Made by a program: the position numbers and the translations under genes. Source: Syntrophobacteraceae bacterium (GTDB lineage: Bacteria > Desulfobacterota > Syntrophobacteria > Syntrophobacterales > Syntrophobacteraceae). Taken from it: DNA of 59,114 nt. Positions within the stretch are counted from its first letter, which is position 1; every line of letters starts with the position of its first letter. Where the stretch lies: the NCBI GenBank assembly GCA_031292215.1, contig JARLHO010000136.1, positions 1-59,114 on the forward strand, given 5' to 3'. Below are positions 1 to 59,114 of this stretch, in pieces. A model generated the notes under the pieces. The model was not told the DNA's origin, ran no database searches, and saw nothing but the letters and a program-made list of their open reading frames with translations.

Positions 1-169
1 GCTGCGTCGTTAAAATGGATAATATAGTGTAAATTCGAACTGTTGCAAATGATCTGTAGCTTTTGCTGTAAAAATGATCCTTCTGGATCTATCGGACAGG
101 AATTGTCTGCGCTGTTCTGAGCACTTTTGCAAGAGGCTCAATTTTTAACAATAATCCGGCTAAATATTA

Positions 170-613
170 TCACCCGTTTTCCCCTGACCTTTTTCTACCG
201 TGATCATCAATAATTTCCGTTAGCACCCCGTTTAGTTTCCCGGGATGAATGAACGAAAACTCCCCGTCTCGAAACGGCCGTGCCAACTTCCCTCGTTTAT
301 CGGCCAGGAAAGGATACCCCTTTGCCTGCAGTTCTGCTATGGAATCGCGCGTACTTTCCACGTTGAAGCCAATAAGCATAACCCCCTCGCCGCGCTTTTC
401 GATGAACCTTGCGACATCGCCCTCAGGGGTTGTTGATTCCATCAATTCAAACCCGACTTCTCCGACGTAATACCGCGCGACCCGGATCTTTTCCGATTCA
501 TCCTCATAGGAGTCATCGGGTTCGCTTTTTCCCAGAAGCGGCTCCCATTTTTTGCGAGCCTCCTGTAGGTCCTTTACGGCAATACAGATGTGATCAATTT
601 TTTGGATTTTCAT
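170..613 (-). CDS. mce: Methylmalonyl-CoA epimerase (VOC family)
   Basis: A 147-aa protein of the vicinal oxygen chelate fold. It should interconvert the (S) and (R) epimers of methylmalonyl-CoA in the cytoplasm, a step of the propionate/succinate (methylmalonyl-CoA) pathway. The N-terminus reads KIDHICIAVKDL, with the metal-binding His of the first half-repeat. A second half-repeat with the metal-ligand pattern near residues 85-140 ends in LTEIID. Length matches the family (about 130-150 aa). It begins with an ATG 35 bp after the upstream membrane-protein gene on the same strand. No mutase or decarboxylase gene is visible in the 169 bp to the window edge. The family assignment is firm; the exact substrate is inferred, because VOC proteins vary. 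Confidence 0.85.
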   Translation of the reverse strand: MKIQKIDHICIAVKDLQEARKKWEPLLGKSEPDDSYEDESEKIRVARYYVGEVGFELMESTTPEGDVARFIEKRGEGVMLIGFNVESTRDSIAELQAKGYPFLADKRGKLARPFRDGEFSFIHPGKLNGVLTEIIDDHGRKRSGENG

Positions 614-648
614 GATCTTCTCCCAATCCTTGGGTCTTAAGATGTGGA

Positions 649-2163
649 TTACGGGACTTTTCCTTCAAAGCTGCGGTTGGAGCAGTCCAAAGGGGGCAAA
701 GACAATCCCGGGCGCTCGTAGAGTTCATAAGTCGAGTCGGTGTAAATCTTTCGCCAGTCGGTTTTGGATAATGCCTTTGCGATTGGCATTTTTTTTCGAA
801 TCATCACGAGATCGGTGGGATATCGGGCCAGGACAGTCTTCCATCCTTTACCGGCAGTATAAAAGCAAACGTTTTCCTCAACCGTCCGGTCGGGGTAGGC
901 GACCTCGTATCGGGCGTCCATCGAAACCAGGACATTCGGGTAGAGCTCCCAGGAAACATAGGCCCCATCGTCGAAAAAAGTCATGAGATTGCCTTTGAAA
1001 TCAATTTTTTTAAGATAGTCCACCGGTCCTACCGGGTAAGCGTGTAGACCGTCCGCTCTCAGATCTCCGGGCGCCAGGAGCCTGTAGGAACGCAAACTGA
1101 TAAATCGTCCGGTGAAAAATAGGGTTGCGGCCAGAAAAACTGAGAGCAGGATGGCCCTCCGGCGCTCAAATAACTGCGAGATCACCTCTCCCATAGGAGT
1201 TAGTCCGATCCAGCCCGGCACATAAGAAATCCAGGCTATGGCGTAAAAGGGAAGCATCCGTTTATGGAGGACCGCCTCAAGTGCCACGCCCAAAAAGATA
1301 ACGATGCCGGAAAGGTTTTTTACTCCCAAAGTCTTAACGATATACAAAACCAGTGCAAAGGAATAAAGGACGAGCAATGGAATGATTACCTGAGTCCATT
1401 TTCCGATGCTCCATAGAGGATGCCATTCATCACTAAATGGACGGGACATGAATAACGCGCGCCTGAGATATGAGTAATAGTGAAAGCCGTATGGATTTAC
1501 CCCAATCAGTCCAAACATAGCGACAATCAGGATGACAAGGTGAACGTATGGCCGCTTTCGCAATGCCTGCTCGAAGCAATGGGCGGCCAGGATGACGATT
1601 GCGACCACAAACCCGCCGTGCAGGTTCACCCAGACGACATAGACACCAGGCCAGGCCGCGAGCCAGCCCCTGCGACCCGTTTTGTCCTGCTCCAGAAACA
1701 CGAGCAGGACAGCGAAAAACAAAAAAGAGTACAGTTGGGAACGAATGGGGGAAAATCCGGGAATAATCAAGGCAATAAATACCGGCGCCATCACGGCGAG
1801 GGATTCGAAGCCGGCCCCTCTTAACCGCGCACACCGAATGCCGACCAAGGAGATAAGTATGCCGAAAAGATAGGTAGCCGCCACAATTCCCGCTCGTCCA
1901 AAATGGCCGGCCAGCCAGTAGACGATCATACTCCCTCCCCATTCGTGGTTCATTACGGGGAAAAGTGTGGGCGTGTATGCAAAATGGTCATGGAGGGGTA
2001 TGTGTCCCAAAGCGAGTGTTTGACGAGCAAAGGCCATCTCCCACCAGACATCCGGGTCAACTATTTTTGGCGAAAGGCTGGTAAAGAGCATCGCAAGCAG
2101 CCCGAGGCATACTACGGAGCGGAGAATCTTCCGGCTCGCCATCCAATCGGTAACTGAGTCCAT
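649..2163 (-). CDS. Multi-pass membrane protein, possible glycosyltransferase-like
   Basis: About 504 aa with roughly ten hydrophobic segments between residues 15 and 370, followed by a soluble C-terminal domain of about 130 aa. The region after the first membrane segment (DPDVWWEMAFARQTL) and the HEWGG stretch resemble the outer loop of PMT/ArnT-like polyprenol-dependent glycosyltransferases, where acidic residues are catalytic. I could not identify the family with certainty. I chose the ATG at 2163 because a GAGG ribosome binding site lies about 8 bases upstream; a TTG two codons earlier would be the longest frame. The gene lies between gcvT/glyA and mce on the same strand, with no obvious functional link to either. 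Confidence 0.6.
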   Translation of the reverse strand: MDSVTDWMASRKILRSVVCLGLLAMLFTSLSPKIVDPDVWWEMAFARQTLALGHIPLHDHFAYTPTLFPVMNHEWGGSMIVYWLAGHFGRAGIVAATYLFGILISLVGIRCARLRGAGFESLAVMAPVFIALIIPGFSPIRSQLYSFLFFAVLLVFLEQDKTGRRGWLAAWPGVYVVWVNLHGGFVVAIVILAAHCFEQALRKRPYVHLVILIVAMFGLIGVNPYGFHYYSYLRRALFMSRPFSDEWHPLWSIGKWTQVIIPLLVLYSFALVLYIVKTLGVKNLSGIVIFLGVALEAVLHKRMLPFYAIAWISYVPGWIGLTPMGEVISQLFERRRAILLSVFLAATLFFTGRFISLRSYRLLAPGDLRADGLHAYPVGPVDYLKKIDFKGNLMTFFDDGAYVSWELYPNVLVSMDARYEVAYPDRTVEENVCFYTAGKGWKTVLARYPTDLVMIRKKMPIAKALSKTDWRKIYTDSTYELYERPGLSLPPLDCSNRSFEGKVP

Positions 2164-2294
2164 TCGCAAGGCCTCAAATCTCTAGACGGTCAATGTATGG
2201 CTTTGATGCCGCCAACGCTGATAAAACAGGGAAAATCAATTTGCCTTTTTTGTATGATTTTGAAAAAATCAACTTGGGTTGGGACAGCAGCCGC

Positions 2295-5009
2295 TTACAC
2301 CAGGTTGCGAAGGCTTTCCAGTAAATCCGCGTGCTCTTTTCCTGCAAAACAAAACCGCAGCTCACCAAACGGCGCCCGCAAAGCCTTCACTTCATCGAGC
2401 GGGTTTTGGCCATCGACCACTATTTCCTTTATCAGTCCCGCCAACACGAGGAAATCCTTTTCCTCCATCCCGAAGCGGGTCATTTCCGCTACCCCCATGC
2501 GGATACCGCTTGCGGCGCTAAAGCCTTCATCCGAGGGGAGCGCCTGGTAGTTGCAAATGATATTGTTTGCCTCAAGCCGTTGGGCAACCTCGGGCCCCCG
2601 GGCGTAGCCGACGTTTGCAACAACCTGGTGGGTTTCGGTAAAACCGATGTCCGGGTCTCCCGCCACCTCGAGGCCCAAGTCCTTTAGGGCCCTGGCGAAG
2701 GTCTTGGCGTTGGCGATCACTTTCCGCTGATAGTGGTCTTTAAAGAAGTTCATCTCGTAGGCGGCCATAAGAAGCCCGACAAGCGTTCCCGGATGATGGT
2801 TTGATACCGCCCCGGGGAAGGCCCTTCGCCGTACGGCCTCCCACAGTTCGTACTTTTCCTCGCGCTCTTCAAAACGGCTGGCGATTACCCCCCGCTGCGT
2901 GCCAAAAAAGGTCTTGTGGGTCGATCCCGTGACAAGGTCGGCCCCCTCGGCGAAAGGGCTCTGAAAGTACGGGCCGATAAGCCCCAGCACATGGGCCGCA
3001 TCATACATAACGACCGAATCGATCCGCTCCTCGTCCAGATACTTGCGGATTTGTGCAATCGGCTCAGGGTGTAAAATCACGCTCTTGCCGAAAATGATCA
3101 GTTGCGGCCGGCAGGAGTCGATCAGCTCACAAGCCGCAGGGACGTCGATCTTGTACGGATTTTCAGGCAGCACGGGAAAATTTACCACTGCCGGCCGTTC
3201 GGTGTGCGGGTCGCGGGCTACAAAGTCTCGAAGCGCCCCCATGGGCTGCGCGCTAAGATGGCCCCCTTTGCCAATGTGGTTGTTCATGACGCTTCTTATG
3301 CGGTGCGGCTCGCTCCGACGGTCGGCGCGGTTGATATAATCGACCATTGCGCTAAAAAGTGTCACGTTGGCCATCTGCCCGCTGATCACACGGGTCTCGG
3401 CCTCGACGCAGCCAAGATAGGTGCGGAACTCCTCTTCGAGCAGCCACTCCACTTCGGCGATAAAATCCGTCCCCTGGTAATAAAAGATCTCGGTATCGTA
3501 GAAAGCCTTCGCCCCTTTATGCTCGGCGTACCGGAAGGCAGGATCGGTTATCGAGAGCAGGCGGACCATCGGGGAAGGAGTCATCTCGGAAGGTATGAGG
3601 TTGATGCATTCGTGCCGGCGCCAGCGGGTATTTTCCACCGCCTTGCGCACAAGGGCGCCGGGACCAATTGCCGGCGCCCCTGCTGGCTCCGGCAGGGTGG
3701 ACGGCGGCGCCGACTCGACCCGCTTGCAAAACCGGCGAGGACAGGTAAAGGGCAGCTCCGGGATTTTATGACCCGAGACGATGGGGTGACCATACGGGGG
3801 AGCATCGGAGCGGAGGTGGTATTCCACGACGACCGCATCTACCGGCTTGCCGCGAATATCTACGACCACTCTATCATCTTCTATGACGTAGCTATCCAGA
3901 AAAGCCAGAGATATCGCGCGAAATTTATGTTCTCCGGCCTGCCTGGAAATAAGCCCCTTGTCTTCGAACGGCCGGTAAGGGACCATCGTGCCGCTGCTTA
4001 TATATCCGACAGGCTTACCGTCCTTTAGGACCCCGGCCCCGGCCCGCGCGATCCCCCTTCCGGTCACGGCCACACACTTGAACATGCGCGGCAGGTCGGA
4101 AATGGACGAGTAATCGCGGGCGATAATTTTGGAGTAGGCCGCAAACTGCTTCTTAAGGGCCAAACGGCCGACAAAATCCACCTTAAGAGGGGAAAAACTC
4201 ACTGCCCACTTAGCTATCGGGAAGGCAAAGCAGGGGATCTCGCGCCCCTGCCGGTCGATTCCGAATTCGTGGCCGTAGAGTGGAAGCGAGGCCTCAAGAC
4301 GCAGTGTATCGCGGGCGGCAAGCCCTGCGGGAACGGCCCCCTTTTCTGTAAGCAGATCCCATAACCGGGGCGCGTCCGCGCCGGGGACAAAAAGTTCAAA
4401 ACCAAGAGGTTCACCGGTGTAGCCGGTGCGAGAGATCATTACCCTGGCGCCTCCAATGGAGGCAAAGCCGACGCTGTTGCGATACGGCTCCGGGAGCCCC
4501 GGCCGGTCTTGGGCCAAAGCCTCGATTATCTTTCGACTTTTGGGCCCCTGCAAGGCGAACATTGCCATATCGTAGGTCAGATCGACCAGTTCGACCCCTG
4601 CGAACGACCCCGCGTGAAACTGAAGGTATTCCCAGTCCTTTTTGCGGTTCGCGGCGTTTACGACAAGCAGGTATTCGTCTTCGACAAAGCGATAGAGAAA
4701 GGCGTCGTCGATTGCGCCCCCCGTCTTGCTTGTAATAAGCGTATACTGGGCCCCGGTCGGAGCAAGGTCGAGAGCTTCGGCGTTATTGGAGAGCACATGC
4801 TGCACAAACCGGAGTGCTCCGGCCCCGCGAATGCGAAACCGCCCCATGTGGGAGACATCGAATACCCCCGCCTTGCTCCGCACGCCGAGATGTTCCTCCA
4901 CGACACCGGAAGGGTATTCGAGGGGCATCTCCCACCCGCCAAATTCCACCATACGAGCCCCCAGCGCTTTGTGCCGGTCGTAGAGAACAGTCCGTTGAGG
5001 CTTTTCCAT
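2295..5009 (-). CDS. GcvT-GlyA fusion: aminomethyltransferase plus serine hydroxymethyltransferase
   Basis: About 904 aa, two enzymes in one chain. Residues 1 to about 395 are the glycine cleavage T protein, which releases ammonia from aminomethylated GcvH and forms 5,10-methylene-tetrahydrofolate (features: MVEFGGWEMP, VFDVSHMGR, SRTGYTGEP). After a proline/alanine-rich linker near 415-430, residues from about 435 to the end form a PLP-dependent SHMT (INLIPSEMTP, MYDAAHVLGL, and GSTHKTFFG, with the PLP-binding Lys near 700). SHMT uses the methylene-THF made by the T half to convert glycine to serine, so the fusion suggests local hand-over of the C1 unit. It is the last gene of the gcvH-gcvPA-gcvPB-maoC run. 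The ATG at 5009 is preferred over a TTG two codons earlier. There is no break in frame across the junction. Confidence 0.93.
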   Translation of the reverse strand: MEKPQRTVLYDRHKALGARMVEFGGWEMPLEYPSGVVEEHLGVRSKAGVFDVSHMGRFRIRGAGALRFVQHVLSNNAEALDLAPTGAQYTLITSKTGGAIDDAFLYRFVEDEYLLVVNAANRKKDWEYLQFHAGSFAGVELVDLTYDMAMFALQGPKSRKIIEALAQDRPGLPEPYRNSVGFASIGGARVMISRTGYTGEPLGFELFVPGADAPRLWDLLTEKGAVPAGLAARDTLRLEASLPLYGHEFGIDRQGREIPCFAFPIAKWAVSFSPLKVDFVGRLALKKQFAAYSKIIARDYSSISDLPRMFKCVAVTGRGIARAGAGVLKDGKPVGYISSGTMVPYRPFEDKGLISRQAGEHKFRAISLAFLDSYVIEDDRVVVDIRGKPVDAVVVEYHLRSDAPPYGHPIVSGHKIPELPFTCPRRFCKRVESAPPSTLPEPAGAPAIGPGALVRKAVENTRWRRHECINLIPSEMTPSPMVRLLSITDPAFRYAEHKGAKAFYDTEIFYYQGTDFIAEVEWLLEEEFRTYLGCVEAETRVISGQMANVTLFSAMVDYINRADRRSEPHRIRSVMNNHIGKGGHLSAQPMGALRDFVARDPHTERPAVVNFPVLPENPYKIDVPAACELIDSCRPQLIIFGKSVILHPEPIAQIRKYLDEERIDSVVMYDAAHVLGLIGPYFQSPFAEGADLVTGSTHKTFFGTQRGVIASRFEEREEKYELWEAVRRRAFPGAVSNHHPGTLVGLLMAAYEMNFFKDHYQRKVIANAKTFARALKDLGLEVAGDPDIGFTETHQVVANVGYARGPEVAQRLEANNIICNYQALPSDEGFSAASGIRMGVAEMTRFGMEEKDFLVLAGLIKEIVVDGQNPLDEVKALRAPFGELRFCFAGKEHADLLESLRNLV

Positions 5010-5086
5010 GTGCAATACCCCTTAAAGAGCCCGGGCGAGCGGTGAATGGAAAGGGTCCTAAGGCCCTCCGCTACAGATTCACCGAT

Positions 5087-5566
5087 TCACCCGGCATCCC
5101 TGCAAAGCAGAAAATTCACCGCCTTCATGGTCATCACCGTTTTCTTATCTCCATTGATCACCTCGACAAAGGACGTAATAATGCCACGGTCCGGTTTCGA
5201 GTTCGAACGCTTGGCGTCCATAATCGTTACTCGCACGGCAAGCTCATCTCCGGGGCGAACCGGTTTTATCCAGCGCAGTTCGTCCACGCCTGGAGAACCC
5301 AGGCTTGCCGCCGAAGGGAGAAAGTGATCGGCAAATAGCCTCATCATCAGAGAGGACGTATGCCACCCGCTGGCAATCAGGCCGCCGTAGACGGTCGTTT
5401 TCGCAGCTTCCGGGTCCGTATGAAAAATCTGCGGATCGAACCGTTTGGCAAATTCAATTATCTCCGCCTCCTCCACCCCGATCGAACCGAACTCGTACAC
5501 GCAGCCGACTTCGTAGTCCTCAAAAAAGCGCTCATCCCTCGTGTTAGAAAACTTGCAATTACCCAT
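5087..5566 (-). CDS. MaoC-like hot-dog hydratase
   Basis: A 159-aa single hot-dog domain of the MaoC/(R)-specific enoyl-CoA hydratase family. The catalytic region reads FAKRFDPQIFHTD, with the Asp and His spacing typical of R-hydratases. It is followed by YGGLIASGWHTSS and, later, the substrate-tunnel strand DELRWIKPVRPGDEL. The family hydrates trans-2-enoyl-CoA or related thioesters in the cytoplasm. It sits inside the glycine cleavage operon, about 40 bp after gcvPB and 77 bp before gcvT/glyA, and is preceded by a GAGG ribosome binding site. Its contribution to glycine metabolism is not obvious; it may serve acyl-CoA metabolism or be a passenger. Family call sure, substrate unknown. Confidence 0.85.
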   Translation of the reverse strand: MGNCKFSNTRDERFFEDYEVGCVYEFGSIGVEEAEIIEFAKRFDPQIFHTDPEAAKTTVYGGLIASGWHTSSLMMRLFADHFLPSAASLGSPGVDELRWIKPVRPGDELAVRVTIMDAKRSNSKPDRGIITSFVEVINGDKKTVMTMKAVNFLLCRDAG

Positions 5567-5606
5567 ATAGTACCTCGCACCTCCACCGCTTCACTCATTA
5601 ACCGAT

Positions 5607-7064
5607 TTACTTGCACGTTAAACGCGGATTTCGCGCAGCCCCCGTTTCATCCAGCCGCCGCATTTTCGTACGCCATGGTGCGCCGTGGAGCAACTCCTGG
5701 CTCTCACCAGCCTCTTTAACTATTTGCCTGAACGCTTCCACAAACAAGTCCAGCTCCTCTTTGCACTCCGTCTCGGTGGGCTCGATCATGAGCGCCCCGC
5801 TGACGACCAGCGGGAAATATATTGTCGGAGGATGAAAGCCGTAGTCAATCAATCTTTTCACCATGTCCAAGGTAGATATTCCAAGAGGGGCCTGGAGCTT
5901 GTCGGAAAAAACGCATTCGTGCATGCAGGGCCTGTCATAGGCCAGATGCAGGACGTCCTTGAGCTTTTCCTTTACATAATTGGCATTCAACACGGCCAAC
6001 TGGCTAACCTTTTTTAGTTCCGGCCCAAGGCTAAGGATATAGCTGTAAGCCCGTATCATAATCCCCACGTTGCCGTAGAAAGCATGCAGCTTGCCGATGG
6101 ACCGGGGGAAGTCGCCCGATAGCCTCAAACTCCCCTTATCGTCGACGATGCGCGGTATCGGCAGGAAAGGCTCGAGGTGTTTTTTCACACACAGGGGGCC
6201 GGCCCCGGGGCCGCCTCCTCCGTGCGGGGTCGAAAAGGTCTTGTGCAGATTCAGGTGCAAAACGTCTATCCCCGTGTCCCCCATGTGTGCGATCCCGAGC
6301 ACGGCGTTCATATTGGCCCCGTCCGCATATACCAACCCACCCCTTGCGTGGACGATTTCGGCGATCCCCCTTATGTTTTCTTCAAAAAAACCAAGCGTAT
6401 TCGGATTGGTAACCATGATTCCGGCAGTTTCCTCGTCCATTGCCGCGGCAACGCCTTCGACGGAAAGCACTCCTCTGTCACTGGACCCCACTTTTACCGG
6501 ACTGAAACCGCAAAGGGCGGCACTGGCCGGGTTGGTGCCATGGGCGGTATCCGGAACGATAATTTTCGAGCGGCCTCGCCCCTTGCTCTTGTGATAGGCA
6601 TGGAAGATGAGCATACCGGCGAGTTCGCCCTGAGCGCCCGCCGCCGGCTGAAGAGAAACCGCGTCCATCCCCGTGATTTCCCCCAAAAACCGTTCGAGCT
6701 CAAACATCATCTTCAGCGCGCCCTGCGATAACTTTTCCGGAAGGAGCGGATGAGCGCCGGCAAAGCCGGGAAGGGCGGCCTGTTTTTCATTGCTCTTCGG
6801 ATTATATTTCATGGTGCACGAACCCAGGGGATACATACCCGTATCCACGCCGAAGTTCCACGTCGACAACCGAGTGTAGTGGCGCACCACCTCGACCTCG
6901 CCAAGGTCGGGGAAATCCGGACCCTCTCCGACCAACTCTTCGTCCACAGGGGCGTAATCCACATCCCTGCGGGGTATCGACATCCCGGCTCTGCCCCTTT
7001 TGCCTTTATCGAAAAGCAATGGCTCGTTTAGCACCAAACCGGTGGAACCCGCAAATTCAACCAT
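5607..7064 (-). CDS. gcvPB: Glycine decarboxylase (P protein) subunit 2
   Basis: A 485-aa PLP enzyme subunit. With GcvPA it decarboxylates glycine and loads the remaining aminomethyl group on the lipoyl arm of GcvH. The PLP-binding Lys is at about residue 275 in LNLHKTFSTPHGGGG. Further signatures are GMYPLGSCTMKYNP near residue 76 and DTAHGTNPAS near 172. Length agrees with the split-P subunit found in many anaerobes and archaea. A GAGGGG ribosome binding site precedes the ATG at 7064. It follows gcvPA on the same strand, but a 216-bp gap with a palindromic repeat separates them, which is unusual for two subunits of one enzyme. Confidence 0.96.
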   Translation of the reverse strand: MVEFAGSTGLVLNEPLLFDKGKRGRAGMSIPRRDVDYAPVDEELVGEGPDFPDLGEVEVVRHYTRLSTWNFGVDTGMYPLGSCTMKYNPKSNEKQAALPGFAGAHPLLPEKLSQGALKMMFELERFLGEITGMDAVSLQPAAGAQGELAGMLIFHAYHKSKGRGRSKIIVPDTAHGTNPASAALCGFSPVKVGSSDRGVLSVEGVAAAMDEETAGIMVTNPNTLGFFEENIRGIAEIVHARGGLVYADGANMNAVLGIAHMGDTGIDVLHLNLHKTFSTPHGGGGPGAGPLCVKKHLEPFLPIPRIVDDKGSLRLSGDFPRSIGKLHAFYGNVGIMIRAYSYILSLGPELKKVSQLAVLNANYVKEKLKDVLHLAYDRPCMHECVFSDKLQAPLGISTLDMVKRLIDYGFHPPTIYFPLVVSGALMIEPTETECKEELDLFVEAFRQIVKEAGESQELLHGAPWRTKMRRLDETGAARNPRLTCK

Positions 7065-7146
7065 AATTACCCCTCATTATCCATTCTGCCGGAAAAGGCC
7101 TCGGAACTAAACGGGTGCAAGACCAGGTTGTGTTCAAGATTTGGCC

Positions 7147-7230
7147 GATGGGTTGCGCTTCGCTCCACCCACCCTACGCCAGCCCGTCGAGAGCCGCTGC
7201 AAGGATGGGTGGAACGCGGTGAAACCCATC
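7147..7230. repeat. Palindromic REP-like element between gcvPA and gcvPB
   Basis: Two inverted arms, GATGGGTTGCGCTTCGCTCC... (7147-7175) and ...GGTGAAACCCATC (7202-7230), are about three-quarters complementary and can form one long stem-loop. The arms carry the GATGGGT...CCACCC motif of a repeat type dispersed in many bacterial genomes. It lies in the only sizeable gap of the gcv operon, so in the transcript it would form a hairpin between two cistrons encoding subunits of the same enzyme. Confidence 0.7.
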
Positions 7231-7280
7231 CGTTTGACGCGTCTTGAATGCAATTTCGTATAAGGCCCGCACCCGCAGTT

Positions 7281-8624
7281 CTAAATGTTGCAATCGGCCC
7301 TCAACAGATTCACCAGTTCGTCCATATCATTTTTTGTCTTGGTCTCCGTTACGCACAGAAGATATCGATTCTCCATCCCGGAGTAAAAAGAGGCCAATGG
7401 CAGCCCGGCCACCAGTTTCCGATCGAGCAGCCGCTGATAGACCGCGTCCGAACCGGGCGGAAGTTCCACTACGAATTCGTTGAAGGTAGGGACTGAAAAA
7501 GGAATCGCGAACCCGGCTTTTCTTAGTTCCTTCTTGAGGTATTCGCTTTTGTCATAGTTTAGCCGCGCGAGTTCCCGCAGGCCGCTTCCCCCGAGCGAGG
7601 CCATATACATTGCGGAGGTTACAGCGCAAAGGCCGCTGTTTGTGCAAATATTGGAAGTGGCCTTCTCCCGCCTTATGTGCTGCTCCCGCGTCGCCAGAGT
7701 CAGAACGAAGCCCGATTTTCCGTCCCTGTCTTCGGTCCTGCCCACCAGACGGCCCGGCATGCTTCTCAGGTACCGCTTACAACTGGCGAACATTCCCAAC
7801 CCTGGCCCTCCATAGCTTTGGGGAATCCCGAAACTTTGCCCCTCGCCGCAGCAAATGTCCGCGCCAAGGGCGCCCGGACTCTTGTAGAGACCGAAGGCCA
7901 GGGGCTCCGTAAAAGATGCGACCAACAGCGCTCCGGCATCGTGAGCAAGGCTGGCCACCGAGCCCAAATCTTCCATGCAGCCTGCAAAATTAGGCGATTG
8001 GACGGCAACGGCCGCAAGCCCTTCGATGGTTTTTAGTCCCGTTAGTTCCGTCCGGCCGCAAGACGTAAGGGGAAGTTCGACGATTTCAAACCCCGCAGGC
8101 TCCAAGTAGGTGCGGACCACAAGCCTGTACTGCGGGTGGATGAGGCTTGAGAGGGCCACCTTTTTGAACCCGCTCACCCGGGCCGCCATCAACAGTGCTT
8201 CGGCCAGCGCGGAAGCTCCATCGTAGAGGGACGCGTTGGCTACGTCCATGCCCAGAAGACGAGCGATAAAGGTCTGGTACTCAAATATGGCCTGTAGGGT
8301 GCCCTGACTTATTTCCGGCTGATACGGAGTATAGGATGTGGAGAATTCCGACCTGCCCAGAAGATAGGAAACCGTCGCAGGAATGAAATGGTGGTAGCTT
8401 CCAGCCCCCAGAAAAACTTTGTACTCGGGGGCAACGGCCATGGTTTTGGCCAGGACCGCCATCAAATCGTTTAATTCCCACTCGGTGACAGGTCCCGGGA
8501 GGCTTAAGTCCCCTTTTCTACGGCAATCTTCGGGGATCGTCGAAAAAAGCTCCTCCAGGCTCGATGCTCCAATTACCCGAAGCATCTCGGCCACATCTTC
8601 TTCGGTGTGTGGCAGATATCTCAT
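7281..8624 (-). CDS. gcvPA: Glycine decarboxylase (P protein) subunit 1
   Basis: A 447-aa subunit of the split glycine decarboxylase, working with GcvPB and lipoylated GcvH. Recognisable parts are the N-terminal MRYLPHTEEDVAEML, the SYTPYQPEISQGTLQAIFEYQT segment (residues about 97-118), SLYDGASALAEA, and QSYGGPGLGMFA in the second half. Length is usual for the family. The ATG at 8624 overlaps the stop codon region of gcvH by 4 bases, indicating translational coupling. The downstream gene is gcvPB after a 216-bp gap. Confidence 0.96.
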   Translation of the reverse strand: MRYLPHTEEDVAEMLRVIGASSLEELFSTIPEDCRRKGDLSLPGPVTEWELNDLMAVLAKTMAVAPEYKVFLGAGSYHHFIPATVSYLLGRSEFSTSYTPYQPEISQGTLQAIFEYQTFIARLLGMDVANASLYDGASALAEALLMAARVSGFKKVALSSLIHPQYRLVVRTYLEPAGFEIVELPLTSCGRTELTGLKTIEGLAAVAVQSPNFAGCMEDLGSVASLAHDAGALLVASFTEPLAFGLYKSPGALGADICCGEGQSFGIPQSYGGPGLGMFASCKRYLRSMPGRLVGRTEDRDGKSGFVLTLATREQHIRREKATSNICTNSGLCAVTSAMYMASLGGSGLRELARLNYDKSEYLKKELRKAGFAIPFSVPTFNEFVVELPPGSDAVYQRLLDRKLVAGLPLASFYSGMENRYLLCVTETKTKNDMDELVNLLRADCNI

Positions 8625-9028
8625 TCCTTAAATCCCTTGAGCATTTCGATGTATTGCTCGCTGGTCATGAGGCCATCCATTTCGGTTGGGTCCACCGGCT
8701 TTACCTCAGCAATCCATCCATCCGTATAGGGAGCCGAATTCACCAACCCCGGCGAGCCTTCAAGCGTGACATTTACCCCGGCTATTTCCCCACCGACAGG
8801 GGCATACACTTCACCTACCGCCTTGACGGATTCCAGTGCCCCGCATTCCTCGCCTTTCGCGTATTTTTTCCCCATCCGGGGCGCTTCGACGAAGACAATA
8901 TCCCCGAGCCGATCCTGGGCATAATCCGTAACGCCTATGCGAATTATATCCCCCTCGACCCTTGCCCACTCATGATCCAATGTGTAGCGAACATCGCTCG
9001 GAGTCGCCAGTTGACTGATTTCCTTCAT
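8621..9028 (-). CDS. gcvH: Glycine cleavage H protein (lipoyl carrier)
   Basis: A 135-aa carrier protein that shuttles the aminomethyl intermediate between the P and T proteins. The lipoylated Lys is about residue 69 in CGALESVKAVGEVYAPV. The N-terminal YTLDHEWARVEGD is the usual H-protein start, and the C-terminus ends in a typical helix. It is the first gene of the gcv run, so the operon promoter should lie in the 215 bp upstream (9029-9243). I looked there for a glycine riboswitch and saw none. An AAAGGGGA ribosome binding site precedes the start. No lipoate ligase or L-protein (lpd) gene is in the window. Confidence 0.96.
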   Translation of the reverse strand: MKEISQLATPSDVRYTLDHEWARVEGDIIRIGVTDYAQDRLGDIVFVEAPRMGKKYAKGEECGALESVKAVGEVYAPVGGEIAGVNVTLEGSPGLVNSAPYTDGWIAEVKPVDPTEMDGLMTSEQYIEMLKGFKE

Positions 9029-9243
9029 CTTCGTCCCCTTTGCCGGATGGTTCGATGAATGCGCGCCCCGTGGACAGGCAGGAATTACCCAACAGTGCAG
9101 TCTGCATTGTAATACAAAGATTTATAGAAGCCAGAGGCCAAACGGAGGGCAGGGAAAAAAGAGCATAAGGCGGACATTGCGCTACGGGTTAAACTCCGCC
9201 CTGAATTTCCGCTTTCTTAAGTAATGCGCAATAATTGGATTGA

Positions 9244-10575
9244 TCACACTGAACTTCGGGAAGTTATCGCAAATTGCGCCGAGGTTGAGCAGACCCTGTT
9301 GCGGCCTTCATTTTTGGCCCGGTACATAGCTTCGTCCACCCGTACGAAGGGCGCTTCCGGTTCGGAATCTGAAGACATTACCTCCGTCACCCCCAGACTC
9401 ACGGTCACAGGGATTGTCTCGTCATGGTAGTAGAACCGGGTATTTTCAATGCGGCGCCTTATATTCTCAGCCACATTTACCGCGTTTTTCGCATCGCATT
9501 CGTGAAGAATAACCACCAGTTCTTCTCCTCCGTAACGCGCCAGGAAGTCGGATTTCCGAAGAGTAGACTTTATGCGTTGAGCTATTTCTTTCAGGCATTT
9601 GTCTCCGGCCTTATGGCCGTAACTGTCATTAATTATTTTGAAATGATCGATATCTATCAATATGAGGCTGAATTGCTTCGCACTTCGTTTATACTCTCTT
9701 AGACACTCTTTTATGTGTAAATCATACGATCGTCTATTACTTATTTTTGTCAGTTCGTCAATAAAAACATCTTTCTCTAACGACTCGGATCTTTTTCTTA
9801 TTTGCAGTAATTCTCGCTCATGTGCCTTAAGATCATTTTGAAGTTCATTAATTTTTATCTCAGACTCACTTGCTCTACGTTCATCGGATTTGCGTTTAAG
9901 ATCGATAGATTCTGAAATCATTATCAATTTGGAATGGATCAGGCCGCGAAGACCCGATTCATTTGTGTTAGGACCTATGGCATGATTAATATCAGTGGTG
10001 GAAGACAATATATCAGTATAAAATTCATTACTTATTTTATAGCCTTCCTTATTGAAGTCTTGATATGTTGATAACTGCTGTTCCATCTGGTACAGGTCTT
10101 TACTGAGTTCAAAAAGAAAGTCATTTGAATAATCAGTATCTTTAACCGCCTGCTGTATTAATTCGCCTACAATCGTACCTACTTGCGTCCCGAAGCTGCT
10201 AAGAAGCTTTAACGATTGACACCCGCAAATCTCCTCCTGCAACTGGGTGAATCGACCTTCATGGTCCCCCTTTATCGCGGGGGCAATACCTTCGAGTACT
10301 GCCAGGAAAGCCTCCCGCAGATCAGGCAATTGTTCGAGTTCCCATTCCTTGGAATTAACCTCAGCCCGCGGCAGGGCATGGCCTGACTCGCCACAGGCGG
10401 CTGATGGCTGCCGTTCTTTTATGTTCGTCTCCACATCCGAGGCCAGCAGGGAAACGATTTCCTCCCTGGCAGCGAAAATCTCCCTAAGACTCGCACAATG
10501 GAGAGGCAGTCTTTTTTGGGAGAATTCTTTCAAGACATCCATTACTGCTTCAGATAGCGCCTCAGCCGGCTTCAT
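9244..10575 (-). CDS. Diguanylate cyclase (GGDEF)
   Basis: A 443-aa protein without obvious membrane segments. The C-terminal 170 residues form a GGDEF domain with the active-site motif GGEEL at about 349-353. An RKSD (RxxD) product-inhibition site lies five residues before it, so it should make cyclic di-GMP from GTP with feedback inhibition. A coiled coil (about residues 215-275) precedes the catalytic domain. The N-terminal ~200 residues are helical and not recognised; they may sense a signal or bind a partner. Codon use in the middle part is visibly more AT-rich than in neighbouring genes. It lies 284 bp downstream of a response-regulator gene on the same strand, which suggests, but does not prove, functional pairing. 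Confidence 0.9.
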   Translation of the reverse strand: MKPAEALSEAVMDVLKEFSQKRLPLHCASLREIFAAREEIVSLLASDVETNIKERQPSAACGESGHALPRAEVNSKEWELEQLPDLREAFLAVLEGIAPAIKGDHEGRFTQLQEEICGCQSLKLLSSFGTQVGTIVGELIQQAVKDTDYSNDFLFELSKDLYQMEQQLSTYQDFNKEGYKISNEFYTDILSSTTDINHAIGPNTNESGLRGLIHSKLIMISESIDLKRKSDERRASESEIKINELQNDLKAHERELLQIRKRSESLEKDVFIDELTKISNRRSYDLHIKECLREYKRSAKQFSLILIDIDHFKIINDSYGHKAGDKCLKEIAQRIKSTLRKSDFLARYGGEELVVILHECDAKNAVNVAENIRRRIENTRFYYHDETIPVTVSLGVTEVMSSDSEPEAPFVRVDEAMYRAKNEGRNRVCSTSAQFAITSRSSV

Positions 10576-10859
10576 TGGTCCCCATCGATTGTGGCAGATA
10601 GTGAATAGACACCGTGAGGCGCAATCACAACGCCATCTCGCGGCATCTGCCTTCCTATCTATTCAGGTAAAAAGTTCCTCAACGTTCATACGCTCACTTA
10701 GTATTTCGGTTAAAATCCATAAAATATTAAGAAAAATTTAGTGGGATGCAAAACTCGGTCAGGCCGCCGAGCGACAATTTTATTTTCCCGAAGGGAAACA
10801 GTACTTGTCGTTAAAAACCTCAAGTCGCTCTAACGCAAAGCTCCCCCGACTGCCTGCGA

Positions 10860-11822
10860 TCATTGATTCAGGTGAGCCCCCGGTCCGTTTGTTGCCGCTC
10901 TATTTTCGCCGATGGCGACCTGGCCGGCTTGTCCGGTCCTCGAATTGAGAAAGTTTCTCAAACTGTATTGCGCGCCTATTTTGAGTTTCCTGCGGATATT
11001 TTTTCGGTGCGTTCGCACTGTGTTTTCCGAAATATGCAGGTGGGCCGCAACCTTTTCCGTAGTCGCACCGTTTTTTATGAGGGATGCCACCCGCATTTCC
11101 GCCGAGGAAAGAACCATGGCGACCTTGGAGTCCCCGGCAAGCCCCGAGGTCAAGTCTTCAACCTGCAAGGTAAGCATATCGAACTGAGATTCAAACTCCT
11201 GGAGAGCTTCAGAGCTCTTAAGCTTGGCGACTACAGGAAGTATTATGCTCCTAAGTCTGAGAGCGGCCCGTTTTTCGATTTCCTCTCTTTCCCGTTGCAT
11301 GTTTTGGGCAAAAACCGCAACCGCTTTGTTGGTTTCCACGAGCTGAGCATTCAAGCTTTCGAGGCGCTGCTGCTGAGCCAGCAACCTCAAACGGCTAAAT
11401 TTGAGATCGTCCGCAAGCTTTTTTGATTCACGCTCACTTTCAAGCGCCGTTAAAGCCCTGAAGACCGAATGTCGTAAGAGGTCATTTCGAAGGGGTTTTT
11501 CGAGCAGGTCGAAAGCGCCTAATTTCAGAGCCCGAATAGCCGTATCTTTATTGGCCACCTCAGTCATGACCATGATTTTGGCATCGCCCATCACCGACGG
11601 GATGAACGGCAGGCAACAGATACCGGATATAAAGATATCGAGTAGCACAATGTCGCACTTATTGCGCACCAGGAATTGAACAGCGGATTCCGTATGTGTA
11701 AATCCCTTAGCTTCCAGCCCCCAGCCTTGAATTCTCTCAATGATGGATTCCACAACGCACCGGTCGTCACCCAAAAGTGCGACCTTGTGTTTGCTGAAAG
11801 CTTCCATAACGCCCACTTTCAA
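10860..11822 (-). CDS. Response regulator with coiled coil and LuxR-type HTH
   Basis: About 320 aa. An N-terminal receiver domain carries Asp19/Asp20, the phospho-acceptor Asp62 (IVLLDIF), Thr87 and Lys109 (LLEKP). A long coiled coil spans about 130-200. A C-terminal LuxR/GerE-type helix-turn-helix starts near residue 235 (SAEMRVASLIKNG...ENTVRTHRKNIRRKL). It should be a DNA-binding transcription regulator controlled by phosphorylation; no cognate histidine kinase is in the window. The insertion of a coiled coil between receiver and output resembles PAS-linked LuxR regulators common in Desulfobacterota, but no PAS domain is evident. The start could be the TTG at 11822 or the ATG five codons later. 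It lies just beyond the end of the phage tail module and is transcribed in the same direction. Confidence 0.88.
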   Translation of the reverse strand: MKVGVMEAFSKHKVALLGDDRCVVESIIERIQGWGLEAKGFTHTESAVQFLVRNKCDIVLLDIFISGICCLPFIPSVMGDAKIMVMTEVANKDTAIRALKLGAFDLLEKPLRNDLLRHSVFRALTALESERESKKLADDLKFSRLRLLAQQQRLESLNAQLVETNKAVAVFAQNMQREREEIEKRAALRLRSIILPVVAKLKSSEALQEFESQFDMLTLQVEDLTSGLAGDSKVAMVLSSAEMRVASLIKNGATTEKVAAHLHISENTVRTHRKNIRRKLKIGAQYSLRNFLNSRTGQAGQVAIGENRAATNGPGAHLNQ

Positions 11823-12095
11823 AACAATTCTTCTAATTCGAATCGTCGATTGCTGCGAAAAATAATAACCGGAATAGATACTTGGAGAAAAACCACCTAA
11901 AATTCTCTGAAAAACCCGGTCCTTCGAAGAAGGAGATGGCTATAATTCATTATGCCGGAAAAGTAAGAAGGCCAAGCTCCGTGTCAAGTGTAATCGATTA
12001 GATTCCACTGTCCAGGGCTCCATTCGATCATCCGGCTGCATTACCATAATGAATCAGAAATCATATCAATTCCAGCGCAAAACATTCTAAATGGA

Positions 12096-12635
12096 TTAGA
12101 GGCCCAGCGCACCCGATTCCCCCCCGCTCATAAGCTGCCACTGCAACCACTTATTGCTTACAGTGCTTGCCCCTCCAAGGATTGATCCCGTCACGTCCCA
12201 TCCTTCCTGACTCTTATTCAACTGACTCTGAGCGGCGTAGCTATTGGCCTGATTGATGTCGTTCCATGCCTGGACCTGCGCGTTATACCGGATAGTTTGG
12301 GCGTTGAGCTCTCCTAGTTCCGCCGCACTCGACCGGACACCGAGCGCCGAGCCCGAATTCGGGTCAACTCCCATCGCGCCGTATGAAGCTCTTTCCTGCG
12401 AGATCTGAGCTCCAGTTTTCTCCCGTTGCGCCTCTTCCTGCGCGGTCCCCTGTTCAAGAGCCATATCGGCGTTCTGCTGCCCGATAAGCTGGTTATTACG
12501 GGCCACCTGCGCCATGTAATCGGCAGACTGCGCCTGTGCTTCACCTTGTATTACCGTGCCTGCGACGCCCGTTGCTATCGAGGCTCCAGCCAGATAGGGC
12601 GCGGCCGCCGCCATTATCGGGGCTGCAAATCCCAT
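12096..12635 (-). CDS. Podoviral internal virion protein
   Basis: A 179-aa, Ala/Gln/Ser-rich protein with a hydrophobic N-terminus (about residues 6-30), a helical middle and the ELNAQTIRYNAQVQAW segment. This pattern matches the internal virion protein B class of T7-like podoviruses (gp14-type), which enters the cell envelope during DNA ejection. It is the last gene of the tail module. In related phages larger internal virion proteins follow, but here the next gene is a bacterial response regulator 273 bp further on, so those proteins are absent. The call rests on composition and position as well as local similarity. Confidence 0.6.
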   Translation of the reverse strand: MGFAAPIMAAAAPYLAGASIATGVAGTVIQGEAQAQSADYMAQVARNNQLIGQQNADMALEQGTAQEEAQREKTGAQISQERASYGAMGVDPNSGSALGVRSSAAELGELNAQTIRYNAQVQAWNDINQANSYAAQSQLNKSQEGWDVTGSILGGASTVSNKWLQWQLMSGGESGALGL

Positions 12636-12710
12636 AAGTTAATCCTCCCTTTCCACGCAAAACCTGCGTCCCGGAACATCATGGCTCTAATGCTCCACGA
12701 ACCCGTTTAG

Positions 12711-13175
12711 TTACTTTTTCTTCTCGGCTCTATAAAAGGGCATCCCGAACGGTCCCCACGACTCGGGACCCGTCAGCCTAAATCCCAGCCACTTGACCCA
12801 CTTGATACCCCGTAAGTGTCTTACATCCACCATTTCGACCAGCACAGGACAAATATCGAGCATCCGCCCCAAGTACTCGTCGCAATCCTTTAGAAAACGG
12901 ACTGCATACTTTCTAAGCTCGGGCGTCGACAGAAACCAGGGCGAACCCTTTCCGCTCAAAATTCCTTCTAGAGGCATGCAGCCAAAAGCGCAAAGCGGCC
13001 TGTGCTCGGGCACTTTCAGGGCGCACCATGCGACAACCGAACGATCAAACCCAAGCGTCAGCGCTCGAAGCGGCCCCAGCCCCATCGCCGCGCATTCGGC
13101 TCGGTCCTCCTCGCTCATCTCCTGCGCGAGATAGGGCAAGTGGTCAGAGTGCAGTGGAACGATTATTCTTTTCAT
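12711..13175 (-). CDS. GNAT-like phage protein in the internal virion protein A position
   Basis: About 154 aa from the ATG at 13175, which overlaps the stop of the upstream tail nozzle gene (ATGA). Length, order and features such as CALKVPEHRPLCAFGCMPLE and the C-terminal WVKWLGFRLTG...GMPFYRAEK resemble the T7 gp13/acetyltransferase-like proteins encoded between the tail tube and internal virion genes of podoviruses. They have a GNAT-like fold and are probably assembly factors or minor virion components. The longer frame starting at 13244 lies inside the upstream gene and is not used. Confidence 0.6.
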   Translation of the reverse strand: MKRIIVPLHSDHLPYLAQEMSEEDRAECAAMGLGPLRALTLGFDRSVVAWCALKVPEHRPLCAFGCMPLEGILSGKGSPWFLSTPELRKYAVRFLKDCDEYLGRMLDICPVLVEMVDVRHLRGIKWVKWLGFRLTGPESWGPFGMPFYRAEKKK

Positions 13176-16069
13176 CCTGGTGAATCCCCAATGGACATTT
13201 CCGGCGAAATTCCCAAAATCGTGCACGGAAGTGGTTGATCGCACTGCAGGCAGATGTTGTCATCGACCGTAAACTGCTGATAGACGATCAACCTCTGCGT
13301 TCCGGTGGTAAGCGGAACCGAGCCACCCATATTGACAGTCGAGTTCCACTCCTTTATCTCGGTCAGGTTTGAAAAATTGGGCCCGACTTTGATGCCCCTT
13401 GTGTCCTGCACCTTCAATGCAATCGCCTTTAGCGTCTTCCTGTAATCGATTGCCTGCATCGCCATTCCCTGGGGCATCATCGGCAGGGACTGCATCTGCG
13501 CCACATACGGCAATCCCACCGTTATCCTGCTTGCCGATGTCGGAAGGGTGATCGCCCCGTTCGACACCACCTGCTGAGGCATGACGTTCCCATCGGCAAG
13601 GATGCTGACCGTAGCCCCGTTCAAGTGGTCAAGACCGCAGACCTCAGCGGTGGCAGTCCCACAATACTGAAGCGCTGCGTCCAAAAACCAGGCCTTTGTG
13701 ACATCCGATGCCCCCAGGGTCCCCATGTTCCTGGAGTCCATACGTTCTATGTACTTCACCGGCTGAGCGCCGTTTATACCTGGAATCGTCCTTTGCACAA
13801 CGAAATAGACCGAATCGACATTTACTCCCTCCACCTGCTGCTCCGGAATACTTGCCACACTCAAAAATCGATCTGTCCCGAAACACCCCGGACTGTCATG
13901 ATGAGCCCACGCATAGACGTTTTGCTCTTTGAGATAGGTAAAGCTCAGAAGGACCCCGTCGTCTCTAACTGTCCAGATCTGGTACCAGGGCTGCTCCGCA
14001 TAAGCCCATCTCACCATGTTGTGGCCGAAGAAAAGGTGCTCGGCTAGAACGCTCATATCGGTGCCGGTGTACACATTCATCCAGAAATTGTACGCCAGAT
14101 CTCGAACGATCGACCCCTTGGCCTGCACGTACAAAATGTCGTAGTTCACCACGATGGGCGGAAGATCCGCGGCGCCGATCCACGTCTGCGGGATTACGAC
14201 AGTATTTGTTGGCGTGACCGGCTCGGGCTGGGTGATGTAACCGGTGAGGATTCTCCAGACGCCTCCCGATGTGAAGATGAGAAGGTCGTTCATCGGAACC
14301 AGGTGCTTTATGGCATTCACCTGCTGTGCAGCAATCGTAAGAGTTATCGCGTCGGAATTCTGGGAGGGGTTGGTTACGTCCATATTGTTGTAATCTGCGG
14401 GCTGGGTCATCCAGACCGTCTGTGGCGAATTAAGGGAGCCGGCAAAGCACTTCCTCTGCTGAAAATAACACGCGCACGACGGGTAATTTCCCGAGGGGTT
14501 TATCGACGCGGTAAAGCTGGCCCCCGATCCTCCCGACTGCGCAAAAACGAGGGAGTCTCCATCCGTGTATCCTTGCCCCAAACCGGATACATTTATAGAT
14601 GTGATCGCCCCATTTGTGATAACCGGCGTAAATGTTACCCCATCACCACCGGAAGTGGCCACAGCAACAGTCACGTCCCCGAAATAGTTCTGCCCCATAG
14701 CCTCCACTGTGGCCGTAACCATTTGCGACGTAAAGCCATTGAGCGTAGTAACGATGGTAGCGACATTAATATGCCCTTTTGCCCCGATTCCCGAATTTGC
14801 AACCCCGATAACCGGCGCCTGGTAATTTTGGCCCCTGCTCTCGATTGTAACCGCGGTGATTACTCCGTTTGTAACAGTCGGCACCAGTACCGCCCCACTC
14901 CCGGTGACATCGCTTGCATATAGCGAGACAGTCGAGTTGTACCCGGAACCGCCGTTTGTCACGCTGACGGTCGCAATCGGGCCAACGGTAAACGGATCGG
15001 TATGGGTGGGGGGGGCCTGCGAAAAATCCGGCGCGATCTGCGTATCCGTAAAACTGGTGGAGGTCGTCTGGCCGATATAGCCGTACATCGCCCCTGCGGG
15101 CGCCGGCTGTGTCTGAGGATTTGCCTTGTAGACATAATAGAGGTTAGCCGCAGTCTCCGCCTGCCAGGAAATCACGTTCTCGCTTCCGGTGTTGGAATCG
15201 AGAAGGTTTGCTTGTACACTTGCCGGCTGGGAGGCGACCGACTGTTCGGGAGGCGAAAGCGAAAGAGCCGTTACGACATACGAGTAATAGAACGCCTGCC
15301 CGCTCGGAGAGTTTGTCCCCGCGTTGTGTGATACGGAAAGCCCGGTCGGCGGCGCAATTTTGGCTGCAAACGAAACCTCGGCTATAGTCCAGGCGTAGTG
15401 GTTGGTTCTCGTTAGATCCTGGGGAGGATAGTTCGTGTGGCAAAGGGTTATAACGTCGTTTGACTGCGTCCATTTGATATCGGCGACATCGGCGCCGGCG
15501 TAAGGCGTCGCCAGCGTGTAAACACGGGCGACTGTCCCGCCCGATCCCGAGTAAGTCGCATATCCGGCAGTATTTATGGCGCTGCCGTCGAGATCGGCAA
15601 TGGAGAAGGTCGTATCCATGGAATTGATTACTAGGTATTGCCTGCCTGGAGTCGAATCAAGAGCTGTCCCGGTCCCGGAGATGGAGACCTGATCCCCGTT
15701 TGAGAAGCCATGCGGAGCGCCCGTTACGATAACGCCCGGGTTGGCCCGGGTAATCGATGAAATCGCAATTACCGGCTCAAGCACATAGCCGCCGTTCATG
15801 ATGATCCGCAGGTAGTGGTGGCCGAACTCAAGGATGTATGTCTGGACCAGGTTGAACTGAAAAGGAATGAGATGAACAGGATAGCTCGAATCCTTGCATC
15901 TTCCAACAAACATTGTGCCCGAGCGGTTGCTGACACCACCCTGGGGCCAAACAAAAAAGTTCCGAAGGAGCTTGGCGCCCTGGCTGAATTTATCCAAATC
16001 TACCCGCGCATAGAGCGCAGGCGCGAGTTCGCCCGAAGCGTAGGACGGCTGAATGAAATTAACAGGCAT
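13172..16069 (-). CDS. Podoviral tail nozzle/tubular protein B (T7 gp12-like), large
   Basis: A 965-aa virion protein. The N-terminal 100 residues (PSYASGELAPALYARVDLDKF, LRNFFVWPQGGVSNRSGT) and a C-terminal half with QRKCFAGSLNSPQTVWMTQP and RILTGYITQPEPVTP match the tail tubular protein B/stabilisation protein class. These form the end of the short tail tube. An extended Gly/Ser/Thr-rich section (about residues 360-530) with three related beta motifs (SGYNSTVSL, MGQNYFGDV, LGQGYTDGD) looks like inserted adhesin or decoration domains. A GGAG ribosome binding site precedes the ATG at 16069. It is followed with a 4-base overlap by the GNAT-like gene. Confidence 0.8.
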   Translation of the reverse strand: MPVNFIQPSYASGELAPALYARVDLDKFSQGAKLLRNFFVWPQGGVSNRSGTMFVGRCKDSSYPVHLIPFQFNLVQTYILEFGHHYLRIIMNGGYVLEPVIAISSITRANPGVIVTGAPHGFSNGDQVSISGTGTALDSTPGRQYLVINSMDTTFSIADLDGSAINTAGYATYSGSGGTVARVYTLATPYAGADVADIKWTQSNDVITLCHTNYPPQDLTRTNHYAWTIAEVSFAAKIAPPTGLSVSHNAGTNSPSGQAFYYSYVVTALSLSPPEQSVASQPASVQANLLDSNTGSENVISWQAETAANLYYVYKANPQTQPAPAGAMYGYIGQTTSTSFTDTQIAPDFSQAPPTHTDPFTVGPIATVSVTNGGSGYNSTVSLYASDVTGSGAVLVPTVTNGVITAVTIESRGQNYQAPVIGVANSGIGAKGHINVATIVTTLNGFTSQMVTATVEAMGQNYFGDVTVAVATSGGDGVTFTPVITNGAITSINVSGLGQGYTDGDSLVFAQSGGSGASFTASINPSGNYPSCACYFQQRKCFAGSLNSPQTVWMTQPADYNNMDVTNPSQNSDAITLTIAAQQVNAIKHLVPMNDLLIFTSGGVWRILTGYITQPEPVTPTNTVVIPQTWIGAADLPPIVVNYDILYVQAKGSIVRDLAYNFWMNVYTGTDMSVLAEHLFFGHNMVRWAYAEQPWYQIWTVRDDGVLLSFTYLKEQNVYAWAHHDSPGCFGTDRFLSVASIPEQQVEGVNVDSVYFVVQRTIPGINGAQPVKYIERMDSRNMGTLGASDVTKAWFLDAALQYCGTATAEVCGLDHLNGATVSILADGNVMPQQVVSNGAITLPTSASRITVGLPYVAQMQSLPMMPQGMAMQAIDYRKTLKAIALKVQDTRGIKVGPNFSNLTEIKEWNSTVNMGGSVPLTTGTQRLIVYQQFTVDDNICLQCDQPLPCTILGISPEMSIGDSPG

Positions 16070-16139
16070 CGTTTACTCCACCAACTCAAGGTGAAAGTCA
16101 AAGGGTGAAAACAAGAGGCTCCGCTCGATTGACTTTCGC

Positions 16140-17582
16140 TTATAGATTCAACATGAATCCCCGTACGCCTACCCCAGGCGTTCCCGACACATTGCTGTTC
16201 TTGTACCAGAAGGCGCCCGGCGTAAAAAAAGGAAGCTCGAACTGTCCCTGTCCCGTCGAATATCCTGCGATTGCATACAGCACGAGATAATCGTTTGTTC
16301 CGTCCGCGCTAAATGAAAATGAGCCGGTTCCCGAGGAGGACAGAAAGGAAATGGTAAAAAGCCCCGTCACGGCAATCGGAGGAAACGGCGCAACGGTCAC
16401 CGCCGTATAGCCCGATTGCGAGGCAAGAGCAACGGAAGTCGGCGGGGCAAACAGAAACTTATTCCCGAACTGGCGGGAGGACACAAAAACGGAGGAAGCA
16501 TTGGTAAGGGCGCAACCAACAAGGCGAGCGTAGGTGTAGCCGGAAATGTAGGTCTTTGCCACACTGGACCAAACACTCTGTGTCGATAGGATAAAATTGA
16601 CATTCGTTCCGTTTCCTATCGCCCAGATATAATACCACGTGTTCGCCGCAAGGCTTCCGGTATCGATGCCTCCGGCCCCCGGATTGGTCGCGTTTACAAA
16701 GAATGGAAGCACGTTATTGAGTCCGGCCGACCAGGTCTGACACAGCCTCGTCCCCAACATGTTCGCCATGGTGATCGAACCCGCGACTAGCGTAAGTGTG
16801 GTGTTTGCCGCATAAATCGTCATTGCACTGGGAGGCGCCACAATCGCAGGGACCATTGGCTCCGAATCTATCGCATAGACGTAAACGCCGTCGCTCACGC
16901 AGTCGAGAACGTCGCCTTCTGCGAAAGTCACTGTCTGCCCCTGGTGGCCGATGATGCTTCCCGAGGGAAGCCCTGCCCACCAGGTGGAAAAGGCAATTGT
17001 GGTATAGGCGTCTTCGATTATGACTTTGAAATGATGGCCGCCGATGAGGTTGGAAAATCCTGTGATCGTCGTAGCCTGAGTGTTTGCGGTCTTATAGACG
17101 GAAGCAAGGGATGCAAGGCTCTGAGTGCAGGTATTTGCTGAAAACTGCTGCATCGTCATTATATTCGATGATGGGATAACGAGATCGCTCACCTCTCCTT
17201 GGAGTTGCTGGTAAGAAGTATATAATTGCTGAGTCAGCATGGTGAGGTAGTCAAGCGCGTCTTCAACTACTCCTGGCCACAGCCCCCCCTGGTTTGCAAG
17301 CTGCGTATCCTGCACGTAGGGCACACTTCTCAGGATGGTTATCGCCCACCCGCCGGGAAGTGAATTACCCGAGAGCGGATAGGTGACCGTTCCACCGGAG
17401 GAACTACCCAGGCCGACGACGCTGTACTGAGACTGCGATAGCCAGGTGGTCGCAGGGGGGTTCACCGTGTTGTTCGTGATTGCGACCCACAACGCGCCCG
17501 GGGGAATGAGGAAATTAAACGGAAACTGTTTGTTCGACCCGTTGCCTTGGTAAATAGCGTAGTTTTGAGTTGTAGTCAGCAT
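16140..17582 (-). CDS. Tail fibre with T7-type N-terminal attachment domain
   Basis: About 480 aa. The N-terminal ~150 residues (NYAIYQGNGSNKQFPFNF, ILRSVPYVQDTQL, VVEDALDYLTMLTQQLYTSY) fit the phage T7 tail-fibre N-terminal domain that anchors the fibre to the tail. The remainder is Ser/Thr/Gly-rich beta structure and probably binds the host surface. A GGAAGG ribosome binding site selects the ATG at 17582 rather than a GTG three codons earlier. It lies between the tail nozzle gene and the secreted beta-helix gene. Confidence 0.75.
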   Translation of the reverse strand: MLTTTQNYAIYQGNGSNKQFPFNFLIPPGALWVAITNNTVNPPATTWLSQSQYSVVGLGSSSGGTVTYPLSGNSLPGGWAITILRSVPYVQDTQLANQGGLWPGVVEDALDYLTMLTQQLYTSYQQLQGEVSDLVIPSSNIMTMQQFSANTCTQSLASLASVYKTANTQATTITGFSNLIGGHHFKVIIEDAYTTIAFSTWWAGLPSGSIIGHQGQTVTFAEGDVLDCVSDGVYVYAIDSEPMVPAIVAPPSAMTIYAANTTLTLVAGSITMANMLGTRLCQTWSAGLNNVLPFFVNATNPGAGGIDTGSLAANTWYYIWAIGNGTNVNFILSTQSVWSSVAKTYISGYTYARLVGCALTNASSVFVSSRQFGNKFLFAPPTSVALASQSGYTAVTVAPFPPIAVTGLFTISFLSSSGTGSFSFSADGTNDYLVLYAIAGYSTGQGQFELPFFTPGAFWYKNSNVSGTPGVGVRGFMLNL

Positions 17583-17661
17583 CGAGCACACCTTCCTCTA
17601 CAATCCGCGCATCAATTGAAATAGACCCCGCAGTACTGACAAAGTCGGAATAAGCCCCTCT

Positions 17662-19695
17662 TTAAAATGTCCCAGTTCCTAATGCTCCCTTCCACCACAC
17701 CCTTGCCGGACCTGCGATTAATTGGTACTCATACGCTCCGATATCGGGCGGCCCTTCAATTGGATTTCCGGCGTAATCCTGCGCGATCGGGCTGAATGCC
17801 CCCGCGTTGATGGCCGGAGAAAACGCCCCCAGAGCAAAATCGGTTGGCAGAGAAAAATTTCCCGATCCGTTTTTAAAAAGGGGATTGCTCGATAGGCTAT
17901 GAGCGTCCACATCGGCCGCAACGCCATCCATCCCGAAGACATACCCGCTCGCGGCCGCCGCCGACTTCCAGGCTGCGAGGCTCGTGTACTCCACAATGTT
18001 GCCTGGCCCCAGTTGGGCGATATGAGCATTCTGACCCGCAGTGGCGTCGTAGTAGATATTGTTGTCCACCTCGATGCTCACCGGGGCGGCAGCGATCACA
18101 CCCAGGCCATTGCACCCGGTTCCCGTCTGCATGATGTAGATGATGTTATTGAAAATCTTTGCGTATGCGTTATTTTCTTCACTGACTATCCCATGTCCGA
18201 TATAAGGTGGCGTGTTCAAGGGACTGGGATTGTGAACCACAGTGTTATTGTAGACATAGTCATAGCCCGTTGCCGTTGAGCCCACGTTTATGTCGTTTAC
18301 CCGGCTGCCGACAACCACGTTATCGTAAACTTGGTTTCCACCCGTCCCCGAGGTCGATACCAACGAAATCCCGAGATAATCGTTGTGGGAATAATTCTGG
18401 TATATGAGGTTTCCGGACCCGCTGCCCGCCACATCGATCCCGCCTCCGAAAGAGCCGGGGTAATAGCCTGATTCGTTGCCGTAGGTCTGATTTTTGTAAA
18501 TCTGATTGTTACTGGAATTAAACAAGTATATTCCGAAATTGTAACTGCCGCCTGATTTGAAGTTGTTGTAAAGCAGGTTCGAGTAAATGGCTCCCGATCC
18601 TGCGGTGCTTACCTCGACTCCATTATTGCTGTTTCCGTAGACTGTGTTTAGGTAGACAGCAAAACCGTTTCCGGCCCCCTGGATAAAGACCCCGTTTCCA
18701 TATCCCGTGATGGTGTTGTTCGATACCACAGCACCAGGTGTAGCGCTCACGTCAACCCCGGAGTTCATTCCGTAGACGTTCCCTGCCATGGTGTTTCCGG
18801 AAATCGCCAGTGGCGCGGTGCAGGTATTGGCATAGATCGCATCCCCGGCCTGTCCCGGTTCCCCTCCGCTTATCGCGCTGTTTGTCACCTGCGTCCCCGC
18901 CGCCATAAAGACGTAAACTGCGTGAAAGGGATACTCTTTGATTGCCAGATGATCGAATATGACGTTGCCGCCCTTGTTGTTCGACACGATCCCGTCGCTG
19001 GAAAGCGTCGTAGCCGATTGCACCTGAAGGTATGAGAATGTCAGATAATTATAGGTGCTGCCCGGCACTCGGATAGAATGGCCCTGCTTTGCAATTTCAA
19101 GCGTCCCCGTGGCCGGGTTTTGCCCGACGTTCGCATACACTGTCTGGGTTGTGGAATTGTACCACCAGGAAGGATTGGTGGTCTGGCAGGCCGCCTGGGA
19201 GGCGGCCAATGGCAGTACGGCCCCATTGTAGGCGACCACATAAGGATTTACCGGGATAGGGGTTGTCCCGGAGACGTAATAGTCCGCATAACTCCCATCC
19301 TGCGACCAGGTAAGAGATGACGGCGTATAGGCCCCGGAAAGTATCGGCAACGGGTCCGAAGGGGACACGGCATAAAACGAACTCGTGGAGGTGGTGGTGA
19401 TCGGACTCCCGCTGCTGCCCGTCTGCGCCACGTTTAGCCCGCAGTTATACCAGACATCCCCTCTTCGCATATACACGGTATTCCCAGCGGCGAGCGTACA
19501 GGCAGCGTTCCCGGTGACGTTTGCGTCCCAGGGGTGGTGAGCCCAGGGCGTCGATGGAGAGGCGCCGTTGTTGCTGTCCGACCCTATGCAGGAGGAAACA
19601 TAAAACGGGCCGGCTCCGCACGATGCCGCGCCTGCCGGACTGGAGGGCAAAAACAGGTACGCCGACAGTAAGAAGGTCAACAGGTAATGTCTCAT
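17662..19695 (-). CDS. Secreted right-handed beta-helix protein within the tail module
   Basis: A 677-aa protein with a clear Sec signal peptide (RHYLLTFLLSAYLF...PAGAAS, cleavage near residue 24) followed by an Asn/Gly/Ser-rich array of about 25-residue turns (repeated YxNxxxGN, VSNNTITGYGNGVF, IYSNLLYNNF), typical of a parallel beta-helix. The N-terminal region (YVSSCIGSDSNNG) and the C-terminal IGAYEYQL are seen in polysaccharide-acting beta-helix proteins. Its start overlaps the stop of the preceding gene (ATGA), so it belongs to the same transcript. A Sec signal is unusual for a tail spike, which assembles in the cytoplasm. It may instead be exported to alter the host's own surface. Enzymatic activity is not shown. 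Confidence 0.7.
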   Translation of the reverse strand: MRHYLLTFLLSAYLFLPSSPAGAASCGAGPFYVSSCIGSDSNNGASPSTPWAHHPWDANVTGNAACTLAAGNTVYMRRGDVWYNCGLNVAQTGSSGSPITTTSTSSFYAVSPSDPLPILSGAYTPSSLTWSQDGSYADYYVSGTTPIPVNPYVVAYNGAVLPLAASQAACQTTNPSWWYNSTTQTVYANVGQNPATGTLEIAKQGHSIRVPGSTYNYLTFSYLQVQSATTLSSDGIVSNNKGGNVIFDHLAIKEYPFHAVYVFMAAGTQVTNSAISGGEPGQAGDAIYANTCTAPLAISGNTMAGNVYGMNSGVDVSATPGAVVSNNTITGYGNGVFIQGAGNGFAVYLNTVYGNSNNGVEVSTAGSGAIYSNLLYNNFKSGGSYNFGIYLFNSSNNQIYKNQTYGNESGYYPGSFGGGIDVAGSGSGNLIYQNYSHNDYLGISLVSTSGTGGNQVYDNVVVGSRVNDINVGSTATGYDYVYNNTVVHNPSPLNTPPYIGHGIVSEENNAYAKIFNNIIYIMQTGTGCNGLGVIAAAPVSIEVDNNIYYDATAGQNAHIAQLGPGNIVEYTSLAAWKSAAAASGYVFGMDGVAADVDAHSLSSNPLFKNGSGNFSLPTDFALGAFSPAINAGAFSPIAQDYAGNPIEGPPDIGAYEYQLIAGPARVWWKGALGTGTF

Positions 19696-20309
19696 CTCAG
19701 GACCCTCCAGTTAAGCGTTGCGGCGCCGGGAGTAATCGATGACGCGGTTGAGTTGCAAACCAGGAAGTTAACGTTGCCTCCGGTCACAAACGGCCTGATA
19801 TCCAGTATGCCGCCGGTCCCGTTGTAACCGCTTGGCGGCGCTGCGTTGAAGCTCCAGGAGATTGCATCCGTAGAAAGAACCCCTGTGGCCGCAACAGTCA
19901 CAGCAGCAGCGCACGCACCCGATGAAATCGCCGAGGTCCCGAGAGTGGCCGTACCGGAAGCGAGGGTCTGACTACTTGCAGCATCCAAATTGGTGACCGT
20001 CCCGCTCACCAGGTCATAGCGTCGCAAGACCGTCGTGAGGCTCCCGGAGGTATTGTTTGTCATCTGAAGAGTGATCTCGCCGCACATGATCGTGTTGCTT
20101 GCCGAATCTGTACAGTACCACTGCGCAACCGGAGTTTCGGTCGAGCCGCTCAGGTTGTTTCCAACGTTCAATGCGCCAAACCTCCAGTCGCTCGCCGCGC
20201 TCTGATTGTGGGATACCGCTCCGCCTGAGCCGCTCGCTCCGTACGGTCCCGCATACGCGACAACGGCCAACAGGAAAACGGAAAATGCCGCCGCAACTAC
20301 TCTTTTCAT
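19692..20309 (-). CDS. Secreted protein of unknown function, phage module
   Basis: A 205-aa protein with a Sec signal peptide (MKRVVAAAFSVFLLAVVAYA, cleavage after AYA). The mature part is Ser/Thr/Gly-rich beta structure with four scattered cysteines that could form disulphides. No family recognised. It is translationally coupled (4-base overlap) to the following signal-peptide beta-helix protein. The two are therefore likely to act together outside the cytoplasm, perhaps in host surface conversion, rather than inside the capsid. Confidence 0.55.
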   Translation of the reverse strand: MKRVVAAAFSVFLLAVVAYAGPYGASGSGGAVSHNQSAASDWRFGALNVGNNLSGSTETPVAQWYCTDSASNTIMCGEITLQMTNNTSGSLTTVLRRYDLVSGTVTNLDAASSQTLASGTATLGTSAISSGACAAAVTVAATGVLSTDAISWSFNAAPPSGYNGTGGILDIRPFVTGGNVNFLVCNSTASSITPGAATLNWRVLR

Positions 20310-20318
20310 TGTCTTCCC

Positions 20319-20651
20319 CTATACATAGAACGCAAGAGTCACCACGCCGGAGATATCGCTCACCAGGCTGATGTATGCCTTGCCTGCGCAATTGCGCGAA
20401 TCCGGTATCCTCTCCGGTGCGCTCCCGTCCACTATAGTAGTGGTCGGAACCGAGATCGCCGAATTCACGAACTTCACAAACTGGTTTGCGCCAGGGATCG
20501 CCCCGAAAACAACGAGGTTCGCTCCGGTGGGAATAGCAACCTGCTGGCTCGTATTTGCCATCAGTTCGACCGCATAGATCGTGTCCGAAGGCGCAAGGTT
20601 GCCTATCAGCGGGTTCATGAACCCATCAAGACCCTGAACTGCTCGTACCAT
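20319..20651 (-). CDS. Hypothetical phage protein, 110 aa
   Basis: Start chosen at the ATG at 20651 because a GAGGAG ribosome binding site precedes it; the open frame extends five codons further. The protein is a small beta-rich domain (VELMANTSQQVAIPTGANLVVF...GVVTLAFYV) without signal or membrane segment. The QVAIPTGANLVVF-like region resembles small decoration or fibre-associated domains of phages, but I do not recognise a family. It directly follows the head-tail adaptor gene. Confidence 0.5.
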   Translation of the reverse strand: MVRAVQGLDGFMNPLIGNLAPSDTIYAVELMANTSQQVAIPTGANLVVFGAIPGANQFVKFVNSAISVPTTTIVDGSAPERIPDSRNCAGKAYISLVSDISGVVTLAFYV

Positions 20652-20662
20652 CGCCACTCTCC

Positions 20663-21490
20663 TCACGCGGGTCCCATGTACCCGCAGTCATCGTCCATCG
20701 GACAGGAAGATGTTTCAGCTATAGCCCCCCCGCCCCTCGCCATGATCCAGTCGGGCGTATGGTTGGGGCTTACAGACTGCTCGTTTCCGTCCACCACCCT
20801 GGCCTGCGTTGCAAGCGCCTGCGCCTTGGCCCAGAGGTCTTTATCCATCTGCTTATCCCCGATGAGAGCACCAACGAGATGGGAAGCCAGAGCGTAGACA
20901 AATGCCTCACTGAACTCATCGTCCCAAAGGTTGGGGTCGTTAACGTAGGCCGTATAGACAATCAGCGCATTCTCGATGTTGCTCAACACCACCTTGATCC
21001 GATTTCCGATCGCATCCATATCCAGCGCTATCTGGTAGGGGACCCGGTTTCCCGGCGATCCGGCAAAAAGGTTCGAAGCGTTCACCACCCCGGGCCAGAG
21101 CGGGACCACTGCCCCGGGGCTCTGCGGCTGGTCGAACGGGTATCTTACCTGCCGGAGCCTCACGCAGTCCCACGGCCATGCGTATTCATACTGCCATGAA
21201 ACGATCTGAGTGGGTGTGGCTCCGGCGGGATTTGCACCGCATATCGGCACAAGCGGCAGCGGCGCCGTCCCGTTCGGGTTTTCAGCAGTCCCTGGAGCCG
21301 CGGCAATCAGCGCCCCCTGGACCGTTGCCCTTGCAAACGACCAGGGGGCAAGCCTTAGCATACCCCGGCAACTTGGCTCGAAATGGAGGGCACACGCCTG
21401 GGCTTCCGGACTCGCCTCGGTCATGGATGCGATAGAGGACCTCGTCCCTATTACCGACAAGGCTCGGTTGCAGATGGTTACCAGGTCCAT
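20663..21490 (-). CDS. Head-tail adaptor (podoviral gatekeeper-type) protein
   Basis: A 275-aa protein starting MDLVTICNRALSVIGTRSSI, with EASPEAQACALHFEP and, later, YTAYVNDPNLWDDEFSEAFVYALASHLVGAL. These are hallmarks of the adaptor proteins (T7 gp11/P22 gp4-like class) that bind the portal ring and carry the short tail. The all-helical start and C-terminal part sandwich a beta domain. Position between capsid-region and tail genes agrees. Exact subfamily not determined. Confidence 0.65.
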   Translation of the reverse strand: MDLVTICNRALSVIGTRSSIASMTEASPEAQACALHFEPSCRGMLRLAPWSFARATVQGALIAAAPGTAENPNGTAPLPLVPICGANPAGATPTQIVSWQYEYAWPWDCVRLRQVRYPFDQPQSPGAVVPLWPGVVNASNLFAGSPGNRVPYQIALDMDAIGNRIKVVLSNIENALIVYTAYVNDPNLWDDEFSEAFVYALASHLVGALIGDKQMDKDLWAKAQALATQARVVDGNEQSVSPNHTPDWIMARGGGAIAETSSCPMDDDCGYMGPA

Positions 21491-21563
21491 GGTTCACACT
21501 CCCAAAGTCAAAATTGAGAAATACCGATCTTTGACTCCACGTTGAACTTCTCGCCCCTCGACC

Positions 21564-21770
21564 TTACCCTAAAAGGGTCTTCCCGCTCGCTGTCGTGTTG
21601 GCCTTGGCCTGCAACCCCTGCGAGCCGGTCAGAATCGTTCCCTCGGCCCCGTATTGCATCGCCGCCAGCTCCCGTTGATTCTTTGCCGCGTTCTGCACGC
21701 CCTGGTCCGGTAAACTTGGAGGCGGAGGCGTTACCGGAACGGACGGCACGGATACAGATGGCGCTCCCAT
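21564..21770 (-). CDS. Small phage protein, 68 aa
   Basis: Starts at the ATG at 21770 with GGAG seven bases upstream, as part of a repeated leader (see 21771-21852). The sequence begins MGAPSVSVPSVPVTPPPPSL and continues with a helical NAAKNQRELAAMQYGAEG and a Gly/Ser/Thr tail. Similar small Pro-rich proteins occur near the adaptor genes of podoviruses, but their function is unknown to me. A longer frame at 21508-21945 overlapping it looks like a shadow. Confidence 0.5.
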   Translation of the reverse strand: MGAPSVSVPSVPVTPPPPSLPDQGVQNAAKNQRELAAMQYGAEGTILTGSQGLQAKANTTASGKTLLG

Positions 21771-21852
21771 ATAGTTGCTCCGTTTCTCTCCGCAACAGGT
21801 CAAAAGTTCGAGCCAAAAGGCAAAAGTGCGGAGTTTTTTGCTTTTGCCTTTT
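21771..21852 (-). promoter_or_regulatory. Repeated stem-loop leader, copy 1
   Basis: On the minus-strand transcript a perfect 12-bp stem (AAAAGGCAAAAG / CTTTTGCCTTTT, arms 21841-21852 and 21815-21826) encloses a loop containing ACTCCGC. About 25 bases later comes GCGGAG (21788-21793), complementary to that loop, then the ribosome binding site CGGAGC (21777-21782) and the start codon of the 68-aa gene. The stem-loop begins 13 bases after the stop of the previous gene. Two further copies are at 24567-24634 and 26612-26693. Confidence 0.55.
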
Positions 21853-21865
21853 CACTTTTTCTTTC

Positions 21866-22141
21866 CTACCTCTGCCTTCCGGACGCTCCACGTCCCTCGC
21901 GCCTCGGTTCCCCGCGTTCTCCCGCCTTCTTTTTGCTTCCCCCAATATCCGGGTACTTCTCCTTACCCTTGCCTCTTACTTCGGCCTTTTCCTTGCCCTC
22001 CCCAGACCGAGCAGCCCGCGCAGGCGCATTTTTTGCCTTCCTTTGCTCCTCCTTTCCTCCGGTCCGCAAACGTTTCCCCGGGAGCGCGAGATCACTTTTT
22101 TTCGGAATTGTTTCCCGTTCCTTTGCGTCCAACCTCGCCAT
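21866..22141 (-). CDS. Very basic small phage protein, 91 aa
   Basis: Start at the ATG at 22141, chosen for an AGGAGG ribosome binding site nine bases upstream. About 45 percent of residues are Lys, Arg or Glu, with many Gly and Ala (for example KEKAEVRGKGKEK). It probably is unstructured and could bind nucleic acid; there is no recognisable domain. Another frame runs through the same DNA on this strand, but it lacks a comparable start. Real translation is likely from the ribosome binding site, but the function is open. Confidence 0.45.
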   Translation of the reverse strand: MARLDAKERETIPKKSDLALPGKRLRTGGKEEQRKAKNAPARAARSGEGKEKAEVRGKGKEKYPDIGGSKKKAGERGEPRREGRGASGRQR

Positions 22142-22228
22142 AAGTAATTTCCTCCTCAAGCCTGTTTTAAAGGCGCTAAAAATTTCGATGGGGTTCACCG
22201 GGAAGGGACAGTATGCAGAAACCGCCCC

Positions 22229-22468
22229 TCATCTCGTCACTTTGCTTGCCGGCGGAAGACCTTCATGGCAATGCTTGTTGAACACGTTCCAGATGTCTTC
22301 AGCCGCCTGGCAGAAACGTTGCTCGCGCCGCTCGCATTCGGGTTTGTCCTGCTTGCCGTCGAGCTTGTCTTCGAGCTTCGACAACCTCTGGAGGATCATA
22401 GCGAGTAGAAGACTCATAAGAGCGCCAAACGAGCTCGTCACCGCACTGAGAACGTATAGAGCCGTCAT
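22229..22468 (-). CDS. Putative holin-like membrane protein, 79 aa
   Basis: One N-terminal hydrophobic segment (about residues 3-27, with FGALMSLLLAMILQ) is followed by a coiled-coil, charged stretch (LSKLEDKLDGKQDK) and a cytoplasmic C-terminus. This layout fits small holin or lysis accessory proteins. Its start overlaps the end of the lysozyme gene by 4 bases, which supports a lysis role. No specific holin family recognised. Confidence 0.5.
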   Translation of the reverse strand: MTALYVLSAVTSSFGALMSLLLAMILQRLSKLEDKLDGKQDKPECERREQRFCQAAEDIWNVFNKHCHEGLPPASKVTR

Positions 22469-22932
22469 AATATCCCAGCCAGTCTATCCGCCAGCCGCCG
22501 GCACCTGTTGGGTGCTTCGGTTGCAAAGCGGCTCTGCAGGATCGATTCAGCCGCCCCCTTCCAGTCCGACTGGGCCACATGGGACCGAAGCCTTGGCCAG
22601 CGCCACAGTCCGTACATGAGATCGAAAGCCATGTTCGCAAGTACTCGCTGAGCCTCGTCGGGCAGAGCGCCAAATCCATCGAACACCTGTTCGCAGCACG
22701 TGATGGCTGCCTCTACGTCCTCTGCAAACCACTCCGTTATCGTCTGGTCCGGGATGCCCGTCTTTAGCCAGGCGGCAATGTCCGACCACGCTATGCCGTG
22801 GGCCTCCAGGTTGTGGCCGATGCCCCCAGTCCAGTTCCCCCGCGAGTCTTTATACGGAGTGGACCGGATACCCTCATCGAAAGCTATTTCTGCCTGTAAG
22901 GCCGAGTCGGCCTTGAGATTGTCAATATCCAT
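22465..22932 (-). CDS. Phage T4-type lysozyme (endolysin)
   Basis: A 155-aa glycoside hydrolase of the phage lysozyme (GH24) class, cleaving the peptidoglycan glycan backbone for cell lysis. The catalytic E-x8-D-x5-T arrangement is complete: Glu20, Asp29 and Thr35 in the stretch DEGIRSTPYKDSRGNWTGGI. It continues with GIGHNL, and the C-terminal helices contain LANMAFDLMYGLWRWP. There is no signal peptide, so a holin would be needed to reach the wall. The next gene, overlapping by 4 bases, is a holin-like membrane protein. This lysis pair sits within the capsid/tail module. Confidence 0.88.
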   Translation of the reverse strand: MDIDNLKADSALQAEIAFDEGIRSTPYKDSRGNWTGGIGHNLEAHGIAWSDIAAWLKTGIPDQTITEWFAEDVEAAITCCEQVFDGFGALPDEAQRVLANMAFDLMYGLWRWPRLRSHVAQSDWKGAAESILQSRFATEAPNRCRRLADRLAGIL

Positions 22933-23092
22933 AGCGTCCCTCCTCTAATAGCGCAGACGGATAGCACCAAAATTGGTCAGTTCCCATCACCGCATTGGAA
23001 AACAGGTTCTCAGATTGTAATGGTCCTGCCCCCCTCAGGTCGCTCAAGTCGTCCACCGCCCTTTGTCCCGATTGAAATCCTGTCGATCCTCG

Positions 23093-23419
23093 TTAAACAC
23101 CACCCGCGCCAAAGGTTGGCGTGGCGGGTAGGTCTTTTTCCTGGACTGAATCGGAAGCAGTGGGCTTCCCCCGGGCGGCCCCGACACTCTGTTCAATCGC
23201 TTGCTCCCCAACCTTCACAACGCCTTCGATGATGTGCTCGGTAATGTTGCTCGGCTCTACCCGGGCAGCCCGGCTCATCCCATGCAGAAGCATGTCCAGG
23301 AACTGCCAGGTGCAGTTTGCCGCCATTTTCGGGTTATGCGCCAGCCAATGGTCGAATAAGGCCACAAAAGTCGAGACCACCGTAGAAATGGAAAAGACAA
23401 GAAGGCTATCGGTTCTCAT
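23093..23419 (-). CDS. Phage membrane-associated protein, 108 aa
   Basis: One probable N-terminal membrane segment (LLVFSISTVVSTFVALFDHW, residues about 6-25), then a soluble helical region ending in a Pro/Thr/Ala tail. No family recognised. It overlaps the upstream 54-aa gene and precedes the lysozyme gene by 160 bp. The neighbourhood of lysis genes suggests an envelope role, possibly as a second holin or antiholin, but this is only positional. Confidence 0.45.
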   Translation of the reverse strand: MRTDSLLVFSISTVVSTFVALFDHWLAHNPKMAANCTWQFLDMLLHGMSRAARVEPSNITEHIIEGVVKVGEQAIEQSVGAARGKPTASDSVQEKDLPATPTFGAGGV

Positions 23420-23570
23420 GAATTGACTCCTTGTATGCCTCGGTCATGGTCCGCAAATCGTCTTCCAAAACAGCCAACTGGTCTCTGAGTGTCATTTCGC
23501 CAGGGAAAAACGACGTTCTTACAACCTTTGGGAAATCATAGGGACTCGGAATAGTCGATAAAGTTGTCAT
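23406..23570 (-). CDS. Small phage protein, 54 aa
   Basis: A short coding region found by reading between larger genes: start ATG at 23570 sharing one base with the stop of the lipoprotein gene upstream, and stop TAG at 23406-23408 overlapping the next gene. It begins MTTLSTIPSPYDFPKVV and ends in a helical, acidic region (LAVLEDDLRTMTEAYKES). Overlaps at both ends argue for a real gene in a compact phage operon. Function unknown. Confidence 0.5.
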   Translation of the reverse strand: MTTLSTIPSPYDFPKVVRTSFFPGEMTLRDQLAVLEDDLRTMTEAYKESIHENR

Positions 23571-23887
23571 CACTTCACCCCGTAAATCGCTGTCACTGCA
23601 CTTGCCGCACCACTAAGACCACTTGCCAGCGCGGTCGGAAGCGTCCCTTCCATAAGTCCGCCGTTGCTGCTGCTCGAAGCGTTTTCAAGCTTGCCGTCCG
23701 GGTCGAACAAAAAGACGTCAATAAAATTACTGCCGACCGGGGTACTCGTTACTACCGCTATGACCGAATGGGCTCTCCCACTGACGATTACAGGATTGGG
23801 GGTGGAAAGAACGGTCATCTTCGAAGCGCAGCCGGCCATAAGACAGAGAGAAAGTCCAATGAGCACGTAGCGTAAGTATTTTTTCAT
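23570..23887 (-). CDS. Phage-encoded lipoprotein, about 105 aa
   Basis: The ATG at 23887 gives a typical lipoprotein signal (MKKYLRYVLIGLSLCLMAGC) with lipobox LMAGC; the open frame extends seven codons upstream. The mature part is a small beta-rich domain (NPVIVSGRAHSVIAVVTSTPVG). Small outer-membrane lipoproteins in lysis cassettes can act as spanins (Rz1-like), but this one is larger and not Pro-rich. It may instead exclude other phages or modify the envelope. Role uncertain. Confidence 0.55.
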   Translation of the reverse strand: MKKYLRYVLIGLSLCLMAGCASKMTVLSTPNPVIVSGRAHSVIAVVTSTPVGSNFIDVFLFDPDGKLENASSSSNGGLMEGTLPTALASGLSGAASAVTAIYGVK

Positions 23888-23894
23888 GGCGCCC

Positions 23895-24107
23895 TCACAG
23901 ACCCGCATTGCTGCGCATAAACGGAATCAGCAGAAAGAACGGAAGAATCAATGCGCCTTCGGCCCCCGCCTGTAGCCGTTCCCCCAGTTTATCGAGAAAA
24001 TCGGCATGGTCGGGATTGTCTTTTTTGATAGTCTCCAGGAGAGCCTCCGCCTGTGACTTGTGCTCATCGGTAATATGTAATGCCGGAAATCCGGGAATAT
24101 CTGCCAT
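23895..24107 (-). CDS. Small phage protein, 70 aa
   Basis: Start at the ATG at 24107, with GGAG about eight bases upstream. The first two thirds are charged and helical (EHKSQAEALLETIKKDNPDH). The last 20 residues are hydrophobic (ALILPFFLLIPFM), consistent with a C-terminal membrane anchor. Unknown family, located before the lipoprotein and lysis genes. Confidence 0.45.
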   Translation of the reverse strand: MADIPGFPALHITDEHKSQAEALLETIKKDNPDHADFLDKLGERLQAGAEGALILPFFLLIPFMRSNAGL

Positions 24108-24155
24108 TTTCTCATCTCCAAAGCCCCGGCTCACCGCCGGGGCCTCTTGTAAGCC

Positions 24156-24566
24156 CTACCTGACAGGCGCTACCTGTGTCGTCCCCGTCCCCGAGGCTTG
24201 AGTCTTAACCCCTGAAATCGCATGTCCCACTACGGCGTTTGCCGCAACGACCGCCGCCTGAACAGTCTGCGCGGTCTGTGTTAAAACGCTCGTCGAAAGC
24301 ACTCCTGCCTGATAGGCCTGAGCCGCGTTCGTCAATGCCGTAATAGTTGTTGTCGCTTGGGTCAAAAGTGGGTTTACAACCTGAGAGATTGTCGATGCGG
24401 TCCCCGGGAACAAAGCCTCGAGGACAGGTTCCACGGCTGTTTGAAGGCCCTTCACGAACTCGTCGTAGTACTGGATCACCTCCGACCAGTTCACTCCCTT
24501 GATCCAAGCCTCCACTTCCAGTATCTCCTGTTTTACTTCTCCAGCTATTTTTGAAAACCAACTCAT
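24156..24566 (-). CDS. Hypothetical phage protein, 136 aa
   Basis: MSWFSKIAGEVKQEILEVEA begins an amphipathic helical N-terminus. It is followed by an Ala/Thr/Val/Gln-rich low-complexity half (residues about 60-130) that could form membrane-active or coiled helices. No recognised domain. A GGGAG ribosome binding site lies seven bases upstream and is part of the second copy of the repeated leader. Position between the cementing-protein gene and the lysis genes suggests a minor virion or lysis role. Confidence 0.45.
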   Translation of the reverse strand: MSWFSKIAGEVKQEILEVEAWIKGVNWSEVIQYYDEFVKGLQTAVEPVLEALFPGTASTISQVVNPLLTQATTTITALTNAAQAYQAGVLSTSVLTQTAQTVQAAVVAANAVVGHAISGVKTQASGTGTTQVAPVR

Positions 24567-24634
24567 CGCTCACTCCCTTTCACTCCGCTGGAAGTCAAAA
24601 GACAAAAGCGCGGAGTTCTATACTTTTGCCTTTT
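24567..24634 (-). promoter_or_regulatory. Repeated stem-loop leader, copy 2
   Basis: The minus-strand transcript folds AAAAGGCAAAAG (from 24623-24634) onto CTTTTGTCTTTT (from 24597-24608), with one mismatch and a loop holding ACTCCGC. A complementary GCGGAG follows at 24583-24588, just before the GGGAG ribosome binding site of the 136-aa gene. It starts 10 bases after the preceding stop codon. The stem differs from copies 1 and 3, while the loop and its downstream partner are kept. Confidence 0.5.
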
Positions 24635-24644
24635 TTCTTTTGCC

Positions 24645-24917
24645 CTAACGCACATTTTGCGCGTTTGCCGCCATCCCGCTTTTCACATCCTGCGGACTTG
24701 CCCCTATCGCCTCAAGTTTTCCCCCAGTAAGCTGATCGACCGGATCGGGCATAGGCCCCAGCACTAGCCCCACTTCCTTTGCCTTCTTTTGCGCTGCCGA
24801 ATCTACCGGCTTCATAAACGGCCCCGGGACAACCTTGTCGCTCACTTCGGCCACTTCCCCCGGTTCATAGATTCTGTTATCGATAAACGCCTTTTCCAAA
24901 AGCTCATATTTGGCCAT
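24645..24917 (-). CDS. Hypothetical phage protein, 90 aa
   Basis: MAKYELLEKAFIDNRIYEPG followed by EVAEVSDKVVPGPFMKPVD gives a small SH3-like beta domain. Proteins with this start are common directly after capsid or cementing-protein genes in tailed phages and may be head-associated. The C-terminus is Gly/Ala-rich and flexible. It follows the Bbp16-like gene by 11 bp. Confidence 0.55.
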   Translation of the reverse strand: MAKYELLEKAFIDNRIYEPGEVAEVSDKVVPGPFMKPVDSAAQKKAKEVGLVLGPMPDPVDQLTGGKLEAIGASPQDVKSGMAANAQNVR

Positions 24918-24928
24918 GACTAACTCCT

Positions 24929-25456
24929 TTAGACGTACTGAGTCGAATACCCGCTGGGGTAGCCGAGGTTTGGCCCAAGCAACTCGCGGTCGAGCACTAT
25001 GGTGGACACGATCGAGCCCGCAGTCATGTTGGCGCCCGTAACCGTGTAGGTGAGCTTCAAAAACTTCTGGACGCCCGGAACGATATCAAGATAAGTTATC
25101 TGCCCTGCAACCAGGTTGGCTACCGGGATGACCGGAGTCATGTTGATGACGTTCCATGCCCCCGGGGCGCCCGCTCCATTGTCGGGAGCTGTCTGAAGCG
25201 CGATCTGCATGCTGGCGCCAGTCCCGGCGAAAGCGCTCATCACTTCGATGGCGATCTGGAGATCCGGACCGTCGCCGATCCCCACATCCCGACCTCTTCC
25301 CGATGGGCTCGACGCTACCTGGCTGACATCGATTATATTCTGTGAATCGGTGGCGCTACCCGTAGTGAAGGTCGTCCCCGAATTGACCGAAGTACCGGAA
25401 AGCGCCCCTTGAGCGTTTACGCTTCCATCGAACAGTAAGAGAGCATCCATTATCAT
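24929..25456 (-). CDS. Capsid-stabilising (cementing) protein, Bbp16-like
   Basis: About 175 aa from the ATG at 25456, selected by a GAGGA ribosome binding site; the open frame extends further upstream without one. The sequence MIMDALLLFDGS, then TDSQNIIDVS...RGRDVGIGDGPDL and PVANLVAGQITYLDIVPG, matches the Bbp16-type proteins that follow the major capsid gene in BPP-1-like podoviruses and reinforce the capsid. It is a beta-sandwich-like chain without signal peptide, 108 bp after the capsid gene. Confidence 0.7.
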   Translation of the reverse strand: MIMDALLLFDGSVNAQGALSGTSVNSGTTFTTGSATDSQNIIDVSQVASSPSGRGRDVGIGDGPDLQIAIEVMSAFAGTGASMQIALQTAPDNGAGAPGAWNVINMTPVIPVANLVAGQITYLDIVPGVQKFLKLTYTVTGANMTAGSIVSTIVLDRELLGPNLGYPSGYSTQYV

Positions 25457-25564
25457 TGCTAAGTCCTCACTTTCGGATGTGTATAGGTGAGTGGGTGGAC
25501 GGGGAGAACGGGAAAAAACCGGCCTTGGGCTCATCGGTTTTCCCATTCACCTGTTCAACGGCTT

Positions 25565-26611
25565 CTAGACAACTCGAGCCTCAGTATTGAGCAACTGGTC
25601 ACAGGTCCTTATCGGGATGCCCCTGAAGCTTGTCACCGGCTTTCCAGCGAATTCGTCGATTCGAAGCAGCGTGTTGCTTTTGTTCAAAGCCTGAATGTCA
25701 AGCCAGGTGGAAATTGCCCGGTTGCAGTAAAAGCCGGCCTGTCCCATGGATAGGGCCGGCTCGCCGTTCTGACCGGATGTCTGCACGTTGCCGGCCCTTG
25801 CAGGCTGGATTGGAAGCCTATGAATGGCGCGAACCATTAGATTTATGAGGTTCGGGGGGGTTGCACCGGAAAGTGAGGTGACATCGATATTGCAAATCCT
25901 GACTGCAAATCTCCAGTCCTTGACAACAAGACCTGCGTCCCATTTGTAATGGGTCCGCCATGCGTAGTACGGGTTATTGTTGGCATCGTAGACGGGGGTC
26001 TTTCCCATGTCCTCCTGAACAAACCCGGCTTTTCTGCCCCTTGGGAATATCCCGTGAATGGCCGTGGGACCCCACATGATGAGCCACAGGGAGGTGTTGG
26101 TGCTGCCGGTGCCGCCAGCGTCTATAACGTTATTCGCGGTCTGGGCGTTAGACGTGCTGACGCTCGGGTACCTCGGCGCCAAGCCCATGAAGGCGGCCGG
26201 AATACTCGTGATATTATTGTAGAAAATGGTGCCGGCCATCTGCTGGTTCATTCCCTCGAGAAAGGCCAACTCTTCGGAGAGCCGAAAGGCGCGATCGTTT
26301 CCGGCAAGGGCCACCAGATCGACGTCGATATCGCTGTAAGTCTCCAACATGCCGCAGGTCTCCGTGATCTGCGCCGTAGTGGATTTGCCCCTCGGCACCC
26401 CCTGATTGAGCAGTCGCCAGTAAGCCTGCGGAAGCCCGGTTCTGATAGTCGTCTTGTGGCCGGTAGGAAGATTTCCCTCCACCCAGAGCATATCTTCCAA
26501 AATCTCGTTTGTCTGCGAAAGCAAATTGATGATCTCGGCAATCTTTCCGTCGTCGTCTATACGCTTCGCCCAGTCCATGAGCGTCAAAGCCATCGGTCCT
26601 AAGGTCGCCAT
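25565..26611 (-). CDS. Major capsid protein, Bbp17/GP7-like
   Basis: About 348 aa. The ATG at 26611 has GGAG eight bases upstream within the repeated leader; the frame extends 16 codons upstream but without a ribosome binding site. Features such as LTLMDWAKRIDDDGKI, DMLWVEGNLPTGHKT, GMNQQMAGTIFYNN and the C-terminal FRGIPIRTCDQLL agree with the major capsid proteins of BPP-1/BcepC6B-type podoviruses, which adopt an HK97-like fold. Scaffold upstream and cementing protein downstream give the canonical order. The frame is uninterrupted. Confidence 0.82.
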   Translation of the reverse strand: MATLGPMALTLMDWAKRIDDDGKIAEIINLLSQTNEILEDMLWVEGNLPTGHKTTIRTGLPQAYWRLLNQGVPRGKSTTAQITETCGMLETYSDIDVDLVALAGNDRAFRLSEELAFLEGMNQQMAGTIFYNNITSIPAAFMGLAPRYPSVSTSNAQTANNVIDAGGTGSTNTSLWLIMWGPTAIHGIFPRGRKAGFVQEDMGKTPVYDANNNPYYAWRTHYKWDAGLVVKDWRFAVRICNIDVTSLSGATPPNLINLMVRAIHRLPIQPARAGNVQTSGQNGEPALSMGQAGFYCNRAISTWLDIQALNKSNTLLRIDEFAGKPVTSFRGIPIRTCDQLLNTEARVV

Positions 26612-26693
26612 CGAGGTCGCTCCGTTTCTCTCCGCAATAAGTCGCAAGGAGGAAGGCAAAAGCTAAAGTGCGGAGTTCTTCGCTTTGGCCTTT
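26612..26693 (-). promoter_or_regulatory. Repeated stem-loop leader, copy 3 (capsid gene)
   Basis: Between scaffold and major capsid genes. On the transcript a stem of AAAGGCCAAAG (26683-26693) with CTTTAGCTTTTGCCTT (26653-26668) carries a loop with ACTCCGC. The complementary GCGGAG occurs at 26630-26635, followed by the capsid ribosome binding site CGGAGC at 26619-26624. The stem-loop starts about 18 bases after the scaffold stop codon. Confidence 0.5.
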
Positions 26694-26711
26694 ATATTGT
26701 CTACGCCAGCC

Positions 26712-27470
26712 TTAGCTTGAACCTTCACCCATCGTCGGGTACAAACTGTTTAAAATCGCATCCTGCCTGCTCTGTGGAGCGGGCTTCCCCCTGAGGTGCG
26801 CCGGTTCTGCCAGAAGCCTTCCCATCTTCACAAAGAGTCTTACAATCGCAGGGTTATTCCCTGCCCCCGTGGTGTTTAGCGCTTCACGAAGACTGCGCGC
26901 CTCCCCGTCGCTCTTTACGAACGGGTTCGATTCGCCGGCCACAAAGACGTTTCCTGCTTCCTTTACCGACTGCTCGTACTTGGTCCCGCCAATCTCCGGA
27001 TCCGACTTCACCTCTGCCTGCCACTTACCCTGGAGTTCGTTCCACTCACGATAGGGCTGCTCGATCATTGCCTTGATCTTTGGACCCGCAAAATCGAGAA
27101 CCTTTTGCGCCTGCTCCTGGGTTAAGTCCTGCTCTTTGGCAAAGGACTTAAAGTCGATCAAGTCTTCTCCCTCCAACTTGATGTCCTCCGGCACGCTGAA
27201 AGCGACATACTCCTCCGGCGCGCGCGGTTTCTGTTCGCTCTCCTGGATACTTTCCTCCGACTTTTCGCCGGTCGCCTCTTCTCCACTTCGGCTCGCCAGA
27301 ATGGTATTCTGCTTACCTGCCTCTGTTTGATCTCCTTTGGTTTGTGTTGGTTGCATCTGCATTGCCTGCTCTTTTGGCGGTTGCTGCAACACCTCATTCA
27401 TGATGGTTTCTCCCGCGCTTTCGCGGGACTCCGATCCAGTTTCTTGAGTCGCTGTTACTTGTTCAGACAT
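26712..27470 (-). CDS. Capsid scaffolding protein
   Basis: A 252-aa acidic, Gln/Glu/Lys-rich protein. The first ~90 residues are low complexity and probably disordered. A helical region follows (YVAFSVPEDIKLEGEDL, FAKEQDLTQEQAQKVLDFAG, YREWNELQGKW), with a C-terminus typical of podoviral scaffold proteins that bind the capsid inner face and leave on maturation. It directly precedes the major capsid gene. An AAGGAG ribosome binding site precedes the ATG at 27470. About 20 bases further upstream lies an intrinsic terminator, which puts expression of the whole capsid/tail module under an unusual constraint. Confidence 0.75.
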   Translation of the reverse strand: MSEQVTATQETGSESRESAGETIMNEVLQQPPKEQAMQMQPTQTKGDQTEAGKQNTILASRSGEEATGEKSEESIQESEQKPRAPEEYVAFSVPEDIKLEGEDLIDFKSFAKEQDLTQEQAQKVLDFAGPKIKAMIEQPYREWNELQGKWQAEVKSDPEIGGTKYEQSVKEAGNVFVAGESNPFVKSDGEARSLREALNTTGAGNNPAIVRLFVKMGRLLAEPAHLRGKPAPQSRQDAILNSLYPTMGEGSS

Positions 27471-27491
27471 CCGTTTTCTCCTTTATGCCAA

Positions 27492-27528
27492 TAAAAAAAC
27501 CCGACTCGCCGTAGCTACGAATCGGGCT
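27492..27528 (-). terminator. Intrinsic terminator in the leader of the scaffold/capsid module
   Basis: On the minus strand an 11-bp stem (AGCCCGATTCG with CGAGTCGGGTT, two G-T wobbles) encloses a nine-base loop and is followed by seven T residues (27493-27499). The scaffold ribosome binding site begins only about 10 bases after the T run. There is no upstream gene on this strand for 9 kb except nuo genes reading the same way from further upstream, the last of which (nuoN) ends at 28204. Confidence 0.8.
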
Positions 27529-27634
27529 CTCTTCATTGGCTGCGCTTAAGCCGGGCCGGGGCAAGCACACAAGGTTTTTTTAAATCCATTTATTTTCGCT
27601 GCGACAGGTATACGGGAAAGTAATTGTTCCTTCA

Positions 27635-27701
27635 AAACGGCAATCTAAAGCGGCAATCAGAAGCGGCAACTAGAAGCGGAAAGCAGAAGCGGAAAAATAG
27701 A
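27635..27701 (-). repeat. Array of five 13-bp direct repeats upstream of the scaffold gene
   Basis: Plus-strand units are AAACGGCAATCTA, AAGCGGCAATCAG, AAGCGGCAACTAG, AAGCGGAAAGCAG and a degenerate AAGCGGAAAAATAG. The consensus AAGCGGCAAYCAG is the same as in the array at 43998-44062. The array lies 165 bp upstream of the scaffold start and upstream of the terminator, a place where a promoter or operator is expected. It has no spacers and is not a CRISPR. Confidence 0.65.
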
Positions 27702-28203
27702 ATAGAAGTAAAAATTTATATCCTTATCGGCTAAGGCAAAAGCCGAGGCTATCGGCAATGAAACTGTCGCATAATTCATCGAATCTTTGTCTTTTTTCTT
27801 CCGAATAACAGATCGAAAAGGGGGGCTTACGCTGCTATTTTAATACGAGGCTAATAACGCGGGATAAAACCGGCTAAATAGAAGTATGATCTGGAATTCC
27901 TGTCAAACAGGAGAAGATAGGCAGCCAATTGCCAATTCGAACAACCCTGCAAAATGACCGAACATACGCGGATGGATAGTTAAAAAAGCGAACTCTTAAA
28001 TTTTACGATAAGAACAAACACCGACGGGGAACAGAATAATCGATCAATCCTTTCGCAAAAACAAAGGTCCGCACTAGTAAAACCGGGGATAAGAAAAATT
28101 AAGCGCTTCCCAAAAGTTAAGATGCACTCGCTTTACTCTCCCATCCAGTGCGGACCCGAATATCAAAAAAGGCGCCTTTCCCGTAAACACTGTGGAGGCT
28201 CTA
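27702..28203. other. Non-coding junction between phage module and nuo operon
   Basis: About 500 bp of more AT-rich DNA without a convincing gene. Short frames (for example a 63-codon minus frame at 28074-28265) lack a ribosome binding site. No tRNA, integrase remnant or att-like duplication was seen. The nuo operon ends at 28204, so this stretch holds its 3' untranslated region and any promoter for the phage module. Confidence 0.5.
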
Positions 28204-29628
28204 TCAAAACAAAGTTCTAGCCGCCGACTCGGTAATAGAGAGAAATTGATCGGGAAAGATGCCAAGGTAGATCGTCATGACCACAAGACCAATGCTAACA
28301 ACTCTGGTCCAGAGATCGACATGCACCGCAGGATATTCCTTTACAGGTTTAAGTAGATACGCGGCCTTTATGACGATTAAATAGTAATAAAGAGATATTG
28401 TGGCATTTACCATACCGATTATAACGAGAAACAGATATCCCTTATTGAGCGCAGCCGCGAACACAAGAAATTTCCCGGTAAATCCGGCCGTAGGAGGAAT
28501 TCCGGCAAGTCCGAACAGACCAAGCATAAGAGTCATCGCCAGCAAAGGCGACCGTTTGTGCAATCCGGCAAGCTCTTTTATCTGCAGGTTATGGCCGTCA
28601 TCGGCGACCTTCATTATGACAAGGAAAACGGAATAGTTCATAACCAGGTAGGCCGCGGCATAGTATATGGCGCAAGCGTAACCTTGACTGGTGAGAGTCA
28701 GAATACCTATCAGTATATAGCCGGCGTGAGCAATACTGGAGTATGCCAAAAGCCTCTTCATGTCCTTTTGAATCAGCGCCACGAGATTTCCGAAAGTCAT
28801 CGATGCAATCGATAAAACGATCAGCAACTTTACCATGGCCGGACTCGCGCCGCCGGATAGACCAGCAAACCGTATGATCATAGCGGCGGCCGCCATCTTG
28901 GAAACAGTTGCAATATACGTGGTGACCTGGTTGGCGGCCCCCTGGTAAACATCAGGCGCCCAGATGTGGAACGGGAAAAGAGCCAATTTAAAGAAAAATC
29001 CCGCCAACGCAAGTATCAAACCAACAATAGCGCCCGGCTGCGCGATAACTGTCGGCAGCACCTTCATCAATTGCGGCACGTAGGTGGTATGCGCCACACC
29101 GAACAACAAGCTGATTCCAAAAATCATCAGTCCCGAAGCGGTAACGCCAACCATGAAATACTTTATGGCCGTCTCGGAGAACCGATCGTCGTTTCGGCGC
29201 ATCGGCACCAGCAGATAGAGAGAATAGGAGGAAAGCTCTATCGAAACGTAAATCGTCAGCAGTTCAACCGAGCTTACCAGCAACATCATGGCCAAGGTGC
29301 AAACGAAGATCAGAAAGTAGTACTCGGCGTGTTGCCTGGGATCGATCCCCTTGAGCTCTCCAGACGAGAATATGACCCAGATCGTGCCGAGCGCGAGTAG
29401 AACCTTGAATATCTGACTAAACAGGTCCACCCGGTAACAGTTGAAAAACAACATCCCTTCCTGGTGGGATGATGCAACGGTTACCAATAGTCCGACTGCT
29501 GCAACGACCACCGCCCATCTGTGATACCCGGCGGGGTTTGGCGCTTTTCTCAAAGAAAAGACGAAAAAAAGAAGTGCGCCAAAGATGAAAAAAAGCTCGG
29601 GAAGAAAAAGCATAAAATCCGTCATCAC
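28204..29628 (-). CDS. nuoN: Complex I membrane subunit N
   Basis: A 474-aa antiporter-like proton-pumping subunit of NADH:quinone oxidoreductase-type complex I, with about 14 hydrophobic helices. Typical parts are the [11 protein letters not shown] glutamate helix, [19 protein letters not shown] and [12 protein letters not shown]. It is the last gene of the nuo operon, after nuoM with a 21-bp gap. The conserved Glu and Lys residues of the pump appear present. It ends next to the phage module. Confidence 0.95.
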
Positions 29629-29649
29629 ATTCCTTTACCTGACAAGCCT

Positions 29650-31125
29650 TTAGAACCGAGTCACAAACGGAATGACCGTGCTCTGAATCACGTCGAGCAT
29701 GACCTTCGGGAACAGCCCGAAAAACAATATACAGCTCATCAACACGACTCGCGGAACAGCAAGAAACCTGGAAATATCGGGAATGTGCTCCCACTTGGGA
29801 TTCTTGTCCCCGTAAAAAGTTCTCTGCACAACCCGCAACATGAAAAGTGCGCTAAGAATCATTCCCACGCACGCCAGGATTCCTGCCACTGGAAAAACCT
29901 TTACCGCAGCAGTGAGCACCAAGAGTTCAGCCCAGAAACTCGCCATCAGCGGCACACCAATACCGGCCAGCGCGGCAAAGATGAAAAACGCAGAGGCAAT
30001 CGGCATGGTCTTGGACAATCCGCCAAGTTCCGGAATGATCTTGGTGTGCGTGCGATCATATATGAAACCGACCGAGGAAAAGAAAAGGGCCGTCATGATC
30101 CCGTGGGCAAACATCTGGAAAACCGCCCCGTTTATACCGTTAACACTCATCGTGGCCAGTCCCAGCCCCACAAGGCCCATGTGAGAGACACTCGAGTAGC
30201 CGATCACGTACTTAAGATCGGTCTGAGCCAACCCCACCAGAGCGCCGTAGATAATTCCAATGGTTCCTAGAAGCGCCATTAAATGGGACCAGTAAACGGC
30301 GCCCTGCGGACAAAGCATCATTCCGATTCGCAGGACTCCGTAAGCACCCAGCTTCATAAGGACCCCGGCGTGAATCATACTTACTGCGGTGGGGGCGGCA
30401 ACGTGGCCCACTGGGGACCACGTGTGGAACGGCCACACTGCCGCGAGAATACCAAACCCGAGATAGAGCATGAGGAAAGCCACTTTTTGGTCAAACAGGG
30501 AGAAGCCGATTTTCTGAAGCATAAACAGATCGAAGGTGTGCCCACCGGCCTTAGCCCAGAGAAACAGGATAGCAGGTAAAATGAACGCGCTTCCGGCAAG
30601 CAGATACAGCGTAAGCTTCATCGCGCCGTATTCCTTGCGGGTCCCCCCCCATATGGCGATCAGAGGATACATCGGAAACAGTGAAACGTCATACCAGACA
30701 AATATCCAGAAAAGATCCATCGACATGAAAACGCCGTAGACGCCGGCAACCAGAAGAAATACGAGAGCATAGAATTCCTTGACCCTGTTCTCGAGTTCCC
30801 ACATGGTCCAGACTGCGGTAAAAAGCACCACGGAGGTAAGCAGCATCATGGGAAGGTTAATTCCGTCGATGCCGTTGAACCAGTAAATACCAAGGCTCTT
30901 TACCCACAAAACCCGCTCGACGAATTGCAACCCCCCCTTGTGGAAATCATAGGCATGATAGAGCCACAGACAGAGCGCGAGTCCGGTGGATGCGCTGGCA
31001 AGGCTGACCTGCTTTATAAGCTTCGTTTTTTCAGGCGGGATGAAAATAATAACCAGCAGCCCAACGATTGTGGTCATCAGGATAGTGGTCAGGATCGGAA
31101 AACCGGCCATATTCATCGCAGTCAT
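29650..31125 (-). CDS. nuoM: Complex I membrane subunit M
   Basis: A 491-aa multi-helix antiporter-like subunit for proton translocation. Signatures are WYDVSLFPMYPLIAIWGG (acidic helix variant), AVWPFHTWSPVGHVAAPTAVSM, LMKLGAYGVLRIG and VIGYSSVSHMGLV. Length agrees with NuoM. It lies between nuoL and nuoN in the usual order. The acidic residue position after WYDVSLF carries Asp where many NuoM have Glu. Confidence 0.95.
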   Translation of the reverse strand: MTAMNMAGFPILTTILMTTIVGLLVIIFIPPEKTKLIKQVSLASASTGLALCLWLYHAYDFHKGGLQFVERVLWVKSLGIYWFNGIDGINLPMMLLTSVVLFTAVWTMWELENRVKEFYALVFLLVAGVYGVFMSMDLFWIFVWYDVSLFPMYPLIAIWGGTRKEYGAMKLTLYLLAGSAFILPAILFLWAKAGGHTFDLFMLQKIGFSLFDQKVAFLMLYLGFGILAAVWPFHTWSPVGHVAAPTAVSMIHAGVLMKLGAYGVLRIGMMLCPQGAVYWSHLMALLGTIGIIYGALVGLAQTDLKYVIGYSSVSHMGLVGLGLATMSVNGINGAVFQMFAHGIMTALFFSSVGFIYDRTHTKIIPELGGLSKTMPIASAFFIFAALAGIGVPLMASFWAELLVLTAAVKVFPVAGILACVGMILSALFMLRVVQRTFYGDKNPKWEHIPDISRFLAVPRVVLMSCILFFGLFPKVMLDVIQSTVIPFVTRF

Positions 31126-31154
31126 TTGATGCCCTTGTGATAGTTATGGTTGAA

Positions 31155-33131
31155 CTAAATCACGAAATAAAGAACTGCAGCCCCAGCGCCAAGCACCATG
31201 AGCAACAGGTTGAATTGGAGCATTCCGGACTGAAGAAAGCTAAAAAGCCGTCCGCTTCCCTCGGTAAAAACGCATATCCCGTCAATACCGCCATCGATCA
31301 CGCGGCGATCGTTCTTGGTGAATAGACTGGTAAGGCCGGCGTAGACTAACGTATCCAGCCCCTTGCGATAGAAAATATCCAGGAACCACCTGCAGTCAAA
31401 CAACTTCCAAATGGCGGGAAAGTAGCTGAGAAAGCCGTTCCGGCTGGCCCCTTTTCTTCCGTACTCAAACCAGGCGATCGCGATGCCCAGTAGACCCGCC
31501 GACACCCCCAAAATCGTAAGAAGCGGGCTGCCGGCCTCATGAGCGTGGTGAGCACCGCCTGCGGCAACGTGAGCCGCAACACTCACCGCATGAGCGGCAG
31601 GCGCCACAAGTTCCCCGGGAACTTGAATCGAGCGCATCAGGAAATGCTCCAGGGTATGTTCGGTAAATCCCAGCACAAGGCTAACGCCGGCAAGAATCAT
31701 AACGGGTACGGCCATTGTCCAGAAAATATATCCGTGGTGCCCTTCTTCGTGCTCGTGAGACGAAGCGCCGTGTTCTTCATGGTGGGCCTCCTCGATTCCA
31801 CCCTTGGGAAGCAGGATGTGGAATATGAGACGAAAACTGTAATAGGCGGTCAAAACAGCGCCAAAAAGCCCGGCCGCATACCAGATCTTGCTCGGCTGCG
31901 AGGCAAGCACCGTTAGGATCGCTTCCTTGCTGAAAAACCCGGAAAAAGGGAAAACCCCGGAAAGCGCCAGGGCTCCAATCGCCATGCACACCATGGGGAT
32001 TTTTAACTTCCGCCCACCCTTCTTGCCGATAATCCGCATGTCGTTCGTGTGGAATTCATGAATGAATATACCGGAGGTGAGAAAGAGGAGCGCTTTAAAT
32101 CCGGCATGGGTGGTGAGGTGAAAAACTCCGGCAACGTATCCGCCGGAGGCTAGGGCCATCACCATGTATCCAAGCTGGCTAACCGTCGAATAGGCCCAAA
32201 CCTGCTTGAGATCATAGGTAACCATCGCCATGGTGGACGAGAGCAGCATGGTGACCGTTCCTATTGCAAGGGCCACTGCCATGGTGTCGGGAGAGGCGGA
32301 AAAGAATGGAAAAATCCGGCTGAACATGTACACGCCGGCTGCAACCATCGTTGCAGAATGCAGAAGAGCGCTGACCGGGGTCGGCCCCTCCATGGCGTCG
32401 GGCAACCAAGTAAGGAGAGGAAACTGGGCGCTCTTGCCGATAACACCGCAGAAAATCAAAAGAGAGGACACTGTGAGCAAGCCCTGCGGCAGTCCGTGGG
32501 TGACAGCCGCGTGATTTAACTCGGGTATGCCAAGGTTTCCGAAAGCTATGAGAAGCAGGATAAGCCCCAGGAAAAATCCTACATCGCCGACCCTGTTCAT
32601 CACGAAGGCCTTTTTGCCGGCCTGGGAAGCGCTCCATTTTTCGTAGTAGAAGCCAATCAAAAAATAAGAGGCAAGTCCCACCATTTCCCAGAAGATGAAC
32701 AACTGAAGCATGCTGCCGGCAATGACCATGTTCATCATCGCCCAAGCAAAAAGCGACTGGAAGGCGTAGTACCGGCTGTATCCGGGATCGCCTGCCATAT
32801 ACCCCAGTGAGTAAATCTGCACCAGGCAGGCAATTATGCCGACAATTGTCAACATGAGCAAGCTCAGGGGGTCCAGGTAATAGCCGAAAGTAATGTTGAG
32901 CTTATCGGAGCTAAACCAGAGCGTCTGGTATTGCAGGGCCGGGGCGCTGAAGAGTCGAACCAGCAAGGATACCGCGCACACAGCGGAAACAGCGATGGAG
33001 CAAACCGAAATCCGGCTGGAAACAAAAGGTTTGGATCTCGTAAAGAGCAGTATCACCGCCATGGATAAAAATGGAAGGTTTGTACCTAGAACGGTCGCGA
33101 ACAGGACGGGGTCCCTAAACAATGCGCCCAT
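31155..33131 (-). CDS. nuoL: Complex I membrane subunit L
   Basis: A 658-aa subunit with about 16 helices and a C-terminal lateral-helix extension, the distal proton pump of complex I. Recognisable parts are FWEMVGLASYFLIGF, KSAQFPLLTWLPDAMEGPTP, ALLHSATMVAAGVYM and VWAYSTVSQLGYM. A His-rich loop (EEAHHEEHGASSHEHEEGHH, about residues 450-470) is a notable insertion that could bind metal. It follows nuoK by 7 bp. Confidence 0.95.
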   Translation of the reverse strand: MGALFRDPVLFATVLGTNLPFLSMAVILLFTRSKPFVSSRISVCSIAVSAVCAVSLLVRLFSAPALQYQTLWFSSDKLNITFGYYLDPLSLLMLTIVGIIACLVQIYSLGYMAGDPGYSRYYAFQSLFAWAMMNMVIAGSMLQLFIFWEMVGLASYFLIGFYYEKWSASQAGKKAFVMNRVGDVGFFLGLILLLIAFGNLGIPELNHAAVTHGLPQGLLTVSSLLIFCGVIGKSAQFPLLTWLPDAMEGPTPVSALLHSATMVAAGVYMFSRIFPFFSASPDTMAVALAIGTVTMLLSSTMAMVTYDLKQVWAYSTVSQLGYMVMALASGGYVAGVFHLTTHAGFKALLFLTSGIFIHEFHTNDMRIIGKKGGRKLKIPMVCMAIGALALSGVFPFSGFFSKEAILTVLASQPSKIWYAAGLFGAVLTAYYSFRLIFHILLPKGGIEEAHHEEHGASSHEHEEGHHGYIFWTMAVPVMILAGVSLVLGFTEHTLEHFLMRSIQVPGELVAPAAHAVSVAAHVAAGGAHHAHEAGSPLLTILGVSAGLLGIAIAWFEYGRKGASRNGFLSYFPAIWKLFDCRWFLDIFYRKGLDTLVYAGLTSLFTKNDRRVIDGGIDGICVFTEGSGRLFSFLQSGMLQFNLLLMVLGAGAAVLYFVI

Positions 33132-33138
33132 GGCGGCT

Positions 33139-33447
33139 CTATCCTTTCATCTTCTGAGCAGCTTCGATGTTTATCGAGTGCATTTTGCGGTAGAGTGCGA
33201 GAATGATGCTTAGGCCGATCGCAGCCTCAGCCGCCGCCAACCCCATGACAAAAAGGGTGATGACCTGCCCTGTCACGGGATCGGGCGAAACGAATCGGTT
33301 ATACGCCATGAAATTTAGATTGGCCGCATTCAGCAAGAGCTCGACAGATATCAACATCCCGATCAGGTTGCGGCGCTGAAGGATACCCAGAAGGCCCAGC
33401 GAAAAAAGGAGGGCCGAGATGATCAGATAAGTGGTCAGGCTATTCAC
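33139..33447 (-). CDS. nuoK: Complex I membrane subunit K
   Basis: A 102-aa, three-helix subunit (MrpC-like) of complex I. LGILQRRNLIGMLISVELLLNAAN includes the conserved Glu in helix 2 (GMLISVELLL), and ETIGLS is represented by AAEAAIGLSI. The start overlaps nuoJ by 4 bases (ATGA), so translation is coupled. Confidence 0.95.
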   Translation of the reverse strand: MNSLTTYLIISALLFSLGLLGILQRRNLIGMLISVELLLNAANLNFMAYNRFVSPDPVTGQVITLFVMGLAAAEAAIGLSIILALYRKMHSINIEAAQKMKG

Positions 33448-33977
33448 GAACTAATCCTCCGGCTGAATCCGGCGGTAATAACCGCGCCAATGATAGCGAC
33501 AAGGAGCACCAGCGAAATGACTTCAAAAACCAGCTCATAACGAGTAAGCAGCGCATCGCCGACATGTTCGACCGACCACTGCGAGGCCTTGTAGACATGT
33601 CCGGCAGCAGGCGTCCACTTGGTTTTAAGCGCCACGCCGACCGCACCGACAAAAAAGACAACGCTTGCCAAAATCCCAAGCAAAACTTTGCCGGTGGGCC
33701 TGGCCGGCGCCTCTATGTGGAGCGGACGCGAGAGCATAATGGCAAAAACGATGGCGATGCAGATGGCGCCAACGTAAATAAGCAGTTGCATGAGCGCGAC
33801 AAACAGACTGCCCAAAAAGAGATAGAAACCGGCGATGCCGGTTAACGCCAGCGCGAGCCCAAGAACGTTATAGAGAATGTTTTTAGGGAAAATCGCGATC
33901 GCAGCGCCTGCAACGGTCAGCGCGACCGTACCCCAGAAGGCCGCCTGCAAAATGAAGTTAAGGCCGGAATTCTCCAT
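33444..33977 (-). CDS. nuoJ: Complex I membrane subunit J
   Basis: A 177-aa, five-helix subunit. LFVALMQLLIYVGAICIAIVFAIML is the conserved third helix that takes part in coupling. It is situated between nuoI and nuoK, with a 36-bp gap from nuoI and an overlap with nuoK. Length is usual. Confidence 0.95.
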   Translation of the reverse strand: MENSGLNFILQAAFWGTVALTVAGAAIAIFPKNILYNVLGLALALTGIAGFYLFLGSLFVALMQLLIYVGAICIAIVFAIMLSRPLHIEAPARPTGKVLLGILASVVFFVGAVGVALKTKWTPAAGHVYKASQWSVEHVGDALLTRYELVFEVISLVLLVAIIGAVITAGFSRRISS

Positions 33978-34013
33978 CCATGTCCCCTTGCCTCGAATGA
34001 GTTACAAAAACGA

Positions 34014-34493
34014 TCAGGCAGCAATCCCCTGAGTCTTCTTCTTTTCTTCCCTTTGTTCGACCTGTTTGGCCAGCCTTAACATCAGGTCGAACACGCAATC
34101 GGCCCCCGTATCGCCAACCAACTCGTATTCCCTGGAATATTCAAGGGTGGACGTGGGACAGATTTCCACACAAAGGCCGCAAAGCGAGCATTTGCTAAAA
34201 TCGATTACATACCCCGTCAACGTTTTGGGGCCCTTTTCCTTTTGCTTTTCTCCCTGCACTCGTATGACCCCACTCGGGCAGGTCTTCTCGCAGTTAAGAC
34301 ACACGATGCATTTATGTGTCCCCGTTTCCTCGAATATCTTCAGCTCAATATGGCCGCGGTATGCGGACGAAAGCGGAATTTTCTTGCGCGGATACTGAAC
34401 CGTGATCAAGGGCTGAAAGAGTCGACGGGCGGTAACACCCATCCCTTCGATCAAACTCAAGCCGCCATCAATAATATCTTTAAAGTAGCCCAT
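34014..34493 (-). CDS. nuoI: Complex I iron-sulphur subunit I
   Basis: About 159 aa carrying two 4Fe-4S clusters (N6a/N6b), ligated by CIVCLNCEKTCP and CSLCGLCVEICP. It passes electrons towards NuoB and quinone. The ATG at 34493 gives the normal N-terminus (MGYFKDIIDGG); the open frame extends to 34724 but overlaps nuoH in another frame and is not used. The C-terminal Lys/Glu-rich tail is flexible. In complexes without NuoEFG this subunit is the likely docking point for ferredoxin. Confidence 0.95.
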   Translation of the reverse strand: MGYFKDIIDGGLSLIEGMGVTARRLFQPLITVQYPRKKIPLSSAYRGHIELKIFEETGTHKCIVCLNCEKTCPSGVIRVQGEKQKEKGPKTLTGYVIDFSKCSLCGLCVEICPTSTLEYSREYELVGDTGADCVFDLMLRLAKQVEQREEKKKTQGIAA

Positions 34494-34513
34494 CTTAGAT
34501 CCAACTCCAAGAA

Positions 34514-35497
34514 TCAGATAATCTTGACAACTATGGCAGTAATCACAATGTTGGCAAGGCTTAGCGGAATCATAACCTTCCAGGAAAAGTTCATCAGTTG
34601 ATCGAACCTCACACGAGGGAAGGTCCAGCGAACCCACATGATTACAAAGATCAAAAAGTAGGTCTTCAGAAGAAACCAGAAAACCCCCGGTATCCCGAGA
34701 CTGATTCCAAACAGACCGTTCCATCCTCCAAAAAAGAGGCTCGTGGCTACAGCGCAGACTATAAACATGTTCGTATATTCGGCGAGGAAGAAAAGCCCGA
34801 ATCCCATTCCGCTGTATTCCGTGTGGAAACCCGCCACAAGTTCGGACTCGGCCTCCGGAATGTCAAAGGGGGCGCGATTTGTCTCCGCCGTTGCGGCGAT
34901 AAGGTAAATCAGGCCGGCCAAAGGCTGCAGGAAAATGAACCATACGGTTTTCTGATACTCGACTATCTTCGCAAAGCTAAGAGAATGGACCACCAGCACG
35001 ACGCTCAAAACGGCCAGAAGAAGCGGAATCTCATAGGCGACGTTTTGCGCCACTGACCGGACCGCGCCAAGAAGCGCATATTTATTGTTCGATGCCCATC
35101 CGCCGGTAAGAATCGCAAGGACGGTGATGGTCGAAAACGCGAAGACGAGAAGCACCCCCACGTTCATATCCCGGATAATCAATCCGCGACTGAAGGGCAG
35201 CACCAGAAACCCCACCAGAACCGGCATAAAGACCATGACGGGAGCGAGGAAAAAAAGCTTTCTATCCGCCTTGAACGGCAAAATCAGCTCTTTGCCCACC
35301 AGTTTGACGCCGTCTGCAATCGTTTGAAGCAGACCGTGAGGCCCAACCTCCATCGGACCGGGACGCAGTTGCAGATGTCCGGCCACCTTCCGCTCGAGCC
35401 ACACCAGGAATAGAGCGTTTAACTGCGAAAAGGCCAGTACGATCAGCAAACCCAAAATCAACCGGAACCATTCGGAACCCAACAAGCCCTCGGACAA
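34514..35497 (-). CDS. nuoH: Complex I membrane subunit H
   Basis: A 327-aa, eight-helix subunit forming most of the quinone cavity. It contains [49 protein letters not shown] and [14 protein letters not shown], all strongly conserved in this family. It lies between nuoD and nuoI, as in the 11-subunit operons lacking nuoEFG. Confidence 0.96.
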
Positions 35498-35554
35498 TTC
35501 TTAATCCTCCTGAAAAAGGCCTAACGCAATATTTAGCCCGAAAAGACCTCTTTG

Positions 35555-36676
35555 TTATCTATCTATCTCAGGAATAACCACGTCGATGCTGCCAAGGATA
35601 GAAATGGCGTCCGCCACCAACGTTCCAGGCAGCACATCGTTTAAGGCATTCAAGTTGCCAAAACTTGGGACCCTGATATGGCACCGGTAGGGACCGGGGC
35701 TGCCATCGCTTACCATGTAGTAGGCCGTCAGCCCGCGGGCGGATTCAAAAGCCGTATACACTTCACCCTTGGGAGGACCAAGCTTCTGCGGGACCTTCGG
35801 CGTGAGGAACTCCCCCTCGGGCAACTGGTCCAGCGCCTGATCTATAATCCGGCAGCTCTGCTGCATCTCCTTGAAGCGAACGTCATAGCGGTCCAGCGCA
35901 TCTCCCTTGGTCCCTGTGGGGATCTCGAAATCCAGCCGGTCGTATACCTCGTAAGGCTCGCTTCTGCGAACATCGAAGGCTACGCCGCAGGCGCGCAGAT
36001 TCGGCCCCGTAACCCCGTACTGCCTCGCCAGTTCCCTGTCGATTACCCCGACATCCCTTGTGCGGTGAATGAAAATGACGTTTTTGGTAACCAGGGAATC
36101 GTAGTCGGCCCAGCGCTTCTCCATGCGCTTAAGAAATGCCCGGGTCATCTCGATGAATTTCAAATCCACATCGCGTGAGACCCCGCCGAAGCGACAGTAG
36201 GAATAAGTGAGCCTTGAACCGGTTATCGAATCAAGAATGTCTAGAATTTGTTCGCGGTCGTCGAAGGCGTACAGAAACGGAGTAAATCCCCCCAGATCCA
36301 TCAGGTAAGTCCCAAACCAGAGCAGATGGCTCGAAATACGGTTTAGCTCGGAGGCTATCACCCGAATGTATTTCGCTCGCTCCGGGACCTTTATCCCGAC
36401 AAGCTTTTCGACCGCCAGGACAAATCCGTGGTTAAACAACATTCCCGACAGATAGTCCATCCTGCTCGTGTTCGGCAGAAATTGCTTGTACGGCCGGTTT
36501 TCCCCCATCTTTTCGTGCCCGCGGTGGCCGTAGCCGATGACCGGGTCGGCCTTTATGATATATTCTCCGTCCAGGTCCAGAACAATCCTCAAAACGCCGT
36601 GGGTGCTGGGGTGCTGCGGCCCAAGGTTTAAGGAATAAACTCTGTCGCTTGCCTCAATTTTTTCTAGTTCAGCCAT
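35555..36676 (-). CDS. nuoD: Complex I subunit D (49-kDa)
   Basis: A 373-aa peripheral subunit related to the large subunit of [NiFe] hydrogenases. It forms the quinone-binding site with NuoB. LNLGPQHPSTHGVLR near the N-terminus contains the quinone-site His, and VIGYGHRGHEKMGE is typical. No NiFe-binding cysteines are present, as expected for complex I. It is separate from NuoC, with an 8-base overlap with the nuoC end. Confidence 0.96.
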   Translation of the reverse strand: MAELEKIEASDRVYSLNLGPQHPSTHGVLRIVLDLDGEYIIKADPVIGYGHRGHEKMGENRPYKQFLPNTSRMDYLSGMLFNHGFVLAVEKLVGIKVPERAKYIRVIASELNRISSHLLWFGTYLMDLGGFTPFLYAFDDREQILDILDSITGSRLTYSYCRFGGVSRDVDLKFIEMTRAFLKRMEKRWADYDSLVTKNVIFIHRTRDVGVIDRELARQYGVTGPNLRACGVAFDVRRSEPYEVYDRLDFEIPTGTKGDALDRYDVRFKEMQQSCRIIDQALDQLPEGEFLTPKVPQKLGPPKGEVYTAFESARGLTAYYMVSDGSPGPYRCHIRVPSFGNLNALNDVLPGTLVADAISILGSIDVVIPEIDR

Positions 36677-37139
36677 AAATCACTTCCCGCTTGTGATATG
36701 CGCCGACCTTTCCAAAGGTCTTCCTGAGAGGATAGTAGTCGGCGTCTTCAGGGAGCAGTAGCGCTCGCATGTCAACGTTTCCGGAAAACGTGATTCCGAA
36801 AAAGTCGTGCACCTCACGTTCGAGCCAGGCCGCGCCGCGAAATATGTCGCAAATAGAAGGAGGTACCTGATCGTGGCCGCACAGCACCCTGACCACCGCC
36901 CTCGACCCGGGTTCAAAGCAGTTGAAATGATAGACCAGCTCGAAAGTATCCTCAAAATCCAGGGCAGTTATCGATTCGAGAAAAAACCCGGCGGCGTTGA
37001 ACTCCGTGGCTGCATCCCTTAGGTCCCCAATCGGAACGGCTATCGACCACGAAGCCCCGGTGACTCCCGTCTCGTCCCGCTTAAGGGGCAAGTCCCCAAA
37101 TTTCCCGCGCATCCTTGCTTCGATATCGTGTATCTTCAT
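36669..37139 (-). CDS. nuoC: Complex I subunit C (30-kDa)
   Basis: A 156-aa peripheral subunit. AAWLEREVHDFFGITFSGNVDMRALLLPED is represented by WLEREVHDFFGI and RALLLPEDADYYPLRK, the family signature. It sits 1-2 bp after nuoB and overlaps nuoD. Short for the family but complete at both ends. Confidence 0.93.
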   Translation of the reverse strand: MKIHDIEARMRGKFGDLPLKRDETGVTGASWSIAVPIGDLRDAATEFNAAGFFLESITALDFEDTFELVYHFNCFEPGSRAVVRVLCGHDQVPPSICDIFRGAAWLEREVHDFFGITFSGNVDMRALLLPEDADYYPLRKTFGKVGAYHKREVIYG

Positions 37140-37140
37140 G

Positions 37141-37668
37141 TCAGTTCACGCCTCCGGAGACCCTTTTAAAGCGGCGCAGCAGGTTCCTGCCCTCACCCTT
37201 GGTGATCTTATCCTCCAAGGCCAGCAGCCCCTGTATGAGGGCCTCCGGGCGAGGAGGACAGCCCGGGATTACGATGTCCACCGGAACGATAAGGTGTGCT
37301 CCGGGCACAATCGCATACTGCTCCTCGTAGGCGAAGGGACCGCCGGAAATTGAGCAGTTGCCCATGGCAATACACCACTTCGGATTCGGCATCTGGTCCC
37401 ACAGCATCTGAATGACCGGCGCCATCTTCTTGGCGATGGTTCCCGCCACGATCATCACGTCGGACTGTCGAGGGGAAGGCCTGAAAACTCCAGCCCCTAT
37501 ACGGTCGAGATCGAATCGCGACGCTCCCGCGGCCATCATCTCGATCGCGCAGCACGCCAAGCCAAACGTCATGGGCCACAGTGAATTGGCGCGCGCAAGA
37601 TTTAAAATATCGTCAAGAAGAGCAAATTGAACAACAGGCGCGCCCGGTTCCCTTACCTTCTTTTCCAT
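37141..37668 (-). CDS. nuoB: Complex I iron-sulphur subunit B
   Basis: A 175-aa subunit holding cluster N2, the last electron donor to quinone. Ligands are in [12 protein letters not shown] (paired cysteines about residues 40-41), [10 protein letters not shown] and [13 protein letters not shown]. It overlaps the end of nuoA by 16 bases. Confidence 0.96.
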
Positions 37669-38030
37669 TCAAAAACTCCTTTTCGCCATGCATATACGAT
37701 TGCCAGCGACAAAATCCCTACGAAGACAAGGACTTCGATCAGGTCACGCGAGGCGTATTTCCCGTAGACGGTTGCAACCGGGAACAGATAGAGCACATCG
37801 ACGTCAAAGGCCAGGAAGATCAGCGCATATATGTAGTAAGCAACCGTAAACTGGATCCAGGCGCTTCCGATCGTTTCCATGCCGGACTCGTACGTGGCTC
37901 CACGCTGCGCTCCCTGCCCCTTCTTGACAACGAGCATCGAGACGATCATAGGAACGACAGCGAAAACAAGCCCGGCCGCCAGGTACAGAGCTACAGCCAG
38001 AAAGTCACCCATGGGCTTTTGAGGAATCAC
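37653..38030 (-). CDS. nuoA: Complex I membrane subunit A
   Basis: A 125-aa, three-helix subunit. [24 protein letters not shown] and [13 protein letters not shown] are the conserved parts. It is the first gene of the nuo operon; the promoter should lie in 38031-38422, shared with the divergent nnr gene. Confidence 0.95.
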
Positions 38031-38422
38031 AAGCCAATCTCCTCTGGATTAAAAATTGTACGATAAACCGGTTTATCTGGGTAGGATGGCCGCTGCGCCG
38101 CGCGGGTCGAAGATCGGCCAGGGACACTCACCCGAAACAGACGCACAATAACGGACTTTTTCACCTTACCTAAAATGCCAGTCCTGAATCGGAAAAAAAC
38201 CTAAGAGCATGCGAATCTGGCTATTTACGCGAAGAATCAGTCTCCCCATCTTTCAAATTGATCGTTTTTAAGATAGAGGCAGTCGGGATAATAATGGCCG
38301 CCTTGAGCGGTTTTTGTAGATAGCAGATTTTGTCCTTTTATGCACGAAGTTTTTTAAATGATCGTTAACTCTTTTAGTGTGATATTTTCAAGGAGCTTTT
38401 CATTTCTTTGTGGAGGAATGCC
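38031..38422. other. Divergent intergenic region nuoA / nnr
   Basis: About 390 bp without genes. It must contain promoters for the leftward nuo operon and the rightward nnr-tsaE pair. An AT-rich stretch at about 38245-38420 precedes nnr. I could not assign a specific -35/-10 pair with confidence, and no riboswitch was recognised. Confidence 0.5.
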
Positions 38423-39985
38423 ATGCTGGTGCTTACAGCCGGTGAGATGGCCGGGCTTGACGCAAGAACAATCCGTGATGTCGGAATTCCCGGCATCGTC
38501 CTTATGGAAAACGCCGCACAGGGCGCGGCGGCTTTCTTTCTTCGCATGGTCCCGGATTTGCTTAAAAGACCCATCGCCGTCCTGGCCGGAAGCGGTAACA
38601 ATGGTGGAGACGGTTTCGCAATGGCGAGGATTTTCCACTCGAAAGGGGCTCATGTAAACGTCTTTTGCCTGCGTTCTCCTCAAAAACTGAACGGGGATGC
38701 CCTGACCAATTTTTCCATTGTCGAAAAGATGGGTATTCCGATAATGGTATGGGATGAGGCTAAGGATTTCGATACCCAGTGGAAAACGGTCTCCTCAAGC
38801 GGCGCGGTTATCGACGCCATTTTGGGAACGGGGCTAAAAAGCGGGGTTCATGGCCTCTACCGGGAAGTGATCGAGGCGTTAAACGGTCTGACTGTTCCTG
38901 TCCTTGCGGTCGATATTCCCTCCGGACTCGACGCCTCAACCGGCCGGCCCCTCGGAGCAGCGGTAAAGGCCACGGCCACGGCCACCTTCGGCTTCGTTAA
39001 AATCGGCTGTGTGGTGGGACGCGGGCCCGAACTCGCAGGCAGACTCGAGGTTATAGACATTGGAATCCCCCCCGCCATTGTCGAGTCCTCGGGCTTTTCC
39101 CGCTGGTTACTCCACGAGAGATTGCTCTCGGAGTGGATAGCCCCCCGAGATCGGGAAACTCACAAGGGAAAAGCCGGACATGTTTGCGTTCTGTCGGGCT
39201 CAATCGGGAAGACCGGGGCGGCAACTCTTGTGTGCCTGGGAGCGGGAAGGGCCGGTGCGGGGCTTGTTACTCTTTTCGTTCCAGAAAGCCTAAATGAGAT
39301 CCTGGAGGTGAAACTAACCGAGGCGATGACCTTGCCAATCGCCGAAACCCCGCAAAAAACGCCTTCTTTGGCAGCCCTAAAACAGATTCTTGACTTCCTG
39401 CCGGGAAAGCAGGTCCTGGCGATGGGGCCCGGGATTTCCACCGGCAAGGACACCTCGGCGCTTGTAAAAGAGCTCCTGCTGATCGCCCCCTGCCCCATCG
39501 TGGTCGATGCGGACGCGATTACGGCGGTATCCGATGACCCGACCATCCTGCGCAAGGCCTACGCTCCGCTCGTTCTCACCCCGCACCCCGGCGAGATGGC
39601 CAGGATTTGTCACTGCTCTATTCCCGATATCGAGCGCAACCGGCTCGAATCCGCCGAAAAGTTTAGCAAAGACTACGGCGTGGTGCTGGTCCTAAAAGGT
39701 CCCCGCACGATCGTGGCCGCGCCCGATGGAAAACTCGCCATCAACAGCACGGGAAACCCCGCAATGGCCTCCGGAGGGATGGGAGACACTCTTACCGGGA
39801 TTATCGCCGGCTTGCTCGCCCAGGGGTTCGATCCTTTTCGGGCGGCATGCCTTGGCGTCTACGTCCACGGCGCGGCTTGCGACAAGCTCTTCTCCGGGAT
39901 CGCAAGTCGCGGGCTTTTGGCAACCGACATGCTCCGGGAGGTCCCTGCCGTGTTGGGACTGCTCGAACGCGGGGGATCTTTATGA
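38423..39985 (+). CDS. nnr: Bifunctional NAD(P)H-hydrate epimerase/dehydratase
   Basis: About 520 aa. The N-terminal domain (residues 1-215, GSGNNGGDGFAMAR) is the NnrE/YjeF_N epimerase that interconverts R- and S-NADPHX. The C-terminal ribokinase-like domain (about 230-510, GMGDTLTGIIAGLLAQG near the end) is NnrD, the ADP-dependent dehydratase restoring NAD(P)H. It repairs hydrated nicotinamide cofactors in the cytoplasm. The ATG at 38423 is chosen because GGAGG lies eight bases upstream. The stop overlaps tsaE (ATGA). Confidence 0.95.
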   Translation: MLVLTAGEMAGLDARTIRDVGIPGIVLMENAAQGAAAFFLRMVPDLLKRPIAVLAGSGNNGGDGFAMARIFHSKGAHVNVFCLRSPQKLNGDALTNFSIVEKMGIPIMVWDEAKDFDTQWKTVSSSGAVIDAILGTGLKSGVHGLYREVIEALNGLTVPVLAVDIPSGLDASTGRPLGAAVKATATATFGFVKIGCVVGRGPELAGRLEVIDIGIPPAIVESSGFSRWLLHERLLSEWIAPRDRETHKGKAGHVCVLSGSIGKTGAATLVCLGAGRAGAGLVTLFVPESLNEILEVKLTEAMTLPIAETPQKTPSLAALKQILDFLPGKQVLAMGPGISTGKDTSALVKELLLIAPCPIVVDADAITAVSDDPTILRKAYAPLVLTPHPGEMARICHCSIPDIERNRLESAEKFSKDYGVVLVLKGPRTIVAAPDGKLAINSTGNPAMASGGMGDTLTGIIAGLLAQGFDPFRAACLGVYVHGAACDKLFSGIASRGLLATDMLREVPAVLGLLERGGSL

Positions 39986-40512
39986 ATGAATTTGACTTCT
40001 GCTCTCCCGGCGAACAATGCTCTCTGCTCCTTGGCCGAAAAATCGGCGAACTGCTCGAAGAGGGGGATATTCTTGCGCTCTGGGGAGAGTTGGCCGCCGG
40101 CAAGACTCTTTTGACCCGTGGAATCGCCAGGGGGTTGGGAGTCCCGCCCGAAGAAAGGGTCACAAGCCCCACTTTTACCATTATTAATGAATATTCGGGC
40201 CGCCTTACGCTCTTCCACCTCGACCTCTACAGGCTCTCGGGCGCAGATGAACTGGAGACTCTCCCCTGGCAGGAATCTCTTTTCGGAAACGGGGTGGCCG
40301 TAATCGAATGGCCCGGCCGTCTTGGACGGCTTCTCCCGGATAAGAGATGGGACATAGAGTTTTCCATCACCGGCGAGGAAAGCCGGACAATGCTGCTCCG
40401 TCCCCACGGGAGCAGGAACCTCTTACGGATGTCGAAGTGGCTGGAAGAACTTGGAGCGCTTAAGAGCCAATCGGCCTGCATGACAGAGGAAACCACTGCT
40501 TCGGACAAGTGA
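39982..40512 (+). CDS. tsaE: tRNA t6A-modification ATPase TsaE
   Basis: About 176 aa. The P-loop is GELAAGKTLLTRG (residues about 35-47), followed by VTSPTFTIINEYSG and FHLDLYRLSG, family signatures of the ATPase that drives threonylcarbamoyl-adenosine formation on ANN-decoding tRNAs with TsaB and TsaD. The start overlaps the nnr stop by 4 bases; the longer frame from 39847 lies inside nnr. The last ~25 residues are variable. It ends 20 bp before an inverted repeat that marks the change to other DNA. Confidence 0.94.
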   Translation: MNEFDFCSPGEQCSLLLGRKIGELLEEGDILALWGELAAGKTLLTRGIARGLGVPPEERVTSPTFTIINEYSGRLTLFHLDLYRLSGADELETLPWQESLFGNGVAVIEWPGRLGRLLPDKRWDIEFSITGEESRTMLLRPHGSRNLLRMSKWLEELGALKSQSACMTEETTASDK

Positions 40513-40616
40513 TCGACCCATGTTTACCCAGATATTAGGTAGTGGGTCATTTCCTGGCATGAAGCACGTTTCTACCTCCTATGTCGAACGCCCCCCTTTC
40601 GCAGAGGGCTGGGCCT

Positions 40617-40660
40617 GATCGCCCCCCTTTTTTTCAAAGGGGGTTTGGGGGGATTTACTC
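40617..40660 (+). repeat. Dispersed C/G hairpin repeat, copy A
   Basis: The core GATCGCCCCCC, T-run, CAAAGGGGG, GGGGGGATTTACTC forms a strong hairpin and belongs to the family also at 40878-40993, 51327-51463 and 58899-58975. It is inverted relative to copy B 260 bp to the right. Confidence 0.8.
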
Positions 40661-40877
40661 TGCCTGCGCCAGAAAAAACGAAACAACTGTCCAATACACA
40701 TCAGTTCGGGGGGCAAGGATCCGGTCAAAAACGAGCGACGATTTAGCTAGGCAAAAACCCAATGATCGGGTTTTCTATCGGCAGAGTAAAAGATTTTGGG
40801 TTATTCAGTACTCAGGTTTTTCGACCTCGATATCCTTAAGAACAGGGACGGAGCTTACTCCGTGCTGTACGAACAGA

Positions 40878-40993
40878 CTTGAAATCCCCCCAACCCCCCT
40901 TTGAAAAAAAGGGGGGCGATCGAGCCAAGCCTAGCCAAGCCCCTCCAGGCAAATCTCCGGTAAGGGGTAAGTGGGCGCATGTGTGGGTAATTG
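40878..40993 (-). repeat. Dispersed C/G hairpin repeat, copy B (long form)
   Basis: Contains the hairpin core in inverse orientation to copy A, then GATCGAGCCAAGCC and the distal block with TAAGTGGGCGCATG and GGGTAATTG. The distal block recurs in inverted form at the left end of copy C (51327-51355), so the repeat unit is at least about 115 bp. It overlaps no convincing gene. Confidence 0.75.
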
Positions 40994-41195
40994 TAAGCGC
41001 CATGGAGGCGGGGATTACGCATCGACTATGGACTATTGAAGACATTGCTAAATTGGCAGATTGATCAAATAAATGGCAGGTTCAAAAAAGCGTAAAAAAT
41101 CCAAATCAAAAAAATCCCCACAGTGAAGGCAAAGAGCCATTCCAGGCACCAACCTGGGGTTCCTGACCAAAATTCGCAACGCGTTAGCGGTTCTC

Positions 41196-41648
41196 GTGAC
41201 CATTTATGGCATTGCCGCGGGGACGCCCACTTTTTTTTCCAAAGTAGTAGTTTCACCTTCTATCTCCAGTGATCCGGCCGACCCGTTCGCCGCCAGATTC
41301 GAGGTGTTAAACTCCGGGAATTTTACAATACATGATATTAGCATCGAGGCCAATTGGTCCGGAAAGGTGGGTGGGGGCACATCTAAAAACATCCACGTGT
41401 CCACCACCCCCGTAGCAATCTCACAAATCGGGCCAGACCAACGGCCAGCCCCTAGAATTTCGGTCGTGTTTAAGAACATTCCGTTCTTAAAAGATAACTT
41501 CATTGACATGAACCTCAGGATAACCTATCGACCATCGTTCTGTTGGTGGCATCGGACTTCCGAACAACGATTCAAGACGGTGCGAACGGAGGATGGGATT
41601 CCGAAATGGATCGAATATCCTCCGGGATACACCCTGAATTTAAAATGA
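41196..41648 (+). CDS. Membrane-anchored protein of unknown function
   Basis: About 150 aa from a GTG at 41196; the frame is open further upstream (41130 onward) without an ATG. The N-terminal region is hydrophobic (ALAVLVTIYGIAAG) and may be a membrane anchor. The rest is a single beta-sandwich-like domain (FEVLNSGNFTIHDISIEANW, VVFKNIPFLKDNFIDMNLRI). The FEVLNSGNFTI phrase resembles domains of secreted or membrane-anchored hypothetical proteins. There is no family name I can give. It lies inside the inverted-repeat-bounded segment and ends within the right repeat. Confidence 0.45.
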   Translation: MTIYGIAAGTPTFFSKVVVSPSISSDPADPFAARFEVLNSGNFTIHDISIEANWSGKVGGGTSKNIHVSTTPVAISQIGPDQRPAPRISVVFKNIPFLKDNFIDMNLRITYRPSFCWWHRTSEQRFKTVRTEDGIPKWIEYPPGYTLNLK

Positions 41649-41691
41649 CCCACTATCAGATATTATATACGCAGGCAACGGTCGTTTCGCC

Positions 41692-42021
41692 TCACCGGCC
41701 GGCGATTTCGGTAGCCATCTGCCGGTAGAGTTCCGCTCCCCCGTCCAGCCGGTTTATCTCCGCTATCAGGTGATTTCCAATATCGCGCCGACCTTCATTG
41801 AAGGCCATCACCAGGGCATCGCTTGAAAACGATGCGTGATAGACTCCGCACAAGCTCAGCAAGTCCCACACCCACATGCGGCCTCCGCTATCGGACATGA
41901 GGGACCGAAGAGCGGCCCTTTTTTGCAGGTCGCGCGTCTTTTGTCTTTCCTTGCGCCCCTTTACCTGCTCGAAATCCCCGGCGTCATAGTCGAGCATTTG
42001 GTCCGTTTTTCCCCCGTTCAT
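41692..42021 (-). CDS. Bbp19-like phage protein
   Basis: A 109-aa protein with VKGRKERQKTRDLQKRAALR and the conserved central region SDSGGRMWVWDLLSLCGVYH, followed by FNEGRRDIGNHLIAEIN. This is the pattern of the Bbp19-type proteins encoded between portal and scaffold genes in BPP-1-like podoviruses; function in head assembly is presumed, not known. In those phages the scaffold gene follows directly. Here the scaffold gene is 14 kb away, beyond tsaE, nnr and the nuo operon. Confidence 0.75.
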   Translation of the reverse strand: MNGGKTDQMLDYDAGDFEQVKGRKERQKTRDLQKRAALRSLMSDSGGRMWVWDLLSLCGVYHASFSSDALVMAFNEGRRDIGNHLIAEINRLDGGAELYRQMATEIAGR

Positions 42022-42099
42022 AGGTCACGCCTTTCTGCGGTGAATCCGGGGCGAATCGAGAAACGGGTTTTCCCCATTCATCGACTCGCCGGTTTACAA

Positions 42100-43812
42100 T
42101 CACGCCTGTCCCAGCATCATCTGCAGCGCGTTTTGTCCCCCCCCGACTTCGGTTTCGCTCAAAACCTTTCCTCCCTGCGCCGCGGCCATGGCCATCTGTG
42201 CGGCCTGAACCTGTTGGACCTGCTTAAGCCTCGCCCGCCTCACCGCGTCTCTTTGCTGCTGCGCCACAATCAACTTTTGCGTAACGCCAAGCAAATCGGC
42301 GTACTCCCGGACCGTTTCGTCGAAATTTATATTGTCGAGCACGTCTTGTTTTGCAGCGGCAAGATTTCCAACAAACCCCACCAGCCGTTCAATTCCGGTC
42401 GTTGCCGTACTCTTCTGAGCATCGGAAAGAGTCGATATGCACTCGATGTCGAAATGAGACCCGGCAATCCCGCGCGGCGCGGAAGGGATGAGCCCGGCCC
42501 GATGCATCATGGCAAAAACCCGCTCGATCATAGGGTTTATCAGTTCAAACTGGCTTCGCTCCAAAAACGGCCCTAGCATCAGCATCTTTTCCTGCTTCCT
42601 CTCGATTATCTCGGTCGCGGTCCGAACCGAATCGAGCTGAGCTATCATGAGGAAAAGGTCGGCAAAAAAGGCCTTGTTTATCCGCTGCTCGCACTCGTTT
42701 ATTTTTCCCTGCGCGCCGCGAATATCCGGAGGGACCTGATAGGCGGGCTTAAAGCCGCTCTGCGCCATATTGGCCACATAGGTGACTCCCCCCGGCAGAA
42801 GGGATGCCGGTTCATTTTTCATCGAGACATCTGCAACCATTGGCGGATTTAGCACCTTGTCAATCGCCTGCGCCGTGCGCTTTTCGAGTTGCTGGAGCAT
42901 CTTGGAAGACCCCAGCGCGTCCATCCCCGGACTCCTGCCGTAGGAGTCGTTCATCATCACCGACCACCTCGGGGCGACAAAAGGCAACTCCCGATAACCA
43001 CGAAGATCGAGAATGAGGTCAGGATTCTGGCCCCACTCCCAAATAACCGAGCGAAACTTCCTGCCTTTTAGCCCTGGCGCCTGGGGGGAGCGGTCGTCGT
43101 TGGGCTCTATTGCCTGGGCAACCCTCACTTCTTTATCGAGCTGCCCCGACATCCACAAAGACTTGACCTGCGGACTGCAATTTTCGATGCCGAACCTTTC
43201 CGCCAACTGTCCGGTTGTCAGCACGTATTCCCGGTAAAGAGTGTCGATCTCGTCCCGATAGGAACTGGCGAGGTAATACTCCCCGGCGGTCAAGGTATGG
43301 CAGCGGATGACGTCGTCGAAGTCTTCCTCGATCAACATGCAGCCCGTGCCAAAGCACCCCAGTTCCTCATAGATCACGTGCAAGGCGTTGTAAGCGTTGC
43401 TCTGAGAAAACACTACCTGGATGCGCCGTGTCACCTCGTCTAGCCAGAGCTTGACCGGGGTGTTGTCCCGTGCGTCGAAATCTCTTACAGAAAGCCGAAA
43501 CCACGGCCTCGCAGGGCTTGTAAGTCCCGCCATAAGTCCCGCAGCAAGCGTTCTGTGCGCGAGAATCGCCGTCTCGTTGATTATGCGCGAGCCTAACTGG
43601 TCGCCCCGCGTCGCCTGGTTGGGTGTGATGAGATAGCGCCCGCGCCTTGGCAGAATGTAATCGGATAACTGCCTCCAGTGCTGCCACCAACTCCAGCGAT
43701 CCGTCCGAAGCGCGACCAGTCTCTGGTCCACATACTCCCTCAACTCTCGGATCTTGGGTCCCCCGCTTGCCGCAAAAATGCTTTGAGTCGAATAGTCCAT
43801 CCCATTTCCCAT
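42100..43812 (-). CDS. Podoviral portal (head-to-tail connecting) protein
   Basis: A 570-aa protein of the T7/BPP-1-type head-tail connector family, the dodecameric ring through which DNA enters and leaves the capsid. Diagnostic parts are WWQHWRQLSDYILPRRGRYL near the N-terminus, TLAAGLMAGLTSPARPWFRL, YGRSPGMDALGSSKMLQQLE and VRTATEIIERKQEKMLMLGP. A Gln/Ala-rich C-terminal tail (about 530-560) fits the barrel extension. The frame is intact. Start at 43812 or four codons later. An array of five 13-bp repeats lies 186 bp upstream. Confidence 0.88.
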   Translation of the reverse strand: MGNGMDYSTQSIFAASGGPKIRELREYVDQRLVALRTDRWSWWQHWRQLSDYILPRRGRYLITPNQATRGDQLGSRIINETAILAHRTLAAGLMAGLTSPARPWFRLSVRDFDARDNTPVKLWLDEVTRRIQVVFSQSNAYNALHVIYEELGCFGTGCMLIEEDFDDVIRCHTLTAGEYYLASSYRDEIDTLYREYVLTTGQLAERFGIENCSPQVKSLWMSGQLDKEVRVAQAIEPNDDRSPQAPGLKGRKFRSVIWEWGQNPDLILDLRGYRELPFVAPRWSVMMNDSYGRSPGMDALGSSKMLQQLEKRTAQAIDKVLNPPMVADVSMKNEPASLLPGGVTYVANMAQSGFKPAYQVPPDIRGAQGKINECEQRINKAFFADLFLMIAQLDSVRTATEIIERKQEKMLMLGPFLERSQFELINPMIERVFAMMHRAGLIPSAPRGIAGSHFDIECISTLSDAQKSTATTGIERLVGFVGNLAAAKQDVLDNINFDETVREYADLLGVTQKLIVAQQQRDAVRRARLKQVQQVQAAQMAMAAAQGGKVLSETEVGGGQNALQMMLGQA

Positions 43813-43997
43813 TCGAAGCCCATACGTCGACGGCGCCCGGCTATCGCCACAGCGTTTTGCCGCCCTCCATCCGTATTAGCCTATAGTAAGCAAAACCATG
43901 CGGTCAGGTCGTTATCGGACTCGCCGCGCCAAACCCATTGATTCAGTCGTATCCGCCCCCTGCGCGGACACTCTAGGACGCCGTGAAAAGAGCTGCA

Positions 43998-44062
43998 AAA
44001 TGGCAACCTGAAGCGGCAACCAGAAAGGGCAACCTGAAGCGGCAACCAGAAAGGGCAAAATC
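43998..44062 (-). repeat. Array of five 13-bp direct repeats upstream of the portal gene
   Basis: Plus-strand units are AAATGGCAACCTG, AAGCGGCAACCAG, AAAGGGCAACCTG, AAGCGGCAACCAG and a partial AAAGGGCAAAATC, alternating between two subtypes. The consensus equals that of the array at 27635-27701, and the orientation relative to the downstream phage gene is the same. Probable regulatory or replication-type iterons, or a family of dispersed intergenic repeats. Confidence 0.65.
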
Positions 44063-44152
44063 GAGGGGTAATCCGATTGTAGCGCTCGCGCCCCGCCTTC
44101 AGCCAAAAACATGTTGACACTATAAATTGACATAAGCTACATTATAGCGGAA

Positions 44153-44263
44153 TTATAGCTGCGCCTTGGGGCCTCCTCCCGCCGCCCTCCTCGCCGCTCC
44201 GGCCATGAGTCGCTCCCAGTTTTCAATCGCCGGAGTTTTGTGAATCTCGGGGTGGAAACGCAT
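44153..44263 (-). CDS. Possible small phage gene, 36 aa
   Basis: A short frame with AAGGA just before the ATG at 44263. It begins MRFHPEIHKTPAIENWERLM and ends in a basic Gly/Ala region. It sits immediately upstream of the portal transcription unit, where small genes occur in related phages. Evidence is limited to the ribosome binding site, amino acid composition and position; it could be chance. Confidence 0.35.
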   Translation of the reverse strand: MRFHPEIHKTPAIENWERLMAGAARRAAGGGPKAQL

Positions 44264-44498
44264 GGTCCTTCCCGATAGTATCAAGGCCGGGGGGGCGTGA
44301 TTGGTTGATTTTTTCCGGAGCGTCGCTCTTTGAGGTTTGCCGAAACCGGGGCGGGAAAAGGGCTCCATTCGCCACATGCAAGGGAATAGTGAAGACGAAC
44401 GGAAATTGAGGTAAGATAACCACCTGTATGGGCATCTTTGGGCGATATTTTTTCGCTGTTCGATCCTGTGAGTTTAGATATTCCAAGAAGGGATTAAG

Positions 44499-45275
44499 AT
44501 GGACTCGATAAATTCCTCGGACCTGTTCAGACTGGATGGAAAGGTTGCACTGGTTACCGGTTGTTCCCGCGGCTTGGGAAAAGCGATCGCATTGGGTTTG
44601 GCCCAAAGCGGCTGTTCCCTGGTCCTTGCCGGTGTGACTCCTCCTCTTGAGACGGTGAAGCAGATCGAAAAAATCGGCGCCCATTGCGTTACCGTGCAAG
44701 CCGACGTTTCGGATGAAAACAGCGTCACCCAAATGGTGGGAAAAGCCCTTTCCACATTCCACAAAGTCGACATACTCGTCAATAATTCCGGGATTACCCA
44801 ATCGGGCCATTTGCCGACCGAAGATCTGCCGGTTGAAGAGTGGGACAGGATAATGCACGTAAACCTCAGAGGCACATTTCTGTGTTCCAAATACATAGGC
44901 AAGCAAATGATCAAAAGCGGCGGCGGCGCAATTATCAACATTGCCTCCTCCGGAGCATTCAAGGGTGTTCCCCGTGCGGCGGCATATTGCGCCTCGAAGG
45001 CCGGCGTGCTTCTACTTACAAAAAGCCTGGCTCTCGAATGGGCCAGATATAATATTCGAGTCAACGCGGTAGCCCCGCACTACATGGAGACCGACATGAC
45101 CAAGGGGCTGATGGCCGCGGAAAAGGTCCACAGCGCCCTCGTGAACCAGATACCCATGAGACGCTTCGCAAAACCCGAAGAGGTCGTCGGTTCCGTGTTG
45201 TTCTTGGCGTCTTCTGCGGCCAGTTACATGACCGGGACAGTTGTGGCCGTCGACGGGGGACTTCTGACCCTATAG
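44499..45275 (+). CDS. Short-chain dehydrogenase/reductase
   Basis: A 258-aa classical SDR. The NAD(P)-binding TGCSRGLG is at residues 20-27, NNSG near 95, Ser150/151 and the catalytic Tyr163-x3-Lys167 (YCASK). C-terminal GTVVAVDGGL is typical. It should oxidise or reduce a hydroxyl/keto group. Being followed within 80 bp by dehydratase subunits, it may form or consume a hydroxyacyl-CoA, but SDR substrates cannot be read from sequence. It starts directly after the phage portal island on the opposite strand. Confidence 0.88.
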   Translation: MDSINSSDLFRLDGKVALVTGCSRGLGKAIALGLAQSGCSLVLAGVTPPLETVKQIEKIGAHCVTVQADVSDENSVTQMVGKALSTFHKVDILVNNSGITQSGHLPTEDLPVEEWDRIMHVNLRGTFLCSKYIGKQMIKSGGGAIINIASSGAFKGVPRAAAYCASKAGVLLLTKSLALEWARYNIRVNAVAPHYMETDMTKGLMAAEKVHSALVNQIPMRRFAKPEEVVGSVLFLASSAASYMTGTVVAVDGGLLTL

Positions 45276-45354
45276 TTTTTAGAATCGCTTGGTTGTGAAG
45301 AATTCGTATTCTTTGGATAATTAACTTTTGAAAGTACTTTTTGAGGATTGTGCA

Positions 45355-46485
45355 ATGGGAAATCAATTTAAAGACTTGATACTACGGCAGAAAGAGATAG
45401 CGGCTGATTGGAAAAGCAAGGGTGGAAAAGTCATGGGCCATTTTTGCAACTATGTCCCTGACGAACTTCTTCACGCCGCAGGCATACTTTCCATCCGGAT
45501 CCTGGGTTCACCGGACCCGGTCACACACGCCGACGCTCACCTTCAAAGTTATGTCTGCAAAGTCATTCGATCGAGCTTCGATATGGGACTAAGAGGAGAA
45601 CTCGACTATCTGGACGGTCTCATAATTCCTTATACCTGCGATGCGATGAGACTCCTCTATGATTTATGGGAGAAAAATATCGAGTCTAAATTTTTGCACC
45701 TGCTGGACATTCCATGCCTGATCAGGGGGGATATCGGCCATACCCGGTTCCGTGATGAGTATATCAAGCTAAAAGACGCCCTTGAGAAACACCTCGGAAA
45801 AGACATATCCAATGACGCTCTTTCCAATTCCATCCGCGTGCACAACGAAAATCGCTCTCTTCTGAAAGAAATACACAACTTGAGGAGAAAAGAACCCGGA
45901 GCTATCTCCTGCTCCGAGGCCTACGAAGCCGTACTGTCGGCTTTTATCTCTCCCAAAGAGCTCCACTCCGGTCTTCTAAAAGATCTTTTAGGCGATGCCA
46001 AGGCGAAGATTGGCGCTCAAAGCGCGCCGGCAAAACCCTCGCGGGCCCGACTCCACCTGTCCGGCAGCCTGGTGACCGATCTCAAATTCTATCAAATGAT
46101 TGAAGAATGCGGTGGAGACGTCGTCTCCGATGACCTCTGCACCGGGACCCGTTATTACTGGGACAATGTGGTCGAAGGCGACAATGGGCCTTTCGATGCG
46201 CTAAGCGATCGCTATTTTTACAAACTCCCCTGCGCCTGCAAGCATCCGAATGCGGATCGGCATGAATTCATCTTCGATTCCGTTCGCCAGGGAGACATCC
46301 AGGGCGTCATCTTTGTCATGGAAAAATATTGCGATGCTCATCTCTACGATCAGCCGCTCCTTCATGAAAAATTGGCGAAAATGAATATTCCGGTCCTCGT
46401 AATCGATGCGGAATTGTCGCTGAGTGGCCAGGAACAGGTGCGCACCCGTGTTGAGACCTTCATCAATATATTGAAAAGGAAGTAG
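45355..46485 (+). CDS. 2-hydroxyacyl-CoA dehydratase/benzoyl-CoA reductase family, subunit 1
   Basis: About 376 aa; the ATG at 45355 with GAGG nine bases upstream is preferred to the longer frame from 45328. It is one half of the iron-sulphur heterodimer of the HgdAB/BcrBC superfamily. Cysteines in QSYVCKVIRS, IPYTCDAMRLL and MEKYCDAHLYD fit 4Fe-4S ligation. In this family an electron injected by the ATP-driven activator forms a ketyl radical on a CoA thioester, enabling dehydration or ring reduction. It resembles BcrC/HgdB-type subunits. Only 4 bp separate it from the next gene. Confidence 0.85.
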   Translation: MGNQFKDLILRQKEIAADWKSKGGKVMGHFCNYVPDELLHAAGILSIRILGSPDPVTHADAHLQSYVCKVIRSSFDMGLRGELDYLDGLIIPYTCDAMRLLYDLWEKNIESKFLHLLDIPCLIRGDIGHTRFRDEYIKLKDALEKHLGKDISNDALSNSIRVHNENRSLLKEIHNLRRKEPGAISCSEAYEAVLSAFISPKELHSGLLKDLLGDAKAKIGAQSAPAKPSRARLHLSGSLVTDLKFYQMIEECGGDVVSDDLCTGTRYYWDNVVEGDNGPFDALSDRYFYKLPCACKHPNADRHEFIFDSVRQGDIQGVIFVMEKYCDAHLYDQPLLHEKLAKMNIPVLVIDAELSLSGQEQVRTRVETFINILKRK

Positions 46486-46489
46486 ACCA

Positions 46490-47725
46490 ATGAGTCAAAA
46501 ATCGCAAAAGCGAGCTTTACAAACCTCTTATGAAGCGGGGACCATTCTGAAGAATTACTGGGCGGAGCTTCACGCCGCGAAGCAAGCCGGAAGACCGGTT
46601 GCCTGGGCCTCCGGAAATGGCCCCGTAGAGCTCCTTTATTCCTTCGGAATCCTGCCCGCCTACCCGGAAAACTACGCGGCCGTCCTGGCGGCAAAGCAAA
46701 TGGCCCTCGAATTCTGTCAAAGCGCCGAATCCCATGGATTTTCAAGAGATCTCTGCTCTTATTCCAAGATCAACCTGGGAGATCTTCTGTGGAAAGATAA
46801 AGAAAAGCCCGAAATGCCCTTCGGTGGGCTTCCCCTCCCGCCCGACATTCTGGTGACGACGAGGATCCCGTGCCTTGTCCAGGTAAAATGGTGGGAGGTG
46901 CTGGAGGAGTGGTATCACTGTCCGCTGATGATCCTGGATGCTCCCCTGGTCGACGATCACGCAACAGAAGATCAAATCGACTATATCGTTGCCCAGTTAA
47001 AAGAGATGATCACCAGGCTGGAGGATTTTACTCACACAAAATTTGACGAGGCGAAGTTTCTCAAGGCCCTGGCATTGTCCGATGAGGCGGCGGGCTATTG
47101 GGATGACATCATGGACCTGCGAGGTTCGGTTCCCTGCCCTGTGGGCGCAAGGGAGATGTGCGGCAACGTATTTCCCCTCGTTGCACTGTTGGGAACTCAG
47201 GTCCCGGTGGACTTTTACAAGAAAATGCGGGCCGAACTGCAAGAAAAGGTGGCGCTAAAATCCGGGATGGTTCCCGATGAAAAGATTCGCCTCATCTACG
47301 ACAACATTCCCATCTGGTACCATTTGGAGCTCTTTTCCTATCCCGAACAGTTTGGTGCGGTTTTTGTCATGGAAACCTACCTGCGCTATGTTTGGGGAGG
47401 CCGCATCGATCTAAAAGATCCCCTTCGAGGCTATGCGAAAAAGATCCTCTCCAATGTGTGGCTGGACATGAGCGTGAAGACCCGGTTCAAGACGCTTGTC
47501 CATGATATTAAAAAGCATAAGGCGGACGGTGTGGTTTTTCTTTCCAACCGAAGCTGCAGACGCTACTCTATTGGTCAGTACGAGTTACGCGACATGATCC
47601 AGCAGGAACTGGGGATACCCAGCCTGATAATCGAAGCCGATCATTCGGATCCCAGCGGCTACTCGGAGTCCCAGACAAAACTGAGAATGGATTCTTTCAT
47701 AGAGCTGATCAAGAGGCGTAAATAA
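46490..47725 (+). CDS. 2-hydroxyacyl-CoA dehydratase/benzoyl-CoA reductase family, subunit 2
   Basis: A 411-aa partner of the preceding subunit, most similar in layout to BcrB/HgdA-type chains. Conserved parts are GNGPVELLYSFGILPAYPEN near residue 45, SRDLCSYSKINLGDL, ILVTTRIPCLVQVKWWEVL and VVFLSNRSCRRYSIGQ; the three cysteines are candidate cluster ligands. Start ATG follows the previous stop by 4 bp, and the activator gene follows by 1 bp. Because only one activator gene is present, a 2-hydroxyacyl-CoA dehydratase seems more likely than an ATP-dependent benzoyl-CoA reductase, which uses two different activator chains. Confidence 0.85.
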   Translation: MSQKSQKRALQTSYEAGTILKNYWAELHAAKQAGRPVAWASGNGPVELLYSFGILPAYPENYAAVLAAKQMALEFCQSAESHGFSRDLCSYSKINLGDLLWKDKEKPEMPFGGLPLPPDILVTTRIPCLVQVKWWEVLEEWYHCPLMILDAPLVDDHATEDQIDYIVAQLKEMITRLEDFTHTKFDEAKFLKALALSDEAAGYWDDIMDLRGSVPCPVGAREMCGNVFPLVALLGTQVPVDFYKKMRAELQEKVALKSGMVPDEKIRLIYDNIPIWYHLELFSYPEQFGAVFVMETYLRYVWGGRIDLKDPLRGYAKKILSNVWLDMSVKTRFKTLVHDIKKHKADGVVFLSNRSCRRYSIGQYELRDMIQQELGIPSLIIEADHSDPSGYSESQTKLRMDSFIELIKRRK

Positions 47726-47726
47726 C

Positions 47727-48512
47727 ATGCTGGTTGCAGGCATCGATGCGGGTTCGAATACTGTAAAGGTTGTACTGGTGGAGGGAGATAAGATTCTGGC
47801 CCACCGGGTCGCAAAAGCAGGGGCGAGCAGTGTGGCCGTGGTCAATGAGTCGATCGCGAAGGCGTTGAAGGATCATGGCAAAAAGATGGAAGAATTGGTT
47901 TCCATCGTCTCCACCGGGTACGGAAGAGACAATATCTCTTTTGCGACCTCCCAGGCGACGGAGATTTTCTGCCACGCCGCCGGGGTCGTTCGCTCGATGC
48001 CCGACGTTAGAACGGTTATCGATATTGGCGGCCAGGACAGCAAGGTGATCTATCTCGACGATTCAGGGCAGGTGATCGACTTTGTGATGAATGACAAATG
48101 TGCCGCGGGCACGGGTCGTTTCATCGAAATGTTGTCCATTGCCCTGGAGACCCCGCTAGACGAAATGGGCCCCCTGTCCATCAAGGCCACGGACGAAATT
48201 AAGATCAGCAACACTTGCACGGTATTTGCCGAATCCGAGGTGATTTCCTACCTCGCGAAGGGTTTTCCCAAGGAAGAAATCATCTCGGGCGTTCACCACT
48301 CCATTGTTACCCGAATCCTGGCAATGACCAGGCTGAGGAAAATGCACGGCGAGATCGCTTTCACCGGAGGTGTTGCAAAAAATATCGGTGTTGTGCGATG
48401 GATGGAAAAAGAGTTGGGGCGCCCCCTGTCTATTCCCGAAGAGCCACAGCTAACGGGCGCCTTGGGCGCCGCCATGATAGCGCTGGAAAGGATCGGCAAA
48501 ACCGAGTGGTGA
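47727..48512 (+). CDS. Dehydratase activator ATPase (BadF/BcrA/HgdC family)
   Basis: A 261-aa ASKHA-fold ATPase that couples ATP hydrolysis to transfer of one low-potential electron onto the dehydratase. Phosphate-binding DAGSNTVK is at residues 7-14 and IDIGGQDSK near 98. The bridging 4Fe-4S cluster of the homodimer is ligated by Cys125 (NDKCAAGTG) and Cys164 (SNTCTVFAES), as in HgdC. It is complete and in operon with the two subunits. Ferredoxin or flavodoxin is the expected reductant. Confidence 0.94.
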   Translation: MLVAGIDAGSNTVKVVLVEGDKILAHRVAKAGASSVAVVNESIAKALKDHGKKMEELVSIVSTGYGRDNISFATSQATEIFCHAAGVVRSMPDVRTVIDIGGQDSKVIYLDDSGQVIDFVMNDKCAAGTGRFIEMLSIALETPLDEMGPLSIKATDEIKISNTCTVFAESEVISYLAKGFPKEEIISGVHHSIVTRILAMTRLRKMHGEIAFTGGVAKNIGVVRWMEKELGRPLSIPEEPQLTGALGAAMIALERIGKTEW

Positions 48513-48544
48513 GGTTTTGCCTGGCCTTTACTTAATCGGTGGTA

Positions 48545-48593
48545 ATACGGATTCGCGTTCAAACGCGGTGAGTGGTTGAACGCGAATTCGTAT
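48545..48593. repeat. Inverted repeat after the activator gene
   Basis: ATACGGATTCGCGTTCAA (48545-48562) and TTGAACGCGAATTCGTAT (48576-48593) pair at 17 of 18 positions around a 13-base loop. It lies 33 bp after the stop codon. There is no T-run, so it is not a canonical intrinsic terminator, though it may stop or stabilise the transcript. The rest of 48594-48929 holds no convincing gene. Confidence 0.6.
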
Positions 48594-48929
48594 CCAAAGC
48601 CGATTTGTCCTGCGCCTCCGGCTGAAAACCCGATGCGCTGCGAACGGAAAAGTCGCGCGATCTCTTTCCATTGGTTCGAGATGACAAGAATCCGGAGTTT
48701 TACTGGGAGGGGATAGCCGGCGGGAAAACTTGTTCGTGAGGCAGGTAATGCGGAGAAAATATAATTTTTGAGGTAATGGGCAAGGACGCCAATTACCGAT
48801 TAAAGCATGCGGGGCGAAAAACGGATTTGGCTGCCGGCGCCTCCAGCTCGTTACGCAAGAAAGAATATGCGAGATAACAGTCCGGAATGGGTACAAATCC
48901 GCGCAATCTATCGATGCGCTATAACATAG

Positions 48930-49313
48930 CCGGCTTCAAATACCTTCCCGTCTTATCCATTAGATAACCCGAAGGCATGTCCGGCGATTGGGCAGCTTTT
49001 CGTCAGCCGCACCCGTCCGGGCGTTACCCGTGGGAACCACTATCATCACACCAAGACGGAAAAATTTTTCGTCGTGCAGGGTGAGGCCGTGATTCGCTTC
49101 AGCCACATTGAAGGCGAAGATGTAATAGAATACCGCGTGAGGGGTGAGGACTTTCGGGTCGTGGACATTCCTGCCGGCTATACCCACTCGATAGAAAACA
49201 TCGGCTCCGATGAATTGGTGACCCTCTTTTGGGCGGGCGAAATATTCGACCAGGAGCACCCGGACACATTTTTCGAGCCCGTGGTTAAGGATAACGATGG
49301 TGATGGGAATTAA
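48930..49313 (+). pseudogene. CapF/WbjC cupin-domain remnant
   Basis: An open stretch begins after a stop at 48927 and has no normal start for most of its length. It encodes only the C-terminal cupin domain of capsular polysaccharide protein CapF (UDP-L-FucNAc pathway reductase): GQLFVSRTRPGVTRGNHYHH, VIRFSHIEGEDVIEYRV, VDIPAGYTHSIENIG and TLFWAGEIFDQEHPDTFFEP. The metal-binding NHYHHTKTEKF is intact. The N-terminal reductase domain of about 250 residues is missing. A short piece before the domain (SYPLD) suggests internal deletion rather than a simple 5' cut. A GTG at 49074 could start an 80-aa fragment. Confidence 0.8.
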
Positions 49314-49349
49314 CAGGCTTACTCATAGCATGGCGAACGGCTAAAACAT

Positions 49350-49982
49350 ATGAAGGTTATGACCGTTGTGGGCACGCGCCCTGAAATTATACGCCTCTCG
49401 CGCGTTATCCCCGCGCTGGATCGCTATATGACGCAAATTATTGTGCATACGGGGCAGAACTATGACTATGAGCTGAACCAGGTATTTTTCGAAGCTCTCG
49501 AAATAAGAAAGCCGGACTATTTTCTTGAGGCCGCAGGCTCGACCGCTTGCGAAACGGTTGGGCAGGTCATTGCACGAGTAGATGAGGTGCTCGTTAAAGA
49601 GAAGCCGGATGCGCTCCTGGTTCTTGGCGACACGAACAGTTGCCTTGCCGCCTACCCGGCCAAGCGGTGCAAGGTGCCCGTGTTTCATATGGAAGCAGGC
49701 AACCGGTGTTTCGATCAGCGCGTTCCCGAAGAGATAAACCGCCGCATCATCGACCACATCGCCGACGTCAACATGCCTTATACTAGCATTTCGCGAGAAT
49801 ACCTTCTTGCCGAAGGACTGCCGCCGGATCGAATCATAAAGACGGGCAGCCCGATGTATGAAGTGCTGCAGCACTATTTGCCCAAGATCGAGGCTTCAAC
49901 CATTCTTCTCGAACGCGCACATGTCCCGCCGGCGGCAGCCCCTATTGAACGTTGGCGCCCATGCCAAAGCTGCCAGGCATAA
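49350..49982 (+). pseudogene. Truncated UDP-GlcNAc 2-epimerase (WbjD/CapG-like)
   Basis: The first ~185 codons are a normal N-terminal half of non-hydrolysing UDP-GlcNAc 2-epimerases (MKVMTVVGTRPEIIRLSRVI, VHTGQNYDYELNQVFFEAL, VLGDTNSCLAAYPAKR, HMEAGNRCFDQRVPEEINRR). Homology ends near 49910 after HYLPKIEAS. The frame then runs into the antisense of the Wza gene. The C-terminal half with the UDP-binding site is missing, so the product should be inactive. It lies 36 bp after the CapF remnant, preserving the capF-capG order of UDP-L-FucNAc clusters. Confidence 0.82.
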
Positions 49983-51157
49983 AATTCCTGAAATCGTAGA
50001 AAAACCGCCGCCATTTGCTCTCATGGACATAAACGATATCGTTTGGCTTTAGCAGAACGTCGGCCTCCTGGCCCTTGAGCACCTCCGAGATATCCACCGG
50101 GATCACCTCCCGCCGGCCGCTTTTATCGACGCGAAGAACGGTCACGTAGTTGGACGAAAGATTTATCTGCTGGCCCTGGCACAGCGATATCGCCCGGGTA
50201 AGCGTCATGTTGTCCTGCAGGAGCACGTTTCCCGGCTTGGTGACCGACCCGATAATATAGGCGCTTTGAGCGAACGGGACAAACACCACGTCGCCGTTCT
50301 GGATGGGGATGTTCAGGCTGGTATCGCCCTGGAGAAGCAGCCGGTTCAAATCGATCACGATGGTTTGCGCATCCAGCCCCTGGTCACCGGCAGCTTTCGA
50401 TGCGCCCGGGCGCGGGCGTACAATGTTTACCGTGTCTCCCGCTCCGGCCGAAACTCCCCCCCGAGCCGGTTGCTACCCCACCCGTGCCGCCTGCGAGCCC
50501 CCCCGCCATGCTCAGAACTTCGAGCAGGGAGCGCGGACCGATCAGCGGATAGTAACCCGGCTTTATTACCGCCCCGGAAACTGCCACCTGGCTGTGCCTG
50601 TATTCGGCGACAGTTACCGTTATCTGCGGCTCTACGAGGTAGTTCTCGTCCTTGTAAAGCTTGGTCAGCTTTTCGGCGATTTCAATCGGTGTAAGACCTT
50701 CGACTTTGACGTTTCCAACCAGCATGAGCCGGATTTCGCCCCGGCCGTTTACCCGAAAGACGCCGCTCAACTGGTCGGTGCCCCCGCCCAGTTGGCTGGG
50801 GCCCGCAGCCTGGACGCCAGCCGGCGCGGCGCTCGCGCCGCTCGGGCTCCCCGAGCCCAGGAATGTCACCTGGAGAGCATCTTCGGGCCCGACCTTGTAA
50901 TCCGTATACTGCTGCGTCGGCATCATGGCCGACATTTTGAGCAGCCGGTCCTGCAGTTCCACGCTCCTGGCCCGGGGGTCCTGAACGCCGCCTGCCTGCG
51001 CGACCTGCACCGGGGCGTACGAGGGGCCGCCGGTCCTGATTTCGGCCACGGCGCCGTTGCTGCCTTCAACAAGGTGTTCGTTCCACTGATTTCAGGCGCA
51101 GCCCGACATAATAGTCAACAGACCGGCAAACAATACTATATCAAATCTCAGTCTCAT
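49942..51157 (-). pseudogene. Broken polysaccharide export lipoprotein (Wza/OtnA-like)
   Basis: The gene begins with a lipoprotein signal (start 51157; RLRFDIVLFAGLLTIMSGC) but has an in-frame TGA at 51092-51094 right after the lipobox Cys-Ala. Translation could continue in the same frame (NQWNEHLVEGSNGAVAEIRT) through the Poly_export domain (YKVGPEDALQVTFLGSG, GRGEIRLMLVGNVKVEGLTP) and a SLBB domain. A second lesion, a one-base shift in a run of seven G (about 50456-50462), changes frame. The last part (MTLTRAISLCQGQ, KPNDIVYVHESKWRRFF) continues to the stop at 49942 in the new frame. Two independent defects indicate a pseudogene, unless the G-run is a sequencing error. Confidence 0.78.
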
Positions 51158-51326
51158 GGCTGCTCCCAATCAAAATCCGCCGCCGAGGCGAAGTGAGGCC
51201 GAAATGGAATTCGACGAGAATAAAATAGAAACCAACCCCGCAAATCGCGCTTCACGGGAAAACACACAGCCGGCGCCCATCCGGAAACCCGGGTCGCGAT
51301 GGCGGTGGGCACAAGCTTTATCATTT

Positions 51327-51463
51327 CAATTACCCGCACATGCGCCCACTTACCCCTTGGCGGAGAACCGCAAGGAGGGGCTTGGCTCGAAATCCCAAGC
51401 GGCAGTAGAGTAAATCCCCCCGCCCCCCCTTTGCACAAAAGGGGGGTGATTGAGCCTTGCCGG
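51327..51463 (+). repeat. Dispersed C/G hairpin repeat, copy C (long form)
   Basis: The left block CAATTACCCGCACATG with CGCCCACTTACCCCTT is the inverse of the distal part of copy B. The right block (GAGTAAATCCCCCC, then CCCCCCCTTTGCACAAAAGGGGGG and TGATTGAGCCTTGCC) is the inverse of copy D at the right end of the window. It lies between the Wza pseudogene and the capD-like gene. Confidence 0.8.
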
Positions 51464-51560
51464 CGCCGGGCGTCATTACCCACCAGTAGGTTTCCGGATG
51501 GACACCAGCTATTAAACTTTGAGGTCCCGGCCGCTCCCGTTTCCATTGGCGGGCTGGACC

Positions 51561-53465
51561 CTAGGGCTCGAGTGGCTCCGGGCAGTACTCCGGGATTATT
51601 TCCTTCAGTTTGCGCCTTATCGCGACCGCGTCCTGCGACCCGACCATCCGGAAGAGGTCATCGATCTGCAGTTTCAAATTTTCACGGAAATGTTGCCGAT
51701 TCTCCGCTTTGTCCGTTATCCCGTTGGACCTGACAACCAGGATTTTTTCATGCCTTGTCCTGATGACATCCTCATCGTGGGTGACCAGCTCTTCGTGGAG
51801 TTTTTCTCCGGGGCGAAGACCCGTGAATTCGATCTCGATTTCGGTTTCAGGCTCTTTGCCGGAAAGGCGGATGAGATCGCGCGCCATCTCACGGATTTTT
51901 ACCGGCGTACCCATCTCGAGGATGTAGATATCTCCCTCTTCGGCGAGCGCTCCGGTTTGGATGATCAACTGGGATGCCTCGGGGATGGTCATGAAATACC
52001 GCGTTATGTCCGGGTGGGTGACGGTAACGGGACCGCCTCTTTCGATCTGGCGGCGGAAAACGGGTATTACCGAACCGGAGGAACCAACGACGTTTCCGAA
52101 CCGAACGGCTTTAAACACCGTGCCCTGCCCGCGAAGCGATTGCATTATCAATTCGGAAATCCGCTTGGTTGCGCCCATGACGCTTGTGGGCCGCACCGCC
52201 TTGTCGGTCGAGACCAAAACGAATTGGCGCACGCCGAACTCGACAGCCGCTTCCATCACCACGCGGCTACCCAGCACGTTGTTATAGATGGCGATCCGGC
52301 AGTTACTTTCAAGCATCGGAACATGCTTGTAGGCCGCGGCATGAAAAACGACCTGCGGACGAAACCTGGAAAATGCGTCCCTCGTCAATTCCCGGCGCTG
52401 AACGGGACCCAGGACGCACTCGCAATTATCGTGGCCGAGCTCTCGGAGTTCCCTCTCGATATTGAAAAGCTTTTCTTCCGATGCATCGAATAAAACAAGC
52501 TTCCCCGGGCTGAAGCGAACCAACTGGCGGCAGAGTTCCGAGCCGATCGAGCCTCCGCAGCCCGTGACCAGGACTGTCTTGCCAACCAGGTAATCCTTTA
52601 TGCCGGCCATGTCCAACTTGACCGGCTCGCGCCGGAGAAGATCGGCGTAATCGACGTCGCGAAGTTTCTTGATGCTCACCGTGCCGTCCACGATCTCGCC
52701 GATTCCGGGCAGCGTCTTGAAGGCGACGCCGCAGCTTTTGCAGACTTCGGAGATTTTGCGTAGCTCAGCCCCGCTGGCCGAAGGAATACAGATGAAAACC
52801 TCGTCGATTTTGTATTCGCCAATCACTTCCGAAAGCCGCGAGCTGTTTCCGAAGACGGGCACGCCGTGCACCGTGCGGCCGCGCTTGACGGGATCGTCGT
52901 CGATAAAGCCGGCCACGCAAAAGTCGAGTTGGGGGTTTTCGATAATTTCCCTTAGTATTTTTTCGCCCCCGGCCCCGGCGCCGATTATAATCACCCGCCG
53001 AGAACCTTTAAGCCATGCCCTTACGTCGGGAAGTCCGTAGGCTTTAAATCCTCGCGGGTTTACCCTCATGATGTAGAAGGAGCGTATGGCCATCCTGAGC
53101 GCGCCCGTAAAAAGGAACGTGAGCAGTCCATACAGGATGAGGACCGACCTCGAAAACCCCTGGAACCCGAAAAGGGCGACATAGGCGAAGGCCAGGAGCA
53201 TCGAAATAAGACAGGCTTGCGCGAGGCGCCAGAAGTCGACGATGCTCGTGTAGCGCCACATGCCCCTGTACAGCCCGTACATGCCGAATACGACCGCTTG
53301 CGCCGGAACCATCACGGACGCCAGTTCCAGCATGTGGCGCAGGTGGTCGCCGGTAACATGGAACTCGAACCGCAAATAATAGGCGCCGGCCAAAGCCGCG
53401 AGGAAGAAAGCGGAATCGGCCATGAGCATGTAGTAAAACCTGGGGTTTTTGAACTGGCAAGTCAT
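51561..53465 (-). CDS. CapD/WbpM-type nucleoside-diphosphate sugar 4,6-dehydratase
   Basis: About 634 aa. Four N-terminal membrane helices (residues about 10-130 of the ATG form) are followed by a first Rossmann domain (VIIIGAGAGGEK) and a second, catalytic one (VLVTGCGGSIGSELCRQ). The motif SVMGATKR has Met in place of the usual SDR Tyr, as in WbpM-type UDP-GlcNAc 4,6-dehydratases. The enzyme starts synthesis of deoxy-aminosugars for surface polysaccharide at the inner membrane. The ATG at 53465 is taken as start; a TTG at 53543 gives a longer frame. It is intact although its neighbours are broken. Confidence 0.85.
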   Translation of the reverse strand: MTCQFKNPRFYYMLMADSAFFLAALAGAYYLRFEFHVTGDHLRHMLELASVMVPAQAVVFGMYGLYRGMWRYTSIVDFWRLAQACLISMLLAFAYVALFGFQGFSRSVLILYGLLTFLFTGALRMAIRSFYIMRVNPRGFKAYGLPDVRAWLKGSRRVIIIGAGAGGEKILREIIENPQLDFCVAGFIDDDPVKRGRTVHGVPVFGNSSRLSEVIGEYKIDEVFICIPSASGAELRKISEVCKSCGVAFKTLPGIGEIVDGTVSIKKLRDVDYADLLRREPVKLDMAGIKDYLVGKTVLVTGCGGSIGSELCRQLVRFSPGKLVLFDASEEKLFNIERELRELGHDNCECVLGPVQRRELTRDAFSRFRPQVVFHAAAYKHVPMLESNCRIAIYNNVLGSRVVMEAAVEFGVRQFVLVSTDKAVRPTSVMGATKRISELIMQSLRGQGTVFKAVRFGNVVGSSGSVIPVFRRQIERGGPVTVTHPDITRYFMTIPEASQLIIQTGALAEEGDIYILEMGTPVKIREMARDLIRLSGKEPETEIEIEFTGLRPGEKLHEELVTHDEDVIRTRHEKILVVRSNGITDKAENRQHFRENLKLQIDDLFRMVGSQDAVAIRRKLKEIIPEYCPEPLEP

Positions 53466-54064
53466 GAGCTGGGGCTTCCGATTGTCGATAGCATGGGTTG
53501 CCGGTTTCCGGCCGAAGCGCACGCAACAAAAAAACAGGCGCAAAATGCTATAAATCGTGAAAGATCAGCTACAGGAGTGGGGAAAACGGAGCGCTGTCCG
53601 GAGGAAACTTTTTGGGAGAAGGCCGGTCAAATAGCTCTGCCAACTCGATTACATGGTTATCGAGCTTGCAAAAACGGGGAAACGGGGATACGAGCCTTGA
53701 CATCCGCGCGCAGGAGAGTGTTATGCGATACGAACAACCTCGTTTGACGGCACACTGCGAAACTGAAGGAATTTTCAGAGACCTCTTGACCTGCCCCGCT
53801 ATCCTCATTCGGCCCTGTGACAAGGACACTGGATACTCACTCGCTCCAGGCGCCCCGCGTGCACAGTAATAACCGAAGGAGCCTCGCATAACGGCAAATC
53901 GACACCCAACTATATATTTTTGTGATTTATGGTTGAGACTTTGCGGCCCTTGGAGCCTAACCGCTGACAATCCATCACGTACGAAAAATTTTCTAAATGC
54001 TTCTGCCCGGAACCCACACTCAGCAATCTTTTGTTGCGGTCCCCCCCCCCGAGCCTACTATCCT
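53466..54064. other. Non-coding junction between capD-like gene and terminase island
   Basis: About 600 bp with low coding quality. Frames at 53569-53970 (minus) and 53612-53869 (plus) lack ribosome binding sites and recognisable proteins. A run of ten C residues lies around 54041-54050. No repeat identical to those at the other phage/bacterial junctions was found. Confidence 0.5.
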
Positions 54065-54196
54065 CTACACTTCCGCGGTTAGTATGTCAATTTCATATTT
54101 CATTTTTTCCGCCGCCAATAGTGATTGCATAAACTTCGACTGCCCCCCCGTCCACCGCCGTTGCTCCTCACTCTCGTTCCAACGGATCGTACTCGG
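54065..54196 (-). CDS. Possible small phage protein overlapping the terminase end
   Basis: In the +1 frame relative to the terminase end, an open stretch reads RWNESEEQRRWTGGQSKF, then MQSLLAAEKMKYEIDILTAEV and stops at 54065. Composition looks protein-like, but no ATG/GTG/TTG precedes the stretch except the internal ATG at 54130. If real, it would need an unusual start or a ribosomal frameshift from the terminase gene. Low confidence. Confidence 0.25.
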   Translation of the reverse strand, partial: PSTIRWNESEEQRRWTGGQSKFMQSLLAAEKMKYEIDILTAEV

Positions 54197-55703
54197 TCAA
54201 GGCGAATGCGGGCCGAGGGGGCCTGGAACGACTGGAACTCACCGGGTAGGCAAAGCTTATCGCAAGGCAATCCGCTCTGTTTGGCGATCGCAAACCGCGT
54301 TTTTTCATTGCGTCTTTGGGTTCCATCTGGATCTTGCCATCGACGCGGGCGACCGTCTCGGGGCCGATCAGATCGTTATATAGCGTGGAATCCTTGGGGA
54401 TTGCGCCCCCGGCTTTCAGCCAGTCGCGCATAAGCTTCCACATCTCGGCGCGTTTATTGGCACACCCCGAGTCCAGAGAAGCTCCGGCAAACCACACAAG
54501 TTGCCAGTTCCTTCCCAGGGTCCTTCCGCCGGAAACGATTCCAGTCCCGTAGCCGGCATCTATAAATACGGCATCCGCTTTTTCTTCGTCTTCCAGCCTG
54601 GCTATAATATTGGCTATCTCCATGTCGTTATCGTTTTTGGGAACAACCCTCAAAATTGAAAACGCCAGCCCCTGCCGTAGTCCTATCACCAACTCGTCGT
54701 CACCCTCCCACGCCGGATCGACCGAGAGTATTTTTGAGGCAAAATCATATTGATCGCTCCTCAAATGGCGACCAAACGCCGCATCGACATCAGCAACGGA
54801 AATGAACTGCTTCGCCGACCGAGATGGAAACACGCCTCGAACGCGAACCTTGAAAAAGTCGGAATCCTCACCGTAATCGTCCGCCCACTGATCGATTTGC
54901 TCTTTATTGGTAAGCGAGCATGTCCTCGAATCGATCTGCCGTGAGTTCCACCTTCCGGCATGGGGACCGGTAAAACAATCCTTAAACCTGCCGCTGTTTC
55001 GTGTCGGGTTTCCAAAAACACACCACATGATTTCAGTCCCCTCGTCGGTGAGCGCCCCCTCGCTTACCTCCCAGATTACGTCCGGAATGGCGCTGGCCTC
55101 ATCGAAGACAAGCAATATACGCTTTCCTTTGTTATGGAGACCCGCGAATGCTTCGGTATTCCTTTCGTTCCACGGGACTTGATCGATGCGCCAGGTCTTC
55201 TGATGCCTGGGGTCGGAAGAGTAGATTGCCGCCGAGGTGGCTTCGAACAGTCCACACCCGGCGCCCGACATACCGCCGGCAAACCAGCAGAGCCTGAACC
55301 ACTTGGTCAATTCCGGCCACGTTTTGGTTCGGAGCTGCTTATCGGTATTGGCCGTGACCACTCCTCTGGTGTTTTCGAAAGTCGAAACAGCCCAAAGGAT
55401 AAGCCAGGCGACAAGGGTTGATTTGCCGACCCCGTGTCCCGAGGCCGTCGCTTCCCGGATGATCGCCCCATCTCGCGCACCGTCGCGCGAAACTTGAGAC
55501 AGCCTCCGGCCGATATCTTTAAGGATGTCCTCCTGCCACTTGTCCGGCCCCGAATAACTAGCCAGTTCAGACCCTGGTTCTCCCCACGGGAATGCATAGA
55601 GCACCCATCCATACGGGTCGCAAACATACTTGGCGAGTTCGGATGCGAGCTCCACCAATGGATTCGGATATCGAGCTTCTTGCCCCATGGCCATCTTCAG
55701 CAT
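54168..55703 (-). CDS. Phage terminase large subunit
   Basis: A 511-aa DNA-packaging motor. The ATPase domain has Walker A SGHGVGKS (residues about 88-95) and Walker B ILLVFDE (Asp201, Glu202). The C-terminal RNase H-like nuclease carries the expected acidic residues at Asp329 (SVDPAWEGDD), Asp382 (FIDAGYGTG) and Asp478 (NRADCLAI). The frame is intact and complete. The next phage gene in packaging order, the portal, lies about 10 kb away, beyond bacterial genes. Confidence 0.93.
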   Translation of the reverse strand: MLKMAMGQEARYPNPLVELASELAKYVCDPYGWVLYAFPWGEPGSELASYSGPDKWQEDILKDIGRRLSQVSRDGARDGAIIREATASGHGVGKSTLVAWLILWAVSTFENTRGVVTANTDKQLRTKTWPELTKWFRLCWFAGGMSGAGCGLFEATSAAIYSSDPRHQKTWRIDQVPWNERNTEAFAGLHNKGKRILLVFDEASAIPDVIWEVSEGALTDEGTEIMWCVFGNPTRNSGRFKDCFTGPHAGRWNSRQIDSRTCSLTNKEQIDQWADDYGEDSDFFKVRVRGVFPSRSAKQFISVADVDAAFGRHLRSDQYDFASKILSVDPAWEGDDELVIGLRQGLAFSILRVVPKNDNDMEIANIIARLEDEEKADAVFIDAGYGTGIVSGGRTLGRNWQLVWFAGASLDSGCANKRAEMWKLMRDWLKAGGAIPKDSTLYNDLIGPETVARVDGKIQMEPKDAMKKRGLRSPNRADCLAISFAYPVSSSRSRPPRPAFALTEYDPLERE

Positions 55704-55799
55704 AATCTCTTTTCATCTTCACAGGAATTGACTATCGGGATGAACATGAGTAAAAGGCCATATCACCGCTCAAAAGAAACAATTGGCGGAGCTTGAAGC

Positions 55800-56111
55800 T
55801 TATTTGAGATTTTCATCTGCCGCAAGGCGAGCGCCAACCCGTTTCCTGGCCGCCTCCATCAGCCTCCAGAACCGTCCATTTTCCGGGTGATTTAGCATCT
55901 GCTCGGTTATTGAGGTCTCATCGGTATCATCATTTAATGGCCGCTCCCTGCTTTCCCGCAGCAGCCTGCCAAAGTCTTCCCTCTCACCTTCGAATCCCGG
56001 TCCAGCCAGTTTCGGATTAAGTGGTCCATTCGGTTCCTGGAGATTCCCCACAGAACCGTTTCTCCCCAACTTGCCTTTCAAGCCCGAGATTCTTTTGTCT
56101 ATCGGTTCCAT
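55800..56111 (-). CDS. Hypothetical phage protein upstream of terminase
   Basis: A 103-aa hydrophilic protein: a flexible N-terminal half (KGKLGRNGSVGNLQEPNGPL) and a helical C-terminal half (ITEQMLNHPENGRFWRLMEAARKRV). The place directly before the large terminase gene is usual for the small terminase subunit. The helical C-terminus with basic residues would allow this, but no family is recognised. Confidence 0.5.
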   Translation of the reverse strand: MEPIDKRISGLKGKLGRNGSVGNLQEPNGPLNPKLAGPGFEGEREDFGRLLRESRERPLNDDTDETSITEQMLNHPENGRFWRLMEAARKRVGARLAADENLK

Positions 56112-56127
56112 TCTTCAACCTTTTGGC

Positions 56128-56322
56128 TTATGCTCGCCTCTTCGACCATTCCCTCAAATCACTCGACCAAGCGCAAACGCTCCTTTTCCCGAATCTCCTT
56201 CGCCTATAAAATATGTGGCCTGCGTTTAAAAGATGTCCCCTGTATCCGCGTATAGATCGCTCGGAGACTCCCAGAAACTGTGCGATTTGTTTCCATCCAA
56301 TCAGCAGATCGCTTGCCACCAT
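56128..56322 (-). CDS. Small helix-turn-helix protein
   Basis: A 64-aa protein, start ATG at 56322 with GGAGG eight bases upstream. The helix-turn-helix reads GWKQIAQFLGVSERSIRGYR, followed by a basic wing-like region (FYRRRRFGKRSVCAW). It resembles excisionase/Nu1-type or MerR-like single-domain proteins and may be a small terminase component or a regulator. It starts a few bases after the stop of the upstream gene. Confidence 0.6.
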   Translation of the reverse strand: MVASDLLIGWKQIAQFLGVSERSIRGYRGHLLNAGHIFYRRRRFGKRSVCAWSSDLREWSKRRA

Positions 56323-56325
56323 CAC

Positions 56326-56541
56326 TCACCCTCCATACCAATTAGTTTTTGGTTGATTCTGCGCCACGTTTGGCAAAATATGCTTCGCCAACGGGCGCCA
56401 TAGCTCCCAATCACTTGCAGTGTGCGGCATGCAATAACACTTTACGGGTACTTTTTCCAAAAGAACGAATCTCTTCACGCTCAATTCGACCTTTTTGCCA
56501 TTTATCCACATCGATTTTTGTTGCAAAGCCGGATAATACAA
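56326..56541 (-). CDS. Small hypothetical phage protein
   Basis: Up to 71 codons; the ATG at 56511 (MWINGKKVELSVKRFVLLEK) is the more likely start, giving about 61 aa. A mixed alpha/beta chain with several Trp (WELWRPLAKHIL). No family recognised. It is the first gene of the leftward phage transcript. The 75-bp gap to the divergent repressor gene should hold promoters and operator. Confidence 0.45.
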   Translation of the reverse strand: MYYPALQQKSMWINGKKVELSVKRFVLLEKVPVKCYCMPHTASDWELWRPLAKHILPNVAQNQPKTNWYGG

Positions 56542-56616
56542 TTTATAAGATCCCCCATGCCCATTACCCGGACAGCCGTTTATCGCATTTGGCCTTAGCG
56601 TGAGAGGTGATTCCCA

Positions 56617-57369
56617 GTGAAAAACGATACAGCATTAACTGAAGTGATGTCAATTCAAAAGTGGAAGCATGGAGAGGATCATTCTCCCTTTTCTCAAAGA
56701 ATGAAGCAAGTGCGCGAAACCGCCGCGCAACTAAAGGGCCTAACAAAGCTCAGCCAGGTAATGTTTGCAAAAATGCTCGGCGTGCACCCAAGCGTTATCA
56801 GCCATATCGAGGCCGGCACCACGCGCATTCAACCCCAGATGGCAAGGATTATCGAAAGGGAAATCGGAATCAGTCAGGTATGGCTGCTTACCGGCGATGG
56901 CCCGGTAAGAGCCAAAGACACTATCCCGGCAGAACCCGAGACGCAGCGGACGCCACTCGCGCCGCCTGAGTTTTCCTACGCTAAAAAGGTAAAACCGATT
57001 CTAAGCGCCGAGACGGGGCGACTGATCGATGATGAACTAAGTGTCGATAACTATGCCTTTCGCACCGACTGGCTGTCGAGAAAAGGGTGCCTAACCCACA
57101 TGCGCCTCGCCCAGATAAGCGGTGACTCCATGTTTCCAACCCTCCTAGACGGCGATTTTGTCCTGTTCGATTCGTCTAGGACAGAACCACTGGATGGCAA
57201 AATCATGGTGGTAGGCATCGACGATCTCCTATACGTCAAGCGTTTGCGGGTTTCCCCCGAGGGCTGTTTTTTAGTTAGCGACAACAGGGCGGTCTACGAA
57301 CCTTGGCGCATAAATCTTGACACTGCAAGGTTTTTGGGGCTCGTTATCTGGCATTGCGGCGAACTGTAG
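56617..57369 (+). CDS. Phage repressor with XRE HTH and S24 peptidase domain
   Basis: A 250-aa CI/C2-type repressor. An XRE helix-turn-helix spans about 45-75 (SQVMFAKMLGVHPSVISHIE). A linker rich in Pro and Thr is followed by a LexA-like S24 domain with the catalytic Ser171 (SGDSMFPTL) and Lys208 (YVKRL). It should repress the lytic operons and be inactivated by RecA-stimulated self-cleavage. The start is a GTG at 56617 with AGAGGTGA about ten bases upstream. It stands divergent to the small genes leading to terminase, the normal immunity layout. An Ala-Gly or Cys-Gly cleavage pair is not obvious in the linker. Confidence 0.9.
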   Translation: MKNDTALTEVMSIQKWKHGEDHSPFSQRMKQVRETAAQLKGLTKLSQVMFAKMLGVHPSVISHIEAGTTRIQPQMARIIEREIGISQVWLLTGDGPVRAKDTIPAEPETQRTPLAPPEFSYAKKVKPILSAETGRLIDDELSVDNYAFRTDWLSRKGCLTHMRLAQISGDSMFPTLLDGDFVLFDSSRTEPLDGKIMVVGIDDLLYVKRLRVSPEGCFLVSDNRAVYEPWRINLDTARFLGLVIWHCGEL

Positions 57370-57461
57370 ACGCCCGCCGGCCTTCTCCCCGTCCTCGGGA
57401 GTTATTTGTCCGGCAGAAAGGACGAGGGGTAAAAATTTCCCTCGGTACATCGTTTTTTGAA

Positions 57462-57491
57462 TTGACTTTACATCATTTACTGCAGTATGCT
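57462..57491 (+). promoter_or_regulatory. Sigma-70-type promoter for the early genes
   Basis: TTGACT (57462-57467), an 18-bp spacer and TATGCT (57486-57491) precede the 168-aa early gene by 66 bp. AT-rich flanks support it. It lies downstream of the repressor, so transcription of the two early-type genes could be independent of the repressor gene. Confidence 0.5.
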
Positions 57492-57556
57492 CGGGCTGGT
57501 TGTTGGCAATTACTGCTTGCTTTCATTCTTTCAACCACGAAAAGGGAGAAAAGCAA

Positions 57557-58063
57557 ATGCCGAGTCCGGGTCTTCTTAGGCCAAATCCCCAATTCCGCTC
57601 CAGTGAAAGAGGCGAAGAGTCCTCAGCAAACGGGGCTGCCGACGACGCTGCTCGCCGCGATCCAGGTTTTCCAATTCTTGAGGCGCTCATTCGGGAAGGC
57701 GCTGCTCTAAAGCGCGAAATCGATGCGAAGATGGCGAGGTTTCGCGGCATAAACCAGCTTCTGGCTGAAAACACCCAGTTTACAAGCGACCGGAAAACCG
57801 CCTGCCTTATTGGCGGGGGCTACAAAGTGAGAATCAGGCTGCACGACAACATCACTTGGGACCAGGAAAGGATCGCAGCTTTTCGCAGGTACCTGCCGGC
57901 TGAAAAGTTTGTCGAACTGTTCAAAATGGTCTATGAGCCCACGTCCAAAAAGGCGATCGACGGCTTCCTCGCTCATGCCGATAAAGATCTTTCCAACGGT
58001 CTCAAATGGTGCATGAGCGTCAGGCCCGGCGCCCCCCATCTCACGTATGAGAAAGTGGATTGA
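57557..58063 (+). CDS. Phage early protein, 168 aa
   Basis: The ATG at 57557 is preceded by GGGAG; the longer frame from 57500 has no ribosome binding site. An N-terminal low-complexity part is followed by a helix (LEALIREGAALKREIDAKMARFRGINQLL) and a conserved-looking C-terminal domain (KVRIRLHDNITWDQERIAAF, VYEPTSKKAIDGFL, PHLTYEKVD). Proteins of this shape occur before recombination or single-strand-binding genes in phage early regions; function unknown. It overlaps the approach to the next gene by 11 bp. Confidence 0.6.
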   Translation: MPSPGLLRPNPQFRSSERGEESSANGAADDAARRDPGFPILEALIREGAALKREIDAKMARFRGINQLLAENTQFTSDRKTACLIGGGYKVRIRLHDNITWDQERIAAFRRYLPAEKFVELFKMVYEPTSKKAIDGFLAHADKDLSNGLKWCMSVRPGAPHLTYEKVD

Positions 58064-58074
58064 GGAGTTTTTAC

Positions 58075-58692
58075 ATGGCGGTGCTAAATCTTGATCTTGC
58101 CGACTACGACCCCGTGGAGTCCGGCTGGGCGCCAGTCCCACCCGGAGACTATGAAGTGCGGATAGTCAACTCGAGCCTCAAACAAGGCCTTGCGCCGCAG
58201 GGATTTTTCCCTGAGGCTCGACCATGCCCGCAAGGCCATTCCACCGCTAGCGATCCTCCCGGCCCTCCCTCGGGTAAGTCGTTTAAAATCGCCGAGTTCG
58301 AGTATGTTATCCTCGGCCCGGTCTGCCGGGGAGTGCGTCTGCGAGATAGCTTCACTCTAACCGATGGCGCTTCGCTGTGCAGAATGAAAACCCTGGCCGT
58401 TGCCGCTCGCTGTACAAACCCGGATTTCATTGGCGATACCGAAGAACTTCATGGGCTGAGGTGCAGGGTCCGCGTCGAGAGGATAGGCGCTCTGAGGTCT
58501 TCTGGATGTAAAAATATGATTTCGGGGTACATGTACAGCGGTTCGCAGTCTCAATTTTCCGGGACGCCTCCGAGATCGGCAAGGGATTTGACGCAGAGGA
58601 CAAATCTTCCTGGAAACCTTGCGCCGCCGGTATGCGAAGCCGATCAGCGCCCTTTAGTGGTTGTCTCCGCGAGAAAACTGCAAAAGCCCTAA
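58075..58692 (+). CDS. DUF669-like phage protein
   Basis: About 205 aa from the ATG at 58075 (GAGGAG upstream). The N-terminus (LNLDLADYDP, PVPPGDYEVRIVNSSLKQ) and later FEYVILGPVCRGVRLRDSFTL and DTEELHGLRCRVRVERI fit DUF669-type proteins that accompany phage recombination and replication genes and may bind single-stranded DNA. A Gly/Pro-rich stretch (residues about 45-68) interrupts the beta strands usually adjacent here and looks like an insertion. The C-terminal ~40 residues are low complexity. No replication gene follows in the window. Confidence 0.55.
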   Translation: MAVLNLDLADYDPVESGWAPVPPGDYEVRIVNSSLKQGLAPQGFFPEARPCPQGHSTASDPPGPPSGKSFKIAEFEYVILGPVCRGVRLRDSFTLTDGASLCRMKTLAVAARCTNPDFIGDTEELHGLRCRVRVERIGALRSSGCKNMISGYMYSGSQSQFSGTPPRSARDLTQRTNLPGNLAPPVCEADQRPLVVVSARKLQKP

Positions 58693-58898
58693 GCCAAAAG
58701 CATTGGGGAGGAGAAGGCGGAATCAGAGGCCTCTTTCCACGAAATGGGTGGTCATATATGAAACTTCAGCGGCGTGTCGCCGCAGACGGGTTGCCAAGCC
58801 CCGAGGCTGCGCCGGCGGCAGCTCGGACGGCAGTCCGCACGGCCTGCCGCCAAGGGTTCAATTTTATGGCTATTTCCTTTTGCAATGACGGGCCGCTA

Positions 58899-58975
58899 GT
58901 AATGACGCGCATGGAGGGGCAAGGCTCAATCACCCCCCTTTTTTGCAAAGGGGGGCCGGGGGGATTTACTCTCCC
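58899..58975 (+). repeat. Dispersed C/G hairpin repeat, copy D
   Basis: TAATGACGC, AAGGCTCAATCACCCCCC, TTGCAAAGGGGGG and GGGGGGATTTACTC match copy C (51327-51463, inverted) over about 75 bp with few differences. With copy C it encloses 51.4-58.9 kb, that is capD and the terminase/repressor island, as inverted repeats. Confidence 0.8.
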
Positions 58976-59114
58976 GCCGCTCTCTTATGAAACTTCATTT
59001 GTAGCAACTGTCTTAAAAATCAAGAGGTCATAATGTTATTTTGCGCACCAAAGCGAGTCATCTCTCACCATGGCATTGAGAACAGTAAGGAGCTTTCTCA
59101 TGCAGGCCGTGAGA
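58976..59114. other. Right edge, no gene recognised
   Basis: The last 140 bp contain no complete gene. An ATG at about 59070 (ATGGCATTGAGAACAGT) opens a frame that runs off the window; too little is visible to name it. Confidence 0.4.

Follow-up and report, generated by a model that had tools for sequence, protein, structure and literature searches.

It is probable that the three leader-like sequences (c1, c2 and c3) that precede prophage genes in this DNA are copies of a small dispersed intergenic hairpin element, and that the subset of its copies bearing a Shine-Dalgarno (SD) sequence tunes translation of the next gene. The three were found in the window, that is, in the whole stretch of 59,114 nucleotides that was analysed. 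The evidence comes from the leaders themselves, from further copies in genomes of the genus and from comparison with related prophages and viral loci.

Three leaders in one prophage

Leaders c1, c2 and c3 are all on the minus strand, each 5' of a prophage gene. They share one layout: a hairpin of 10-12 bp with ACTCCGC in its loop, GCGGAG 10-21 nt further on, then an SD sequence and a start codon. In this respect the initial annotation was right, also in placing the hairpin shortly after the previous stop codon (claimed 10-18 nt, measured 13 nt for c1, 12 nt for c2 and 19 nt for c3). The spacing from GGAG of the SD to the start codon is 7, 6 and 8 nt, respectively. Sequence AACTCCGCNCTTT has three perfect matches in the window, only at c1, c2 and c3. 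All three leaders belong to the five training copies of model R1, every one of which carries both the loop motif and the SD tail.

Copy c1 (21778-21852; 81.7 bits with R1) has its 5' arm at 21841-21852, its loop at 21827-21840 with ACTCCGC at 21828-21834, and its 3' arm at 21815-21826; the tail consists of the partner GCGGAG at 21788-21793 and the SD-like ACGGAG at 21778-21783. It precedes a 68-aa gene (g68; 21564-21770, minus strand, start 21770) for a phage protein of unknown function (PHROG 831, E 5.7e-13), relatives of which are present in other phage loci. Copy c2 (24572-24632; 70.3 bits) has arms at 24623-24632 and 24599-24608, the loop at 24609-24622 with ACTCCGC at 24610-24616, the partner at 24583-24588 and the SD-like GGGAG at 24573-24577. 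The 136-aa gene behind it (g136; 24156-24566, minus strand, start 24566) matched no Pfam or PHROG family; tblastn found relatives in 18 of the 45 loci compared, some of these loci being near-identical contigs. Copy c3 (26620-26692; 73.8 bits) has its 5' arm at 26682-26692 and its 3' arm, with one mismatch, at 26653-26663; the loop is at 26664-26681 with ACTCCGC at 26670-26676, the partner at 26630-26635 and the SD-like ACGGAG at 26620-26625. It stands before the major capsid protein gene of the GP7 family (25565-26611, minus strand, start 26611; Pfam PF20911, E 2.2e-135; PHROG 212).

The copies are not independent, since c1 and c3 are 78% identical across 78 nt. The initial annotation held that the stem sequence changes while pairing is kept, which was not borne out: the stems of c1 and c2 differ by a single C-to-U change (G-C to G-U), and that of c3 has a C/U mismatch. 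Across nine related tailed copies, one of 15 pairs is changed on both sides, in one sequence, as happened in 54 of 500 shuffles. Folding z-scores are modest (c1 -1.15, c2 -2.33, c3 -0.91), and in c2 the leader hairpin is missing from the minimum-energy fold. A loop-to-downstream complement of 7 nt, as observed, arose in 46 (c1), 65 (c2) and 16 (c3) of 2000 shuffles, and one of at least 6 nt in 237, 262 and 149. Taken singly, the loop-partner pairing in c1, c2 and c3 is weak evidence. No Rfam family reached its gathering score anywhere in the window, and a known RNA family was rejected on this ground.

Dispersal of the element behind stop codons

Both c1 as a query and R1 retrieve copies beyond the window. 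With R1, at least 26 distinct places (five being the training copies) were found at E<=1e-3 in five of the 11 genus genomes, in prophages and elsewhere; place counts are lower bounds, with 150 candidates scored per genome. The other six genomes have no R1 place at this threshold among the candidates scored. A set of 39 copies was fetched, which is not a census; ten have the SD tail and 29 are untailed. For the most part, the fetched copies are intergenic or overlap predicted gene ends by at most 18 nt. Gene calls are from a simple caller and some starts are wrong (31 aa were called for the 68-aa gene); because of such mis-starts the start distances in the copy table are wrong for c1 and for the g68 copy of prophage G007.

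Copies outside prophages, meaning outside the prophage loci recognised in the analysis, sit behind stop codons. They are found before, behind and between host-type genes, convergent gene ends included. Where both neighbours lie within 500 nt (23 copies, 10 of them weaker hits with E 0.001-0.05), 15 are between codirectional genes, eight between convergent genes and none between divergent ones. The lack of divergent placement has p 0.015 by number of gaps and 0.0007 by bases, and the convergent excess p 0.026 and 0.007; the 23 are at most 22 independent copies, as G000:C170 and G010:C36 seem to represent a single orthologous site. Eleven of the 15 codirectional copies are in sense orientation.

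At one junction in genome G001, between genes that we take to be pilT-like and pilU-like, the gap is filled by an element with its own SD, and by eye the element is absent there in ten other genomes (the names pilT, pilU, glnD and glnA are our reading of the translations and not a database result). Because of this presence and absence we infer that the element may be mobile.

The inverted repeat folds as a hairpin, with a mean z of -2.58 over the 39 copies and three copies above 0. It could be asked whether the element is a gene-end hairpin and nothing else, a terminator or mRNA-end structure behind stop codons whose SD tail and loop complement are passengers. That most fetched copies are untailed, and that several lie between convergent genes and none between divergent ones, fits such a role. 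So does the folding: z is -4 or below in 11 of the 29 untailed copies, against +0.5 to -3.3 in the ten tailed ones. The tailed copies, considered below, bear on this in both directions.

Loop motif and SD tail occur together

The tailed subset, mostly in prophages, comes with an SD tail of its own (GCGGAGNGAAACGGAG), and the initial portion of this tail is complementary to the loop ACTCCGC. The loop motif is present in nine of ten tailed and in four of 29 untailed copies; the Fisher p of 3e-5 ignores the relatedness among tailed copies and so overstates the evidence. When one tail-only place is added, the loop motif is in nine of 11 (p 1e-4, relatedness again ignored). The tail motif occurs at 64 further distinct places in the 11 genomes, none of which has ACTCCGC within 130 nt upstream. 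Of the exceptions, tailed copy L372 lacks the loop motif, with 293 nt between it and the next called start, and at L493 a tail stands before a start without such a hairpin.

The nine copies having both motifs, c1-c3 and six more, come from three prophage loci plus one pilU-like gene, and in all nine the loop is complementary to the strand next to the SD. The initial annotation proposed a pseudoknot or a switch masking the ribosome binding site. In favour of it, the loop motif is constant in the nine copies while neighbouring loop bases vary; pairing columns are invariant at 13 of 13 positions compared with 15 of 56 other columns, in copies picked for having both motifs; and the position of the loop suits an H-type pseudoknot adjacent to the SD, as judged from the sequence. 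Of the seven loop-partner pairs, six are constant throughout, and in two copies the seventh is not formed. On the other hand, no compensatory change was found in this helix among the nine related copies, so common descent alone could explain its conservation, and in nested folding the helix is noticeably probable in only two of the nine.

A second hairpin masking the SD (UUGUU/AACGG; CUUCC/GGGAG in c2) fits about six of the nine tailed copies by eye and is not relied on here. In the G001 prophage, further SD tails (GCGACTGAAAGGAG) were likewise compared by eye with the loops there for complementarity.

The missing covariation is as a pure gene-end hairpin would have it. The loop also resembles an anti-SD sequence, hence chance complementarity to SD-rich tails is not rare. 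Against passengers stand the co-occurrence of loop motif and tail, far above that in untailed copies, and the invariance of the motif beside variable loop bases. We regard a gene-end hairpin alone as rather unlikely and prefer an element whose tailed copies act on the next gene. A common intergenic repeat unrelated to start codons, which the initial annotation had named as a refutation of its proposal, largely describes the hairpin but not the loop-plus-tail subset.

Traces of a 7-nt period

The body of the element consists of two arms, one rich in A/G and the other in C/T, and shows traces of a 7-nt repeat. In gene gaps, the match at lag 7 is 0.355 for close viral contigs and 0.316 for genus prophage loci, where other lags give 0.25-0.27; it is 0.269 for distant phages and 0.258 for the host. 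The window prophage (15 gaps) has 0.307 at lag 7 but 0.309 at lag 8, and its copies contain, by eye, only few degenerate 7-nt units; they yielded no strong run. The 7-nt arrays are specific to single genomes. Such a periodic excess and genome-specific arrays are what a selfish or slippage repeat at the DNA level would leave, its arms made by duplication and inversion of a 7-nt unit and having no RNA role in any copy. The placement behind stop codons and never between divergent genes, the sense orientation of most codirectional non-prophage copies and the association of loop and tail all make this very improbable.

Related prophages and viral loci

Related prophages bear copies before different genes: the capsid gene, g136 and g68 in the window prophage; bbp16 and tail275 in G001; g68, tail275 and a 179-aa (internal-virion-like) gene in G007. 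The initial annotation proposed a phage-specific leader RNA tuning the translation of abundant virion proteins. In favour of it, a single late gene cluster holds three copies, one of them 5' of the capsid gene, and related prophages have copies before tail-cluster and internal-virion-like genes. A leader dedicated to such proteins is nevertheless not supported: host-type genes, too, have the repeat before, behind or between them, and the ACTCCGC/GCGGAG pair is missing from all 34 regions (23 distinct) checked upstream of related capsid genes, so that a leader conserved before capsid genes was rejected. These regions come from six genome loci and from 28 of the 29 close viral contigs, the exception being L028, for which there is no upstream DNA. 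Nor did the search in related phages recover the leader, as a four-leader profile had no match at E<=5 in 80 related viral loci, and R1 none at E<=1 in 17 of the 80. We consider a dedicated phage leader hardly credible.

Simple patterns were less informative. The bare pattern ACTCCGCN{10,40}GCGGAG in 59 genomes was no commoner than its reversed control, and rarer in total. Similar patterns gave 1 and 32 stretches in viral contigs, numbers that we judge, with the collection size roughly estimated, to be near chance; a stricter pattern gave none, and the tail alone one place in an unrelated context.

Discussion

The dispersed element that we favour would be about 60-95 bp long, present in several genomes of the genus (probably Syntrophobacteraceae), in prophages and outside, and would settle just 3' of stop codons. 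In tailed copies the loop may pair with GCGGAG as an H-type pseudoknot, with a predicted stem of mostly 8-12 bp, a first loop of about 6 nt, a junction of mostly 1 nt and, in most copies, a last loop of 10-22 nt. Ending about 5 nt 5' of the SD, such a pseudoknot would hinder ribosome entry, and translation of the next gene might partly depend on ribosomes reaching the preceding stop codon. Untailed copies are probably either functionless or mere gene-end hairpins that act as terminators or mRNA-end structures. It is rather doubtful whether the element is a mobile translation-control cassette that inserts behind a stop codon, brings an SD plus a restraining pseudoknot loop and rewires operon coupling in host and prophage.

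Small palindromic repeats are usually read as terminators, mRNA stabilisers or genomic parasites. REP/REPIN, ERIC, Correia/NEMIS and RUP elements are likewise short, multi-copy, mostly intergenic and form a hairpin in RNA. The present element resembles them in its dispersed copies, its hairpin fold and its presence or absence at an orthologous site (one of 11 genomes, by eye). It differs in that its arms show traces of degenerate 7-nt units and a subset has its own SD and a complementary hairpin loop. The stem-loops of some small palindromic or MITE-like elements have been proposed to affect adjacent mRNAs (PMC2229807); the terms 'ribosome binding', 'Shine-Dalgarno' and 'start codon' are absent from the text of that review.

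Heptamers are known from other bacteria. TAACTGA repeats of Beggiatoaceae, Cyanobacteria and Bacteroidetes are intergenic, often right before start codons, with stops in all three frames; they are arrayed as direct repeats for which no folding is predicted, and an SD is mostly lacking (PMC4679880). Intergenic heptanucleotide elements are likewise described for Geobacter metallireducens (PMC2700814). Unlike TAACTGA, the 7-nt units here form inverted arms and differ between genomes, and tailed copies bring an SD.

In the translational switches of preQ1, SAM-II and SAM/SAH riboswitches, which are H-type pseudoknots, the strand beside the SD is paired to a hairpin loop. If their loop pairs, tailed copies have the same predicted architecture. 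In contrast to these riboswitches, there is no Rfam match in the window, the downstream genes have no common metabolic theme and no ligand is implied. The element was not recognised in literature on the heptamer, on Syntrophobacteraceae and small palindromic repeats and on capsid leader pseudoknots, a survey with subscription papers mostly outside its scope.

Multi-copy look-alike leaders in one phage need not be a dedicated phage RNA family. Presence and absence at orthologous junctions provide natural test pairs. If true, an SD with a complementary loop on a repeat would be a ready-made part for translational control, movable between operons, host and prophage.

Results

A prophage late region, read on the minus strand, occupies the left part of the window. 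It carries a GP7-type major capsid protein gene (25565-26611, minus strand), also encodes a Bbp16-like protein, tail proteins and an internal-virion-like protein, and is adjoined by NADH dehydrogenase/antiporter-type genes. The three minus-strand leaders reported in the initial annotation, c1, c2 and c3, before a 68-aa gene (g68), a 136-aa gene (g136) and the capsid gene, respectively, were all found with the described parts: a hairpin with the loop ACTCCGC, a complementary partner GCGGAG downstream, then the Shine-Dalgarno (SD) sequence and start codon. In c1, c2 and c3, respectively, the stem is 12, 10 and 11 bp long (with one mismatch in c3), 6, 6 and 5 nt of loop precede ACTCCGC, the distance from ACTCCGC to the 3' arm is 1, 1 and 6 nt and from the 3' arm to GCGGAG 21, 10 and 17 nt, and the GGAG of the SD lies 7, 6 and 8 nt ahead of the start codon. 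The accompanying claim that the stems had changed with pairing kept fails because their sequence is nearly identical in all three copies. Taken alone, the folding of c1-c3 is unremarkable; a loop complement as long as observed appears in 0.8-3.3% of shuffles.

Other features were noticed in the window. A GC-rich terminator-like hairpin (GGCCCCGGCGGTGAGCCGGGGC) occupies 24108-24155 in the gap behind g136, within the late cluster. A 13-nt tandem repeat (GAAGCGGCAAYC-like) forms two arrays, one (27621-27708) shortly upstream of the late cluster's first gene, which is protease-like, and the other (43997-44071) far off in the host part. Several copies of a 50-64 nt inverted-repeat family (CCCCCCTTTTTTTCAAAGGGGG...) lie outside the prophage, at 40606-40996, 51324-51461 and 58904-58981.

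Relatives of the capsid gene were collected from viral contigs (best 80 of 203), from genome contigs (29 loci) and from the genus and wider relatives (a match in 7 of 97 genomes, own genome counted). The ACTCCGC/GCGGAG pair was present upstream of the capsid gene in none of the 34 regions examined (23 distinct), and searching the 80 viral loci with a profile of four leaders gave nothing at E<=5. In many relatives the gap is hairpin-like with a different sequence, which often consists of 7-nt units in tandem, starting close to the preceding gene's stop codon with the purine-rich arm first; others have a short gap only.

Strong period-7 runs number 59 in 282 kb of 29 close viral contigs, several near-identical ones being kept in the counts, where there are also 31 period-14 runs and 0-9 runs at each other period from 4 to 20. 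There are 3 such period-7 runs in 527 kb of 51 more distant loci, 1 in 68 kb of six genome loci, 3 in a 332-kb host sample and none within the window. For codirectional gaps, the lag-7 match is 0.355 over the 108 gaps of the close viral contigs; genus prophage loci give 0.316 (59 gaps), the window prophage 0.307 (15 gaps; its lag-8 value is 0.309), distant phages 0.269 (115 gaps) and the host 0.258 (69 gaps). Many gaps in viral contigs L003-L031 hold tandem GGACTGA, GTGAACA, GAATCGT, GGACGGA or GGTAAGG units (for example L014:5842-5971, L013:3232-3360 and L021:6515-6578); these arrays start near the preceding stop codon, and some extend as an inverted arm ahead of the SD.

The tandem heptamers are genome-specific. 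With overlapping registers counted, GGACTGA x3 is found only in G003 among 59 genomes (37 places) and GGAAGCN x4 only in G000, G005 and G007 (150, 176 and 1). The abundant 7-nt tandem repeat differs among the genus genomes looked at (G003, G000 and G005). The G003 prophage contig holds a run of GGACTGA, its own host's unit, the capsid leader on the G005 prophage contig is built with GGAAGC units, again those of its host, and an array of G001 (L302) resembles units of the G001 prophage. In these cases, the repeat repertoire is common to a prophage and its host lineage.

The element itself was searched in 11 genus genomes with c1 as query and then with R1, a model built from five copies. Counting its five training copies, R1 matches 26 distinct places at E<=1e-3: 14 in G001, 5 in G000, 4 in G007, 2 in G005, 1 in G010 and none in the other six genomes. 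The G001 prophage (L086) has two copies with loop and tail (the element's own SD-bearing end, with GCGGAG in its first part), before bbp16 and before a tail275 relative; its capsid and g68 leaders are different from the element. Contig C68 of G007 has three such copies, before relatives of g68, tail275 and a 179-aa gene. Several places lie outside any recognised prophage, a number of them between convergent genes; in G001 one is in a glnD-/glnA-like gap and another, with loop and tail, in a pilT-/pilU-like gap between PilT/PilU-type ATPase genes (L367:3476-3558, G001:C35), gene names being read from translations. By eye, the element is absent from the latter junction in the ten other genomes, whose local SD region is swapped in G001 for the element's own SD; G010 has a different hairpin-like stretch there. 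There is good support for the element's identity as a dispersed hairpin element carried by some genomes of the genus.

Discussion

The main rival to a translational role is a passive gene-end hairpin. Of 39 fetched copies 11 are in prophage loci; among the 23 outside them with both neighbours within 500 nt, 15 lie between codirectional genes, 8 between convergent and 0 between divergent ones, as compared to 262, 65 and 66 gaps, respectively, in host samples. The 13 copies matching at E<=1e-3 (9 codirectional, 4 convergent) and the 10 weaker matches (6 and 4) both contribute, and the codirectional copies are sense to both neighbours in 11 cases and antisense in 4. Therefore, the wider family tracks gene 3' ends, not gene starts. 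Folding z is <= -4 in 11 of 29 untailed copies and ranges from +0.5 to -3.3 in the ten tailed ones.

Loop and tail tend to occur together: ACTCCGC is present in 9/10 with the full tail vs 4/29 untailed (Fisher p 3e-5, or 1e-4 once locus L493 is added). The exception, L372, has the full tail without ACTCCGC, and its next called start is 293 nt away. As R1 was trained on both features, the tail motif was searched alone to take out bias. It occurs at 75 places in the 11 genomes, not more commonly than a reversed control; ten are family copies. In the 130 nt upstream of the other 65 (64 distinct, all inspected), ACTCCGC is absent in every case and CTCCGC is present in one. The tail sequence TTGCGGAGTGAAACGGAGCAA was also seen on an AT-rich viral contig (L501:1093-1113), with no such hairpin beside it.

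In the alignment of nine copies carrying both motifs (A3), the pairing columns are invariant (13/13, against 15/56 of the other columns without gaps; hypergeometric p 1e-6). In G007, the copy that precedes the tail275 relative (L373, 3873-3980) has a largely different stem with loop and partner kept, and its complement reaches 9 nt by eye. Counting against this, the copies are related to each other, and none of the nine shows a compensatory change in any pair of the loop-partner helix. In nested folding the helix is noticeably probable in just 2/9 copies (0.22 and 0.38), as expected if it coexists with the stem solely as a pseudoknot, or if it never forms. Loop-partner pairing that gives the tailed subset a translational role is, unproven as it is, the most likely added function.
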